Made by a program: the position numbers and the translations under genes | Shown here: positions 1 to 64,000 of the stretch, in pieces | How the letters are laid out: each line of letters opens with the position of its first letter | How positions within the stretch are numbered: position 1 is the stretch's first letter | The notes under the pieces: model-generated | Told to the model about the DNA's origin: nothing | Databases searched by the model: none | The model's input: only the letters and a program-made list of their open reading frames with translations | Source: Daphnia carinata | Lineage: Eukaryota; Arthropoda; Branchiopoda; Diplostraca; Daphniidae | Assembly: GCF_022539665.2 (NCBI RefSeq) | Contig: NC_081340.1 | Coordinates: forward strand, 8,183,357-8,247,356 | Direction of reading: 5' to 3' | Length of the DNA: 64,000 bases

Positions 1-96
1 TCACGCACCATGTTTCGAATGCTCAAAGTACTCATTCCTTTCAAGCTGTTGACCATTTCCCAGCATCACAGTTTCTATTTCTCGCCCCTTTTTCAG

Positions 97-1362
97 GATG
101 TGCTGATGTTCGTGATTGTGGTGGCAGTCGCATCAGCCGGCGAGGAAACCGAAAGGCTAGACATGGTCTTGGCTCCGGCCAAATATCAGGTCAACATTCC
201 CGTCACTTATTCGTCTGGATACTATGGCGGCTACGGGGCGGGTAAGTTATCCATCACCTTTTTTTTTTTTTTTTTCATCCTTTCACCTTAAAAGATGTGT
301 TTAAAGAACTAGACGTACATTTAATCAAATAAAACAGGCTACGGTGCGAGCAATGCGTACGGCTGGTACGGGCACGGCGTCAAAGCTGCCGTTCGACCTC
401 TCCCCAGTCCGTCTTACACTCACCATCGCTACGTCGGCAACGGGTACGGCGTTCCGCATTCGGCGCCCCTATTTCGATGGGATGCGACGCACCCGAAAAC
501 CAAGGGAGGTAAGCGTCGACCTCACGGCCATTACGGAAAGGGCGGCCACCACGCAAAAGGCGGATACTACGGCAAAGGTGGGCACCGCGGTAAGGCCGTC
601 CACGTCATTCACGTCGTCCACACCGGCTACACGAAACCAGCCAGCGTGAAAGGACCCGGAGGGTACGGATACAGCGCACCACCTCCCAGCCCTGTTAAGG
701 TCAGCACCCCGTACCAACAGACTCCGTTCACCGCCTTCAAACCGGCAAAGGTGAACGACGACGTCGTCGCACCTGTCGTTCCGGCAGTGGCAGCCGTCGC
801 CCCTGTCGTTGTGCCCGAAGTGGTGACAGCTGCCCCCGTAGTGGTCCCTGTGGCGCCCGTTGTCGAGCCAATCGTCGAGCCTGTCGTCGTGCCCGTCGTC
901 GAGCCGGCCGTTGCGGCCGTCGTTGAGGCCGTTGTGGCGCCCGTCGTCACAGCTGCGCCGGTAGTGACGGCGATCTACACGCATGCGTACAAAACTGTGC
1001 CCACCGTTGCACCCGTTGTAGTTCCGGAGGTGGTCGCACCGGTCATTCCGGAGGTCATCGTGCCGACGCCCGTCGTTGCCGAAGTAGTTGCCCCTGTTGT
1101 TGAAGAAGTAGTTGCCCCCGTTGTTGAAGAAGTCGTTGCTCCTGTAGTTGCTGAGGTGGTTGCCCCTGCAGTGGTGGAAGTCGTGGCTCCTGTCGAGGAA
1201 CCGGCCGTGGCAGAGGTAGAGAGTGTGACGGAGGTAAGTGGCACAGCTCCCGAAGAAGCGGACACTGCGACCGATAGCGGAGTGGAAGGCGGCAATGAAG
1301 ACAAGGGCAAGCAGGAAAGTGGTAAGGTGAGCGAAGAAGAAGGTGGTAGCGATGAACGTTAA
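97..1362 (+). CDS. Secreted Val/Pro-rich repeat protein, cuticle-like (5' partial)
   Basis: Two exons are visible, 97-241 and 338-1362; the intron 242-337 is GT-AG and the frame is kept. Position 97 follows a tttcag acceptor, so the initiator codon probably lies in an exon outside the window; an internal ATG at 106 could also serve. The visible 389 residues begin with a hydrophobic signal-peptide core (VLMFVIVVAVASA) followed by a likely cleavage site. Next come a Gly/Tyr segment (YGGYGAGYGA), a His/Gly/Lys block (HGHYGKGGHHAKGG), then about 180 residues of degenerate VAPVV-E-VVAPV repeats, and a charged Glu/Ser/Asp/Lys-rich tail. No chitin-binding R&R or CBM14 domain was seen. Such composition is common in arthropod cuticle or other extracellular structural proteins; that role is inference. 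Transcription exits into a long gene-free region. Confidence 0.7.
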
Positions 1363-4300
1363 GATGAACTGTCATAAATGCGGATGATTTGTAACGCATC
1401 AACCCGGCTGCGGTAGTGAGGCTTGCTGGATAGGAATGTCGGTTTCACCTTGGGAACTGACAATCTCGCTACGTTAACGGGATTCGCATTCATTTGTCTT
1501 TTTTAAAGTTTTGACTCCATTCGCCAATCGATTCGGGCGGCTAAATCAACTACAGCTGTGCTAAAAAGTCACAATTGAAAACGTATCGTCATTGCAAACA
1601 TGTTTTTATAATGTCACATCGCATCCAACACTCTCACGAGTTGTACCCGTGGGACCATCTCTACACAATACATGAACCTGTTATTCACCTATGCAAATGA
1701 AACGCTATTTTTTTTTCTTTTCGTGGTGCGTCTTCCTCATTAGTTTAGTCTAGTTCATTAAGCGGCAAGAATCAAAAGAATTCAAGGAAAAGCCGCTAAA
1801 AAAAAATATATATCTGGTCGCTAGATGGCGTGGGCTTTGCCTTTCTTTCTGTCCGAAGACTTGACTGGTTATGCGACTACTTATTCACGATCACAGACAA
1901 CTGGCCATTCCAAGTATGTTATCTGATTATTGACGATTGAATGCGATAAGAAGAAATGGACTTTCCTTGATAGCCATCGACTTGTACGTGAGGATTCAAT
2001 AACATCCGCTGTGTTACCACACGAAATTAAAAGCAAATGAATATTCCATTACGAAACTGGTAAATGTCTTTCTTAAATCCAAAACAAGAGGAAAAATCTA
2101 CGAAACGTGTCAACCAGGATCTGCCCCACCCTTCTCGTTTTTTTTTTTTTTTTTTTTTTTGAAAAAAAAAAGAAGTAGAAAAAAAAGTGATAAAGTTCGC
2201 CAGTTGAACAGGAATTTCGTGCCATCTGTTGTGTCGCCAAACATACCGAAGCCTTATCAAAGAGTCAAATAGATTAGCTGCATCATATATACCAACTCGT
2301 GGAGTCAACCAGTTTTTTTTTTTTTTTCCTTTCTGCAAAAAAAAGGAGAAACCTTTTGAGGTTACTTTCACACAGCTATCCGGCGGCATTTCCCTTCTTG
2401 CATTATTATGATTTTTTTTTCCCCCTCCCACTCAGCAAATAAAAAACAAAAACAAACGTGTTTGCACGAATTCCGGGTTCACTTATTGATTGATAACACG
2501 AACGAAATACCCCGACTTTGTTGTTTTTCTGCGGAATTCTTTGGTAATTAGTTGTTGGTCCTCTTTCGCTTGATGGTAAAAGCCAGTCGTCGCAGCTGCT
2601 TTACATCAACAACTGCATCATTGACTTATTTTTTTTTTTTATCACGGCGAGTATCTTTTTACGGCTGCTGCGCATGGATTGAAACATCATTCAATTTCAT
2701 CCGTGCCCTTTGATATCTCTTGATTTTTCAAAAACATTCAAACAAAAATGGAAAAAAGATTTTCCAGGAAAAGTGATGAAGAATAAATTACGAGTGGCAG
2801 GTCTTAATAAACCAGTGCATAGAAACAGGAGCTCGGGTGGCAGCAGCGGCCAGTGTCGATGATTCCATTCGAGCAGCGCGTTTCACAGCAACGCCAGTTT
2901 CTCTTTCGGACGAAAATCATCCAAGCACGAACATCTCGTCTTGATAAGATCCTTTTTTTTTTCAAATGTGAACAAAAAATATATATGTAGGCCAAAACCA
3001 GTAGTGTATTTTAGAAAAAAAAAAAAGCCGCAGTTGATGGGCTGCTGTTTGGGGCCTATAGACATTACAGGCGCATTTGCTGTCTGAATGGAGAGTTGAA
3101 ACATCAAAACTATGGCTGACAGCGCTAATGGGCTTTATCTCTGGCGCTGACGTATGGGCCTCCATAAATGTTCTTGTGCTTGCGAAAATGCAGGTCATTG
3201 CATTTATATTTCTTAATCACTTTGACACCGAACAGATGATCACCTGGGCGATTATCACGTCCGGATTTTTACGTTTTCCTCGTTTCCTTTTCTGCACCAG
3301 AGTATACCATCCAAATCTACAGCGTTTAGATAGCATTCATTTTCTTTCATGACGTAAAACAAAATCAAAAAAATATGATAAATAAAAAAGGATGGATAAA
3401 ATCCTGCAGCGCATCAAATCTCTTGAATTTTTGTGGGTCGACGGAAAACAAAAACACGAGCTCTGTCATCACGTAGCGGCTCACCGGCAGCGATCGTGGC
3501 AAATGATGATGACGGCCGCCATCATCATCATCCTGATGCCTTCCTGAAGGATGAAGATGCATATGGACCATCGTCGAGTTCGTCGTCATTTTTCCTTTTA
3601 TTTATTTTTCATTTTTTTGTTTTCTTTTGTTTGTATGTTTTTTTTGTGTTTTTTTTTTTGTTTTTATTCTTTTCCTTCTCGCAGCGTTCCGGCACTCCGT
3701 TTGCGTCTATGTCGAAACGCAAAAGCTCCCGCTGTTGCATGACCTCATCTTCTTGTGGCTGGGGGCGCGGCTTCTTCCATTCGTTCCGTCATTACGCACG
3801 TCCAGCAATAAGTAAAAGGAGAAATACGACGGCACTAAGCGTTCCAAGTAGCGCACGCTTTTTCGTTGATTAAAAAAAACAAAACGGCCGAGGAAGGAAA
3901 TGAAAGAAAAAAACCTTTGGCAGACACGGCGATGACCGCCAACAGAGTGAACGGAATGCCGCAAAAAAAAACAAAAAAAAAAAAAACAACCAGGCAAAAA
4001 CTTGAAATGGCAGTCATCGGCCGGTAGCTTCGTGCATTAAAAGAGACATCAGTGTGCACTGAGAGAAACGGATAGAAACGAGATAGGACAACTCAAAAGG
4101 CAAGAGAAACGAACAACTCTTTTTTTTTTTTGTTTTGTTTTTAATCAGTCAGAGGAAATCCATGTTTGCCAATCATTTCCTTTGCGTTGCTCTCTGGCCG
4201 CCAACTGTTTTTCGAGTGACAAGTGGACAAACAGGTCCGCGACGGGGCCAACGCACAAAGCGATCAATGCGTTTTTCGAGCGAGTCAAAAAGCCAGTTTC

Positions 4301-6366
4301 ACATTTCGAATGGCATTAGGCGAAACGACGGTGAATTTGGATGTTTCTTCATCCGCAAAGAGGACGCGGTCAGACCCTTTTGCCCTTGACCACTAATATA
4401 TGCCCGAAAGTTTAACGAGAGAATAATACCAAATCTGTTGCTCACAAGGCGCGCGCACCACCATCAAAATACGAATCGGAATTTCTATTTGACGCATCTA
4501 TTTAGTTTTTTCTTTTTATTATTCTCTTTTATTTGTACGAATCGCCAGAAATGTATTATATAAAAAGATATGGTCAACCCTTTTTCTTTTTTTTTCCTTG
4601 TGGCCGTTGTTGTGCGCGTGACACTACGATAAGAAGTTCATCCTTCCAAGTGATTTGAAAAATAAAATAAATTTACAGACTGCATGTCTTATTCTCTTCG
4701 TTAATCGTCCAATGGCGGCTCGAGGGAGGATTCGAAGCCGCGACCGGCCGACAAAAACGCGTGTAAACTTATTCAAAACTCTGTAGAAAAACAGCCGCCG
4801 CCGCCACGATCTGCTCCGCCGTGACTGAGCAAACCCTTTTTTTTTTTCCAAACAACACAAACCTATGTAGAACTGAAGAGGGGGGAAAGAAAAAAAAAAA
4901 AAATAAATCAAAATAAATAAAATGTAGGAAAGTAAATAGTAACGGAAAGAGATAGATGGAGATGGATGGATGGTGGGGAGAAAAAAAAAATTTAATAGAG
5001 AAAACGAACCCGTTTCTGACGTTTTCGTGAGAGGCGATTTGACGTGGCTGATCTCATAAAGGATGAAAGTTCAAGCGATAGATCGCAAAAGGCATTTCCC
5101 CTTTCGCCCTTTTTTTTTTTTTTTTTTTTTTTTTTCAGGCCCATCATCCGATGAACTCGTCCATGCACACCGTTAAAACATGCTCTAAGCCATTTATGCG
5201 CATTTTCTTGAAGCGGGCACAGGCAAAAGGGGGATATGTATTTCGAACGCGAGAAGGCAATGGAGGCCATGATGAAAAGGCCCGACTCTATTTTCTGAGT
5301 GTGTCTGTGTGTGTGTGTGTGTGTCAGATGTCTTGAGATGTAAAACGAAAAAGGGGAAAGAAAGAAAAAAAAAAAAGGAGAAAGAACTATCAACATTCCA
5401 ACAAGTCAGAGCTAAAGGGAGTGAGTCACGTTTTCTTTTTCTCGTCTGGCCTTTGGTTTGCCTAATGCCTATGCATCCCCTTGTTCCCTCGCTCCATTGG
5501 TTTGCTCGATGAATGTATGTATGTGTACCTCCGGTAAATGTTAGGTGTGTTGTTCTTACGTTTGGCCATAAAGCCTCTATTGAGTTTAGCGTCTTTCAAG
5601 CAATCCTTGCTGCCTGCCTGCCTGCCTGCTCGCCTTTGCTTGTGCCTCTTTGCTCGCGCAGTCTCGCCCGCCTCCGGTTGCATATGAATGATGGCCTATT
5701 ATTTTCACGATCACGACCGGTTTTACACAATGGCTTTAAACGAGCCCCTTCTTTTTTTTTTTCTTTCATTCTCCTCCCACCTTTTTTTTTTTTTCTGTAT
5801 ATATATACTTTTAAAAGTTTTGGCTTTTGCCCATTCCAGGGCACGATTTTTTTTTTTTTCTTTTAGTTTTCTTCTTCTTTGTTTTGGGTTGATTCGATTC
5901 ACGTCATGCAGGTTTGAACGAACCGTCAGATGGCAGTCATAGTTCTTTCTCTGGTTGATAGATGGCGAATAAGAGACAAAAAGCGCGGTAGGGGGCTCTC
6001 AAGAAAAAAGGGGAGGAGCCATTGGCATGAGTTGGTTCAGTGTCCTGCGAGTGCGCCAAAGTCGATCAGTAGTTTTCGAGCAAGTGCCGAGTGCAAATGG
6101 CGTATGATGAGCCGGTGTTGAACGTGTGGTGCACATCGTTCGTGTCCGTCATCGACTCATTTCGTTTGTGTTTACAGCAACGACACGTTTGACAGGACAG
6201 CAATCAGGTGGTGGGGTGTCCGTACTCGAGTAGTGGTGTGTGTGTGTGTGTGTGTGTCTCTCTCTGTTTTGCCTTCGTCGATTGTTGGCCGAGTGAGCCA
6301 TCGAAATCGGGGTGTCGTTTGTGTTGTGAGTGAGCGGCGTGGTGGTGGGGGGAAACGGGATCAAAG
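1363..6366. other. Intergenic region, low complexity, upstream of spire
   Basis: I find no convincing coding exon here. Open frames are short, lysine- or phenylalanine-rich and driven by poly(A/T) runs (for example around 2141-2170 and 5110-5135). A GT repeat lies near 5307-5325 and another at about 6237-6256 just before the spire start codon. The last 300 bases before 6367 are less repetitive and probably contain the spire 5' UTR; no TATA box stands out. Confidence 0.6.
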
Positions 6367-8095
6367 ATGGCCGCAGCGCGGTGGACATCTCCGTCCCTGA
6401 CGTCGGGCAAGAGTGAGAAATTCGAGCACACGAAACTGGACGAAACGACCGAGTCGTTGAGCTTGTTGTCCATTTTGCGGGCGTTCGATAGTCCGGTGAC
6501 TGAAGAACGGGCCTGGGCCATCCTCTACCAGTCGGCCAAAACGGCCCTGCAGTGTTTCACTAGTGCCAATGCTGCTGCGTCGTCGAGTCATCACAACAAC
6601 ACGACAACGACCAACAGCACGACCAACATTCACAATCTAACGGATAACAGTGATCAAGTCAAGTGTGCCGTCGTCGGCGAAACGTCACAGCTTTGGATTC
6701 ATCGAGATGGCCATGTTCATCCTCATTCGTTCCAGGTGGCCGCCGATTCCATCGAAGGTATGTTTGTCACCTGTCGTCTGCTTTTCTCCTCATTATTTAT
6801 TCACAGAAACAGGAAATATCATTTTCTTTTTTCTTTTTTTTTTTTTTTTTTTGTGTGTTTGTCTTTCTTAAAATGCAGCTGAAAGGCGGACGGTAGCCGA
6901 GTGTCAATCACAGGTGAGACGATTCTTTTTTTTATGATTTGTTCCAGTATTTTCTCGTTTGTTATCGTTTTCTTCTGTTGGTTTCTTTCCCCATTCTTTG
7001 ATCCCATTACTTGTCCGACATTCCACAAATACACACACACACACACAAGAGGAGATATGTAAATAAGACTATGCCACCATTTCGACCTTGGAGAGTAGCT
7101 GTTTTTGCCATTTGCTTTTGCCATGCAGTAAACTGGACAATCCTGAAATCGATTCGACCAAGAACGACGTTGGCCCAAGGTATCATGAACGATGGACGTT
7201 TGTGGGTGCCGTTTGAAACGCAACGAGACACGGCCACATTGTGAAATGCTTGAATGCTTCTCTCTCTTTCGTTCTGCCATGCTTCAAAACTGAAAGAAAT
7301 ATCGGACGGGGAGTGTTCCATCTTGATAGTCAATCTCCAAAAGAATTACGTAATTTTTCTTGTCCCCCCCCTTTTTTTTTCTAATTAAAAAACAAATAAA
7401 TAATGGTGGGAGTTTAGTGTTACGCGTTTGTGTGTGTCTTGCTCGAGGCCCCAATGCTGCTGCCGGTTCGAATAGACACACACGTAACCTTTCATGACCC
7501 ATGTGTATTGAAATCATTAGACCGTGGAAGAAAGAGAGAGAAAAAAAAAAAACGTTAATGATTCACAATTCTCAAGTATGGGATTGGGAATAGCGAATCG
7601 AAGATGCTCCGTGTTATTGCAATTTGCCCTCGTGTCGTCGTCGTTAAATGACGTGTTTAATGTTTCCTTCTTTCTCTTTCTGTGTGTGTGTGTGTGTGAC
7701 CTCGGGAGTTGTCGGAAATGGCGTGTTTATTCCATTATTACATACTTGATTCACTCTTTCACCTTGACTACATTCTATTCTGGCGGCAAAACATTTTCAT
7801 ATCCATTTTGCTCTATTTGTTTTGTTACTTTTTCTTCTTATTTTTTGTTGTTGCATTGTTGCGCTCGTCTGACCTTGAATCATTTCTTATTCTTTTTTTT
7901 TTTTTTCTTTTTAAACGCAGTTGGTGTCGGGACTGGGCTGGGCTCTCTTCGAGGCGCTGGATTATGGCTGCAAACGGGAGGAGCAGAACGTCCTCAGTCC
8001 CGATCTGGAACAAATGATCGACTTTTTAACATCGGCAGGTAAGTTGTTTTTCGTTTATTTTCATCAACTTGGTCTGTCGAAACCACTCGGTGGAC

Positions 8096-8126
<31 letters not shown>

Positions 8127-9554
8127 ATATATAAAGAGTTTGCGTCGTGCGTTCACTGTCCACCGGTATTTTTTCGTGGGGTAGGGGAGGGGTTTGCATT
8201 GTCTATTCAAACGTCACGTATTGCTGATACAAGATTTCGAAATGAAGACCTATTAGACGACTCGGACGATGTGTTCAGCCTCGTCCTATCTTTTTCCCGT
8301 TGTCGTTGTCGACATTTTTTGAAGTAAAACGGACATTGCAGGCGAGATAACAACCGAGGGGTTTTCCGCGCTTTTTTCTTTCCTTTTTTTTTTTTCGAAT
8401 TTTCTGTTGGGTTTTGTTTTCGTTCAAGCTCGTGTGCCTAAATCCGTGGGCTGCGTGCCCGCCTTCTTCGTTCAGGAAGAACCACAAAAACTCAAATGGT
8501 CAGATGTGTTAGACAAAGAGGACGGGACTGGCCGGCCATAGGGAAAAGGAAAAAAAAAAAAGAGAGAGGTGGGCATTCATAAATGCGTACTGCAAAGAAT
8601 GTCAATAAAAATGGAATGTTTTCTTGTTTGTTGTTGTTTTTTTTTTTTCGAGTGGGGGAGAGCAGCAGCGTCGAATGAAATTGTTTTGCATCTTTGTGCA
8701 CGAATTTTTATGCGAGACGATGAGAGATAACCTTTTGACCGAAATGTTAATGAAGAAGACAAAGACAATGAAGCGTCTTTTTTTTTTTGTTTTGCCGATT
8801 TCTGACCGGACACGATGATGATGTTTTTTTTTTGTTTTTTGTCTTTTTTGCTGAGGGGAGGGTGGTCAAGCAAGAAGAATAAAAAAAAAAAAAAGGAAAG
8901 GGAAACGAATGGAATGACCACCTGTATAACCTCTCGGTCGGTCTTCTTTTCACCTGCTCGTCTAGTCTAGCTCGAGTGTAGTGGTGCGCAGATGGACGGG
9001 GCCTTTGGGCTTTGATCGTGTTGTGAACAAAGCCATATAAGGCTCTTAGCCGGACTCGCTTTGCTTAGCCCACCACCATCCATCCATTTTGCACCTGAAT
9101 AGGAACGTGGTTGGGTTGCGAGTCCTGGCCATAGGACTTTTCGATAGAACAACAAAACGAAACAAAAATTTCGAAAAAAAAAAAAAAATAATAATAATTT
9201 AAGAGCTGGACGAAGGAGGCGGAGTTGTTGGGCCCCTCGCTTTTTCTTTCTCTTCTCTTTCACATTCCCTCGTGATGCATCTGTCTACCTTTTTCTTTCT
9301 TTCACCTATTCTCAGGTGGGAACGAGAAGACGACCCATCAGGTAGACGTCGTAGACACATTTTTTTTTTTTTTTTTTTTTTCCCTTTTCTTGAAAGAGAG
9401 TTCCGGATGTCTCAGCCGAAGATCGGGGGGGTTAAAAATGGGGAAAAAGAAAAAAGAAGAAGGGAAAGAAAGAAAGAAAAGAAATTGTTTAATACCATCG
9501 GAAAGGTCACGACGATACATCACGACGCTGCCGTCATCAGCCTCTTTTCTTTCG

Positions 9555-9585
<31 letters not shown>

Positions 9586-12500
9586 GTTCTTCAACTGATT
9601 TGCATAGGCTTCGTTTTCGATTGTGATCTCTTGGACGATTTGATGAGTTTCAACGTCGAACGCTTCGTCCGTTTCTTTTCTTCTCCCGAAAACGAGGGGG
9701 CGAGCAGACCTGAGCGCCGTTTCGCTCGGTTATCACCAACAAAACATCTACCCAATAAATAAAATAACCTCCCCCCCCCCCTTCCTTCCTTCAAAGGAAA
9801 AAAAAAAAATGAAAATAAAGGGAAAAAATGTTGAAGAAAAAGAGGAGGTGGAAACTGGGAAGGGAAATATATATATTAGATATCTTTGAAAAACGAATGT
9901 GTGTGTGTGTGTGTCAGGTGTGGTGTAAGAGATGGGGGGGGAGAGAGAGAGAGAAGACGAAGAAGAAAAAGAAAATTGTTGAGACGCAGATGGAAAAAAG
10001 AAAAAGAAAAATGAGAAGGAAATGTGTGTCCATTGTGGCCAGTGTGTAGAAAAAAAGAGACGCGGGCCGGGCCGGGAGGGGGAAGCGTGACCTACATTCC
10101 TCCTCTGCTTCTTCTTCGTCTTCTTCTTTCTCCAATGGGGCATAAAGGACCAACTCAGCTTTTTTTTTTTTTTTTTTCTTTCCCAAATTGTATTTTCCCT
10201 TCAAAGTTTTTGTGGTGGCCATCGGATGGAAAAAAAAAAAAGGGGCCGGAGAATGTCTGATGATGATGAAGAACAATTTGCCTGGCCTTGCAACGTATTA
10301 AAGCGAAACAAAAAAGATAATCCTCGTCATTAAAAAAAAAAAGAAAAGAAAAAGGGATAGATAATTTTTCCTTTTTGCTCACGACCGAAGTCGTACCTGG
10401 GGCTGCATTCAAATAGCGACGCCATTTCATGGTGGTGAATCGCCGTTTTTTTTTGGGGGGGGGGTTTTTGCGGGTTTCGGGACACGTGGCGTACCTGTTT
10501 GCTTTTGGCTGCGTGCGATTGCGCTCCCCCAAAACATTGGGCGCAATAGAATTTCAATCGATGACGCGGCCTCGCTAAGCAAAAAAAAAAAAAACCGTGC
10601 CGTTCTCTTGCGCGTGAAAGTGTTGACACGTTCCACTACCCTCTCCATTATCGGTTGTTATTTTTTGATTATTTCCTTCGTGTCTTTTCCTTTTTGTTTG
10701 TGGGGGGGGGGGGGGGAGAAAAAAGAAAAACCAAATGAAAAGAGAAAGTCTTGTGTGTCGGTGGACAACTTTCTCCAATTGGTTGGGCCGAAACCAAAAG
10801 AAAAATGAATACGACGATGAGGGAGAAAAGAGAGGAATTCTTTTGTGGTGACTTGGACGTGGTCGATGTGTTGGACACGCCGCTACTGGATCCTGTCCAA
10901 CACGATCCGGCCACCCTGAGTAGCCGGGCCATTCGAGATTTGCATTGCGGAAGAAGAAGAAGAAGAAGAAGAAGAGGAAGATGATGGAGAATGGCGATGG
11001 CGCCTTGTAGTGTGTGACATAACACGACGACGAGGACGAAAGAACAAGACAGGGACGCACGCTGTTTTTCGCGACAAACATTTTTCGAAAGTTTCCATGT
11101 CAAACTGACGCAATGCAATATGGAAAGCCATGTCCGTAGTTGTGTTGTCTCGTTGTAATGGCCGGACCGTGTGCGTAGGTGTACGTCTCTCTCTCTCTCT
11201 CTCTCTGGCGTATTGATCGCACCAACTCTTGTTTATCTTTTCGAGGTCTTTCTCTCCTTCTCGTCAACGATGACGTCACCGTCGCCATTGTTTTTTACAA
11301 CTCTATTGGCTCGTGCGGGACAATACGAACGTTTCCGCTTTACCTTGAATTGGATGATGTTACTCGTTTGACCGTCGTTTTATCGACTCTAGTCTAAAAA
11401 ACAAAACAACACATTTCCAACCACAAATGTTTTTGTTCTTAAATGTTCCATTTTTTTTTTTTTTTTTGACGTAAACAGATACGGGCGAATGCCAATCGGC
11501 CGAGGACGAAGGCATCGAACAGGATTCCGGGGAAGTGGAAGAGTCTGCAGCGACGGCGAATGTCAGCGTCGAGACGACCTCCAACGCCTCCACCTCCTCG
11601 TCGGCTGCCGCTGCTGCTGCCGCCGCCACCATGACGTCATTGTCTCACGTCATGGATGTAAGTTGCTCTTTTCGTTTTCTTTTTTTCATATAGGCCATTT
11701 TTTTTCTTTTTTTTTTTTTGAAATGTCATGGGGAAGGTGCGTGACTGGAGCAGCGGGGCCAAAAGGGGTTTGATTGTTTGCCGACAAGCGCGTACATGGT
11801 CACTGTACACGAACGAAACAAACAGTAGTCGCTAAGAGGTGACATCAACTCGTTGCCAATGTTTTTGGTGTTGGGTCGACACGCGTTGCCCAATAGAAAT
11901 TTGTGTTTATTTTCGCTGAAAATGATTAGCAACCAGAGTCGAAATGTCCGAATAGAAGCAAATGTTTGAGTGTACCCAAACGGGCGAACGAACGAAGGCG
12001 CGCGTTTTCGCTCTTTTCCGACATGGTCATGGTGGAGACGGGACAACCAAAACGGGCCAATTGCAAATGCCATTTTTTTTCCCCTTTCTTTCTTTCTTTG
12101 GTTTTTTTTTTTTTTTTTGATAAATCTGCCATGAAGATTTGCGCTTTGAGATTGTGGCCGCCTCCGCCATTGGCTAATTTATGTAAGCAATAGGAGCGTG
12201 AAAATGTTGCGGCTATCCATCACGCCTCTTTTGACCATACCACACACACACACACACACATGCACAAAATGGTGTGTGTATCGGGAGTCTCTTTGATTGC
12301 CAAAGGAGAAAGAAAAAATGCAAAAAAAAAAAAAAAACAAACAAAAAAAAACTAGACATTTTTGCGTGATCAGCGGATCGTGACCGACTCTCTCGACAGC
12401 CATGTTTCCCTCTCGGATTATGATTATTCTTTGGCTTAGAAAAGTAGTAAAAGATTTGTATAAGAAAAAAAAAAACGTGGGTCTATGTAGTAAAGAGGGG

Positions 12501-12620
12501 AAATTCATTTGTTTTAATGAAAAAAGAAATTGTTCAAAGTAGATTTGGATTTCGGGGGCCCTGCGGCAGCTGTGTACAAAGGAGGAGGGCACAATTCACT
12601 GTTTCAAATTGCCCGCCCGA

Positions 12621-12654
<34 letters not shown>

Positions 12655-12808
12655 AAATGAGCGAATAAAAATGAAAATAGGAGCAAAGACGATGGAGCGT
12701 AGCGCGGCAATGACACGCATCGGCGGACAATGAGGAAACGGCCGTCAACATTTTACAAGTAGATAAGAAAAAGAAAGGATCAATCAAATTTCCGTCTTCT
12801 AATAGTGT

Positions 12809-12839
<31 letters not shown>

Positions 12840-14222
12840 AAAAGAAGAAGAAGAAGAAGGTCGAAATGTTAAAATGGGCCACCACGTTCTTTACAAATTC
12901 TTTTCATAAAAAAAAATCATAAAAATGGCCGGCTAGGGCAGGCCTCAGAGGCTATTCCCAGTGTCAACACGAATTCAACAATCAAAAAGTCGGTCGAGTT
13001 TTCTCTCTCTTTCTTTCTCCCCCTATTTTATTTTTTTTTATCGTTTAAAAAATAAAAATTCCTTTTCCATGTTTTGTTCTCAATTCTCGGGAAATGGTCC
13101 CGGAACTGGACCCCTACGTGCGTCTTCAATAGACGTGAATGGATTGTCGTTGTCCTTTATCTGATGCCAGAAGGCGTCATCATCAAAAAGAATACCTTAT
13201 GAGAGTTTGACCAGTTCAAATTGCAATCGTCGTTGCTGTTTCGTTTCTTTTCTTTTCTCGAAAAAAAAAACAAACAAAACAAAGAAAGAAAGTCTCAAAA
13301 AAAAAAAAAGGGAAAAATAAAAGAAAACGAGGGAAAGATGAATCGAAAAATGCCACCACCCGCTGACGGGTTGGCCACTTGGTTCATCTGTTGGCGTCCA
13401 CCTGATGAAGCCTTTCGGTGGGTGGTCATTATCTTTGATGATGTCGATAGCTGCAGGCAAGGACGGACAGGTTTGTGTGTGTGTGTCTCATTTCGGGCCG
13501 GCCAAACTATCGGCTTCCTTGCTTTCCAAATAGTTTTGTTCTTGAAAGAGTTGCCCTCGTGAGTCAATCTGAAATGCGGAAACTACTTTGCTTGCCTAAG
13601 CCAAACGTGAAAAAAAAAAACGAAAGTTTTAAATTATTATTATTATTATTTCTTGAACATTTGGAAACTGTCAAGGTAGGCGCTATCATCTCATCTCAGC
13701 TGTTTGGAGCTGTTGTCAGTATCCGCTTGACCCAACATGCACCTATGATTTGCATACGATTTTGCTTCTCCGCCAATAGCCAAAAACGGCCATGGCGGAG
13801 TAGAGAAAACAAAACAAAACAAAACTCAAAATGAAATGAAATGTTTGATGGCGTTATCTGATCTCCCGGCGACGGTTTTTCGTTGCTTTCTCTTCCGAGT
13901 CTCGTCCGTCCATCGATCTGTCCGTTCGTTCATTGCGGAAATGGATCTGGCCGAACGCTTTGGCAGACGTAAAGATATGCCAAAAAGGCAAAGAGAAGCC
14001 CCACCGTTGAAATGCGCCAAGAGATAGACTTTCCTCGTTTTACATCATCCCAAAAGGAAGGTGGAGACAAGATGAAGAGAAACCAAAGGGTAACCGATAC
14101 AATATCATCATCATCTTTTTTTTAATTCCCTAATTTGTGAAGGCCACAATCGTTTGTTCCGTTTGCTCGATCGTTATCAATGAAACTCCGGCTGATGGCC
14201 GTCGCGTTCGCTTACAAGATCC

Positions 14223-14255
<33 letters not shown>

Positions 14256-15897
14256 CTTTCCTTCCTTTCATTCACATCAAGGCAAAAAGATGAAAATGAA
14301 TGTGGAAGGTGCGTGTGTAACTACACAGGGGGGGGGGGGAGTGAAATGACGACGAGTTCAAAAGTGTAACAGGTGTCTTTCTGAATAATTCGGAGGAGGA
14401 GAAATTCTACCAGCATGATGGTCTAACAAGCGTTTGAAAGAAGAGAGTGTCCATCTAAAGGATAGAAACAGTTGAGACGTTGATGCACAGATGTTGGCTG
14501 TTGGGGTTCAAGTGCGTTGCTCTTTCCCACTGTTCTGCCCGTCATTTACTTTCATCTTTTCAAGGAGTTGTCCCTTTTTTTATTTTTTTTTTTTTTTTTT
14601 CTCGTGTGTGTTATGAATAACTCGAAATTGGGAAAGAAAGAAAGGAAGATTGGGATCAGGAGCAAGGAGCAGCTGTTTGTACATTCTTTGTCGACGCTCG
14701 TCCATCATCTCGTTCGTGCATCGTGTGTCTGCTTCGTACAGCCTCCCGCTGTTTCTCCTAATGCGGACGATATCATTTCTTTTCTGGCTCATGTTTGGAC
14801 AATTGGACGCTACTTTTTTCTAATGCGAACAAACTCGTTTTTCTTCTTATTTTTTTTTTTATTTTTTTTTTTTTTTTCGTTTATTTTTTTTTTTTTTTTT
14901 TTATGTGTGTTTGAAAAGAAATGTGTTGGAATGCGTCATGTTGTTGATGATGTTGACATTCTTTTATTTTTTCTCTCCCTTTTTTTTTTTTTTTTTTACC
15001 GGATTCCATGTTTGCGTGTGTGCCGCGTTGCAGCGGTGTCGCATGCAAATCAGCAGCACGGCCTCCTCCGTCCAGGCGGACGCCCACTTCAAAGCCGTTT
15101 GCCGCGCCCTCGTCGCCGAAACGCTCGAATTTTCAGATTTCCTCGTCAAAGTCTCTTCAGGTAAGCATTTTTTTTTTTCTTCTTCTTCTTCTTCTTCTTA
15201 TTGTATTTAAAGAAAGAAAGAAAAAAAAAAGAAGGCCGACATCATCATCTCTCAGTGTCCTCCTTCTTTTGCAATTGTTCTCTATTCATTCTCGTTGTTG
15301 TTTAATTCGTGTGTGTGTGTGTGTGTGTACTGCTTTGATGAGTTGACCTCAAAACTAAGCAAATCTGTTTCATTTCTTTTATGTTCGTGTCGCTTTTTGG
15401 ATTGGCCTTTTTTTTTTTTTTTTTTCTGGGACGCAACAGCACCCGAAGATTGGCGGGAGTTACGAAACAACAAGTCAGAAACGCATTCACAGGAGCTGAC
15501 GGAACTCCATTTGGCCGACTGGGTAAGTCGCCCCCATCCTCCCTTTTTTTTTGTTTGTTTTTTGTTCTTGTTTTCAAGGTGTGTTTACCTTTGCCAATCA
15601 CCTGACGTGTCTTTCGTTCTTTTCAAGCTCATTTCTCTTCAGTTTGTGCTAAGGCCGTCGCACAACGACTGTCTGTGCCCTACGAAAAGCAAACACGTTC
15701 AAGCGGGAATTTAATTTGTTTTTAAATATAGAAAAAAGAAAAAGGAGAGTAGGGAAGGGGGGAAAAAAAATGATTGGCCAGAGAGACAGAAAGTAATAAA
15801 AGGTTGCGAGCGTCTCACGCGCGCCGCGGGAGCGTGTGGATGCGGTTAACCTTTTGGCTGTGTCAAAGGCCCGCACAAAGAAGAAGCTTTACCCTTT

Positions 15898-15941
<44 letters not shown>

Positions 15942-18634
15942 GGGGGGGGGTTAGTAATGAAAGAAGGTCTTGTGAAACAGTTTTTCTTTAGCCAAGAGGC
16001 AAGTCGATCGAATAGAAAAAAACAAAAAAGAACAAGAGAACAGAAATATGAGGGAGATCTTTTGGGGTTGACATTTGACATTTAACCTCGCACCTAACAG
16101 AAGATGACCTTGCGTCGTAGAGTAGGAAATTCAAACGGGGGAAATCGTCACCGGTGTTTTCTTGGCTGCGACATCAACGTACAATCGGGCAAAAAAAAAA
16201 AAAAAATAAAAAAGAAAGAGAATCGTAATGATTATTATTAATATTCGAGTCGTGTGTGTGTGTGTGTATTGTGAGAAAGGAAAGAAAAAAAAAAAAGAAA
16301 TGGACTAGCGTGGCGTGCATTGCCTTATTGTTACGCACCGAGCAGAGGGAGGAAGGTGGAGGGGAGAAGGCCATTGAACCTCGTCGTCTCATTCTCTCGC
16401 CGATGATGTCACTAAATAAATTCTGAAAAATTCTAAAATGAAATGGAAAAAAAAAACAAAACAAAAACGAATGTGTGTGTGTGTTTGGTCGGTCGGATCT
16501 GTAGAACGGCCTGAAAAGAAGAGCGAGGGATAAAGGGAGGGTTGGCAATGGCCGGAAAAGGGTGGAGTTGGTTAGGTCACGCTGGGGTCGTATCCACCAA
16601 ACGAATGTAACTACCTTTCCCTTCTAAAAAAAAACAAAAAAAAAAAAAAAACTGTTACCATGATGACTGGCTTGATTCTCTCCCCCTCTCTGCTCGTTCA
16701 TCTCCTTTGTTATCGTTGCTGCCGCTCTCACTCAATTGAACACAGCGCACACGAGAAATGGGGGGGGGGAAATCCGATTCGAACCCGTTTCTCTCAAGTG
16801 GCCCGAGAATTGTTCCGTCTCCTCTTAATTCTCCCACTTTTTCTTTTTTTCTTTTTTTTTTTATTCTTGTCGGCCGTTGGTGTTTTATGGGCATCTTCTT
16901 TTATGGTTATTGAAATGGATATTCAATAGGGCGAGGGTGGGAGGTCCGTTGTCGGCAAAAAGTCAGGATGGAGAGGCGGAAGGGGAGAAACGACGTGGGC
17001 AGAGAGGAATGTCCTTCTCAGGTGCTGCATCACCAAAAGCATCAAAAAAGAAAAGAAGAGCCGAGCCACATCGATCTTTGTAGTGTAGTTGTAGCTGGAA
17101 CAAGGCAGTAAAGAAAGGGCATCTGCCGGCCACTCTCCAACGGGATGCCATCATCTTCCACATCCAAGTGTGGCGCTGGCCTTTTGTTCTTCATCTTTTT
17201 TTCGATTTTTCTTTCTCATTTTTTATCGCCCTCTCTCTCTCTCCCCCAACCCCCACACACATTCACATGAAAAGTCACCGGGAAAGATGGAGAGAATCAA
17301 AGAGCTCACATCATCCATCAAACCGGAAGCGGCAAAAGATTCCAAAGAGAGAAGGGCCAACATCAGCTCCAGCCAGTGAATACGAGAAAGAGATAACAAC
17401 ACACCTTTTTTTTTTTGAATTTTTTTTTTTTTTTCCCCTTTTTTTATTTGGAATTATTTCGGATGGGGGGAGAATATTTTTTTTTTTTTTTTTTTTTTCT
17501 TTTTCCTTATTTTGACTATTCATATCCGGAATTTTTATTTTGTTTTTTCCCCTTTGTCTCTCTGCTATGCGTGAGCAGAGATTTGAATAGCGACCCGCGT
17601 GATTCATCTCTCATGTCTGATTTGAATAGAAACCCCCCCCCCCCAAAAAAAAAAAAAAAAAAAAATTGCGTTTGAAAGAAAGGAAAGAGCAGACGACATT
17701 AAATGTGAGGCAGTCGGGCCGGCCGTCCGTCGTCCCGAAAATAGAAGTGGGTGTGATAATGGAAACAAATGTGCTCGTTTCATCTTTCACGTTTGGAGTT
17801 TGAGAATCGGTTGAAATGGCAAAGGCGGTGATGTCACGTCCCGAGAATAGAAATGATACGGTCACATTGCCCGCGGGACACGTGCAAAAGTCAATCAATT
17901 ATAAAAGCGATCTTCAAAAAAAAAAAAAACCAAAAAAAAAAAAACAAACAAGAAAGTAAATGTTTTTCTAACTGGTGATTTGTTGTTTTGCACGCGTGGT
18001 GCTGCGTGACAGGCGAAATTGTGGGTGCAGGTGATCCGTCAGCTGCGCAACGGCGTGAAACTGAAAGCGTCCGGCGTCGGCGAGAGTGCCCGCAAGCCCA
18101 TCGAATACGAACTGACGCCCTACGAGATGATGATGGACGACATCCGATCCAGGCGCTACAAATTGCGCCAGGTCATGGTGGACGGAACGATTCCGCCCCG
18201 CGTCAAGAAAGACGCGCACGCCGTCATCCTAGAATTCATCCGATCTCGTCCGCCTCTTCGCAAGGTGAGCTTCAACTCAGACTTGATTGCAAACGCTTTG
18301 TCTTGTGTGTGCGTCATCCATTTGCATTTGTTTTTTGTTTTTTTTTTTTTTTTTTCTAAATTTGAAAACATTTCGTCTTAGGCGTCTGAGAGGAAATTGC
18401 GGCCGCTGGCTCGTCGCGTTTCCACTCCGGTCGAGTTGCTCATGGAATCGATCCGTCAACACGATTCCAAGGAATTGAGACCCACTCGATGCCTGCTGGT
18501 CAATCGAACAGGTAAAAACTTGAACAAGACAAACATGCGAGCCATGCAATACGTCCAAACACTTGCTTCAGGGCCATACTTTTTATTTTGGGGGGGAGAT
18601 GTTGCGCCGCCAGTTATAGGAATAACACCATCTG

Positions 18635-18666
<32 letters not shown>

Positions 18667-21600
18667 CAATCACGAAATCATAAACAAAAAAAAAACAAAA
18701 AAAAAATTCAGTAGTAAGTAGAAGTAGGAGTAGTAGACGGACACGGATGAACGAATGCAGCTGCATGCACGCCGGAAGGGCGATGCTTGTCGTCATTGTT
18801 TATGACGACACGCCAAACAGCAAATTTCCGAAAAAAAAAAAAATAATAAAAGGGGCAGTGTGAAAGGAGCGCATCGAAAAAAACAAAACAAAACAAATTG
18901 AATCAAGTAGAAAAGAAAATCTGGCAAGGTGATGATCGTCCAGTGAAAGGATATCAACGCAACTCATGCGAGCCTCTTGTGTATTTTCTGCGGTCTTTCG
19001 AAACAAGTAGGTGGCTGACATGTTAATTAGGCCGAGATGTTACGATCGTTACGAGACCTTGGCAGAAAACATCCACTGGAATGAAACAAAAACTGGCGGG
19101 AAAGATGGCGATGGAGCGTAGCTAGCGGACCGTTAACGGCGTGAGACTTGTAGAGAAAGTGGCCCGTCCATATCAGTCGTCATAATAATTACATGCAATA
19201 CAAAAAAAAAAAAAATAAATAAATAAATGAAAGAAAAGAAAAGCGTGATGTGGCTGCCGGGGTTTTCTCTGCTCCTGCCTCCCGTTTTCTTCTCTCTCTC
19301 TCGCGCTCTCGATGGCAAATCAAAAAAAAAAAAAAAACTGAAAGAAAACGAAGAAAGAGAGACGCAGATGTTGGGATTTCTCTGGCGCTCGAATGCCACT
19401 CGAAAGTAGGTTACCACTCGCAGCTGCTCGTTGGAGGTAGCTCCTTTTGTTTCGAATTGCAGCCGCAATTTTTTTTTTTTTTTTTTTTTTTCCTTTTCCG
19501 ACTCACGAACACGACACTTTTCCTATCCCGCGTTTTTCTTTTTCTGATTCTTTTTTTGTTTTTTTCCGCCCTGCATTGAGACCAGTCGACTTTTCCTCTG
19601 CTTGCAGTGCGGTCGCCCCCGATCTTTGGCAAATCTCGTTCGCCAAACGATTTTTTTCTCTTTTGCGATTCTCGAAGAGAAAAAAAATAAAAAATAGGAG
19701 TTGACGTGAAAAGAGTCGATGATGGATGAGCATCTCGCTCATCTCGAACTGGAGCCAGGTTTTTTTTTTTTTTTCGTTTTTCTTCATCCTCCTTTATTTT
19801 GCGCGCTCCTCTTTGAATAGCCAATCGAAACGAAATGAATCGTGTCGTTTTTGTATTTTTTTTTTTTTGATTTTGTCTTAGAAAATGTGACGGCGACGAT
19901 CTCGACGACAACGAAACGAAAACTATTGAAAGCCGATCATTTGCACGACGAGCTGGAAGAAGACGAAGATTTGGAACTGCCTCCTCCATCTCCTCCGCGA
20001 CGCTACGACTACATGGTCGACCCTTTTGCCTCCTGTTCCAGGTCCGAGTCGTCCACTCCCTTGAACTCGAAAACGGACGCCAGGATTCATCTCCATCGCG
20101 GTACACATGTCTTTTTAGTTTTCTTGTTTTTGTTTTTTTTTGTTTGTTTTTTTTTTGAAATTCATTTGATTGTGAATCAAAAAAAAAAAAAAAAAATGAA
20201 ACGAAATTAGAACGAGACGAATCGCCGTCGAGGAGGCACAGTCTGACCGTCCTGCCTCCGCCTCTGACGAGGACCGCCAGCAATCCATTCCTCAAGAGGC
20301 AATCGATGAACGCGCATCTCAATTCGCACGTGCGACAGGGCGCCGACCCTCGCATGACGTTGAATCCGGCCAACTTGTCCAGTACGTTTTTCTTCCATCT
20401 CTCTTTCTCTTTCTCGCTGTCAAAAAATGCGCCTGACCATCTAATAACCAATTGAATAATGCGTTGTTGCCAATGAAATAATGTCAGGTGATCAGCCTGG
20501 ATCTCTGCCGTGTTCGGGCCCGTCCTCGTCGACGTCGTCGTCCTCAGCGTCGCTCCATTCGCCGCCAGGTTCGCCGACCAGCGCCGGCCACCTGCAAGAA
20601 GATTTCGTCCGTTCCAAAGAATTCCAACAGGTTGTCCAAGGCAAACTGGTCACCTTGGAAGAGCTGGTCCACATGAGACGGGTCTTGACGGCCGCTTCGC
20701 TCGACAACCTGCCTTTAGACTCGTCGATCAAGGATGACGTCGTCAACGGAAAGGTTCGCTTCCTTTTTTGTTTTTGGTTTTCATTTCCGCCTTTTAAAAA
20801 TTTGAAAAAAAAAAAAAAAGACTGAACGTGACCATTTCTCACTTGAAAAAAAAAAAAAAAAAACAAAACAAAAAAAGGTTTGTTTCGTCTGTCGAAAAAC
20901 TCGCTTCTCCGTCTTCGGCTCGTGGTGGCACAATTGCAAACTGTGCCGGCGGACCGTGTGCACGAAATGCTGCATGAAGGTGAGTGCCCTGTCCAATTGC
21001 GACATGTACGTCAATGCGAAACGGCAGGCCGCCAATGACACGTCGATTTCTCTTTTGCCTTCGTCTGTGTGGCAGATGAGGATCCCGTCTGACCAGTTCG
21101 ACACGGTCGACGTGTCGCAAGTGTCGTGGTACGGCGCCAACGCCGCCGACAAACTGGAACAATCGTCGCCCGTCGTCGTCTCTTCGTCGTCGCTCTTCTC
21201 GTCGTTCCAGTTGAAATTGCCGCAGTTTCGCATCCGCTCGCCCAACGGCGGCACCACCACCACCACCACCGACGGCTGCGAGAGTTCGGAATCGACGCCG
21301 ACGTCGCCAGTGCTCAACCGTCGTGGCTCGGAGCGACGCAAACAGACGCTGGCCCAGCCTCCGCAGAAGTTCCTGCACCAGGCCTTGTCGCGCCACCAAT
21401 CTTTATCGACCAACAACACTCCCGCCAGGTTAGTTTCTCTTTTTCTTGTTCTCATTTTTTATTTTTTGGTTTTTTTTTTTTTTTTTTTTTTTTTTTTCCT
21501 CTTCCTTTTGCGGGACGGGAAAAGGGGGGGGGGATTTCACATGGGGGATGACAAATCGGGATGACGACGGCCAGCCCGTGAACGGCTGTGAAAGGGTTTT

Positions 21601-21891
21601 TTGCCTCTGAATTCGGATGCGGCCGTTCTTCTTCCTTTATTGATTTTTTTTTTTTTTTGTTGTTGTTGTTGTTGTTGTTCTTTTTTTTTTCCGGCTGTTT
21701 ATAGAAAGCCGGTGTCGGCGCAAGCGTCTGTCTGTACGTCGCATCAGCCGGCCAATAAGAGATCGTCGTCGTCAGGTAGCGACTGCTACGTCTGCAGGGA
21801 TTGTCAGACGTTGATTGAGAATATCATCTACAATCCTGTTCACACGGTGACCCATTGTGAACGGCCTTCTATTCACGTCTCGCTTCCCTGA
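6367..21891 (+). CDS. spir: Spire, WH2-domain actin nucleation factor
   Basis: Fourteen coding exons join in frame to 870 residues: 6367-6757, 6879-6913, 7921-8038, 11479-11657, 15034-15160, 15440-15522, 18013-18264, 18382-18511, 19882-20100, 20211-20381, 20488-20753, 20878-20979, 21076-21428, 21705-21891. Domains in order are an N-terminal KIND domain (about 30-300, with [18 protein letters not shown] and [13 protein letters not shown]), a WH2 cluster beginning at about 312 ([16 protein letters not shown], then [17 protein letters not shown]), a Spir box (near 605-645), and a modified FYVE zinc finger (about 658-870) with CFVC, CKLC, CTKC and, after a Ser/Thr-rich insert of about 120 residues, a final CYVC. 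In the family, WH2 repeats string actin monomers together, KIND recruits Cappuccino-type formins and the FYVE region binds vesicle membranes. Length is close to animal Spire. The start is the first ATG giving the KIND domain. Introns are packed with poly-T and GT repeats. Terminal exons missed in UTRs are possible. Confidence 0.93.
12808..12860 (+). repeat. (GAA)n microsatellite
   Basis: A tract of about sixteen GAA/AAG units with one interruption lies in the spire intron between exons 4 and 5. A shorter (GAA)n tract is at about 10950-10980, and a CTT tract at about 15178-15199, all within introns of the same gene. Confidence 0.85.
15901..15950 (+). repeat. (GT)n followed by poly-G microsatellite
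   Basis: About nineteen GT units run directly into a G tract of about twelve bases. It lies inside the spire intron between exons 6 and 7. The alternating purine-pyrimidine tract could adopt Z-form DNA; that is inference. It should be highly length-polymorphic. Confidence 0.9.
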
Positions 21892-22175
21892 GCTTTTCGT
21901 CTTACTTTTTTTTTTTTTCTTCTTCCATACATTCTTCCAATCCCTAAACAGCTTACACATACAGTACATACATACATACATACATGCATGCATACACACA
22001 CACCTACACACAGAGTACACCTACACATACACAACAGTTGATCGAAATCGATGGGACGACGACCAAAACAAAAGAAACGAAAAAAAAAAAAAAAATTCTC
22101 TTCCTCATTCCGGTGCTTTTTCGTTGCGGGAGGGGTTTTCTAACAAAACTTGATGAAACGAAAAAAATTGAAATA

Positions 22176-22212
<37 letters not shown>

Positions 22213-23032
22213 AAAAAAATCGACAAAATCATACAATTATAACGCACAGCGCGCGCTAGTCAAGCTCTAAGAAAACAAAATTCCAACTGTACGACAACAA
22301 TTGATACTTGCAACATTCTCAACCAAGACGAAGGTACACACTCACATCAACAATCACACCACACGATCAATGAAAAAAGGCCAACTATATGCTGTTCTAA
22401 CGCCCTTTTTACCTAAACGCAATGGAACAAATCTTATATTCACAGCTTTTCAAAAATAACAAAAAGAAGAGAAAAAAAAACAAAACAAAACAAAAAACAT
22501 TCTTGTACAAAATTCGTTGTTGATTGTATCCAACCAACAAAGCATTCCTCTTCTGTTTCTACCCTCGTGTCCTTTACAAACGAATTATGCATCCCCCTAC
22601 CCCCCGTTTTCTCATCGAGTGGCTGCCGCTTTTTTTTTTTTTTTTTTTTTTTTGAAGAAAATTTTAAATGTCTGCTTTTTTTTTTGGAATAAAAAAAAAA
22701 AAAAAAGGGAAATGCATAAAAAGATAAGAAGAAACATTTCGGTACGGCAGCTCGGTCCTTACATTTTTTTTTTTTGTTTGTTTCTTTTTTTTTTTTTTTT
22801 TTGTATGTGTCTCTCCCCCTCCTCTGCATCATTCATCATGTCTTAATGTATATTTGCGAGCCTCCTAGGAAATATACACACGTACGTGTCTCGAAAATGA
22901 TTCAGAAAAAGGAAAAAAAAGATCAGGATGGAACGAAAAATTTCTGGCGTCTTATTTGGTTTCCCACGTTCTGCGAGTGACACTTTGATGGCTCATTCTC
23001 GTATTTATTTTTAGTTTGCCACCTTAGTCTGC

Positions 23033-23069
<37 letters not shown>

Positions 23070-25575
23070 CCGTAACGTCAACTGTTGGCTGGCCCTCTCG
23101 GCACTCGAAAAGCCATCCAGCCCACACCGCCAATAAACTGCCGTCGGTGCCAACCTAAAGTGTCAGCCACCTTTTCTTCGCGTTCGCCCATCAAGAAAAA
23201 AGCATTTTTTTTTTTAATGAACCGACACCCGCTCCTCCCCCTCGTCGTCGTGTCGTGTCGTCAACTGTGAACCATTTTTTGCTGATTCACTTCACTCGCC
23301 CCGCCAGCCCGTAAGCAAATGTTCCATCTTCGTTCATCAATTTCTTCTTTTTTTTTTTTCTTTTGAAATTTTTTCTTAGTGGATGTGACGTGTGTTGCAG
23401 CAAGCAGCAGTTCAACGCGTTCTCCAGAGAAATAGTGTGTACACGTCGCAGCAAAGATGAAATGGTTTTCCTACTGCCTTTCTACCACCTCTCCGTTTTC
23501 CCCCGGATGTTGATAATCAAAGGTTGTATAGGACCGTGGAAAAATAGCCCCAAGGATGGAGCAGTAGGTCACGACCCCCACGGCCTCTTTCATTTTTCCC
23601 GTATTTCTTTGTTGTTTAATTTGGTTATTTCTTTTTTTTTTTTTGTTTTTTTTTTTTTTCTTTACGAGATAGCTTCCGCTGTTTGAATGATCAAAGTAGT
23701 CCTCTAGATCAATGTCCCCAAACAATCAAAAGAAGCGAGTCATGATAAATGTCGAACATGTCATGATGCGCCAGGGCACGTCTTTCTCTTCTCTACAGCC
23801 ATACAGGAACAACAGGTATCTGATTACATTGAAAAATGGGCAATAGTTTTTCCCACTCATCTCTCGCTTGTTATTTTTTTTTTTTTTTTCTATTCCGCTG
23901 TCGAGGAAACGAGAAAAACACGGTCGCGATCTACTATTTAAGCGTGCACGCTGATGTAAGAAGACTTGCCTCTTATCTATGCATCGGCTGGGAAAAACGG
24001 TGAGAACCCCCGTTGGGTGTATTTAGTGTAGCATTACCCAACTAGAGAGAAGTAAAGAAGAAGAGCCGGAAGACTTGGCTTTAAGGTGACCATCACGCGA
24101 GCGAACGAGGCCGTCTCCGTGAGCCGTTATTAACTCAAGTGCCGGATAAGGTGTATACTACTTACGAAGAAGAAGAAGAAGAAAGAAGCCCTCCTTCTTT
24201 TTCCGTGCGCGTACGCACGGCCTGCTGTTGCTTTATTTCCTTATTTAGGCGCAGAGCGGATGGCTAATATGGGCCGATGGAATGTGTCGATCGGCAGCAA
24301 GCGCCTACTAAACAGCAGCGCATGTAACACACGTCGTCGCCACTGTTATCAATCAATTGGATAGGCCAACGCTTTGCATCGAAAATCTCGAGAAAAAAAA
24401 AAGAAAATAGAAGACGATCAACGCCCATATTGGGCAGCAACGATAAGAAGAAAATGCATTTCTCTGCCGCGTCATTCGCTTTTCTGATGCATGTCGGTCG
24501 TGCACGGCGACCGAAGACTGTGCCCGTCGGCTGCATCCCGCGCCCGCCTCATGTTTCTCGCCTCTCGCCTACCAAGAGTGATTATACAGCTATACACAAT
24601 GCGTGTGGGCCTCTTTCTTCGATTGTTTACTCTCTCACGGACCACGCCAAACCGGGATCTCCTCGAAAAAAAAGAAAAAGAAAAACAAAAAGCAGCGCCA
24701 CGTTACAATCGAAACCGTATTTATTATTTTTTTTTTTTTTCTTGTTTTCGGGCCGCGGAGAATCAGAAATTAACGGCCTTCTTCCATCGGCAACTGCCCC
24801 TCCTTACATTTACCCCTATCCAACTTATCTCTAAAAGGACAAAAAAAGAAAAAAAACAAAAAAACTCGACGTAATGAGGATGCCACTGCTTCTCTTGGCC
24901 GCAATCATGGGTGACAGCAATCAGCTAAACGAAAGCTTTTTCAATAGACGCTACCTGCCTCGTCCCCTTTTTGAACGTCAACCACCGTAACTGTTATTGT
25001 GTTCACTGGTTGAAAAAAGGCATTCATCTCCACTCTTTTCATTCTGCCAGGAGGAGACTATTAAAAAAAAAAAAAAAAAGAACCGACGTATAAAAACGCC
25101 CAGTGAATTAAAAGAAAAAACTTGATGTTGGTTCACTTGGAAAAAAAAAAATGTGGGGTTATTCGCGACGACAGAAGCCGAATCAAAGACTTAAGAAAGA
25201 TGCATAAAACTGTACATCTTTCACGGCGAATGGATTCCAGCACCTGATTGGTGCAACTGCACACACCGGTGCACATCCACACTGCATTCAGCCAGAGTCA
25301 AATGATTCATGCATCGCCGACAAACTTATCCCGCTCGTTCGCTTTCAAAGTCAACCATCCGCAAACCATTAGCCAGCGACGGGTATCATCAAAAAAGAAA
25401 GAGGCAAATGACAAACAATCTCTTAAACCGAGATGGACTGCTGGCGAATTTTCAATTGTATAGTATATTTTTTCTTTTTAAAAGATTTTTCCGTTTTTTT
25501 ATCCTTTTACCATTTTTGAAAAGAGAGTCGTCGATGTCATCTCAAATGTACGGGATTAGTGTAAGGCACGAATTT
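21892..25575. other. spire 3' UTR and gene-free stretch
   Basis: The first part is presumably spire 3' UTR; no single clear poly(A) signal can be chosen because A-rich runs are everywhere. No coding exon with splice sites and recognisable protein was found up to the end of the TatD gene. Short open frames here are homopolymer-driven. Confidence 0.55.
21964..22030 (+). repeat. Tetranucleotide (ATAC/CATG) and CA repeat tract
   Basis: Tandem ATAC units pass into ATGC units and then CA-rich sequence, about 75 bases after the spire stop codon, so it probably lies in the spire 3' UTR. Confidence 0.75.
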
Positions 25576-26953
25576 TCAACTGAAGCCAAAAAGCTTTATC
25601 GCATTGATAGTCGTGGCCATAGCCACTTCTTCCACGGGTCGTTTCATATAAGCAGCAATCATTTCCACAATCACAGGTAGGGAGCACGGCTCGTTGCGCT
25701 GGAAGGTGCAGTAGCGATTCAAGAACGACAGCGACCTGTATAAAATCAGAAATAAAAACTCCTTTATTAACATCTTTTAGACATTCAATACGCCATTTGC
25801 CAGTATTTTTTTGTTTTTTACGAGACCTGTCGCTCAGGGCTTGTTTGATGTTGGCTGGGATTTTGGATCCACGCACGTTCGGATACATAAACGGAGCATC
25901 CGTTTCGATTAGTAATCGATCGAGAGGGATCAGTCCTTTTTCGAGGATCGATCGCACTCCGTCATCTGACTTGTCTTTCCACAGGAAACCTTAGCCGAAA
26001 TAAACGAATATAAATAACCGTTTTTGACTTGCACGCCTTTTTGCAACACGTGTTGAGTCGACAAACCTGTCAGTCCGATGTACAGCCCCATTTCTAAATA
26101 TTTCAACGCTTGGGCGGTTGTTCCGGTAAAACAGTGAAGCACTGCCGGGGGCATGCGATCCTTGAACTTTTCCAGAATCCTCACCATATCGTCGTGGGCG
26201 TCACGTTCGTGAAGAAACAACGGTTTGCCAACATCACAAGCCAGCTGAACCTGCTTCTCAAACACTTCCATTTGTACATCCTGAGGTGAGAAGTTGCGAT
26301 TGAAATCCAAACCACACTCCCCTACAGCAACACATTCTGGGTTGCTAGCCAACTCCTTTATGATGTCATAGCAGTCATCTGTCCAAGTTTTGGCATCATG
26401 AGGGTGCACACCTGTAAATTAAATCAGCCATCAGTATTTGGATCTCATACGTGTGGAACACACTTTAAATGTGACACGTAAACAGAAACCCACCAGCCGA
26501 CGAATAGAGCATTCCAGGGTACAGCCTAGTTAGCCGTAAGGCTTCCTTGCTGCACTGCACTGAAGCCCCTGTCACCATTATTTTCTTAACACCTGTACTA
26601 CAAATTACATTAATACATTACAAATGTTGCAAAATCTGTCAAAAAAGACCTGCATCTTTCGCTCTCTCCACCACTGAATCCAGATCTCGAGAGTATTTTG
26701 AGTTTGTAAGGTTTGCACCAATATCCACAAGGAGGTAGCTGGATGCTACTTCATCTTCAATTTGTTTAATCTTAAGTTCAGATATGCCATCTGCAGTTTT
26801 TTCCGGGTTATTTCCAGATTTTGTTTTGCTGTCTGCCATACTGCTTTTTCCTAAATGGCCTTTCCCAGTGCTGACAAAACACGGCAGCAGCTCTAGGTTT
26901 GCTTCACAACTTCTGATGGACCTTAATAGTGAGGATGATCTTAACAACAACAT
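25576..26953 (-). CDS. TATDN1: TatD-family metal-dependent DNase (TATDN1-like)
   Basis: Five exons on the minus strand (26650-26953, 26494-26592, 26067-26411, 25827-25989, 25576-25735) join in frame to 356 residues. TatD enzymes are TIM-barrel nucleases that use two metal ions to trim DNA, with roles proposed in apoptosis and repair. Visible family motifs are VDIGANLTN near the start of the domain, CVAVGECGLDFNR (metal-binding Glu), KPLFLHERDAHDD, AVLHCFTG and LLIETDAPFM (catalytic Asp). An Arg/Leu-rich leader (MLLLRSSSLLRSIRSC) precedes the domain; a second in-frame ATG at 26839 (MADSKTK) would give a shorter cytosolic or nuclear form. The ATG at 27007 would add a hydrophobic stretch and seems less likely. 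The first intron donor is a weak GTCTTT. Identity as TATDN1 rather than another eukaryotic TatD paralogue is likely, not proven. Confidence 0.92.
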
Positions 26954-28694
26954 CTTAATCAAATAACTTAAGAACAAGGCTTCCTGAAACAATGATATTA
27001 GAAACACAATTTAATTACCTCTTTCTGAAATGAAGGTCACTATCAAAATAAGATGACGACTTTTTAATGTTGAATTTGGCAAATCTTGATTCTTTTAGCA
27101 CATTTAACACAACATGACATCACTACTCAAGTGACAAGACAAATCTATTTTTAAACGGATGTGAGTTGCCGGAATAGCCACAGATCAGAACGTCCTAGTG
27201 TTTACATTTGAGCCGACAAAACCGGTAGGAGTTTGTGGCCACCTCTGAAAGTGTAGAAAAAACATTACAAAATTAAAATAAAATATATTTAATAAAAAAA
27301 TTTTTCAGTTTTTTTTTTTCGCGGAATTTTCTGAACATAAAAAAGTCCATACAAATAAAAATCATATTGAACCAATTTGGCAAGCTCTTCATTCAGTGAC
27401 TGGAGCACTTCAGCACCACACGTGTTTTGAAATGCTTCTCAGAAACAGACAGTCTGTTGGTTTAATCATTCGAATCGAAACCAGTTGTTCCCTTTAAGCC
27501 GGTTGGTGGATTCAGAGGATGCACCTGGGATTCAGGTGGACTAGATACCGTAAGATCTCTACACATCACCTCATTTCTTTCATCGATTCTAGCAAATAGC
27601 TTTCCCTGTGCTCTTTTGTTCCATTTTGAAGTTCTAAAATGTAATCCAAAATAGCCATAATGACAGTATGTGCGTGACAGAGAATAATCTTAACGCTTTT
27701 GGCCCGGAACCCGAAACCCCAACGGCCCGGAAGAAACTTTTGGGATGTCGAAACGTACGGGGGTGCTGTGTCATGTTTGGCACACAACAACATTGAAAGG
27801 GCGAGTGGGATACAGCAGTAACAACCTTGAGATTTTGATTGCTAAAAATGACTGACGTACATTAATAGCTGTAAGTTTTCCGTGAAATAAGTTAGTAAAC
27901 TTATACGACTGCACCAGCAATTTGCAACACAGCCATTAAGTTTCCAACATCACTTTTCTAATTATTATTTCTTGTCTGCTATCTTACTGACCATAAATAA
28001 AAGTGGAATTGCGCGCGGACATTCATCCCGCCGATTAGAACAAAAGAAAACAAGCAAAAAAACTTCGAGTCAGCCCCTCACCCAGTGACTAATTGGTGTG
28101 AAGTCTAAAGAAGCAGAAATGTTTAGCTATGTTGTCAGTAAGTCCAAATCTTTTTGTAAAACAGTTCTCCAATTTTCACAAACGGCGTTCTTTCCCCTAA
28201 GGTTAGCACATTGTTGTTTCTTGTGACTTGTTAACCTCATGGTGGTGGACGCTCGCCACAATGATCTAGTATCCTATATTTTAAAATTGTATGAATTGTC
28301 ACGAGCATGTTTGCTCGTCACACTAACATCTGGATTATCTTTTGGGGCAGCTTTTTTTTTTTTTCTAGTTCATATCGAGTAACCGGAATTAAAGTATTAT
28401 TGGCTCACAGGTTTGTCAAACCAAGTAGTTTTCAGACGGTTGTCTAGACGAATGTTGCCAACTGAAAATTAAAAATGTTTTGGGCCAACCAGAAACACGT
28501 AAATCTTATCTGCACTAGTTAGACTTAAGAATGGTATTTGATCTGTTGACACTGCTTATGGTAAGGTATGATAAAGCTCTTAAGCAATGACTTTGTATCC
28601 CAGTCATGCCGACGATACGACCGTTACATAAAAGGCGTCGTATTAATAACCTGGGGAATGATTGGTGATCATCAGTCAAGTAAAATACCCACTA
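26954..28694. other. Divergent intergenic region, TatD gene and maltase
   Basis: This AT-rich stretch separates the minus-strand TatD start from the plus-strand maltase start. I see no supported gene. A 75-codon minus-strand open frame at 27566-27793 has no recognisable domain and no splice partners that I could support. Confidence 0.5.
28628..28677 (+). promoter_or_regulatory. Possible core promoter of the maltase gene
   Basis: A TATA-like CATAAAAGG begins at about 28627 and an arthropod-type initiator TCAGTC sits at 28672-28677, about 20 bases before the start codon. The spacing, near 45 bases, is longer than the usual 30, so the pairing is uncertain. Confidence 0.35.
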
Positions 28695-30998
28695 ATGACG
28701 ATGAGGTCGCTCGTGCTTCTCTTGGTCGTTCTGGCCGTCGCTTTTGCTTGCCCCAGTCAGGTAATCATCATCAATGTTTTCTTTTAAATGTAATTTAATT
28801 TTGCAAATTATATATTCTGTATTTGGTTGTGATTTTCAGACTGGGTTCAAGATTCATCAAAAGAGGTCGATCCAGCACCAGAGTCGAGAAGACAAACCAC
28901 TCAACTGGCTGGAAAAGGGTCTAGTCTATCAAATTTATCCACGCTCCTTCCAAGACAGGTAATGGTTGTTGTATATTGTCATCTAGGATGATGTTTTCAA
29001 TTTTGTATTATGTGTGATAAAGCGATGGAGATGGCGTTGGCGATCTGAAAGGTAAAAATAGTTTATAGCGATATTTCGCTTGTTCCTCTATTTCAAACTA
29101 AATGTTGGTCGTACTTGCAGGCATCATTAGTCGTTTAGACCACTTTGTTCAGTTAGGCATCAATGCCATATGGATTTCGCCCATTTTCAAGTCTCCCATG
29201 GCAGATTTTGGGTACGACATTTCCGATTTCACTGATATCGACCCGATCTTTGGCACAATCCAAGATTATACCGACCTCGCTGCCGCAGCTAAAGCTAAAG
29301 GTCTTTTCATTTTCCTTATTTTTGTAAGAGAATTCAACTTACTAAGTTTGAATGCAGGTCTGAAACTCATTCTGGACATGGTGCCAAATCACAGTAGCGA
29401 TGAGCATGAATGGTTTATCAAGTCCGTCAACCGAATCGATCCCTACACCGACTACTACGTCTGGCTTGACGGGGATGCGCCAGGTGTCCCACCTACCAAC
29501 TGGGTATCTTTTCAAATTGCTTTATTAGCTTTACACTCCAAAAAAATCACTTCAGACAATTTTGGATAATAGTTGAGCGTTTTCGGTGGACCCGCTTGGA
29601 CGTTCAACGAACAACGTGGTCAGTGGTACCTTCATCAGTTTGTAGCAAAACAGCCAGATCTCAATTATCGCAACCCTCTGGTGCACGAAGAGTTTAAAAA
29701 TGTCCTTCGCTTTTGGCTGGACAGAGGAACCGATGGTTTCAGAGTTGATGCTGTCCCCCATTTATACGAAGACCCAACCTACCCCGATGAACTTCCATCT
29801 GGCGATCCCAATGCCGATCCAGATCAGTACGGTTACTTGATTCACGATGGCATTACGTGGAACCGGCCGGAGACTTATGATGTTATGGCCGAGATGAGGC
29901 AAGTCCTCCAAGAGTACGAAGACGGCGATGGTCAACATAGAGTAATGATGACTGAAGCTTACGTCCCTTTGGAAAACGTAATCCAGTTTTATGGCAATGA
30001 ATCATTCCGGATGGCCGACTTCCCCTTCAACTTTGCTCTCATCAACGGCATCAGTAACTGCCTTTATTATTGCAACACGACAACCAGCAAAGGCTATCCC
30101 TACGATGGTACCCAACTTCGCGACACCATCGTTGAATTTTTGAACGCCATCCCTCCATGGGTTGGCCCACAGGGAGCCAATTGGGTTTTGGGCAATCACG
30201 ATCAACGTCGTTTGGCCTCGCGTTTTGGAGAAGCACTGGTCGACGGTATGATTATGGTACAAATGCTTCTCCCAGGTACACCAGTAACCTACTATGGCGA
30301 GGAGATTTCCATGAAGGATCAGTTCATTTCGTATGAAGACACACTGGACCCTCAGGGTTGTCAAATGGGACCCGATCGATACGAAAAATTTTCTCGTGAT
30401 CCCGCCCGCACACCTATGCAATGGGATGATACTTTCAATGCTGGATTCTCGACGGCGGCTGAAACTTGGCTTCCTATGGGAGAAAATTATCCAACTGTCA
30501 ACGTCAAGTTACAAAAAGAAAACCTCATTAGCCACCTTAACATTTATCGGACTATGGTCGCGCTCAGGCAAGAAGCTTCAGTTCTCTACGGTGCTTACGA
30601 TTTCCCCATAGTTGACGCCGACGCTTTCACGCTCACGAGGTAGTAAAACTCATAAATGTTTTCTCTTTAGCAGCGTTTCACTACTAGTGTGGTTGTGTTA
30701 TAGGATTCTAACCAACTCGACGAGTTACATTGTTGTCCTAAATGTTGGACTTGAAGAACGCCGTTTCAATTTGTCAGGTGTGACTGGTATTCCAGAGAAA
30801 GCCAAGGTGGTCGTAAGAAGCGTTCAAGCAATTAGTGGTGAAACGCAAATAGGGTAAGCGTTTTTAAATGAAATTTTGAGCTTTCTGATTACGCCTTTTT
30901 TATTTTTTTTATTTTTCTTCTTTAGCTTTACCATCAATACCAATGATTTCCCTGTTGGTGCCCAGGAAGGTCTAGTCCTCTCTTTCGTTGCCCTGTGA
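28695..30998 (+). CDS. Secreted GH13 alpha-glucosidase (maltase)
   Basis: Eight exons (28695-28760, 28840-28958, 29023-29051, 29121-29300, 29358-29503, 29573-30639, 30704-30853, 30926-30998) join in frame to 609 residues. It should hydrolyse terminal alpha-1,4-linked glucose from maltose and related sugars, in the gut lumen or at the cell surface. Residues 1-20 are a clear signal peptide (RSLVLLLVVLAVAFACP). The GH13 regions are all present: DMVPNHSS (region I), QPDLNYRNP (region V), GFRVDAVPH with nucleophile Asp at about 239, MTEAYVPLE with acid/base Glu at about 308, and VLGNHDQRR with the transition-state Asp at about 390. The SDGDGVGDLKG and FGYDISDF motifs are typical of the insect maltase subfamily. 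Length fits. Two ATGs lie two codons apart (28695 and 28701); either may be used. No C-terminal membrane anchor is obvious. Confidence 0.95.
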
Positions 30999-31183
30999 AT
31001 TATCCGAACTGCCCTAACAGATAAACAAGTAGAAACAAAACAAAACAAAACAATCAATTCAACTAATTTGAAATCTACATGTATTTTGAATTCAAACTAA
31101 ATTTTATCTAAAACTGAACATCACGAATGTCATTACTGATTTTTGTTTTATCTCAAGATAAGGAGAAAGTCCGCTGGTTGATA

Positions 31184-31372
31184 TTAGTAACGAGTCCGAC
31201 CATTAGCCGCTTCGATGTCCCTAACGAGGGTGACCAATCTCTCCAGTGCTGGATTATCAGTCGTAAGGTCGAGTCTAGGATCACAATTGCTGTTAAAATT
31301 CGGTTGTGGGTACGGAGGTACCTCCGAGTATTCATAAGTAGCAGGGTAAACAGTGTCCAACCAACCGTTCAT
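31184..31372 (-). CDS. Small ORF of unknown function
   Basis: A 62-codon minus-strand frame has balanced, non-repetitive composition unlike neighbouring random frames: MNGWLDTVYPATYEYSEVPP at the start and an acidic, leucine-containing end that stops after GRTRY. In-frame coding-like sequence continues upstream without ATG (to about 31405), and another coding-like segment in a different frame lies at about 31460-31560. This could be the last exon of an unrecognised gene or a decayed one. It sits between the 3' ends of the maltase and kinase genes. I recognise no domain. Confidence 0.25.
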   Translation of the reverse strand: MNGWLDTVYPATYEYSEVPPYPQPNFNSNCDPRLDLTTDNPALERLVTLVRDIEAANGRTRY

Positions 31373-31800
31373 GTTGCGACGTGACCTTTGGTTGCGCAGG
31401 ATTAGAATGCTGGATTTTCAGTGATTCCGTATCATTGGTTTTGTATCCATCGGGTGAGCCTTGTCAATTTCAGTCCTTGTAGTTAGTGTCTTCCTTTTTC
31501 TCAAGTCTCAGTATCGATTCCGGTTTTTCATCCAAGGGCTTTCTATCTAGTCGCAAAATGAATTAATGGCATTTTTTATTAGAATTGTTGTAGTGTTTTA
31601 ACCTGTTCACAGAGAAAGCGAAACACAGAAAAAAAAATATTAGATTTCTGGAGCCAAGAACTGTCGACACACTAAAGTCGAGATATCACTAGATCTCGAC
31701 TTGCTAGTGTCGTGGAGTATCCGACGTTTATTAATTAACAGCGGTCAAAAGCATCAAAAGCAAATTTTAAACTGAAATACCTAATTATAATAAATTTGCG

Positions 31801-31806
31801 TTTATT
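31801..31806 (-). terminator. Poly(A) signal AATAAA of dNK
   Basis: The minus strand reads AATAAA about 105 bases downstream of the dNK stop codon. Another AATAAA-like site lies farther on near 31729. Confidence 0.5.
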
Positions 31807-31910
31807 AGTTAAGAAAAAACTGACTTGGATGAAAAATAACAACAGAGGACTATGGCTACAGCACAAATGTTGCTGAAATTCATAATCAACCCGTCATTTA
31901 GTCGGATTGA

Positions 31911-33106
31911 TTAAGCAGGAGACACAATCTTAGACGGTGAAATAACAGTTGACGAATGTACACGTTCCCTTTTCCTGTTTAAAATTTGATTTTCGACTAA
32001 AGTCACTTGTTCTAGCATTTCAGCTAAGTCGACGTTTGCATCTATCTCCAAGACCGGTGCAGGAACAGGATGAGAAATTTTGTCGTGAAGCCTAATAATA
32101 TAGTCAAATAATGAAAAGACATCTACAAACAAAAAGCATTACGATGAACAATTACCATTTTTCGTGGATTTCATGCAGGTCTACGATGTAACTTAACGGA
32201 ACAGTTTTTTCTTCTTTACGTGCACGTTGTAGAATTCTTTTGTGAACAACTTCAGGATCCGTTCTTAGATACACTACAAAATGTGAAATAAAATAAAGTT
32301 ATTTTGTTTGGAAATAGAAATTTTAGAATTTTTACCAATGAGATCAACTCCAACATCAATGTTTGTGGTTATCCATTTAAACCATTCAGAAATGACAGAA
32401 TACTCAGCAGGTTCCATCAATTTGCTTTGATGCAAATTTTCCACAAAGCAATAGCGTCCACTGTATATAGATCTTTCCATCAACTTTACCTTTGATGATG
32501 TTTCTTTGGTGTGGTGATCAAGCATAGTTAGTTGAACGTGAGTCTGAAAAGTGAGACACCAACGAGATGGATCGTCATAAAGTAATCCCTAGGTAAAAAT
32601 GTGAAACAATAAGATACCAGGTATAACGAAGAGAAATGTAGTACATTTAAAACAACATACCAAGAGATTGTGTCCTTGTACATCTCTCCATTTTTCAACA
32701 GGCTCTTGCAGTACCTCCACATCAGTGAACTTGCTAAAATAATTGAGAAGTGTAGTCTTGCCACTTCCAATGTTTCCTTCCACCACTACTGTAAATGGTT
32801 TGCATTGTTTGTCCATGTTTTTAAAAAGAGGGATGGTACCGCCTGAAACTTGGCCCGGTCGCGATTCTAAAATACGAATGATGTATGAGGTGGTCGTTTT
32901 AACTGCTCTTAGCCTTTGTAATCGCTGATGGTGATATCATGAAACTTCGCGCCAAAACATAATTGACCGCAGTGCCGATTTGGCGCTCCCATTTCAATAA
33001 AAGCATATTTTAAAAAATCAATAACCTTACCTGATCTGGAAGCTTCGCGAGCATTTCTCATCCAAAAAACTAATTGACTCCATCTTTGTGCAACTCGATT
33101 AGTCAT
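31911..33106 (-). CDS. dnk: Multisubstrate deoxynucleoside kinase (dNK type)
   Basis: Five minus-strand exons (33031-33106, 32661-32866, 32336-32588, 32156-32273, 31911-32091) join in frame to 277 residues. The enzyme phosphorylates deoxynucleosides from ATP in nucleotide salvage; insects have one broad-specificity enzyme of this type. Features seen are the P-loop GNIGSGKTT (Lys about 62), EPVEKW, the substrate-region [12 protein letters not shown], the catalytic [11 protein letters not shown] motif, the YLRTDPE strand and the Arg-rich lid [12 protein letters not shown] basic C-terminal tail follows. The first exon, spliced with a strong CAG/GTAAGG donor, adds 42 residues before the Met (32816) that aligns best with the family start; this leader contains several Arg and no acidic residues before about position 21, so mitochondrial targeting is possible. 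An ATG 21 bases farther upstream (33127) is in frame but crosses a possible splice acceptor. Divergent from HD-PTP. Confidence 0.93.
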
Positions 33107-33402
33107 GATTCTGTGAAAGTTGAACAAATCTGGATCGGTTCATTGGAAAGATTTAATTGGGCGTGAACTGGAAAAGGGTTGCATGCAACACCCACGGAAA
33201 AGAAACAAAAACGAAAAGCAGACGACCGACTTATTGACAGCTTACCTAAGCCATCTAACGGTCGTTGAGAATAACAATAAATTCCCAAACAGTAGGTGTC
33301 GGCTATAAAAGCAGTCTGTCAGGGAGAATTTGCTAGAAAAGAATAAGATTATGGGGATTGCAAGGTTTGCTAATTTAATTAATTAGAAGTTTGAAAACGA
33401 AG
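33107..33402. promoter_or_regulatory. Shared divergent promoter region dNK / HD-PTP
   Basis: Only 296 bases separate the two start codons on opposite strands, so the two housekeeping-type genes probably share a bidirectional promoter. No TATA box was identified with confidence. Confidence 0.45.
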
Positions 33403-36400
33403 ATGGAAGGAGTTCCTAAATTGTATATGCTACGTACTGCGCTAAAGACATCGCCGGAAAAAACGGATTTCAGTCGAAAAATCAAATGGGTATGTCTTTG
33501 TCATCCACTTGATCTTTGATTTGATAATTGTTTATGATTCATCGTCTAGCAAATTCGTGAACATTTTAACGAAGACCCCAGCAGCTATGCCAATGAAACC
33601 GGAGAACTGGAAACTCTTCGAGCTGCAGCCTGCCATCCACCCCAGGATTTTACTGGCTGTGCATTATTAAAGAAATATTACTGTCAATTGAATTTTCTAC
33701 AGAATCGGTTTACATTCAACGAAGCTGGCCGTGATGAAGTCTATTTTACTTGGTGAATAAAATTTAAAAAATAAAACAATTTTTATGTATATTTTTGGAT
33801 ACATGTGCCATATTCATAATTCATGGGTTTGTTTCAGGAATGATATGTATACTGGAATGGCTTACTCCACCACTGACATCAAGCATGAGATGGCTTGTGT
33901 GCTTTTTAATATTGGAGCTCTACACATGAATTTGGGTGCCATGGATAGCCGTCAAACAGCAGATGGAATGAAAATGAGCTGTTCTCATTTTCAATGTGCT
34001 GCATGGGCTTTCCAACAGCTGAATGAAAAATACCCTCAACCAAGAGAAACTGACCTTTGCCATGAACTTGTCAAGTTTTTGAGCACAGTTTCTCTTGCTC
34101 AAGCCCAGGAGTGCATTCTAGAAAAAAGCATCATTGATGGGCGCAAGCCAGGAATTGTGGCCAAAGTAATTGAAAAATCCATTCATTTATTTATTAGTAT
34201 TATTATTATTTTTTAAAATGGAAATACCAATTTTTATTTGTTTTCTTGACCAGGTGGCAGCCCAAATAGTTGAGTACTACAAGTTAGCTGTGAAGGTTTT
34301 AGATCAGGGAGATAACCATCCAGATGGTAATGCCCTTGTCGAAGTTGCCGGTGTTAAGGCGTACAATACTTGGAAAAAGTACGCTGAATTTAAAATGGCG
34401 TTCCACCAGTGTGTGGCTCTGCTATACATGGGCATTCACAGTGAAGAGATGCAAAAGATGGGTGAAAGGCTAGCTTACTTCCAAGTATTAAAAGAATGAT
34501 GTTACAAAATTTAAAAGGTAGTTTAATTTAAAATCATTTAATTTTGTTTTCAGGCGGCAATGGACAAGTTGGCAGAAGCAACCAAAAAGGCCAAGAAACT
34601 AGAAAACAAAACGGAAAGCGTCAATGATACCATTTCTTTTGTCCATGATGTAGTTGGCGGCAAACTCAAGGCAGCCGAGAAGGAGAACGAATTCGTTTAC
34701 CACGAAAAGGTCCCTGACCGGGCCTCATTACCCGATATCAAAGGCGCGTCGCTCGTAAAGGGCACGCCGTTTGATATTCAAGATCCTGAAATCGCGGGCC
34801 AAGATATTTTCCATCGACTCGTACCGATGGAAGCCCATGAAGCGTCCTCACTCTACAGGTTTTGGAGAAGCACCTTTCACATAAAAAAAAAAACTAAATT
34901 CAACTCTCGCTTTAACTTTAAAAATATTTCAGTGAGGAGAAGGCGAAGCTGTTGCGTCGAGTCGGCGGAAATGTCGAGGAAAAAGATCAAGAATTAGATC
35001 TATTTTTGACGTCATTACAGGTTTGTCATTAATTAACATCTATACAGACCTTGAAAAAAAAAACTTAACCCTTCAAATGCAGGTAGATCAGCTACGAGTG
35101 CACTTGGAACCCTCGGGCTTACCTCAGGAACTCGTTGACATTTGCGCTCGGTTTAGTGTCGAATCGAAGGATGTAGTTCAAAGTCTGATTGAGGCAATGG
35201 GTGAGCTCTCGTCTGTCTACACTGATGTAGAGTCTTCGCTGGCCGAAGTTCAAAATCTCCTGAGCGAAGAACAAGAGAATGAAAGAATTTATCATGGTCA
35301 AGGCAAAAGGCCGCCTTCTATGATTCTGAAAGAACTTTCTCTGGAAGCTGGACGCTTTGCCGAAGCCCACGGGAAAGCTGCTGATTCCAACAATCTTCTA
35401 CATAAAGCCATCAATTCGCATCTAGGAAATCTACGAATGCTAAACCTACCATTGTCTGAAATTGAGGCTCAATTACCCAATATTCGAGTATTGGAATCTA
35501 GCAAAGATCAAGCAGCTATCAATGAGTTACATCGGCTTCTGGACAAAGTAGAAGAAATGCGCAAACAGCGCCAGATGCTTTACAGCCAGCTACGGGAGGC
35601 TCTTAAAGCTGATGACATCACCAAACTGGCCACGCATCAAGTAGATCTAGAGACGCTGTTTACTCAGGAGCTAGCGAAACATCAGCGATTGACTTCGCTT
35701 ATCGATCAAAACCTCAAGGCCCAAGAAAAAATCCTCGTGGCTCTGACAGAAGCCAATGCTCGTTACGCTGACACGCGTCGCTCTACAGCCGACATTCAAC
35801 AACGTCGAGCAGCTACTGTAAGTGCTCTGTTGTCATCTGCCGAGGCATATCCCGATCTGTTGGCCAAGTGTCAAAAAGGCTTGGAATTTTACCGCAAAAT
35901 GGACACAAGTATCACGAAACTCCTTCAGCGTTTGCGATCCGTCTGTCGTGTCCAACAGGAAGAGCGTGAACAACAAGAGGCTGCGCGGGAACGCAATCGT
36001 CCCGTTCCTGTAACAAGCAACCGAACCGAAACTCATGAGCCGGCTGATGTCCAGGGTGGTCCCAAGTTGAAAGATTTCCTCCATCTCATGAAAAAGGATC
36101 GCTCCGGAATGGACCCAGCTTTTCAGCCCACGTCTTCGGCTCCTCCACCAGGTTCTGCTGGAGCTGAAATGGCGGCACCGTTTAGCTATCCCTACCTACG
36201 TCCGACTCCTCTCGGTGCCGAACAGAGCGAACGCCATCCACAGTCCTCTGCCTACATTCCTGATGGAAATTCATACTACTATCAAAACAATTCTTCACAA
36301 GGTGGATTTCCGCCTTCTGGACCGAGTTATGATTTCCCCACGACTGAGAGGGCCCTTCCAACAAATGCTACCCAACCAAGCGCTTCTAGTCAGGCTAATT

Positions 36401-39372
36401 CAGCTTACTATAGCACTCCTCCTGCTCTTCAACAACAACGTAGCGATCCCATTAGTTCAACAAGCCAGCCGCAACAGCCACTTCATCTACCAGCAGCTGG
36501 GCAAACGTATTTGGGTCAGCAACCAAATGGGGTAGAAGGTGGTCTTCCACCTCTTGGCTCCAATGCCAATCATCAGATGCATCGACAAAATTATCCACCT
36601 TCATCCAACTATTACGGCCACATTTCGGGTGCCGGCCTTTCAACACCATACGCGGCTTCTGCCCCATCTACGCCACAACAATCGTATTCGGCAGCGTCAC
36701 AGATAGGACAGCAACCTATTGCAATGATGTCCGGATCGACTGCTACTTCCTCTTCGAGCGCAGTTCAGAATTATCCAACGACGAGTTACATGCCTGCTAG
36801 CGGAGCACCTCCAACGTACCAACAACTCCCGTCTTCTGCAGCTACGGGCTCTTTCACGCCGACCATCACGTCTGCCACGCCTCACCAGCAAACGTATGGA
36901 GCACCGACCTATTTGAACCAACCATCCACTGGAAGGGACAATGTGCCTGCCGCAACGCCTTATTCAAACACCAGTGTAGGTCTTTCTCCAACTCATCAAC
37001 AACAACAGTATCCGTACTATTCAGGCGCATCAATGTACGGCTATGCGCCAACAACAACAACAAATTCAGGAGTTTATTCATATCAATACAGCTACAGTAC
37101 CCTCAATTCCAACATGGATGGAAGTGGAGGCTTCCAGCATGGAACCACAGGCACCAATAACTCGGCTCTCGCTCAGTCAGCCGGTCATCAAGGTGAAGGT
37201 GCTTTTACCGCATCCGCATCTGGAATGGGGCAGTACCAGCATTATCCCTATTATCCGAATCCTGTTGATCCTACGAATAACTACCAGTATCAACTACCTG
37301 GATCTTACTATCAACCCAATGTTTACGCTCCGGTCGCCAACCAAATGCTGCAGCCCGCGCCACTGGCTCCAACGCCCGTAAGCGCTGCACCGGCTGTTGC
37401 AGCTCCTCCACCAGTGGCCATTCCAGCGAATCCTAATGCCGTCGGACAAGTGGCCAGCAACCTGGAACTTTTGACTCTTTTAGACCTCTCAGTTCCCATG
37501 GCTCCTGTTGGTGGCCTGTTGGAACCACAGCCACGAGAAACTCAGGGCCCTGGTGGTAACACTCAAGGCACGACGACGCTGACTAATGCCACCTCAAAGT
37601 CGGTTATGATGGCTCCCGCTGCGACGTCAGATCAGGTCAAACTAACTACCATCTCGTCTGCTACTGAGTTTTTGCCACATCATGAAGCACCGGTCGTCAA
37701 GACGGAAATCAAGTTGCCTTCTGTCCCAAATGTTAGCCACAAGGATCCTTTGGCTGACGCAGAATTAGCGTCTAAATTAGCAGTCGAGGTCGAGAAATTG
37801 GACAAACTCGTGGGCGGTTTGACTCGCAAAAGTCTGAATGGACCAACCTCATTGGACACGCGTTGGAAGGAAGTGCTGGATTTGCAAGAGCGTGAATCAG
37901 CCCGTCACAGCATTTCAGTGGCACGGTGTTACCCCATGAAGAACCGATTCCCAGATGTGCTACCTTACGACCACAATCGCGTGGAACTGCCTACAACAAA
38001 AGATGATTACATCAACGCCTCTTTGGTTCCGTCTTTATCACCTGGCGCTCCCTCTTTCATCGCCACTCAAACGCCACTGCCGTGTAGCCAGCAGGACTTT
38101 TGGACGATGATATGGCAACAATCGGTTGAAATTGTTGTTTGTTTACTGTCGGATGCCGAAATTCCTAAGCCTAGCCCTTCTACCTCGGCTGTTTATTGGC
38201 CAGTTGAAAAGGGTCGTGATATCACATCTGGCCCATGGACCATTACACTGCAAAGCAGTAATACCCGCCCGTATTGCCATGAACGTATCCTCGGCCTCAT
38301 CAAAAATGTACTTTTTAACACTTTACTACAAAATGTGAAGAGATTTTTTTAACATTTTTCATATTTAACTTTTTGATTACAGGGAGAAGCGAAACAACGC
38401 GTCGTCGTACATTTGCAATTTACGGCCTGGCCTGGAAGTAGTTTTCCCGCATCTCCAGCCCAATTTCTTCAATTGACGAGTGAAGTACTTCATTTCTGGC
38501 AGCAACAACGGAGTAAGGCGCATCCCATCGTCGTCCACTGTTTGGCCGGTGCTGGACGTACAGGCCTTTTTTGCCTCCTCTTGACGGCGTTGTCTGATCT
38601 TTCTTCAGGTACGTCAATCAACACACCAGTCTTTTGATTTACATGACGTTCGTATCAATCAATGACGTTTTACAATAGGGAACGGACTGTTGGATGTGGT
38701 CCGAGTTGCTGCAAGTCTTTGCCAGCATCGAAGAAATATGTTCAGAGACCGCGAGCATTTACTCTTTGCTTATCAGGCCCTACTTTATCACGCCCAGGAT
38801 TTACTCATGAAACGTATTTAGAAATTTATTTTTGTCGTTTTTTATTGTGTTATGGCTACGTTCTATTTTTGTGTGTCGTTGATCGACAATAGGAGGAATT
38901 CTGTCTGGAACGACGTCATTACAAGGATCTCCTATCAAGAAGCTTCATCCATCTCAAGATTTCATTCACTCTCCGACCTCTACTTCCGCAACAAGTAATT
39001 CGGGAAATAATCTCTTGCAAAACGTGGATATTAACTTGTGGCAATAAAACCATTTTAGATCCAACACCTGTTTTGGAGGCAGCTGCAGAGATGTTAAAAC
39101 AAGAGAATAAAGAAGAAGTGTCATCGCAAGTAATCCAGGAGCCCACTGCATCGTCGTCACCGCCACCTGTGACGGATCCTCCCACTCCCAAAAAGAATCC
39201 TCTAGGTGCATTGGCTATCCTTGATCCGGCCAACTTTACACTCGACGGTGGCCAAACAAATCGGCACCGGGTGACGAAAGAGAGTTTCAAAAATGCCTCA
39301 CAGCTCGGCTCGATGGCTGACCCTTCTGATCCACTCAGCCAACTCGATCCTCTGTGGTCACTGGCCAAGTAA
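33403..39372 (+). CDS. mop: HD-PTP / Myopic, BRO1-domain tyrosine phosphatase-like protein
   Basis: Eleven exons (33403-33489, 33550-33752, 33838-34165, 34254-34484, 34554-34858, 34933-35020, 35083-38307, 38383-38608, 38679-38813, 38893-38994, 39059-39372) join in frame to 1747 residues, similar to fly Myopic and human PTPN23. The protein works with ESCRT in sorting ubiquitinated receptors at endosomes. Residues about 5-385 are the BRO1 domain; about 390-710 are the helical V domain (LRVHLEPSGLPQEL onward). About 740-1250 is Pro/Gln/Tyr/Ser-rich with many PYY and YPYY repeats, and a PTP domain lies at about 1340-1605. The PTP pTyr loop (KNRF) and signature HCLAGAGRTG (Cys about 1542) are present, but the WPD loop reads WPG (about 1505-1507). 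The C-terminal tail is Pro/Ser-rich. Exon 7 alone is 3225 bases. Identification is firm; catalytic activity is doubtful. Confidence 0.95.
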
Positions 39373-40266
39373 TTTCTGAGTCAAACTGCAGGCCATACTG
39401 TTAACATTACTTATCATTAATGGGCGAAACAAAAACATATGATTATTCTTGCCTCTTTCTCTTTATTATTTGGGTACGTTGATCAAATAGCCTACGCTGG
39501 CAACCTATTTGTTTTGTTTTTGTGGTTTGAAAACTGTTTTCCCTCGAAGAATTGCTGATCCTGCATTCCGCAAAGCTAATGAATTTTTACGATTGTACGG
39601 AATACACATTTCATAGTATCCTATTTAAGTTTCTTTTTGCTGTAATGGTTGTTAAGTATAAGCTAAAAAGCAATTCATTTGGGATGCATTTTTCATCGTT
39701 CCATTCAGAATTTAATGACAGATCTTTTCATGGCTTTGAAAGTGGTCGGTAGAATGTGATATGTGATGGGCAACTGATAAAAAGTGTGTGCAACTGTTGA
39801 CTATTGCATCACAATGCTGGTTTGATAGTGTACCAACTTGACCAAGCACATCTTCAGCCTGAGGCGATATTGCTGCTGTATTAGAAAGCGCGCACAATTC
39901 CATGTTTTGTGTGTAGATTAGCTAGTCAAGGACGCAGAAACGCCTCGCCATGAAGAGAACAAAAAAAAGGAAAGGGGTAGCCCTCGATATCGTTAAATCG
40001 ATGCAGCTAGCACCGTCTATTTTATATGGCCATGCTGATGAAAATCCAACAAAAATCACCATCATCTATCAACTATAGCAATTTTAACCATAAATTTAGA
40101 CAATCGATTGTCTCCTTTGCAAAGAATACTGTTTAGTTTAAACATGAGCTGGCATCGTCTGCTAGCTTTCGAATCCTTTGATTTCCAATTCCCATGTGTT
40201 CACTTAGTTATATTTATGTGCCTATTCAGGTGTCTTTTGGTATTGTAATCATTTTCTAAAAATAAA
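39373..40266. other. HD-PTP 3' UTR and spacer before OTUD6B
   Basis: AT-rich sequence between two same-strand genes. A short frame at 39552-39752 has no recognisable feature. No repeat or RNA gene was seen. Confidence 0.5.
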
Positions 40267-41645
40267 ATGGCTGAACAAAGTTCCACCAATGAAATAAAAG
40301 AAGAAAAAACAGAAGAAGGAGAAGAAGAAGTATTGGCTCGGCACAGGAAGGAAAAAAAAGACATCCAAGGTTCTTTTCAATTTTCAAAGACACATTTTGG
40401 TGAAAAATATATATTGACTTTTGTTGTCAATTTTTATTTATTGAAATAGCCAAAATTCAAGCTCTAAAGAAGACAGCCACAAAAGGAGACAAGAAAAAAA
40501 AGAAAGATGTGGCTGAAGAGATTGCGAAACTAGAGAGTGAAATCGAAGCCAGACACGCTGCAGAATTGAAGAAAATTCAGGTTGTTACCTGATCTCCTAA
40601 TCTTGTTGTTCTAGTTCATCATTTTCTTTTTACTTATTTGAAAAAGGAATCCTCATCTGAAATTCAAAAGGTTTCTGATCAACTGGAGGATGTCAGTTTG
40701 GATGGGAAGGGTGAAGGCAAAGTGACAAAGGCTCAACGAAGAAGAGACAAAAAGCTAGATCAAGCTAGAGAGAGACTGCAACTGATTGAAGAACAGGATA
40801 AGGCAAATCTTCTAGGAATTAAGCACTTGGAAACCCAGAAAATTAAAAGCATTTTGGCCAAGCGAAAACTTACCTTCTTTGAAGTACCTTCTGATGGAAA
40901 CTGGTAAGAAGAAAATATGCCTCAGTTTATAATTGGCTACGCAAGATTTGATCATTTTTCATTTCCGTCTCTTTCTCAGCATGTACGCTGCCTTAGTGCA
41001 TCAAATTAACCGTGGAGGTGTAGCCCAGTCAGTGCAGCAGCTTCGTAATCTAGCGGCCGATTATATGCGTTCCAATATGGATGATTTCTTGCCGTTCATG
41101 GACGAGGTAGAGAACGAAGAACAATACATGAAATACTGCGAAGATGTTCAACGGACCTCTGCGTGGGGGAGCCAGCTGGAGGTACATTCTAATACTCATT
41201 CTTGACCGTTACGCTCAGTGAAAATATGAATAATTATTGCTTAGCCTGTCGAGGAGGCATGTAAGATTTCGATTGATGATAGAGCCCTCTCTATGAGAAG
41301 CAAAAGAGATACAACCTTGAGTTTACGTTGACGATGAATGGATGATAACTAATTTCCATTTTTCTTTTTTTCTTTTTATCTCTTAACATTTCTCAATTCG
41401 ACTCTGACCCCTTGCGGCACCAAAACAACACCTAACTGCAGTTGAGAGCTCTGAGTCAAGTTTTACGACGTCCCTTCGAAGTCGTGCAGGCCGAAGGTCG
41501 TCCTGTTGTCATAGGGGAAGAATTCCTGGATTCATCATCTACTCCGGTCCTTCTCACTTACCATCGACACATGTACGGACTGGGAGAGCATTACAACAGC
41601 GTCCAGACCCGACCAGCTGGCGACGACGAGGACAACGGCCATTGA
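40267..41645 (+). CDS. OTUD6B: OTU-domain deubiquitinase (OTUD6B-like)
   Basis: Five exons (40267-40369, 40450-40580, 40647-40903, 40980-41181, 41442-41645) join in frame to 298 residues, close to the vertebrate length. OTUD6B removes ubiquitin and is linked to proteasome assembly and translation control. Residues 1-135 are a charged Glu/Lys-rich coiled coil (EEIAKLESEIEARHAAELKK). The OTU domain follows, with FFEVPSDGNC then MYAAL: the catalytic Cys (about 164) is created exactly at the exon 3/exon 4 junction. The catalytic His lies in YGLGEHYNSV (about 281). The C-terminus is acidic. The start is the first ATG of the coiled coil, four bases after an A-rich leader. Confidence 0.94.
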
Positions 41646-44600
41646 GACTGGTTCTTTCTCTCTCCTCCCTTCAATAATCTTCAGCTGCATCCAAACTTGC
41701 GGTGAGTTTTTTAACAGAATTCCCTTAATTTGCATGATAGTAGAAAAGTGCATAGACGCATATCTTATTGTGCGGGAGGAACGATTCTGCGAAAAACGTC
41801 GCACATCCGTTTTTTGTTTAAGGGCTAAATGACTTGGTCGCGTCGATTCCCCACAAAGCAAATTCGCCAAACTTTTGAAGCGCCGCGGATAACGTGGTTT
41901 ATTGCGTCTTTTTTCTTTATTGAGTGAAGGGAATTCCGGTCACGACAAAAATGCCGAGTAAGAATGAGAAAAGGTGTTTATCCACTCGCGTCATTTACGA
42001 AAGCCACTAAGATAAAGATGCAAAGTTAAAAGAATGCCGTTCGTTCTGCCTGTTGGATCCCTTTCATACTCCGAAGCAATAATAATCTCTTGGCGACGAG
42101 CTATAAATTCGAATGATATGCTGACCCCCCGTCAACGCAATGGGTCACAAATGGAGTTGTTGGCTCGTTGGGCACGAGTGATGATCTTTTCGCCGTACAC
42201 CTATTAACGAATCCTACTATACTGCTACGAGCTTATTACTGACGACATCCTCCCCCTCCTTGTTTTTTTTTTTTATTGAAGGCGAAATGTCCCTGAACCG
42301 TACACCGTAAAGTTCTAACATATTAAAGTAATCATTAAAAAAGAAGCTATTCTGCGGATCAAGATTCGTTTTTGCTGAATCTGATTACGCAAGGACAGCT
42401 GGTTTTATATTTATTACCTCCCCTACATGTGCGTAACCTTTTTTTTTTTGTTGTTTCTTTTTGAAAAACCAACGGACTGGCCGTCGATTTTCTTTTTTTA
42501 TGTTGCATGTTAGTGTTTCATGTTGCACGCAACATGATACCTGAGCCACCGCCGGCTAGTTTTTTTTTTTTTAATTTCGCTTGTGAACCCCAAAAAAGGT
42601 TTTATTTAACTGGCTTTTTTTTTCTCCCTTAGATTTTTGCACTTGACAAAATGCAAATTTCTTTCTTTTATTGAATTTCTGCAAGTTTTTTCAATTTTCA
42701 AAACGACTTTGGCAAGTGGGGGTGAGAAGGCGTGAAGGTGTAACGAAAAGCGGCGTAACGGATGGGGTTGTATAATGCTTAGGTGCGTATGGGTATAACC
42801 GTAATGTATTCCCTCTCTAAATGCCCTATGGGTTGAGGAGGAGGATAGACAGGATGTTGTAAAACATACAAGAGAGGCAGGTCATAACAGGTCGGCAAAA
42901 GTCGTTTGTCAGCTGACAGAGGGCAAGAGTGAAAGGCAATTTTTTTTTTTTAAAAAGGGATTTATTATTTAGGAGATGGAAAAGAGAGGATTGTTGGAAA
43001 CAGCAAAGTCAGTTCATGCGGAACAGAGTAGCTACGTATAATCAGTGATCAATGATGACGGAGTGGTTGCCAAAAAGAGCCGGGTGTTGTTCCATGAGGA
43101 GCGCACAATTGCAAAATGTTTTGATCAACTACCGCCACCCGTTGACAGGCAAACATCATCGCTTAATTAAATGCATTGGCGAAATCGGCGACCCTTTGCA
43201 GGTGATGGCACCCGCAATAGCTTTTTTAAATGTCTGGACGCTGCCGCTTTGCTAATAATCATTCTTATTTTTGAAAATTCCAACATGACTTGAATGTATT
43301 TAAGGTTTCTTTGTTTTTATTGGCCGCCGTTAGTTTCGGTCGGTGGCTTATGACCGGTTTGTTATTACGGTCTGTTTTCATTCTGACGTCGAGATTTATT
43401 TTCTGCCCAACGGGTTACTGTAGGCTATTTGATTGCCGTACGTGTACGATACTAAAGGAGTAAGAAAATGAATGAACAAGGAAAAGGAGAAAAGCGAGTT
43501 AAGGAGGAATAGTGAGCCGTGACGTGAGGTTGAGAGAAGAATGAAGAACCTCTCATCAAAAGAATAAAAGAAAATAAATTCGTTGAAGCGGCGTGCATGA
43601 CAACACGATTCAAAGCAGGTAGCGTCGGTCCATCAGACACAGAGACAGAAGAAAGGGAAAAAAGAGTTAATATAATAAAACTACATGGAACAAGAGAAGG
43701 TTCGTTTTCTTTTGATTTCCTCGTGGTGGCATCTTCCTTTCACTTTTCCACGTCCTTGGCCATTCGATTGCGACCAACACGAGGAAATATATGGTATGCG
43801 GCTCGTTCTTTTGTAGCGCGAGAAAGAGAAAATAGGCGTCGTGACGAGATGACCCGTCCGTTCGTTCGTTCGCAGACGCTTTGTGGGAATGACGACGTCG
43901 TCTTGGCCCTCCGTCGAAGCTATCATGAACTCTTTTAATAATTGGGCGGTGGGACCATGTTTTTCGTGTGGGATTTCCAGTTTGCCTTAAAGACTATATT
44001 CTGACAGCCGAGTGGGGGGAAAGAAACATTTAAAAACCTACACATAACTTCTTTTTTTTTTCACGTCCTCAAGCCTCCACCCATTTGCCAGATAGCTGTT
44101 ATCCGTGTTGTTGTAATTATAGAGAGACAACGTAACGTACGCCTCCCTCTCCTGTTCTTCACGGTGTTCCTCTTCGTACAGCGATGAAACTACGCCATTA
44201 CCATCACCACCACCAAAGAAGACCTTCACTATCAACAACTTGGACGCTATTTTACTTTGTTAGCCCGACTGATGGGATTGAATAAAAACAAGTTCGTACG
44301 ATGGATGGCACGCATCTATTCATTATTCGCCTTTCGTCAATAGGCTTTTCGCGTGTAGTTGCAAAACAGCAAGACAAACTCTTGTTCTAGTCGGTTTTTT
44401 TTTTTGTTTCACTCTCTCTATTATTAAATTCGATTCACGCGGGATTTTTCGGGTCGGATGTGTCGCGGTATCTTATGAGAAAGGTGTCACTCATCAACAG
44501 GAAAATCATTTCGACAACGAACGTTAGCCAAGGGCGGTGATACGTCGTACGCTATTTTTTTGGGTCAAGGGTTGGTGTCTCTCATCTGTTTGGGTGATGA

Positions 44601-45995
44601 AGAAGAAGGAGAAGAAGTTAATAACATACCATTTAAATGTCTGATTTGAAGACGTCACAATTGCAGCCTGGTTTCCCCCTGACTTGCCCCGTAAACTTGT
44701 TTTAATGGATCCAGTTTTCCGAACCAGGAAAATCTTGAACCATCATTCACAACTTGGAAACTTTCACAATATTAGAGAAGAGAACCATGAGACATTTTTG
44801 TTTGTTTGTTCCGGGAATGTTTCTCTCTCTCTTTATACGATGCCTATAAAGAGGATATCGTCTCTTGTACAATAGCATCTACAACATACTGAGATCTGAA
44901 TAGTTTGACGATTCGTATAGGACGGATTCCTATACAGACATCACACACGGGTTAATAGCATCAACATTTTCTTTTTTTTTTCCTTCGAGATTTTTTTTTT
45001 TTATCGGTTTTGATGCAGTGTGTATAAACAATAGTGACGGAAACCATCTTTTCCCTGTTGCTTATACGCAAAAGAATTTCCAGTTTTGATCATAAATCAG
45101 ATAAAAGGAATAAGGGTTGGAGAGATTGGAATCTTTTTCGCCCTTTCACTTTTTTTTCACATTTCCTTCTTTCTCCTTCTTTACGAGCTGGTGATTCATC
45201 CGTTATTATTGGATATTCTTCCTTTTTTTAAACCGCACACAAACGAATAATCGGAAGGAATTAAAAGATGTATTTTATTATCCTCGTAGAAATTTTTTGT
45301 AATCTCCAAAGCAGATGTGTCGCAAAGGGAAACGATGCTACGAGCATAGCGAAACAAGCAAAAAAAAATATATAGAAATCCGACACGCCTTGACAATGGA
45401 CCGATCGCCTGACCCACACTTTTACACGAACGTCCCGTTCGTGTAAATTACGAGATGAATCATGTCCTACTCTTTTGTGACGGTGCGCCTCACGTTGTCG
45501 GTCGTGACAGGAGTCGGTACAATACCTATTTAAATTTTTGAGAGAAATTAGCCATTGCGATGATGGATGTAACTTTAACAATCGCTAAAAACGGATGGGT
45601 GGGTGAATTAGATTTTTCGTTTTTGCAGTGGAAAAACAAAAGTTGGAAAAGAAAAGTTTGTACACGATATGAATGAAAATAAGCAAGAGTGACCATCAGG
45701 TGTGGGCGTAGTAGACACTACGTATAGTTCATCCATCTACTCATCCATAGAATTGCGTAACATGGCGGGAGAGGGGTGGGCCAAACTCGCCAAGTTTTGG
45801 TGAATCGAGCAGAGCGTGAAAAGATTCCTCCCTCTCTCTTTCGTTCGCCCACCAAACATTTCACCACCTACTCAAACGAGGGAGGGAACAGGTGTGCGGG
45901 GAGAACGTAGATGGATTCTCTTGTGTGTGTGTGTTGAAGCTGCCGGCCATTTTCCTTCGACCGCGGGACCAAAGGCCGCAGGGATGCATCAATGG
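41646..45995. other. Gene-free region upstream of the chitin-binding gene
   Basis: About 4.3 kb with poly-T runs (42265-42274, 42560-42572, 44397-44406) and short frames of skewed composition. I found no exon pair with splice sites that encodes a recognisable protein. It may hold regulatory DNA for the cuticle-type gene that follows. Confidence 0.5.
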
Positions 45996-46003
45996 TATAA
46001 AAG
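45996..46003 (+). promoter_or_regulatory. TATA box of the chitin-binding protein gene
   Basis: TATAAAAG lies 51 bases before the first codon, giving an expected transcript start near 46026 and a very short leader. TATA promoters are typical of arthropod cuticle genes. Confidence 0.75.
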
Positions 46004-46053
46004 GCTCGTGACTTTCCCTGTTCAAGCATCACTTGTTTCCCGAACGAACAAAA

Positions 46054-46710
46054 ATGAACTCACTAGCTGTCATCTGCGGTGAGTTTTCATCTTTAACTTT
46101 CATTGCATTCAACGTTTAAATCTTTTTGTATTTCAATCTTAAAGGTCTTGCTCTCTTCGCTGTCGTCTTGGCCACTCCGTTTGGAGAGCGCGTAAGTCAT
46201 TGCTTCAAATTCTTCCTTTACAAATGTTTAAAGCGTTTAAAAACAATGTTGATATTGTGATGTAGGTGCGACGACAAGCCACGATCGAGGAGAAATTGGG
46301 ATTACCTAGCAACGCGACGGCCATCCGCAACAACATCGTCGACACATTCTCTTGCGACAACAAGGTCTACGGCTACTACGCTGATGTCGACAACGAGTGC
46401 CAACTCTTCCACATCTGCTACCCGGTCGAATTGGCTGATGGCTCCAAACGGACTTTCAAGTGGAGCTTCATCTGCCCCGAGGAAACCATTTTCAACCAGG
46501 TCTGTCATTTCGAATTATCCAATTAGACAGCGTTTTGACTCGTTTGCTGCTGCGTTCATTATTTGACGTAATGAATGTCATTTTCGGATGATTTAGGAAA
46601 GTATGACTTGCACTTTCCCCACCGATGCCATCCCCTGTTCCGAGGCTGCTTCTTTCTACAACCTCAACGATAACTTTGGCGTCATCCCTTCATCCACCGT
46701 CAAGGCTTAA
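46054..46710 (+). CDS. Secreted single CBM14 (peritrophin-A) chitin-binding protein
   Basis: Four exons (46054-46078, 46145-46191, 46266-46499, 46597-46710) join in frame to 139 residues. A signal peptide (MNSLAVICGLALFAVVLATP) is split by an intron after eight codons, a pattern usual in arthropod cuticle genes, and is followed by a short basic RVRRQ stretch. One CBM14 domain covers about 48-118 with cysteines in FSCDNKVYGYYADVDNECQ, FHICYPV, FICPEETIFNQ, MTCTF and IPCSE, and the aromatic residues expected for chitin contact (YGYYAD). It probably lies in cuticle or peritrophic matrix, of the CPAP1 type. Next to it are a TATA box upstream and AATAAA downstream. Confidence 0.9.
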
Positions 46711-46772
46711 ACAATCTCGAAAAATAATGATCAAAGAATAACAACATCCTTGACTCCATCAGCAAGCCTGTA

Positions 46773-46778
46773 AATAAA
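46773..46778 (+). terminator. Poly(A) signal AATAAA
   Basis: AATAAA lies 63 bases after the stop codon of the chitin-binding gene. Confidence 0.7.
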
Positions 46779-49574
46779 GGGGGCAACTCATCTCTTTAGT
46801 GTTTCACACTCCAACAGCTATAATTTACCAGTCTCCGACATTTCTCTATTTGGGATTCCAGGACGTTTGGTCTTTTTTTTTTCCCCCTCTTTTTTCAGAC
46901 CCACAACAATTGTAACCTTTTTCAGGTGTTAGGTTACATGTTTGTAGGTTTTTTCCCGTTGTATTATACGGCTGCTGTATGTGCGCAAGCAATTCCTACC
47001 AACTGATTAATAAAATAAAAATAAAAGTATTTTCAAATGGTTTCTACTTGGGTACTAGAAAAAACAGCAAAAGCAGCTGTGACTGTTTTAATTCGTCTGC
47101 GGACTTTCAGTCGAATCCATTGTTGGCCTGACCGATGCCGTTTCGTTATGGTTCAGTTTAGTAGTCGTAGTAATTGTCAATATTCTTTGGCATATCGGTG
47201 TGTCCCACAGTACCGTTCCCACCGAGAATCGGATAGGCAAACGATTTGGAAAGGGAAAAGAAATAAGAAAAAAAGAATAGAGAGAGAAAGGTGTATATGT
47301 AGCATTATAATGCTATGCAAATTGCGCCATCCGCCTCGGGAGAGAAGAAGATGCTATTTTGTTTTGTTTAGAAGCCAGACACACAAGGACATAAAGAGAC
47401 GGACGTTTAAGAAAAGGAAGAAAAAAAAAAGAACCAGCAAAGAGAAAAGGCCCCAAACATCGTGAAAGAGAATAACATCATGTAGGCCAGCAGCATATAC
47501 AACGACGTTAAAAAATCTCTCTCTCTGACTATCCAAACAGGTGAAAGCGCACGGCTTTTGACATCAAATGGGTCTATACTGACGTCTTTGAATGCACAGC
47601 AGCAAAACGTAACTTTGGCAAAAGATGAGAGTTGAGATCAAGACTCTTGAGTCGAAAAAAAAACGTTACATACTGTACGTATTGAACAGTTTACTTTTGA
47701 TGCTTAATACCTTATTAGGACATTGCAAAGTGATGACAATCTCAGACACAGGTCAGTGACATTCCTAGTAAATCAATAAATCGGAGGCGTTCAAAAAATT
47801 TGACATAGGGGCCGTATGGCTTTACTTTTGACTTTACTTGGAAAATTTTCTCACGCTATCAATGACTCGGCTACATTTTTGTTTACCTTTTTTATGGGAA
47901 ATGTGCGAATCACTGTCATGGTGACAGCGTTGGCCTTGGAATGCACATAAAGATATCGATTGTAGTCTTTTTATCTATCCCATTCATACGATTTATCAGG
48001 AAAAAAAAAACAATAATAAATTAAAAAACAAAACAAACAATAACCTCGGTGGTATCTTTTTATTTGCCGAATTGGAGTTATATTTAATGCTGTCCTCCCC
48101 TCCCCTCACGCACTATGTGGCGCCACAGCATTCTTTAGCATACAACAGGTGACAACACCGCACAAGAGTACTTACCCAATTCTCACTTTGATTTATAAAC
48201 AAAAGAAGTATGGAATCAGAGTCTAGTACACAAGTTGACGGCTTCACCATCAATCTTTTTACCTATCATATTGTCTTTTGTTTTCTGTTCTCGGCTCATC
48301 CCATCTCGATCATCTCGTTGTGTTTACCCATGTGAAAAAAAAAGTGTTCGTTTTTTTGCACTACAGTTTTGCATACAGTATGTGTGCGTGTAGTACATCA
48401 TTAACAAACTGTGTACTGTCTGCTTGCCTATAGTTTCACATCTGGCTCGGTGGCTCCTTTCACCGCATTTGTTCTACATTGTTGATCTTGTGGCACGACT
48501 ACCTGGCAATTATCAAATTGTGCCTGATCTACCTTATGTTTTAAGTCATAACGAAGTTCATAACGAAAAACAAACCCGACAGCTTGTTACTATTATATTA
48601 CTCTTCCTTTTTTGTTTACAACACTCAAATTTTGCATATCCTACTCCATTCCATTTCGCATCATTTGTGCGTTTTGTAGCAAGAAATATGGTACGCCCAG
48701 AGCGGAATGGATTAATTGTTAGATTTTGAACCAACTTCGAAATTGATTGTGCATGCAATAATTGCAAAACGGTCAAGATGGAGGAATCATGGTTGGGATG
48801 TTTTTACAACACTTTGAACTGCGTATCGAACTGCCCGTACCATTGTTATGATAAAGCTTTGCCTCAAAACACAATCACGCCTAAAACGTTATTTCCAGAT
48901 GATGACTTTCGCCCACTCGTAGTCTCTTGGCTTGTCTGTTTCATTTAGCAGACTACTGAGTATTGACATGTGTCGGTGCTGCTCAACAAAAATACGCATT
49001 TAAATCAAAATATTGAAATATATAGATTTCCACTTCAAACCAAACATAAATTTTATGCAATTCTAATATGGCAATCCCTTTTACCCTCCCCGCCCCCCCC
49101 CAAAAATGACCTTTTTTTTGTTTTACTGCTATCGCCATCTCCCGGTCAGATTTCTAGGTAATTCTCTACATACACACACCGACTATTTCTGCTGCATCGC
49201 CTTAGCGCTGTAGCGTACTGGCTCGCTAGCATTGCATCAAATATTCGGTGTATTCCAAAAACGATTAACTTAATGAAAAAAAATAGCAATTTTCCCGGAA
49301 TCAGCATTCAATTTTGAATATATCCTGGGGGTGGATGAAACGGATTGCCATATATTCTAATGTTATTTTACTTTTCTATTTATTTTTTTTATGGCATCAT
49401 TTCAAACAAAGGCAACTGTTATTTCCTACTTAAGAGACACCTGGTGGCCCACATTTCTATCTTTTGGTCAACGTAGTGAGTTTGCAGAATCTTTTAAGTA
49501 AAACCATCATTGCAACTTGGCGAGCAATTTTTTGATAGTTAGTTTATACATTTTGGTTGTTAAAAAAGAAGAAC
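46779..49574. other. Gene-free region before PSMB4
   Basis: No supported exon. A Lys/Arg-rich frame at 47037-47465 looks like an artefact of A-rich sequence. A short segment at about 49085-49165 resembles another at 55300-55395 (dispersed repeat). Confidence 0.5.
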
Positions 49575-50681
49575 ATGTACGCCAACCCAAATTCAATTAT
49601 CAATCCTTCTCTCTGGCCCAATGGTCCGGCACCAGGATGTTTTTTTAAATTTCCGGGAACGAATGTCACTTCTACTTCTTCCAACAGTGGCATCATCACT
49701 CGAACTCAGTAAATTCCACTATTGTTTTTTTTTGCATATTATTCTTCAATTTATATTACAAGAAAAAGCATTGTAACAATTCAGTCTCAGAACATGTTAA
49801 ATTGAATAATGGTTTTGCAAATTGATTCCAGGCATAAATTTCTATCTTGGACCAAGCAAAACAAAGCTTGAAATAATGACCAATCTAATATTTCAGGTCA
49901 CCAGTGACAACAGGCACATCCATCCTTGGACTGGTATTCGATGGAGGTGTCATGCTTGCTGGTGATATGCTTGGCTCTTACGGCAGCATGGCAAAGTTCC
50001 GGTCAATTGAGAGGATCGTAAAGGTGAACAACGCCACAGTCCTAGGAGCTACAGGCGACATTGCTGATTTCCAACATCTAAAAGCCATCATTGAACAAAA
50101 AGTGTAAGTTATAAAAAAACAAATATTAGGAATCAACATTATTTTATTTGCCTGTTGAATGTTGTAGGATTGATGAAGATTGTGCTGATGATGGTTTCAC
50201 GTTGAAGCCAAAGGCATTGCACACGTGGTTGACCAGAGTGCTATACAATAGACGATCAAAGTTTGATCCACTATGGAACACATTCCTGGTTGCAGGTATT
50301 GAAGATGGAGAGCCCTATTTAGGCTGTGTTGACAAGATTGGCACTGCCTTCAGCGATTCAAAGATTGCGACAGGTTATGGAGCTCATATTGCCCTGCCGC
50401 TAATGCGTGAGGCTCTGGAAAAGAAACCTCAAATGACCAAAGAAGAAGCCCGTGCTCTACTCATCAGTTGTCTTCGAGTCCTTTTTTACCGCGATTGTCG
50501 AGCTCTGAATAAGGTACGTGTAGTATGAAAGCTCTGCTAATTATTCTCTAATCAAAAGACATTATTTTTAACATTCTAGCATCAAATTGCCACCATTACG
50601 AAAGAAGGGGTTACTATTGAGAACAACATTGAATTAGACACCAACTGGGAAGTAGCCAATTTCGTCATTGGTTACGAGTAA
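49575..50681 (+). CDS. PSMB4: 20S proteasome subunit beta type-4
   Basis: Four exons (49575-49708, 49897-50103, 50168-50513, 50580-50681) join in frame to 262 residues, matching the family length. It is a non-catalytic beta subunit of the 20S core. A propeptide of about 45 residues precedes [20 protein letters not shown], followed by [13 protein letters not shown], the family hallmark, and [11 protein letters not shown]. The region [20 protein letters not shown] and the segment [16 protein letters not shown] are also typical. There is no active N-terminal Thr expected for this subunit. It converges on MGAT1; the stop codons are 217 bases apart. Confidence 0.95.
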
Positions 50682-50692
50682 TATTTTTTATC

Positions 50693-50698
50693 AATAAA
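50693..50698 (+). terminator. Poly(A) signal AATAAA of PSMB4
   Basis: AATAAA lies 11 bases after the PSMB4 stop codon. Confidence 0.65.
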
Positions 50699-50883
50699 GG
50701 CAAAAACGTGTATTTCTCACGCGTGTAATCCAATAAAATGGGTGTTCTTTGGAAGTATAAAAAACATAAAAGTTGATTTTCACTTAGTGCAATCTTATCA
50801 CGCAAAAACAACTGCACTCACAAATTGCAAATAAGTATACTTTATCAAATAAATTTCTCTGATTTTTAACAGAATTATTTTTC

Positions 50884-50889
50884 TTTATT
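50884..50889 (-). terminator. Poly(A) signal AATAAA of MGAT1
   Basis: On the minus strand AATAAA follows the MGAT1 stop codon by 9 bases. An AAATAAA-type site occurs also near 50846-50851 on the other strand. Confidence 0.5.
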
Positions 50890-50898
50890 GTTGGCATG

Positions 50899-52696
50899 TC
50901 AACTCCAGGTAAGGTCATATCCCTTCCAATTGGAATGAGGAGCCAGATAAACGCGACGGCCATTGAGGAAAACGGATACAATTCCGTGATAGCCCGTTCG
51001 GGGTACGCCACTCTTAAAGTCATCCATCAAGCCCAAGAATTTGGCTGCATTTTTAAAGGTATCCTTGGTGTGGTAGGTGATTCTGACTGGACCGTCAAAT
51101 GGTAAATTCGTGTTAGTGCGAACATCGGAAGCCGATACCACGGGAAGGCTGTATACGTGTCGGATATAGTCAGCATCATAAGCGGTTTGTACCATATGAC
51201 TCAAATTTTGCATGGAAAAATCCACGGGCATTTCGTTGAGCTTTATGTATTTGAGATGTTTGTCAAAAAACATGCCACTAGAAAAAAAAATCATTACGCC
51301 ATTGATAAAGGCAAGATTGCATTTATAAAAATTTGAAATTCGGATAGAAAATTAGAACTTACTTGCTGACACCAATTTTCCCGAACGTTCTGGTACGAGA
51401 TATTTCAGGTCGGATGCAGGCCCGATCTTTCCTCTGCTCCGGTCTTCTCATCCAATCATCCCAGTATCTGCAATTTGAATATGTAGGTAATATTTTGTAA
51501 TTTTTTTTTTTTTTTTTTTACTATAACAATGAAAAATAATTACGATTTTGGCCATTTCGGTTCCAGTTCGTCCCACAGCTGTTTCGTGATCATCCAACCT
51601 AATCCCGGGAAAAAGTCACTACGATACAAAAGTTCGCTTCCATGTTGCACATCCACCAGACTGGCTTTTCCATTGTCATTCCAAGCTGAGACACACCACA
51701 GTGTAGGATCATTTTTCAACAACTGATAGGTCGAAGCGAAATACGAAAAGAAATCAGGGGCTACGTCTAAATCATCTGAATCACAAGAAAAAAAAAATCA
51801 ATATCTTCCTTCGTACAACCAAGATTCCATTGGTACCTTCAACGATTATAACGGCAGTATAATTAAACGTCCGGAAAATCTGCTTCAACCCAAACAAGTA
51901 ATGTCGTGCAATTTTGAAGTACCCTTTGAACTTTGCCTCTCCATGTGGAACGATCGGTTCGCTTTGGTCAGGTTGCTACTTAGTTGAGTTTTTTTTTTTT
52001 ACAAATTATAGCAGATTTTTCAGCAAAAAAATTTACTACCTGGATGTAGGTCACTTGTGATGCATCACTATAGGAACGAATGACCTTGGCAGTAGCACCG
52101 TGAGCACAATCTTGGCTGACTATAATAGGGAACTTCTTGGCATCTGGTCGGTATTGAAGTAAACCATCTAAACTACGGCGAATGTCCGGCCGGTTACAAG
52201 AAAATACGAGCACTGGAAGTATGACTGATTTTTCTTGCAACACATCTTGTTTAATGGTTAAAAAAGATGTTTTTGGCTCGTAGTCAGAAATATGCTTAAG
52301 CTCCATGGCCTGGACAACATCTGTAACACATTTAAATACAAATTTTTCAGATATAGTAAAAAGATCCAATCTATGTTGCACAATTAACAGTGATTCACCA
52401 TAACATACTTTCATGCCCTGGTGTCAAATTTTTTAATTTGTCGACAAGTAATTTGTAGGTCTCCTCTTGCTGGCTGATCTGCAGTTCCAGTTCCTGAATG
52501 TATTTTAGAAGAGAACCCTTTCTTGTCTATGAAGAAAAAAGCATGATAAAGATTTCATTTTGCTGGTTCAGAAGATTTTCGAACTTACCTCAACATCACT
52601 TTTTTTGGTTAAATTATCACTAAAGATAACCAAAGCAAGCACAAGCCAACTAACAAAGCAAAATGCCACAATCAACCCGAGCCGCTTGTATTTCAT
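50899..52696 (-). CDS. MGAT1: Alpha-1,3-mannosyl-glycoprotein 2-beta-N-acetylglucosaminyltransferase (GnT-I)
   Basis: Seven minus-strand exons (52589-52696, 52409-52526, 52040-52320, 51837-51975, 51544-51775, 51363-51467, 50899-51277) join in frame to 453 residues. GnT-I adds GlcNAc to Man5GlcNAc2 in the medial Golgi, opening the route to hybrid and complex N-glycans. It is a type II membrane protein: short basic tail MKYKRLG, transmembrane segment about 7-26, then a coiled-coil stem. The GT13 domain shows [19 protein letters not shown], the metal-binding EDD in [12 protein letters not shown] (215-217, created at an exon junction), [20 protein letters not shown] and [19 protein letters not shown]. 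Length matches vertebrate and fly enzymes. Confidence 0.95.
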
Positions 52697-53173
52697 GTTT
52701 TCCCTGTTCAGAAATCTAGAGCTTGGATAAATTTTTCCTTAACCATGTTGCAGTCTCAATTTCACTTTATTTACGCAAAATATATAGGATAGGCTAAACT
52801 TAATTCGCTTGGATCACTCCATAAATTTGGTTCTTTAATATGTTATTTTCAGTCAAAACTCCAAAGCAAAACAAGAGAAAGTACTTTCAATAGCAGACAT
52901 GACAGATAACATAAAAGTTGCCGGTTCGAACTAGATGACACGTGTCATTGTGCGAATGGTAACGAAAAATAATTGATTCTAATTTTTAGTTCTTATATAG
53001 ATTAATTTCAAAGTATTAAAAAAACAATACTATATTCGTATTATTCAAAATATCACGCTAATCATTTTTCAAAGAAGTACACTAGGCAACGTTCCTTTTT
53101 GGAATCATGCTTAACTGCGCTTTAAGGTGCTTTACGTGATCGTCGTCTAGTTCTAGCATGGGAAACGTCTAGA
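52697..53173. promoter_or_regulatory. Divergent promoter region MGAT1 / small-gene cluster, with a uORF
   Basis: About 480 bases separate the divergent start codons. A four-codon upstream ORF (ATG at 53158, TAG ending 53172) stops one base before the CEBPZOS-like ATG at 53174, so initiation at the latter could follow reinitiation. No TATA box was identified. Confidence 0.5.
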
Positions 53174-53437
53174 ATGAAAAAGTATCCCCGTAACGTAGGA
53201 CTTAGATTTCCTGGACTCTTCAAAGGATTTATTGCCTTCGAAATAATTGTAGCTGCTGGATCTTACCTAGTTTGGCATCGCCTGAATACGTCAAGAAATT
53301 TTCGTAAGTTAATGCACAAAGAGTTTCCGTCTGTTCTCGAAGGATATTATAGCCTCGGTGAAAAACTTGATTCCACCAACAACATTCGCTCTTCAGATTT
53401 ACATTTCTGGAACCTTGAAAAACAAAATTCTCCATAA
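53174..53437 (+). CDS. CEBPZOS: CEBPZOS-like small mitochondrial membrane protein
   Basis: An intronless 87-residue ORF. A membrane segment lies at about 14-33 (LFKGFIAFEIIVAAGSYLVW). It is followed by a pattern that I recognise from the vertebrate CEBPZOS family: H-LNTSRNFRKLM, then FPSVLEGYYSLGEK, and a short tail with a Trp-containing end. That family localises to mitochondria and its function is poorly known. It is the first of three closely packed plus-strand ORFs; the next begins 12 bases after its stop. The match is by remembered pattern, so orthology needs a profile search. Confidence 0.7.
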   Translation: MKKYPRNVGLRFPGLFKGFIAFEIIVAAGSYLVWHRLNTSRNFRKLMHKEFPSVLEGYYSLGEKLDSTNNIRSSDLHFWNLEKQNSP

Positions 53438-53449
53438 ACGGAATTCGAA

Positions 53450-53707
53450 ATGGCTTTGGTAAAAATTCTTTACTATGTTGGGGCCTTCAGTGCATTAGGT
53501 TATGCTGCACTTAAATTTACAGAATTAAATGAAGATAACCTTCGAAGAGAACTTGTGTCAATAGCCGAACCAGTCACAGAAGCAGAGAAGAAAAGAAAAC
53601 TGATGATGGAAGTCCTTAGAAGTGCCGCAGAAAATAAGAAAACAATTACTGACTATCCCACCACACAGCAACATCTGATACAAATGAAGAAGGAAAGTGA
53701 CAAGTGA
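53450..53707 (+). CDS. UQCC3: UQCC3-like complex III assembly factor
   Basis: An intronless 85-residue ORF with an N-terminal membrane helix (about 3-22, ILYYVGAFSALGYAALKF) and a charged helical tail (VTEAEKKRKLMMEVLRSAAE). Small size, GYA at the end of the helix, and the arrangement R-E-L ... EAEKKRKLMMEVL-AAENK resemble UQCC3, an inner-membrane protein needed for cytochrome b and complex III assembly. It is 12 bases downstream of the CEBPZOS-like ORF and 77 bases upstream of TBCC, with no AATAAA between them, so it is probably translated from a shared message. The assignment is plausible but moderate because the protein is short. Confidence 0.55.
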   Translation: MALVKILYYVGAFSALGYAALKFTELNEDNLRRELVSIAEPVTEAEKKRKLMMEVLRSAAENKKTITDYPTTQQHLIQMKKESDK

Positions 53708-53784
53708 AATTCATCTGTTGTGATTTAATATAATTCAGAATTCTAGTAGCTCTGTCTTAATAGCAAACAAATAGTTGCAGAACA

Positions 53785-54692
53785 ATGGCACAGCAACAGT
53801 TAGCAGTGTTTCTTAGTGAGTTATACTTATCGGAACAAAGAGTAAATGATGCTTTAACTGGAGAAAATGTGAATACTAGTGTTGCAAGTGAAGCACTGAA
53901 AAACCTCACCCGATTTGTGTCAGAAAATGCACCTAGTCTTCCAGCATATGAATTGAGAAGAGCTCATAGTGAAATAACAAAATTAAAAACTAGAATCTTA
54001 GATATTGAGGAAAAAACAAGACGTCAAGGAAAATTCAAGTTCACTAGGACAAGAAAAGAGAAGTCCACAGTTGGTAACACACCACCAAAATGCCCCGAAG
54101 ATAAAGCAAAAAATGTCAGAGTTACTGAAGATCTATTTCCTACCCTTTGTAATATAAAAGGTGAAACAATAATCATAGACTCACAGGATTCCTCCAATAA
54201 AGACATTTGGCTTGACAATTTGGAGAAAAGCACAATCATAATAAATGGAATCCCAAGTGCACTTCATGTGACACATTTAAATGATTGTAAAGTAGTTGGA
54301 GGGCCAGTACAGACATCAGTCTTTTTGGAAGATTGTTTTCGTTCAACCTTTGTGATCGGTTGTCAACAGATGCGTATACATAAAACTAAAGAATGCGACT
54401 TTTATCTTCATATTGGCAGTCGCATTATAATCGAAGATTGTCGTGCGTGCCGTTTTGCTCCATACCACAGGTGATATTTAAATTCTATGCAAATTATGTG
54501 AGCTTATGATTTTTAACATCAAACATTCTAAATAGAGAGTATTTGGGAAAAGCAGAGGAGTTTAATCACGCGAAATTGGAGCTGGCTGTAAACAACTGGA
54601 ATAGTATCGATGACTTTAATTGGTTGTCAACAGAACAATCACCTAACTGGTCAATTTTACCAGAAAGTGAAAGAATCCAGCTGCAGGTTTAG
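53785..54692 (+). CDS. TBCC: Tubulin-specific chaperone C (cofactor C)
   Basis: Two exons (53785-54470 and 54536-54692) join in frame to 280 residues. TBCC acts with cofactors D and E to trigger GTP hydrolysis on beta-tubulin and release folded dimers. An N-terminal helical region is followed by a Lys/Arg-rich linker and the C-CAP/RP2-type beta-helix (about 115-240). The arginine finger is in GCQQMRIHKTKECDFYLH (Arg about 197). The C-terminus has DDFNWLSTEQSPNWSILPE, which is the typical family ending. A weak alternative splice (donor at the last CAG, acceptor near 54809) would add another short tail, but the family ends here. It closes the three-ORF cluster. Confidence 0.93.
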
Positions 54693-55594
54693 ACACTCGT
54701 AATACTGCTAATGGTTCACTTAGGCTAAAGCAAAACAAATATATTGTAATGTGTACCATGAATTCGAACCTTTGTTCTTTCTTTCCTGATCTGTTTAAAT
54801 ATTCAATAGGTTTTAGAATTTCACTTTATGCTAGAGCCTCCATCCCCATCCACAAACAGGCTAATTGACATCGGTGTCCTAGGAAACTAAGGTAAGTATT
54901 CATATTTGTATTTATGAGGGTAAAAGTTACATTATTTGTATGTTGATGATAAAACAGAAAATGTCTTCCCTATTTAAGAGTTTGCCTTATTTTAAAGATG
55001 TCATTATTTAAGTGTCGCGGTTTGTTCTCCATCGGTAAGAGATGGCAATTGGGGTGGAATAGGGAGCTGGTCACGGATAAAAAGATTTATGAGGGGAGCG
55101 ATTATCTAATGCCGAGCAAAAAGTAAAAAAAGCTGCAAGCTTTGTGACAACCCGCAAATCCTTAAAAAAGAGTTTGTATTTGAAAGTCTCCTGTATCATA
55201 GGATCTCCATATCAGGAGGAAGGCTAAGCATTAAAAATTTGTCTTCTAATACTAAACTGTACTCGTTAGTTTCGTATGGTACTTTGGTGTAGGGCTATGG
55301 TGATCCGTTTTACCCAAAAAAAAAATATTTCGGCCTTTTTTTCTTTTTTACAGCTATGGCCATCTATCGGCCAGATTCCTATTTAATTTTCTAAATACAA
55401 CTTTACGCATTCTAGCCATATAAATATATAATTTTTTTAATTAATAACTTTATTTTATTAAAATATAACTATACAATAATTATTTTGTTATATTCTACTT
55501 ACTTAACTTCATTATTGTGTAACTATTGTGTAACAGTGTGAAGGACATTTTGCCAGAGTGTCCACAAGCTGGTGGGGGCGGCGGTAGTGGTCCG
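54693..55594. other. TBCC 3' flank leading into the inverted repeat
   Basis: No supported gene. The outer edge of the left repeat arm cannot be fixed because its mirror lies past the window end. A segment at about 55300-55395 resembles the one at 49085-49165. Confidence 0.45.
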
Positions 55595-57807
55595 TTGACG
55601 TCACAAAATAAGATGAAAATATCGAAACATGTGTTCGAACTTAACTTCTTGGTGCTTTTTATAGTATGGGGAAGGGGGACATTTCTCGAAGGATTGTCCA
55701 CAAGAGGGTTGCGGCGGTGGTGGAAGTCGCACCTGCCATGAGATAAACAAAAAACAAAAAAAACATCATTTTTAGTGCTCATTTATAACGAAGAAGAGGG
55801 CAATGTAGCAAGGGATTTTCCTCAAGGAGGAAGCATTGGTAGCAGCAACTGTTACTATGTAAACATCAATTATAGCTTCACAAAAATATTTTATGTTCCA
55901 GTGTTCATTGTTTTGCTCCTAGTGTAATGAAGCTGACCACACCTCGAAAGGCTGCCCGAATCTCTTCAGTGAATTGACGGAAGATGGAAAGTCACATGAG
56001 CAATACATTCCAGAAGCTGTGACATGCGATGAAAAGAAACTGTTTAAGGGCATCGTCTGTATGGGAATGCTTTAACCATATTGATAAAGTTGTCCTCCAT
56101 GTAAGCCATTTCTCGAAACTATATTTTTTAAAACTTATCTATTGGGTTTGCTTTAGATTACAGAAAAAGATGTACCTTAATACAGAACATCATTCGGAGA
56201 AGCCGGCCTGTACCAACTACTACTTCAAAACATTAAGAATTCTGGCTACATAAAACCAACACCTGTTCAGAAAGCTTCAGTTGTAGTTATTCTTGCCAAA
56301 AGAGGTTTAATTGCTTGTGCCGTCACGGGCTCCGGCGAAACGGCACTCCAATTAATTATCGCTGTGTAATTTTGAAACCTTGATGCCCTCGAACTGAATT
56401 GATTCGAATGGGTCGGTATGAACTGGGTAAGTTGAAGTAAAAGTAATTTTGAGTGGGCACGCCGGTTATTGCGACTACTAAAAGGTCCAATTGCATCTAA
56501 GATACTCAACAAACCCTTCGTGATATTCGTTGATTAAGTCATCTAAAATTTTACATTTTTTCATGCAGGCGGCGTACTTGGTACCGGTTATGAACATATT
56601 GTTAGAACAAGGCGCTGCTGGTGCGTCTCATGCCATGAGGCAAAAGCCAGAAGTTGTAATTGTCGCACCCACTCGTGAATTGGCCATTCAAATTCATCGC
56701 GAGGCGTGTAAATTCTCCTACAGTTCGGTTTTAAAGTCTGTGATTATATATGGAGGAACTTTCACGAGCTATCAGCGGTCAAATCTTCAAGCTGGGTGCA
56801 ATATTTTTGTCGCGAGCGCGGGGCGATTCAAGGATTTTCTCGACCGTGAAGTATTTGGCTTCTCGGGAGTCAGGTTTTAAATTTTGGACGAAGCTGATCG
56901 AATGCTTGATATGGGTTTCGGTCCCAATGTTGAAACAATTGTCAATCATCCAACGATGCATCCGAAAGTATGTCCTCGATGGCTTTTGAGTATGAAATTT
57001 GACTGATGTAATACTATTTGTTTCTCTGTAGGGAATCCGTCGTGTTTGTATGTTTTCAGCTACGTTCCCAGATGACGTACAAGCGCTGGCTGCGACGTAC
57101 GTGGAAGACTACATATTCGTCACAACAGGCATTGTCGGTGGCACCAATCCGGATGTTGAACAATTGTTTTTTTTTTTAGTGCTCGAAAAGAGATAAGAGA
57201 GCTAAGCTGATCGAAGTTTTACAAGATCTCGGTGATGCCAAGACTATCGTTTTTGTCGACAGCAAAAAGACGGCGGATTTCGTCGCTGCATTCTCGTGCA
57301 ATAACAACTTACAAGTAATAATCAAAACTGTTGGAATTGGGCAAAGTGTCTTAACTTTAAATGTCTAGACTACCAGCATCCATGGTGAGCGTAAAGGAAA
57401 ATCGTAAATGTCTCTTCCGAAGCTTCTGTCAGAAGAATATGCTAGCAATCAACTCACGAATCATGTAAGGTATGAAATATATATATGAATAAAGAGTTTT
57501 TATGCCTAATGGTGTTTTACTGTCTTATTATAGATGAACAATAAAAGCCGATGTCGAGGTGACGAAGAAAACAACACGTCGAGGTGCTGTCGAACGTGTC
57601 TCCGTTCCGGAGAAGGAAGCGCCGAAAGGCAAAAGGCGTCGTGGTGAAACGAAAGCCAATAAATACGTTGCTGGATTGGATGATGTAGAAATGTTACACG
57701 AAGGCAAAGGACACGCTGCCGACATCCACGCCAATCACGTACCAGATGAACCGGAGGCGAACGAAGAATCGCCAGTCACATCCGTCAAAAGTGGACGGTT
57801 AGGTTAG
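55540..57807 (+). pseudogene. Decayed vasa-like DEAD-box helicase, left copy
   Basis: Fragments in several frames match a Vasa-type helicase in order. They are a CCHC zinc knuckle with Gly-rich spacer (EGGHFSKDCPQEGCGGGG at about 55675-55730); the upstream helicase block and Q motif (SGYIKPTPVQKASV, near 56240); motif I; motif Ia APTRELAIQIH; motif II LDEADRMLDMGF at about 56885; motif III MFSATFPDD; and motif IV TIVFVDSKKTADFV. Defects are clear: motif I reads TGSGETA with Lys changed to Glu, stop codons fall after the motif I block and directly before motif II, and the SIHGERKGK fragment is followed by a stop. Motifs V and VI (HRIGRTGR) were not found. Apparent introns remain, so it derives from a genomic copy, not a processed transcript. 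Confidence 0.8.
57559..57807 (+). CDS. Basic/acidic tail ORF, left copy (82 codons)
   Basis: An open frame of 82 codons follows the helicase remnant, rich in Lys, Arg and Glu (MTKKTTRRGAVERVSVPEKE, then KGKRRRGETKANK and an acidic end). It is open upstream to about 57544 and identical in the right arm. It could be the last exon of the original helicase gene or part of another gene. I recognise no domain; there is no direct sign that it is expressed. Confidence 0.35.
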   Translation: MTKKTTRRGAVERVSVPEKEAPKGKRRRGETKANKYVAGLDDVEMLHEGKGHAADIHANHVPDEPEANEESPVTSVKSGRLG

Positions 57808-58949
57808 GTTAGAAATAAAACCATTTGCTGATACTACCTTTCATATATTGTTATCACAAATAGGAGCATTACATATTGGCAGCCATGTAGCTTTGTAGTT
57901 GCTTCGAAGAATTTTTTTTCCTTGTCTGGTGATTGGTTGGTAATGTTGCCCATTCTATTGTTAACTTTTTTCTCTAGATTAATGCCATAAAACATTTATT
58001 TTAGGACTTTGAATACGTCCTATCCTTATAGCCATGGAACACTTGACATCTACTCCATTTACACTTGCAGAAACAAAAACGAACATATTTGCAACAAGTA
58101 TTTTTTGTGATCATGAAACAAAAAATTGTGAATTTTTTAAAGTACCTATATTTAGAAGACATCTAGCGGAGGAATTGCTTGTTACAGAGTTCTACTGAAC
58201 TGTCAATTTGTTCGTTGTCAGTGGGCTATATCGAGTTTGGTTGCCATAATAATGGTTGCCTCGCGAATTGGAAATGCTTTGCCGAATCCCAGGATATCGC
58301 CAAGTGTGCCATATTGTCATAATCGTTTTCTCCTTAGGGTGGTTACCAATGTGCAGTTGAATTCTAAAAGGAAAAAGCACAAGTTCTTGGTGAAAACTTG
58401 TTGTGCAGCATACCACGCCATTAATAGCTTATTGAAAAGTTCTGGTTACTTTCTGCTTTGTTTCCAGGTTTTGTTTGATATGCTATATTTAAAGAACTGA
58501 TGTTGGCACCAGCTTGAAGGGAAAGTCATTTCCAATGTGGTAGGAGATTTATCTAGAATTGCATTAACATTCTAATTAAACACGAGAAATTTTTCTAGGG
58601 CACAGGGAAACTTGGATTTATTTGGTGATAGTCGGATGGTTTACCTGAAGTTGCAGTTTGAAATAACCTTTCAAAGCCTAAACTCATCTTTGTAGAAAGG
58701 GACTTGTAAGTAAACAAGAAGCATTTTCTGCCTTTTTGCTAACTATATCTAACCTACATACATTTCTGTTCAATAGTTAATGTTGGTTTTTTTTTATTTT
58801 TAATAAAGGTGAAAAGTAACGGCTGGCACTGTAAATGTTCTTGGTTTGGGGCAAGACATTGAATTAATTTTGATGATTGGATGGACAACATGGAATTCTA
58901 CCCTTTATTCATATTCCCCAAACGGTATTTAAAATTCAAAAATTGAAGT

Positions 58950-59320
58950 GCATATCTGGGCTCCCTTCCTTTCCGTAGCCCCGTTTCCCCTTGACTCGTA
59001 ATAAGCCCGTAGGGGGTCATGCCCCTACTGTACGGTATATATAAAAATAACATATACCGAGGTTTGGAGGGCTCTGACCGGAAAGGGGACGTGGGGGTCC
59101 GCTTAGTCCGATGATGTGTTCACGGAGGGCGAAGTGGCTATCCACAAATCCGAACTAAAGGTTAATCGCTCCAGTAAAAATGTTCCATATCTTCGGCTCT
59201 TCTTCCGGCTTCTCTTAGCCAATCACCGGGTAATCTCCCCGGTGGGTCAACAAGGCAGCGTCTCCCCCTGCCTGGGTTGATGGCAACTTTTGAAAGGGCT
59301 ATTGTGCCTTTTTAAAGTTG
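58950..59320. other. GC-rich, hairpin-rich block in the left arm
   Basis: A sharply GC-richer block inside AT-rich DNA. Perfect stems include 59009-59015 with 59022-59028, 59033-59040 with 59052-59059, 59225-59230 with 59238-59243, and 59253-59258 with 59268-59273 nested inside 59247-59251 with 59276-59280. On the minus strand an ATG-less frame of 49 codons ends at a stop near 59163 (VDPPGRLPGDWLREAGRRAE within it). It may be a structured RNA, a regulatory element, or the 3' end of a retroelement. Identity unknown. Confidence 0.5.
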
Positions 59321-59537
59321 CAAAAATAATTCTAATGTGCAGAGAATTGTCAATAAAATTTTTTTTATAATGTATTTTTTGCAAAATTTGTTTCTTTCAT
59401 TGTCTGTGTTCGCTGTGTTCACACATTAATTTATCAACTTTTTTTTGTTTAACTTGCTCAGTTCATCTTTAGGGTTTTTGCCACCTTTGAATTGTTTCCA
59501 TTGATTTATCGTTTATTTATAAGCATTCAATTATTAT

Positions 59538-59600
59538 CCAGGGATCGAACGCTGGAATATTGGCATACCGCGCCGATGCTCTACCAATGAGCTATGAATC
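59538..59600 (-). pseudogene. Degenerate tRNA-like sequence A
   Basis: Read on the minus strand there is a D-arm (GCTCATTGGTAGAGC), an anticodon-like stem-loop with one mismatch and a B-box-like CGTTCGATCCC with a bulged T-arm. The acceptor stem does not pair. It lies in the repeat spacer. Confidence 0.4.
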
Positions 59601-59721
59601 ACTGTATATTAAGTTGGCTTTTTTCTAGTCACTTGCGGACTTGCATTTACACTTAGAATAAAACTGATATGCAATACTGCAATATTCTTTTCTACATTTA
59701 TTCAGCTTCATTTTAATACAT

Positions 59722-59790
59722 GTACTGAGATTTGAACCCAGGGTAACAGGTATCGCAGCTGTAGGCTCTATCACAGAGCTATGGACCTTA
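59722..59790 (-). pseudogene. Degenerate tRNA-like sequence B
   Basis: On the minus strand a D-arm (GCTCTGTGATAGAGC) and a well-formed T-arm (CTGGGTTCAAATCTCAG) flank an imperfect anticodon stem. No acceptor stem pairs. It lies in the repeat spacer. Confidence 0.4.
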
Positions 59791-59887
59791 TAAAAACAGT
59801 AGAAAGATAAACATATAGTTGTGATAGACTGCATAAACATCCTAGACGATAAGATATGATATGCGATAATAAACAATTTAGATATAT

Positions 59888-59953
59888 CTCGTAGCTCAAT
59901 GTTAGAGCATAGGCGTTGCACGCTAAATGTCTGAGGATCGGTTCCCATACGAG
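59888..59953 (+). tRNA. tRNA-like sequence C (Ala-TGC-like), probably non-functional
   Basis: Six bases at each end pair perfectly (CTCGTA with TACGAG). The D-arm is GCTCAATGTTAGAGC and a loop GTTGCAC gives a possible TGC (Ala) anticodon with T33 and A37. The T-arm (GGATCGGTTCC) is compressed and the whole is only 66 bases, so it may be a decayed gene or a tRNA-derived element. Confidence 0.3.
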
Positions 59954-60276
59954 TGAAACAAAATACAAATTCAAAATAGCTTCTAAAATTATCCAGGTAT
60001 TAAACATTGTTCCTTGAATCTAAGTTAAAGAATTCAAAGAGTGTAATAAATAACAATTACAAGCAGACTAACCCTACAGCAACAATAACAATACTTACAG
60101 TTAAAAAATAAACTAATGGAAACAATGAAGATGAATTGAGCAAGTTAAACAAAAAAAAGTTGATAAATTAATGTGTGAACACAGCGAACACAGACAATGA
60201 AAGAAACAAATTTTGCAAAAAATACATTATAAAAAAAATTTTATTGACAATTCTCTGCACATTAGAATTATTTTTG

Positions 60277-60647
60277 CAACTTTAAAAAGGCACAATAGCC
60301 CTTTCAAAAGTTGCCATCAACCCAGGCAGGGGGAGACACTGCCTTGTTGACCCACCGGGGAGATTACCCGGTGATTGGCTAAGAGAAGCCGGAAGAAGAG
60401 CCGAAGATATGGAACATTTTTACTGGAGCGATTAACCTTTAGTTCGGATTTGTGGATAGCCACTTCGCCCTCCGTGAACACATCATCGGACTAAGCGGAC
60501 CCCCACGTCCCCTTTCCGGTCAGAGCCCTCCAAACCTCGGTATATGTTATTTTTATATATACCGTACAGTAGGGGCATGACCCCCTACGGGCTTATTACG
60601 AGTCAAGGGGAAACGGGGCTACGGAAAGGAAGGGAGCCCAGATATGC
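60277..60647. other. GC-rich, hairpin-rich block in the right arm
   Basis: Mirror of 58950-59320. Here the 49-codon frame runs on the plus strand, 60286-60435, with a His (CAC) where the left arm has Arg (CGC); all the hairpins are retained. Confidence 0.5.
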
Positions 60648-61789
60648 ACTTCAATTTTTGAATTTTAAATACCGTTTGGGGAATATGAATAAAGGGTAGA
60701 ATTCCATGTTGTCCATCCAATCATCAAAATTAATTCAATGTCTTGCCCCAAACCAAGAACATTTACAGTGCCAGCCGTTACTTTTCACCTTTATTAAAAA
60801 AAAAAAAAACCAACATTAACTATTGAACAGAAATGTATGTAGGTTAGATATAGTTAGCAAAAAGGCAGAAAATGCTTCTTGTTTACTTACAAGTCCCTTT
60901 CTACAAAGATGAGTTTAGGCTTTGAAAGGTTATTTCAAACTGCAACTTCAGGTAAACCATCCGACTATCACCAAATAAATCCAAGTTTCCCTGTGCCCTA
61001 GAAAAATTTCTCGTGTTTAATTAGAATGTTAATGCAATTCTAGATAAATCTCCTACCACATTGGAAATGACTTTCCCTTCAAGCTGGTGCCAACATCAGT
61101 TCTTTAAATATAGCATATCAAACAAAACCTGGAAACAAAGCAGAAAGTAACCAGAACTTTTCAATAAGCTATTAATGGCGTGGTATGCTGCACAACAAGT
61201 TTTCACCAAGAACTTGTGCTTTTTCCTTTTAGAATTCAACTGCACATTGGTAACCACCCTAAGGAGAAAAACGATTATGACAATATGGCACACTTGGCGA
61301 TATCCTGGGATTCGGCAAAGCATTTCCAATTCGCGAGGCAACCATTATTATGGCAACCAAACTCGATATAGCCCACTGACAACGAACAAATTGACAGTTC
61401 AGTAGAACTCTGTAACAAGCAATTCCTCCGCTAGATGTCTTCTAAATATAGGTACTTTAAAAAATTCACAATTTTTTGTTTCATGATCACAAAAAATACT
61501 TGTTGCAAATATGTTCGTTTTTGTTTCTGCAAGTGTAAATGGAGTAGATGTCAAGTGTTCCATGGCTATAAGGATAGGACGTATTCAAAGTCCTAAAATA
61601 AATGTTTTATGGCATTAATCTAGAGAAAAAAGTTAACAATAGAATGGGCAACATTACCAACCAATCACCAGACAAGGAAAAAAAATTCTTCGAAGCAACT
61701 ACAAAGCTACATGGCTGCCAATATGTAATGCTCCTATTTGTGATAACAATATATGAAAGGTAGTATCAGCAAATGGTTTTATTTCTAAC

Positions 61790-62038
61790 CTAACCTAACC
61801 GTCCACTTTTGACGGATGTGACTGGCGATTCTTCGTTCGCCTCCGGTTCATCTGGTACGTGATTGGCGTGGATGTCGGCAGCGTGTCCTTTGCCTTCGTG
61901 TAACATTTCTACATCATCCAATCCAGCAACGTATTTATTGGCTTTCGTTTCACCACGACGCCTTTTGCCTTTCGGCGCTTCCTTCTCCGGAACGGAGACA
62001 CGTTCGACAGCACCTCGACGTGTTGTTTTCTTCGTCAC
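61790..62038 (-). CDS. Basic/acidic tail ORF, right copy
   Basis: Identical in translation to the 82-codon ORF at 57559-57807 and open over the same span. Function unknown. Confidence 0.35.
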   Translation of the reverse strand: MTKKTTRRGAVERVSVPEKEAPKGKRRRGETKANKYVAGLDDVEMLHEGKGHAADIHANHVPDEPEANEESPVTSVKSGRLG

Positions 62039-64000
62039 CTCGACATCGGCTTTTATTGTTCATCTATAATAAGACAGTAAAACACCATTAGGCATAAAAA
62101 CTCTTTATTCATATATATATTTCATACCTTACATGATTCGTGAGTTGATTGCTAGCATATTCTTCTGACAGAAGCTTCGGAAGAGACATTTACGATTTTC
62201 CTTTACGCTCACCATGGATGCTGGTAGTCTAGACATTTAAAGTTAAGACACTTTGCCCAATTCCAACAGTTTTGATTATTACTTGTAAGTTGTTATTGCA
62301 CGAGAATGCAGCGACGAAATCCGCCGTCTTTGCTGTCGACAAAAACGATAGTCTTGGCATCACCGAGATCTTGTAAAACTTCGATCAGCTTAGCTCTCTT
62401 ATCTCTTTTCGAGCACTAAAAAAAAAACAATTGTTCAACATCCGGATTGGTGCCACCGACAATGCCTGTTGTGACGAATATGTAGTCTTCCACGTACGTC
62501 GCAGCCAGCGCTTGTACGTCATCTGGGAACGTAGCTGAAAACATACAAACACGACGGATTCCCTACAGAGAAACAAATAGTATTACATCAGTCAAATTTC
62601 ATACTCAAAAGCCATCGAGGACATACTTTCGGATGCATCGTTGGATGATTGACAATTGTTTCAACATTGGGACCGAAACCCATATCAAGCATTCGATCAG
62701 CTTCGTCCAAAATTTAAAACCTGACTCCCGAGAAGCCAAATACTTCACGGTCGAGAAAATCCTTGAATCGCCCCGCGCTCGCGACAAAAATATTGCACCC
62801 AGCTTGAAGATTTGACCGCTGATAGCTCGTGAAAGTTCCTCCATATATAATCACAGACTTTAAAACCGAACTGTAGGAGAATTTACACGCCTCGCGATGA
62901 ATTTGAATGGCCAATTCACGAGTGGGTGCGACAATTACAACTTCTGGCTTTTGCCTCATGGCATGAGACGCACCAGCAGCGCCTTGTTCTAACAATATGT
63001 TCATAACCGGTACCAAGTACGCCGCCTGCATGAAAAAATGTAAAATTTTAGATGACTTAATCAACGAATATCACGAAGGGTTTGTTGAGTATCTTAGATG
63101 CAATTGGACCTTTTAGTAGTCGCAATAACCGGCGTGCCCACTCAAAATTACTTTTACTTCAACTTACCCAGTTCATACCGACCCATTCGAATCAATTCAG
63201 TTCGAGGGCATCAAGGTTTCAAAATTACACAGCGATAATTAATTGGAGTGCCGTTTCGCCGGAGCCCGTGACGGCACAAGCAATTAAACCTCTTTTGGCA
63301 AGAATAACTACAACTGAAGCTTTCTGAACAGGTGTTGGTTTTATGTAGCCAGAATTCTTAATGTTTTGAAGTAGTAGTTGGTACAGGCCGGCTTCTCCGA
63401 ATGATGTTCTGTATTAAGGTACATCTTTTTCTGTAATCTAAAGCAAACCCAATAGATAAGTTTTAAAAAATATAGTTTCGAGAAATGGCTTACATGGAGG
63501 ACAACTTTATCAATATGGTTAAAGCATTCCCATACAGACGATGCCCTTAAACAGTTTCTTTTCATCGCATGTCACAGCTTCTGGAATGTATTGCTCATGT
63601 GGCTTTCCATCTTCCGTCAATTCACTGAAGAGATTCGGGCAGCCTTTCGAGGTGTGGTCAGCTTCATTACACTAGGAGCAAAACAATGAACACTGGAACA
63701 TAAAATATTTTTGTGAAGCTATAATTGATGTTTACATAGTAACAGTTGCTGCTACCAATGCTTCCTCCTTGAGGAAAATCCCTTGCTACATTGCCCTCTT
63801 CTTCGTTATAAATGAGCACTAAAAATGATGTTTTTTTTTGTTTTTTGTTTATCTCATGGCAGGTGCGACTTCCACCACCGCCGCAACCCTCTTGTGGACA
63901 ATCCTTCGAGAAATGTCCCCCTTCCCCATACTATAAAAAGCACCAAGAAGTTAAGTTCGAACACATGTTTCGATATTTTCATCTTATTTTGTGACGTCAA
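61790..64000 (-). pseudogene. Decayed vasa-like DEAD-box helicase, right copy
   Basis: Mirror of the left copy with the same lesions: TGSGETA in motif I, the stop before the DEAD box (about 62713), and no motifs V or VI. The 116-codon frame 62714-63064 holding APTRELAIQIH is identical to 56530-56880. The zinc-knuckle end runs to the window edge, so the 5' part is cut. Confidence 0.8.

What the first reader, a model, noticed from the sequence alone, without database searches (positions are those of the whole stretch)
55595..64000. Near-perfect giant inverted repeat with a short spacer
Two arms of at least 3.88 kb are reverse complements with a constant coordinate sum of about 119,595 and only scattered differences, around a unique spacer of about 645 bases. 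Such palindromes are unstable and usually kept by gene conversion, by being recent, or by selection (amplicon, dosage or sex-linked regions). The right arm continues beyond the window, so the size is a lower bound. The arms are not identical (homopolymer changes, a 1-nt indel, a missense difference), which argues weakly against a simple computational duplication.
Basis: seen in the sequence. Interest (0 to 1): 0.8.

Follow-up and report, generated by a model that had tools for sequence, protein, structure and literature searches.

The report
Palindromic copy of a Daphnia transposon
The giant mirror-image stretch is real and is one of several in this water-flea genome: a copy of an abundant mobile-looking DNA repeat, carrying scraps of other genes, whose two halves have become near-identical mirror images, probably through DNA repair that folds the element back on itself.

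Summary
Confirmed. The arms (window 55526-59469 and 60128-64069) are 99.75% identical around a 658-bp spacer. The genome is Daphnia, close to D. magna. The spacer is not unique: it is the core of a repeat with 398 candidate copies, 40 scored. The feature is a ~9.5-kb copy (55296 to 64819; its right end lies 819 bp beyond the window) bounded by end motifs that occur 1,242 times in the genome against 1 control match. An ordinary 5.2-kb relative already has a central inverted repeat around that core, and other copies are giant palindromes too. The arms carry fragments of a vasa-like helicase and of a basic protein, with no clear sign of coding constraint. At six of six palindromes the arms are each other's closest relatives. 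Best reading: a non-autonomous, Foldback/Galileo-like DNA transposon whose built-in inverted repeat seeds fold-back repair and arm-to-arm gene conversion. Against it: four of six large palindromes are not centred on the core, and no transposase or convincing target duplication was found. No reads were available. A hairpin-RNA role is possible but untested.

The parts
55296..59469 (+). Left arm: outer end 55296-55526, then the near-identical tract 55526-59469; lacks ~0.52 kb near 55527 that the right arm has
60128..64000 (-). Right arm; continues 819 bp beyond the window to 64819 in window numbering (C10:8248175)
59470..60127 (.). Spacer = core of the repeat family; 59480-60060 has 398 candidate copies (40 scored, 87-89% identical apart from itself)
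55296..55314 (+). Left end motif TATGGTGATCCGTTTTACC (2 differences from TATGGCAATCCGTTTTACC); its partner at the right end, TATGGCAACCGTTTTACC on the minus strand, lies outside the window at 64819
58922..59469 (+). Left half of the central inverted repeat that the ordinary element (L045) already has
60128..60675 (-). Right half of that central inverted repeat
56530..56880 (+). Vasa-like DEAD-box helicase fragment, left arm
   Evidence: PF00270, E 4e-12; a sister copy is nearest to Vasa among solved structures
62714..63064 (-). The same helicase fragment, right arm
57559..57807 (+). Fragment of a basic protein whose long open copy lies at C6:10085-10086.6 kb, left arm
61790..62038 (-). The same basic-protein fragment, right arm
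57797..57812 (+). Junction GGTTAGGTTAGGTTAG of a deletion shared by both arms; mirrored at 61785-61800
59717..59788 (-). tRNA-like relic in the core (16.6 bits, E 2.4, far below Rfam's cut-off; better preserved tRNA-like relics in other copies)

Best explanation
The inverted repeat is a palindromic copy of an abundant, non-autonomous, transposon-like repeat of Daphnia. The ordinary form (example L045, 5.2 kb) has inward-facing ends TATGGCAATCCG..., a core of about 0.5 kb with tRNA-like relics, and a central inverted repeat of about 0.6 kb around the core; its halves otherwise differ (shown). In the window copy both halves are the same: a half carrying fragments of a vasa-like helicase gene and of a basic-protein gene stands on each side of the core (shown). 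Inferred: the central inverted repeat is the seed; when a break is repaired the resected strand folds back, anneals at the inverted repeat and copies the surviving half outwards, and later arm-to-arm gene conversion keeps the inner tract identical up to large indels. That the element moves, and that the helicase and basic-protein pieces were captured from host genes, are also inferred.
For: Ends: 642 forward and 600 reverse copies of the end motif at up to 2 mismatches, reversed control 1. Ordinary form with central inverted repeat, 94.5% over 640 columns. Core shared by many loci. Half-core-half palindromes predicted from a search with one half of L045 (6 inverted pairs, inner gaps 1882-2144 bp, 2110 expected) and confirmed in the one fetched (L048, 2339-bp arms, 98.8%, 604-bp spacer). 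L048 and the C4:2203k copy stay mirror-symmetric at least 0.12 and about 0.11 kb past the end motifs, into different flanks. Left and right arms sisters at 6 of 6 loci. In the window the outer ~200 bp have 6 substitutions, the inner 3.9 kb have 3, and both arms share one deletion junction.
Against: Four of the six large palindromes (C10:5146k, C4:1717k, C4:2203k, C4:5024k) are not centred on the core, and a seventh palindrome, L038, has the helicase piece but neither core nor end motif, so the core repeat is not the only seed. In the window the palindrome ends at the end motifs on both sides, as if it had moved as a unit. No transposase ORF in L044 or L045. Of 8 elements tested for target-site duplications only the short one at 49067-49352 shows a near one, 7 of 8 bases. 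The two window ends are only 217 bp long in the tree and their placement has low support (0.13).
Confidence: 0.62

Rival explanations
1. A palindromic master element arose once and spread by transposition; long terminal inverted repeats are the family's architecture, and each copy's arms stay alike by gene conversion. No new fold-back event was needed at this place.
For: Both arms reach inward-facing end motifs with unrelated flanks. The window and the C8 copy share the centre. Six half-core-half pairs have similar inner gaps and 98-99% identity to the query.
Against: Palindromes of the family have different centres and different outer edges, some past the ends, some short of them. No convincing target duplication at the window copy.
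Confidence: 0.27
2. Assembly or library artefact (fold-back chimera or collapsed haplotypes).
For: Only one assembly could be examined and no reads; artificial palindromes from mis-scaffolding are known (PMC7953838, passages).
Against: A 658-bp spacer rather than a sharp turn; arms differ by 3 substitutions, 5 small indels and a ~0.52-kb indel, and the outer ends diverge. Similar structures with their own sequence recur on contigs C4, C6, C8, C9 and C10.
Confidence: 0.04
3. A selected structure: a hairpin-RNA or piRNA source against vasa-like transcripts, or a dosage amplicon.
For: The helicase fragment recurs at 150 or more places and sits in palindromes with and without the core. A D. magna study reports three piRNA clusters that overlap ATP-binding helicase genes, not shown to be these loci (PMC9175491, passages).
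Against: No small-RNA or expression data; dN/dS near neutral; palindromes without a vasa piece are as common in the control search (6 pairs in 40) as in the arm search (6 pairs in 40).
Confidence: 0.07

Closest known systems
Foldback-like DNA transposons, in particular Galileo of Drosophila (P superfamily)
   Same: Long inverted repeats of very different length between copies; internal segments recruited into the terminal repeats, many defective copies (PMC4168063, passages).
   Different: Here the inverted repeat is central, around a core, and can grow past the element's end; no transposase or P-type target duplication is shown; arms carry host-like gene fragments.
Pack-MULEs and MULEs with long or multiple terminal inverted repeats in plants
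   Same: Long inverted repeats, gene fragments as cargo, many copies (PMC3310237, abstract and outline).
   Different: No Mutator transposase or 9-bp target duplication seen; here the gene fragments lie inside both mirrored arms.
Inverted duplication by fold-back at inverted repeats (yeast, human)
   Same: Spaced and diverged inverted repeats anneal in single-stranded DNA and give inverted dimers (PMC10164571, passages).
   Different: There chromosome-scale dicentrics; here transposon-sized interstitial palindromes, mechanism only inferred.
Gene-bearing palindromes of Y chromosomes and of some parthenogenetic animals (Adineta vaga, Folsomia candida)
   Same: Arms thought to be kept alike by gene conversion (PMC7953838, passages).
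   Different: Those are counted by gene order and hold annotated genes; these hold gene fragments in a repeat. That survey could not screen D. pulex for palindromes.

Membership tests
DNA transposon with terminal inverted repeats (non-autonomous) | Many dispersed copies with shared, inward-facing inverted ends | tested here: met
   642 forward and 600 reverse motif matches, control 1; paired ends on fetched elements
DNA transposon with terminal inverted repeats (non-autonomous) | Target-site duplication of fixed length | tested here: inconclusive
   8 elements, 2-10 bases: one 7-of-8 match (window 49067-49352), no convincing one at the other 7; a TA duplication cannot be told from the ends, which begin and end with TA
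DNA transposon with terminal inverted repeats (non-autonomous) | An autonomous partner with a related transposase | not tested
   No long ORF in L044 and L045; no genome search for transposases was made
Foldback/Galileo-like element (P superfamily) | Long inverted repeats of variable length, recruitment of internal sequence into them | tested here: met
   0.6-kb central repeat in L045, 2.3 to 11.2-kb arms in other copies
Foldback/Galileo-like element (P superfamily) | P-superfamily transposase and related termini | not tested
   No transposase in hand; termini were not compared with Galileo
Pack-type element (transposon with gene fragments) | Fragment of a gene whose fuller copy lies elsewhere | tested here: inconclusive
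   Basic-protein fragment: long open copy at C6:10085k, 89% identical, although a helicase-bearing repeat lies beside it there. Helicase fragment: parent gene not located
Hairpin-RNA (hpRNA) locus | Transcribed long hairpin giving siRNAs against a target gene | not testable with these tools
   No small-RNA or expression data; host vasa gene not located
Palindrome under gene conversion | Arms of one locus more alike than copies at other loci | tested here: met
   Sisters at 6 of 6 loci in an 18-sequence tree and at 4 of 4 in a 13-sequence tree; recent copying would give the same

The most novel reading that the evidence does not exclude
Daphnia carries a transposon that works as a palindrome factory: its built-in inverted repeat makes repair fold back and mirror whatever lies beside it, and the resulting palindromes with vasa fragments are transcribed into long hairpin RNA that feeds back on the germline helicase that the piRNA pathway needs.
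Probability: 0.06. Interest if true: 0.85.

Novelty: new variant of a known kind. Interest (0 to 1): 0.45.

Why it matters
If right, a common animal repeat brings its own seed for making kilobase palindromes, so the birth, spread and upkeep of palindromes could be followed across many copies in a laboratory animal that can be kept clonally. It also warns that a palindrome in an animal genome need not mean sex linkage or selected gene dosage, and it marks many vasa-like matches in Daphnia genomes as repeat cargo.

Tried and rejected
Chance or a simple assembly turn-around: unlikely given the spacer, the indels and the recurrence. Sex-linked or dosage amplicon: no support found; the fragments evolve close to neutrally. 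PDS5 as source of the second gene fragment: my guess, rejected, since PDS5 lies at C4:908-912 kb; the C6:10085k gene has no Pfam domain at E 0.01 and three unnamed homologues. Host vasa gene: not located; by my own reading of their translations L046 looks like DDX23/PRP28 and L047 like DDX10 (no database gave these names). Intact tRNA genes in the spacer: none by ARAGORN in the window or L045 and none above Rfam's cut-off in the window; the C8 copy passes at 31.3 bits. PDB searches with two L038 pieces gave nothing. Literature: nine searches listed no paper that, by title and start of abstract, describes this Daphnia family; preprints and most subscription journals are not held. Daphnia pulex DNA-transposon paper PMC2884549: three passages seen, no matching family in them.

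Rows left out: rows under 100 bases; arms under 150 bases, and 6 of its 12 segments are single 10-kb stretches that may miss a partner arm; pieces under 60% of the query; one search matches of 150 columns or less to the segments; pieces under 90% of the query, one sequence per locus in the sums. The genome tool scored 40 of 1270, 40 of 398, 40 of 743, 150 of 310 and 32 of 394 candidates. For pair counts I used the 40 main rows (62 matches in all) and the 40 scored copies; its three further short pieces (C2:5737k twice, C3:12989k), all in direct orientation to a neighbouring copy, were left out.
Full report
Observation. Self-comparison of the window gives one inverted match besides the trivial one: 55595-59469 against 64000-60128, 99.77% over 3877 columns, 3 substitutions and 5 small indels. 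The window is C10:8183357-8247356 of a 108-Mb genome in 106 contigs. With the next 10 kb fetched, the near-identical tract is 55526-59469 against 64069-60128 (99.75%), the spacer is 658 bp, and beyond a ~0.52-kb indel the outermost ~0.22 kb still match at 93-95%. The element ends at 55296 and 64819.

Organism. A maltase exon at 29573-30643 is 96% identical to D. magna maltase A3 and 87% to a D. sinensis protein. The genome is Daphnia, close to or the same as D. magna; the species is not settled.

A repeat, not a unique structure. The left-arm query 56000-59000 gave 62 matches from 40 scored of 1270 candidates. The spacer query gave 398 candidates; the 40 scored include itself, the others at 87-89%, and it aligns over all or most of its length with four other loci. 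The left end reads TATGGTGATCCGTTTTACC, the right end, on the other strand, TATGGCAACCGTTTTACC. The common form TATGGCAATCCGTTTTACC occurs 642 times forward and 600 times reverse with at most 2 mismatches; the reversed control occurs once. Short elements of 156-286 bp with two such ends exist, one in the window at 49067-49352.

The ordinary form. L045 (C1:3467127-3472369) is 5.2 kb, has these ends and no stop-to-stop frame above 142 codons. It holds a central inverted repeat, 1866-2482 against 3623-2984, 94.5% over 640 columns, around the core; its outer halves are otherwise different. The core has tRNA-like relics: 27.9 and 25.5 bits in L045 (E 0.0017 and 0.0077; Rfam's cut-off is 29), 31.3 bits in the C8 copy, 18-20 bits three times in L048, and 16.6 bits (E 2.4) in the window. 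ARAGORN predicts no tRNA in the window or L045. Their role is unknown.

Palindromes recur. Of 12 fetched segments, 6 (the window included) hold inverted arms of at least 2.9 kb at 98.4-99.97%; the other 6 are single 10-kb pieces that may miss a partner. As a control without the helicase fragment I searched with one half of L045: among 40 scored copies, 12 form 6 inverted pairs with inner gaps of 1882-2144 bp, near the 2110 bp expected if that half were mirrored around the core; one direct pair of such copies was seen (C1:11159888 and 11167240), and three short pieces in direct orientation were left out. One of the six was then fetched: L048 is half-core-half, 2339-bp arms at 98.8% around a 604-bp spacer, and stays mirror-symmetric at least 0.12 kb past both end motifs, to the edge of the stretch. 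At C4:2203k the arms run about 0.11 kb past the ends into another flank; at C4:1717k and C10:5146k they stop 341 and 730 bp inside the left end motif, with none found on the right in the DNA fetched. Inverted neighbours within 25 kb outnumber direct ones 12 to 1 in the 40 main copies together (two-sided binomial 0.003; 0.36 pairs of any kind expected for 40 random places; the pairs were counted by eye). In the 150 helicase-fragment matches the excess is weaker: 30 to 15 (p 0.036), and 15 to 7 without contig C6 (p 0.13).

Arms evolve together. In a tree of a 1.56-kb arm piece (18 sequences, 12 loci) left and right arms are sisters at all 6 palindromic loci; in a second piece (13 sequences) at all 4 loci that have both arms there. 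In the window the outermost 200 compared bases differ by 6 substitutions and 9 gap columns, and the two ends are not sisters in a tree of 9 short end sequences (support low), while 55595-59469 differs by 3 substitutions. Both arms share one deletion junction; at 10 of the other 11 loci 0.9-1.9 kb stand between the same two points, and C8 lacks a larger piece there (junction letters compared with two loci). Conversion or re-copying between arms, stopped by large indels, would leave this pattern.

Cargo. The arms hold a DEAD-box fragment; a sister copy is nearest to Bombyx and Drosophila Vasa among solved structures (93 and 78 bits, DDX3X 66). They also hold a fragment of a basic protein whose long open copy lies at C6:10085-10086.6 kb. 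Summed pairwise dN/dS is 0.81 for the helicase fragment (12 loci) and 0.89 for the other (10 loci): no clear coding constraint. Relatives of the helicase fragment (29 proteins, up to 86% identical) occur in public metagenome and other sets without organism names. L038 (C9:1761k) is another palindrome, 2037-bp arms at 99.6% and a 624-bp spacer, with the same helicase piece and a YIF1 piece but neither core nor end motif; the seed model does not explain it.

Mechanism. Best reading: a non-autonomous transposon-like repeat whose central inverted repeat lets a resected strand fold back and copy one half over the other, followed by arm-to-arm conversion. In yeast, spaced inverted repeats with up to about 25% divergence fold back in single-stranded DNA and give inverted dimers (PMC10164571, passages). 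Galileo recruits internal segments into its terminal repeats (PMC4168063, passages). The repair steps are inferred. Against it: four of the six large palindromes are not centred on the core; no transposase is in hand (none was searched for genome-wide); no convincing target duplication; and a palindromic master that transposed would explain the window copy about as well.

Verdict. A real, well-defined structure of a known kind with unusual features. Nothing found points to sex linkage or selected dosage. A hairpin-RNA role is the most novel reading left open and has no direct support here.

Noticed in passing
window 49067-49352: A 286-bp element with the same two end motifs, flanked by a 7-of-8-base possible target duplication.
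   Followed up: partly
C6:10283741-10756691: 25 helicase-fragment matches in 0.47 Mb in both orientations, many with the same score; possibly a young amplified cluster.
   Followed up: no
C47:11321-32307: Seven Helicase_C matches about 3.48 kb apart on one strand: a tandem array.
   Followed up: no
L038 (C9:1761001-1766000): A palindrome with 2037-bp arms that combines the helicase piece with a piece of YIF1 (PF03878) and open frames of unknown kind, without core or end motif.
   Followed up: partly
window 57797-57812 and 61785-61800: GGTTAGGTTAGGTTAG at the deletion junction in both arms; TTAGG is the arthropod telomere repeat (recalled), so a repair trace is possible.
   Followed up: no
L045 2560-2599, 2760-2799 and 2840-2879 (core): Blocks with 2-6% mismatch among copies beside stretches with 36-50%, hinting at constraint in the core.
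   Followed up: partly
L037 (C6:10085001-10092000): A long open frame for a basic protein of unknown family with a helicase-bearing repeat just downstream.
   Followed up: partly
L026 8731-8821 (C7:11291001-11301000): A predicted tRNA-Ser (anticodon cga) beside a copy of the repeat.
   Followed up: no
window 53785-54474, 35023-38352, 29573-30643: Ordinary gene exons near the palindrome: tubulin-binding cofactor C, a BRO1/ALIX-type protein with a tyrosine-phosphatase domain, and a maltase.
   Followed up: partly
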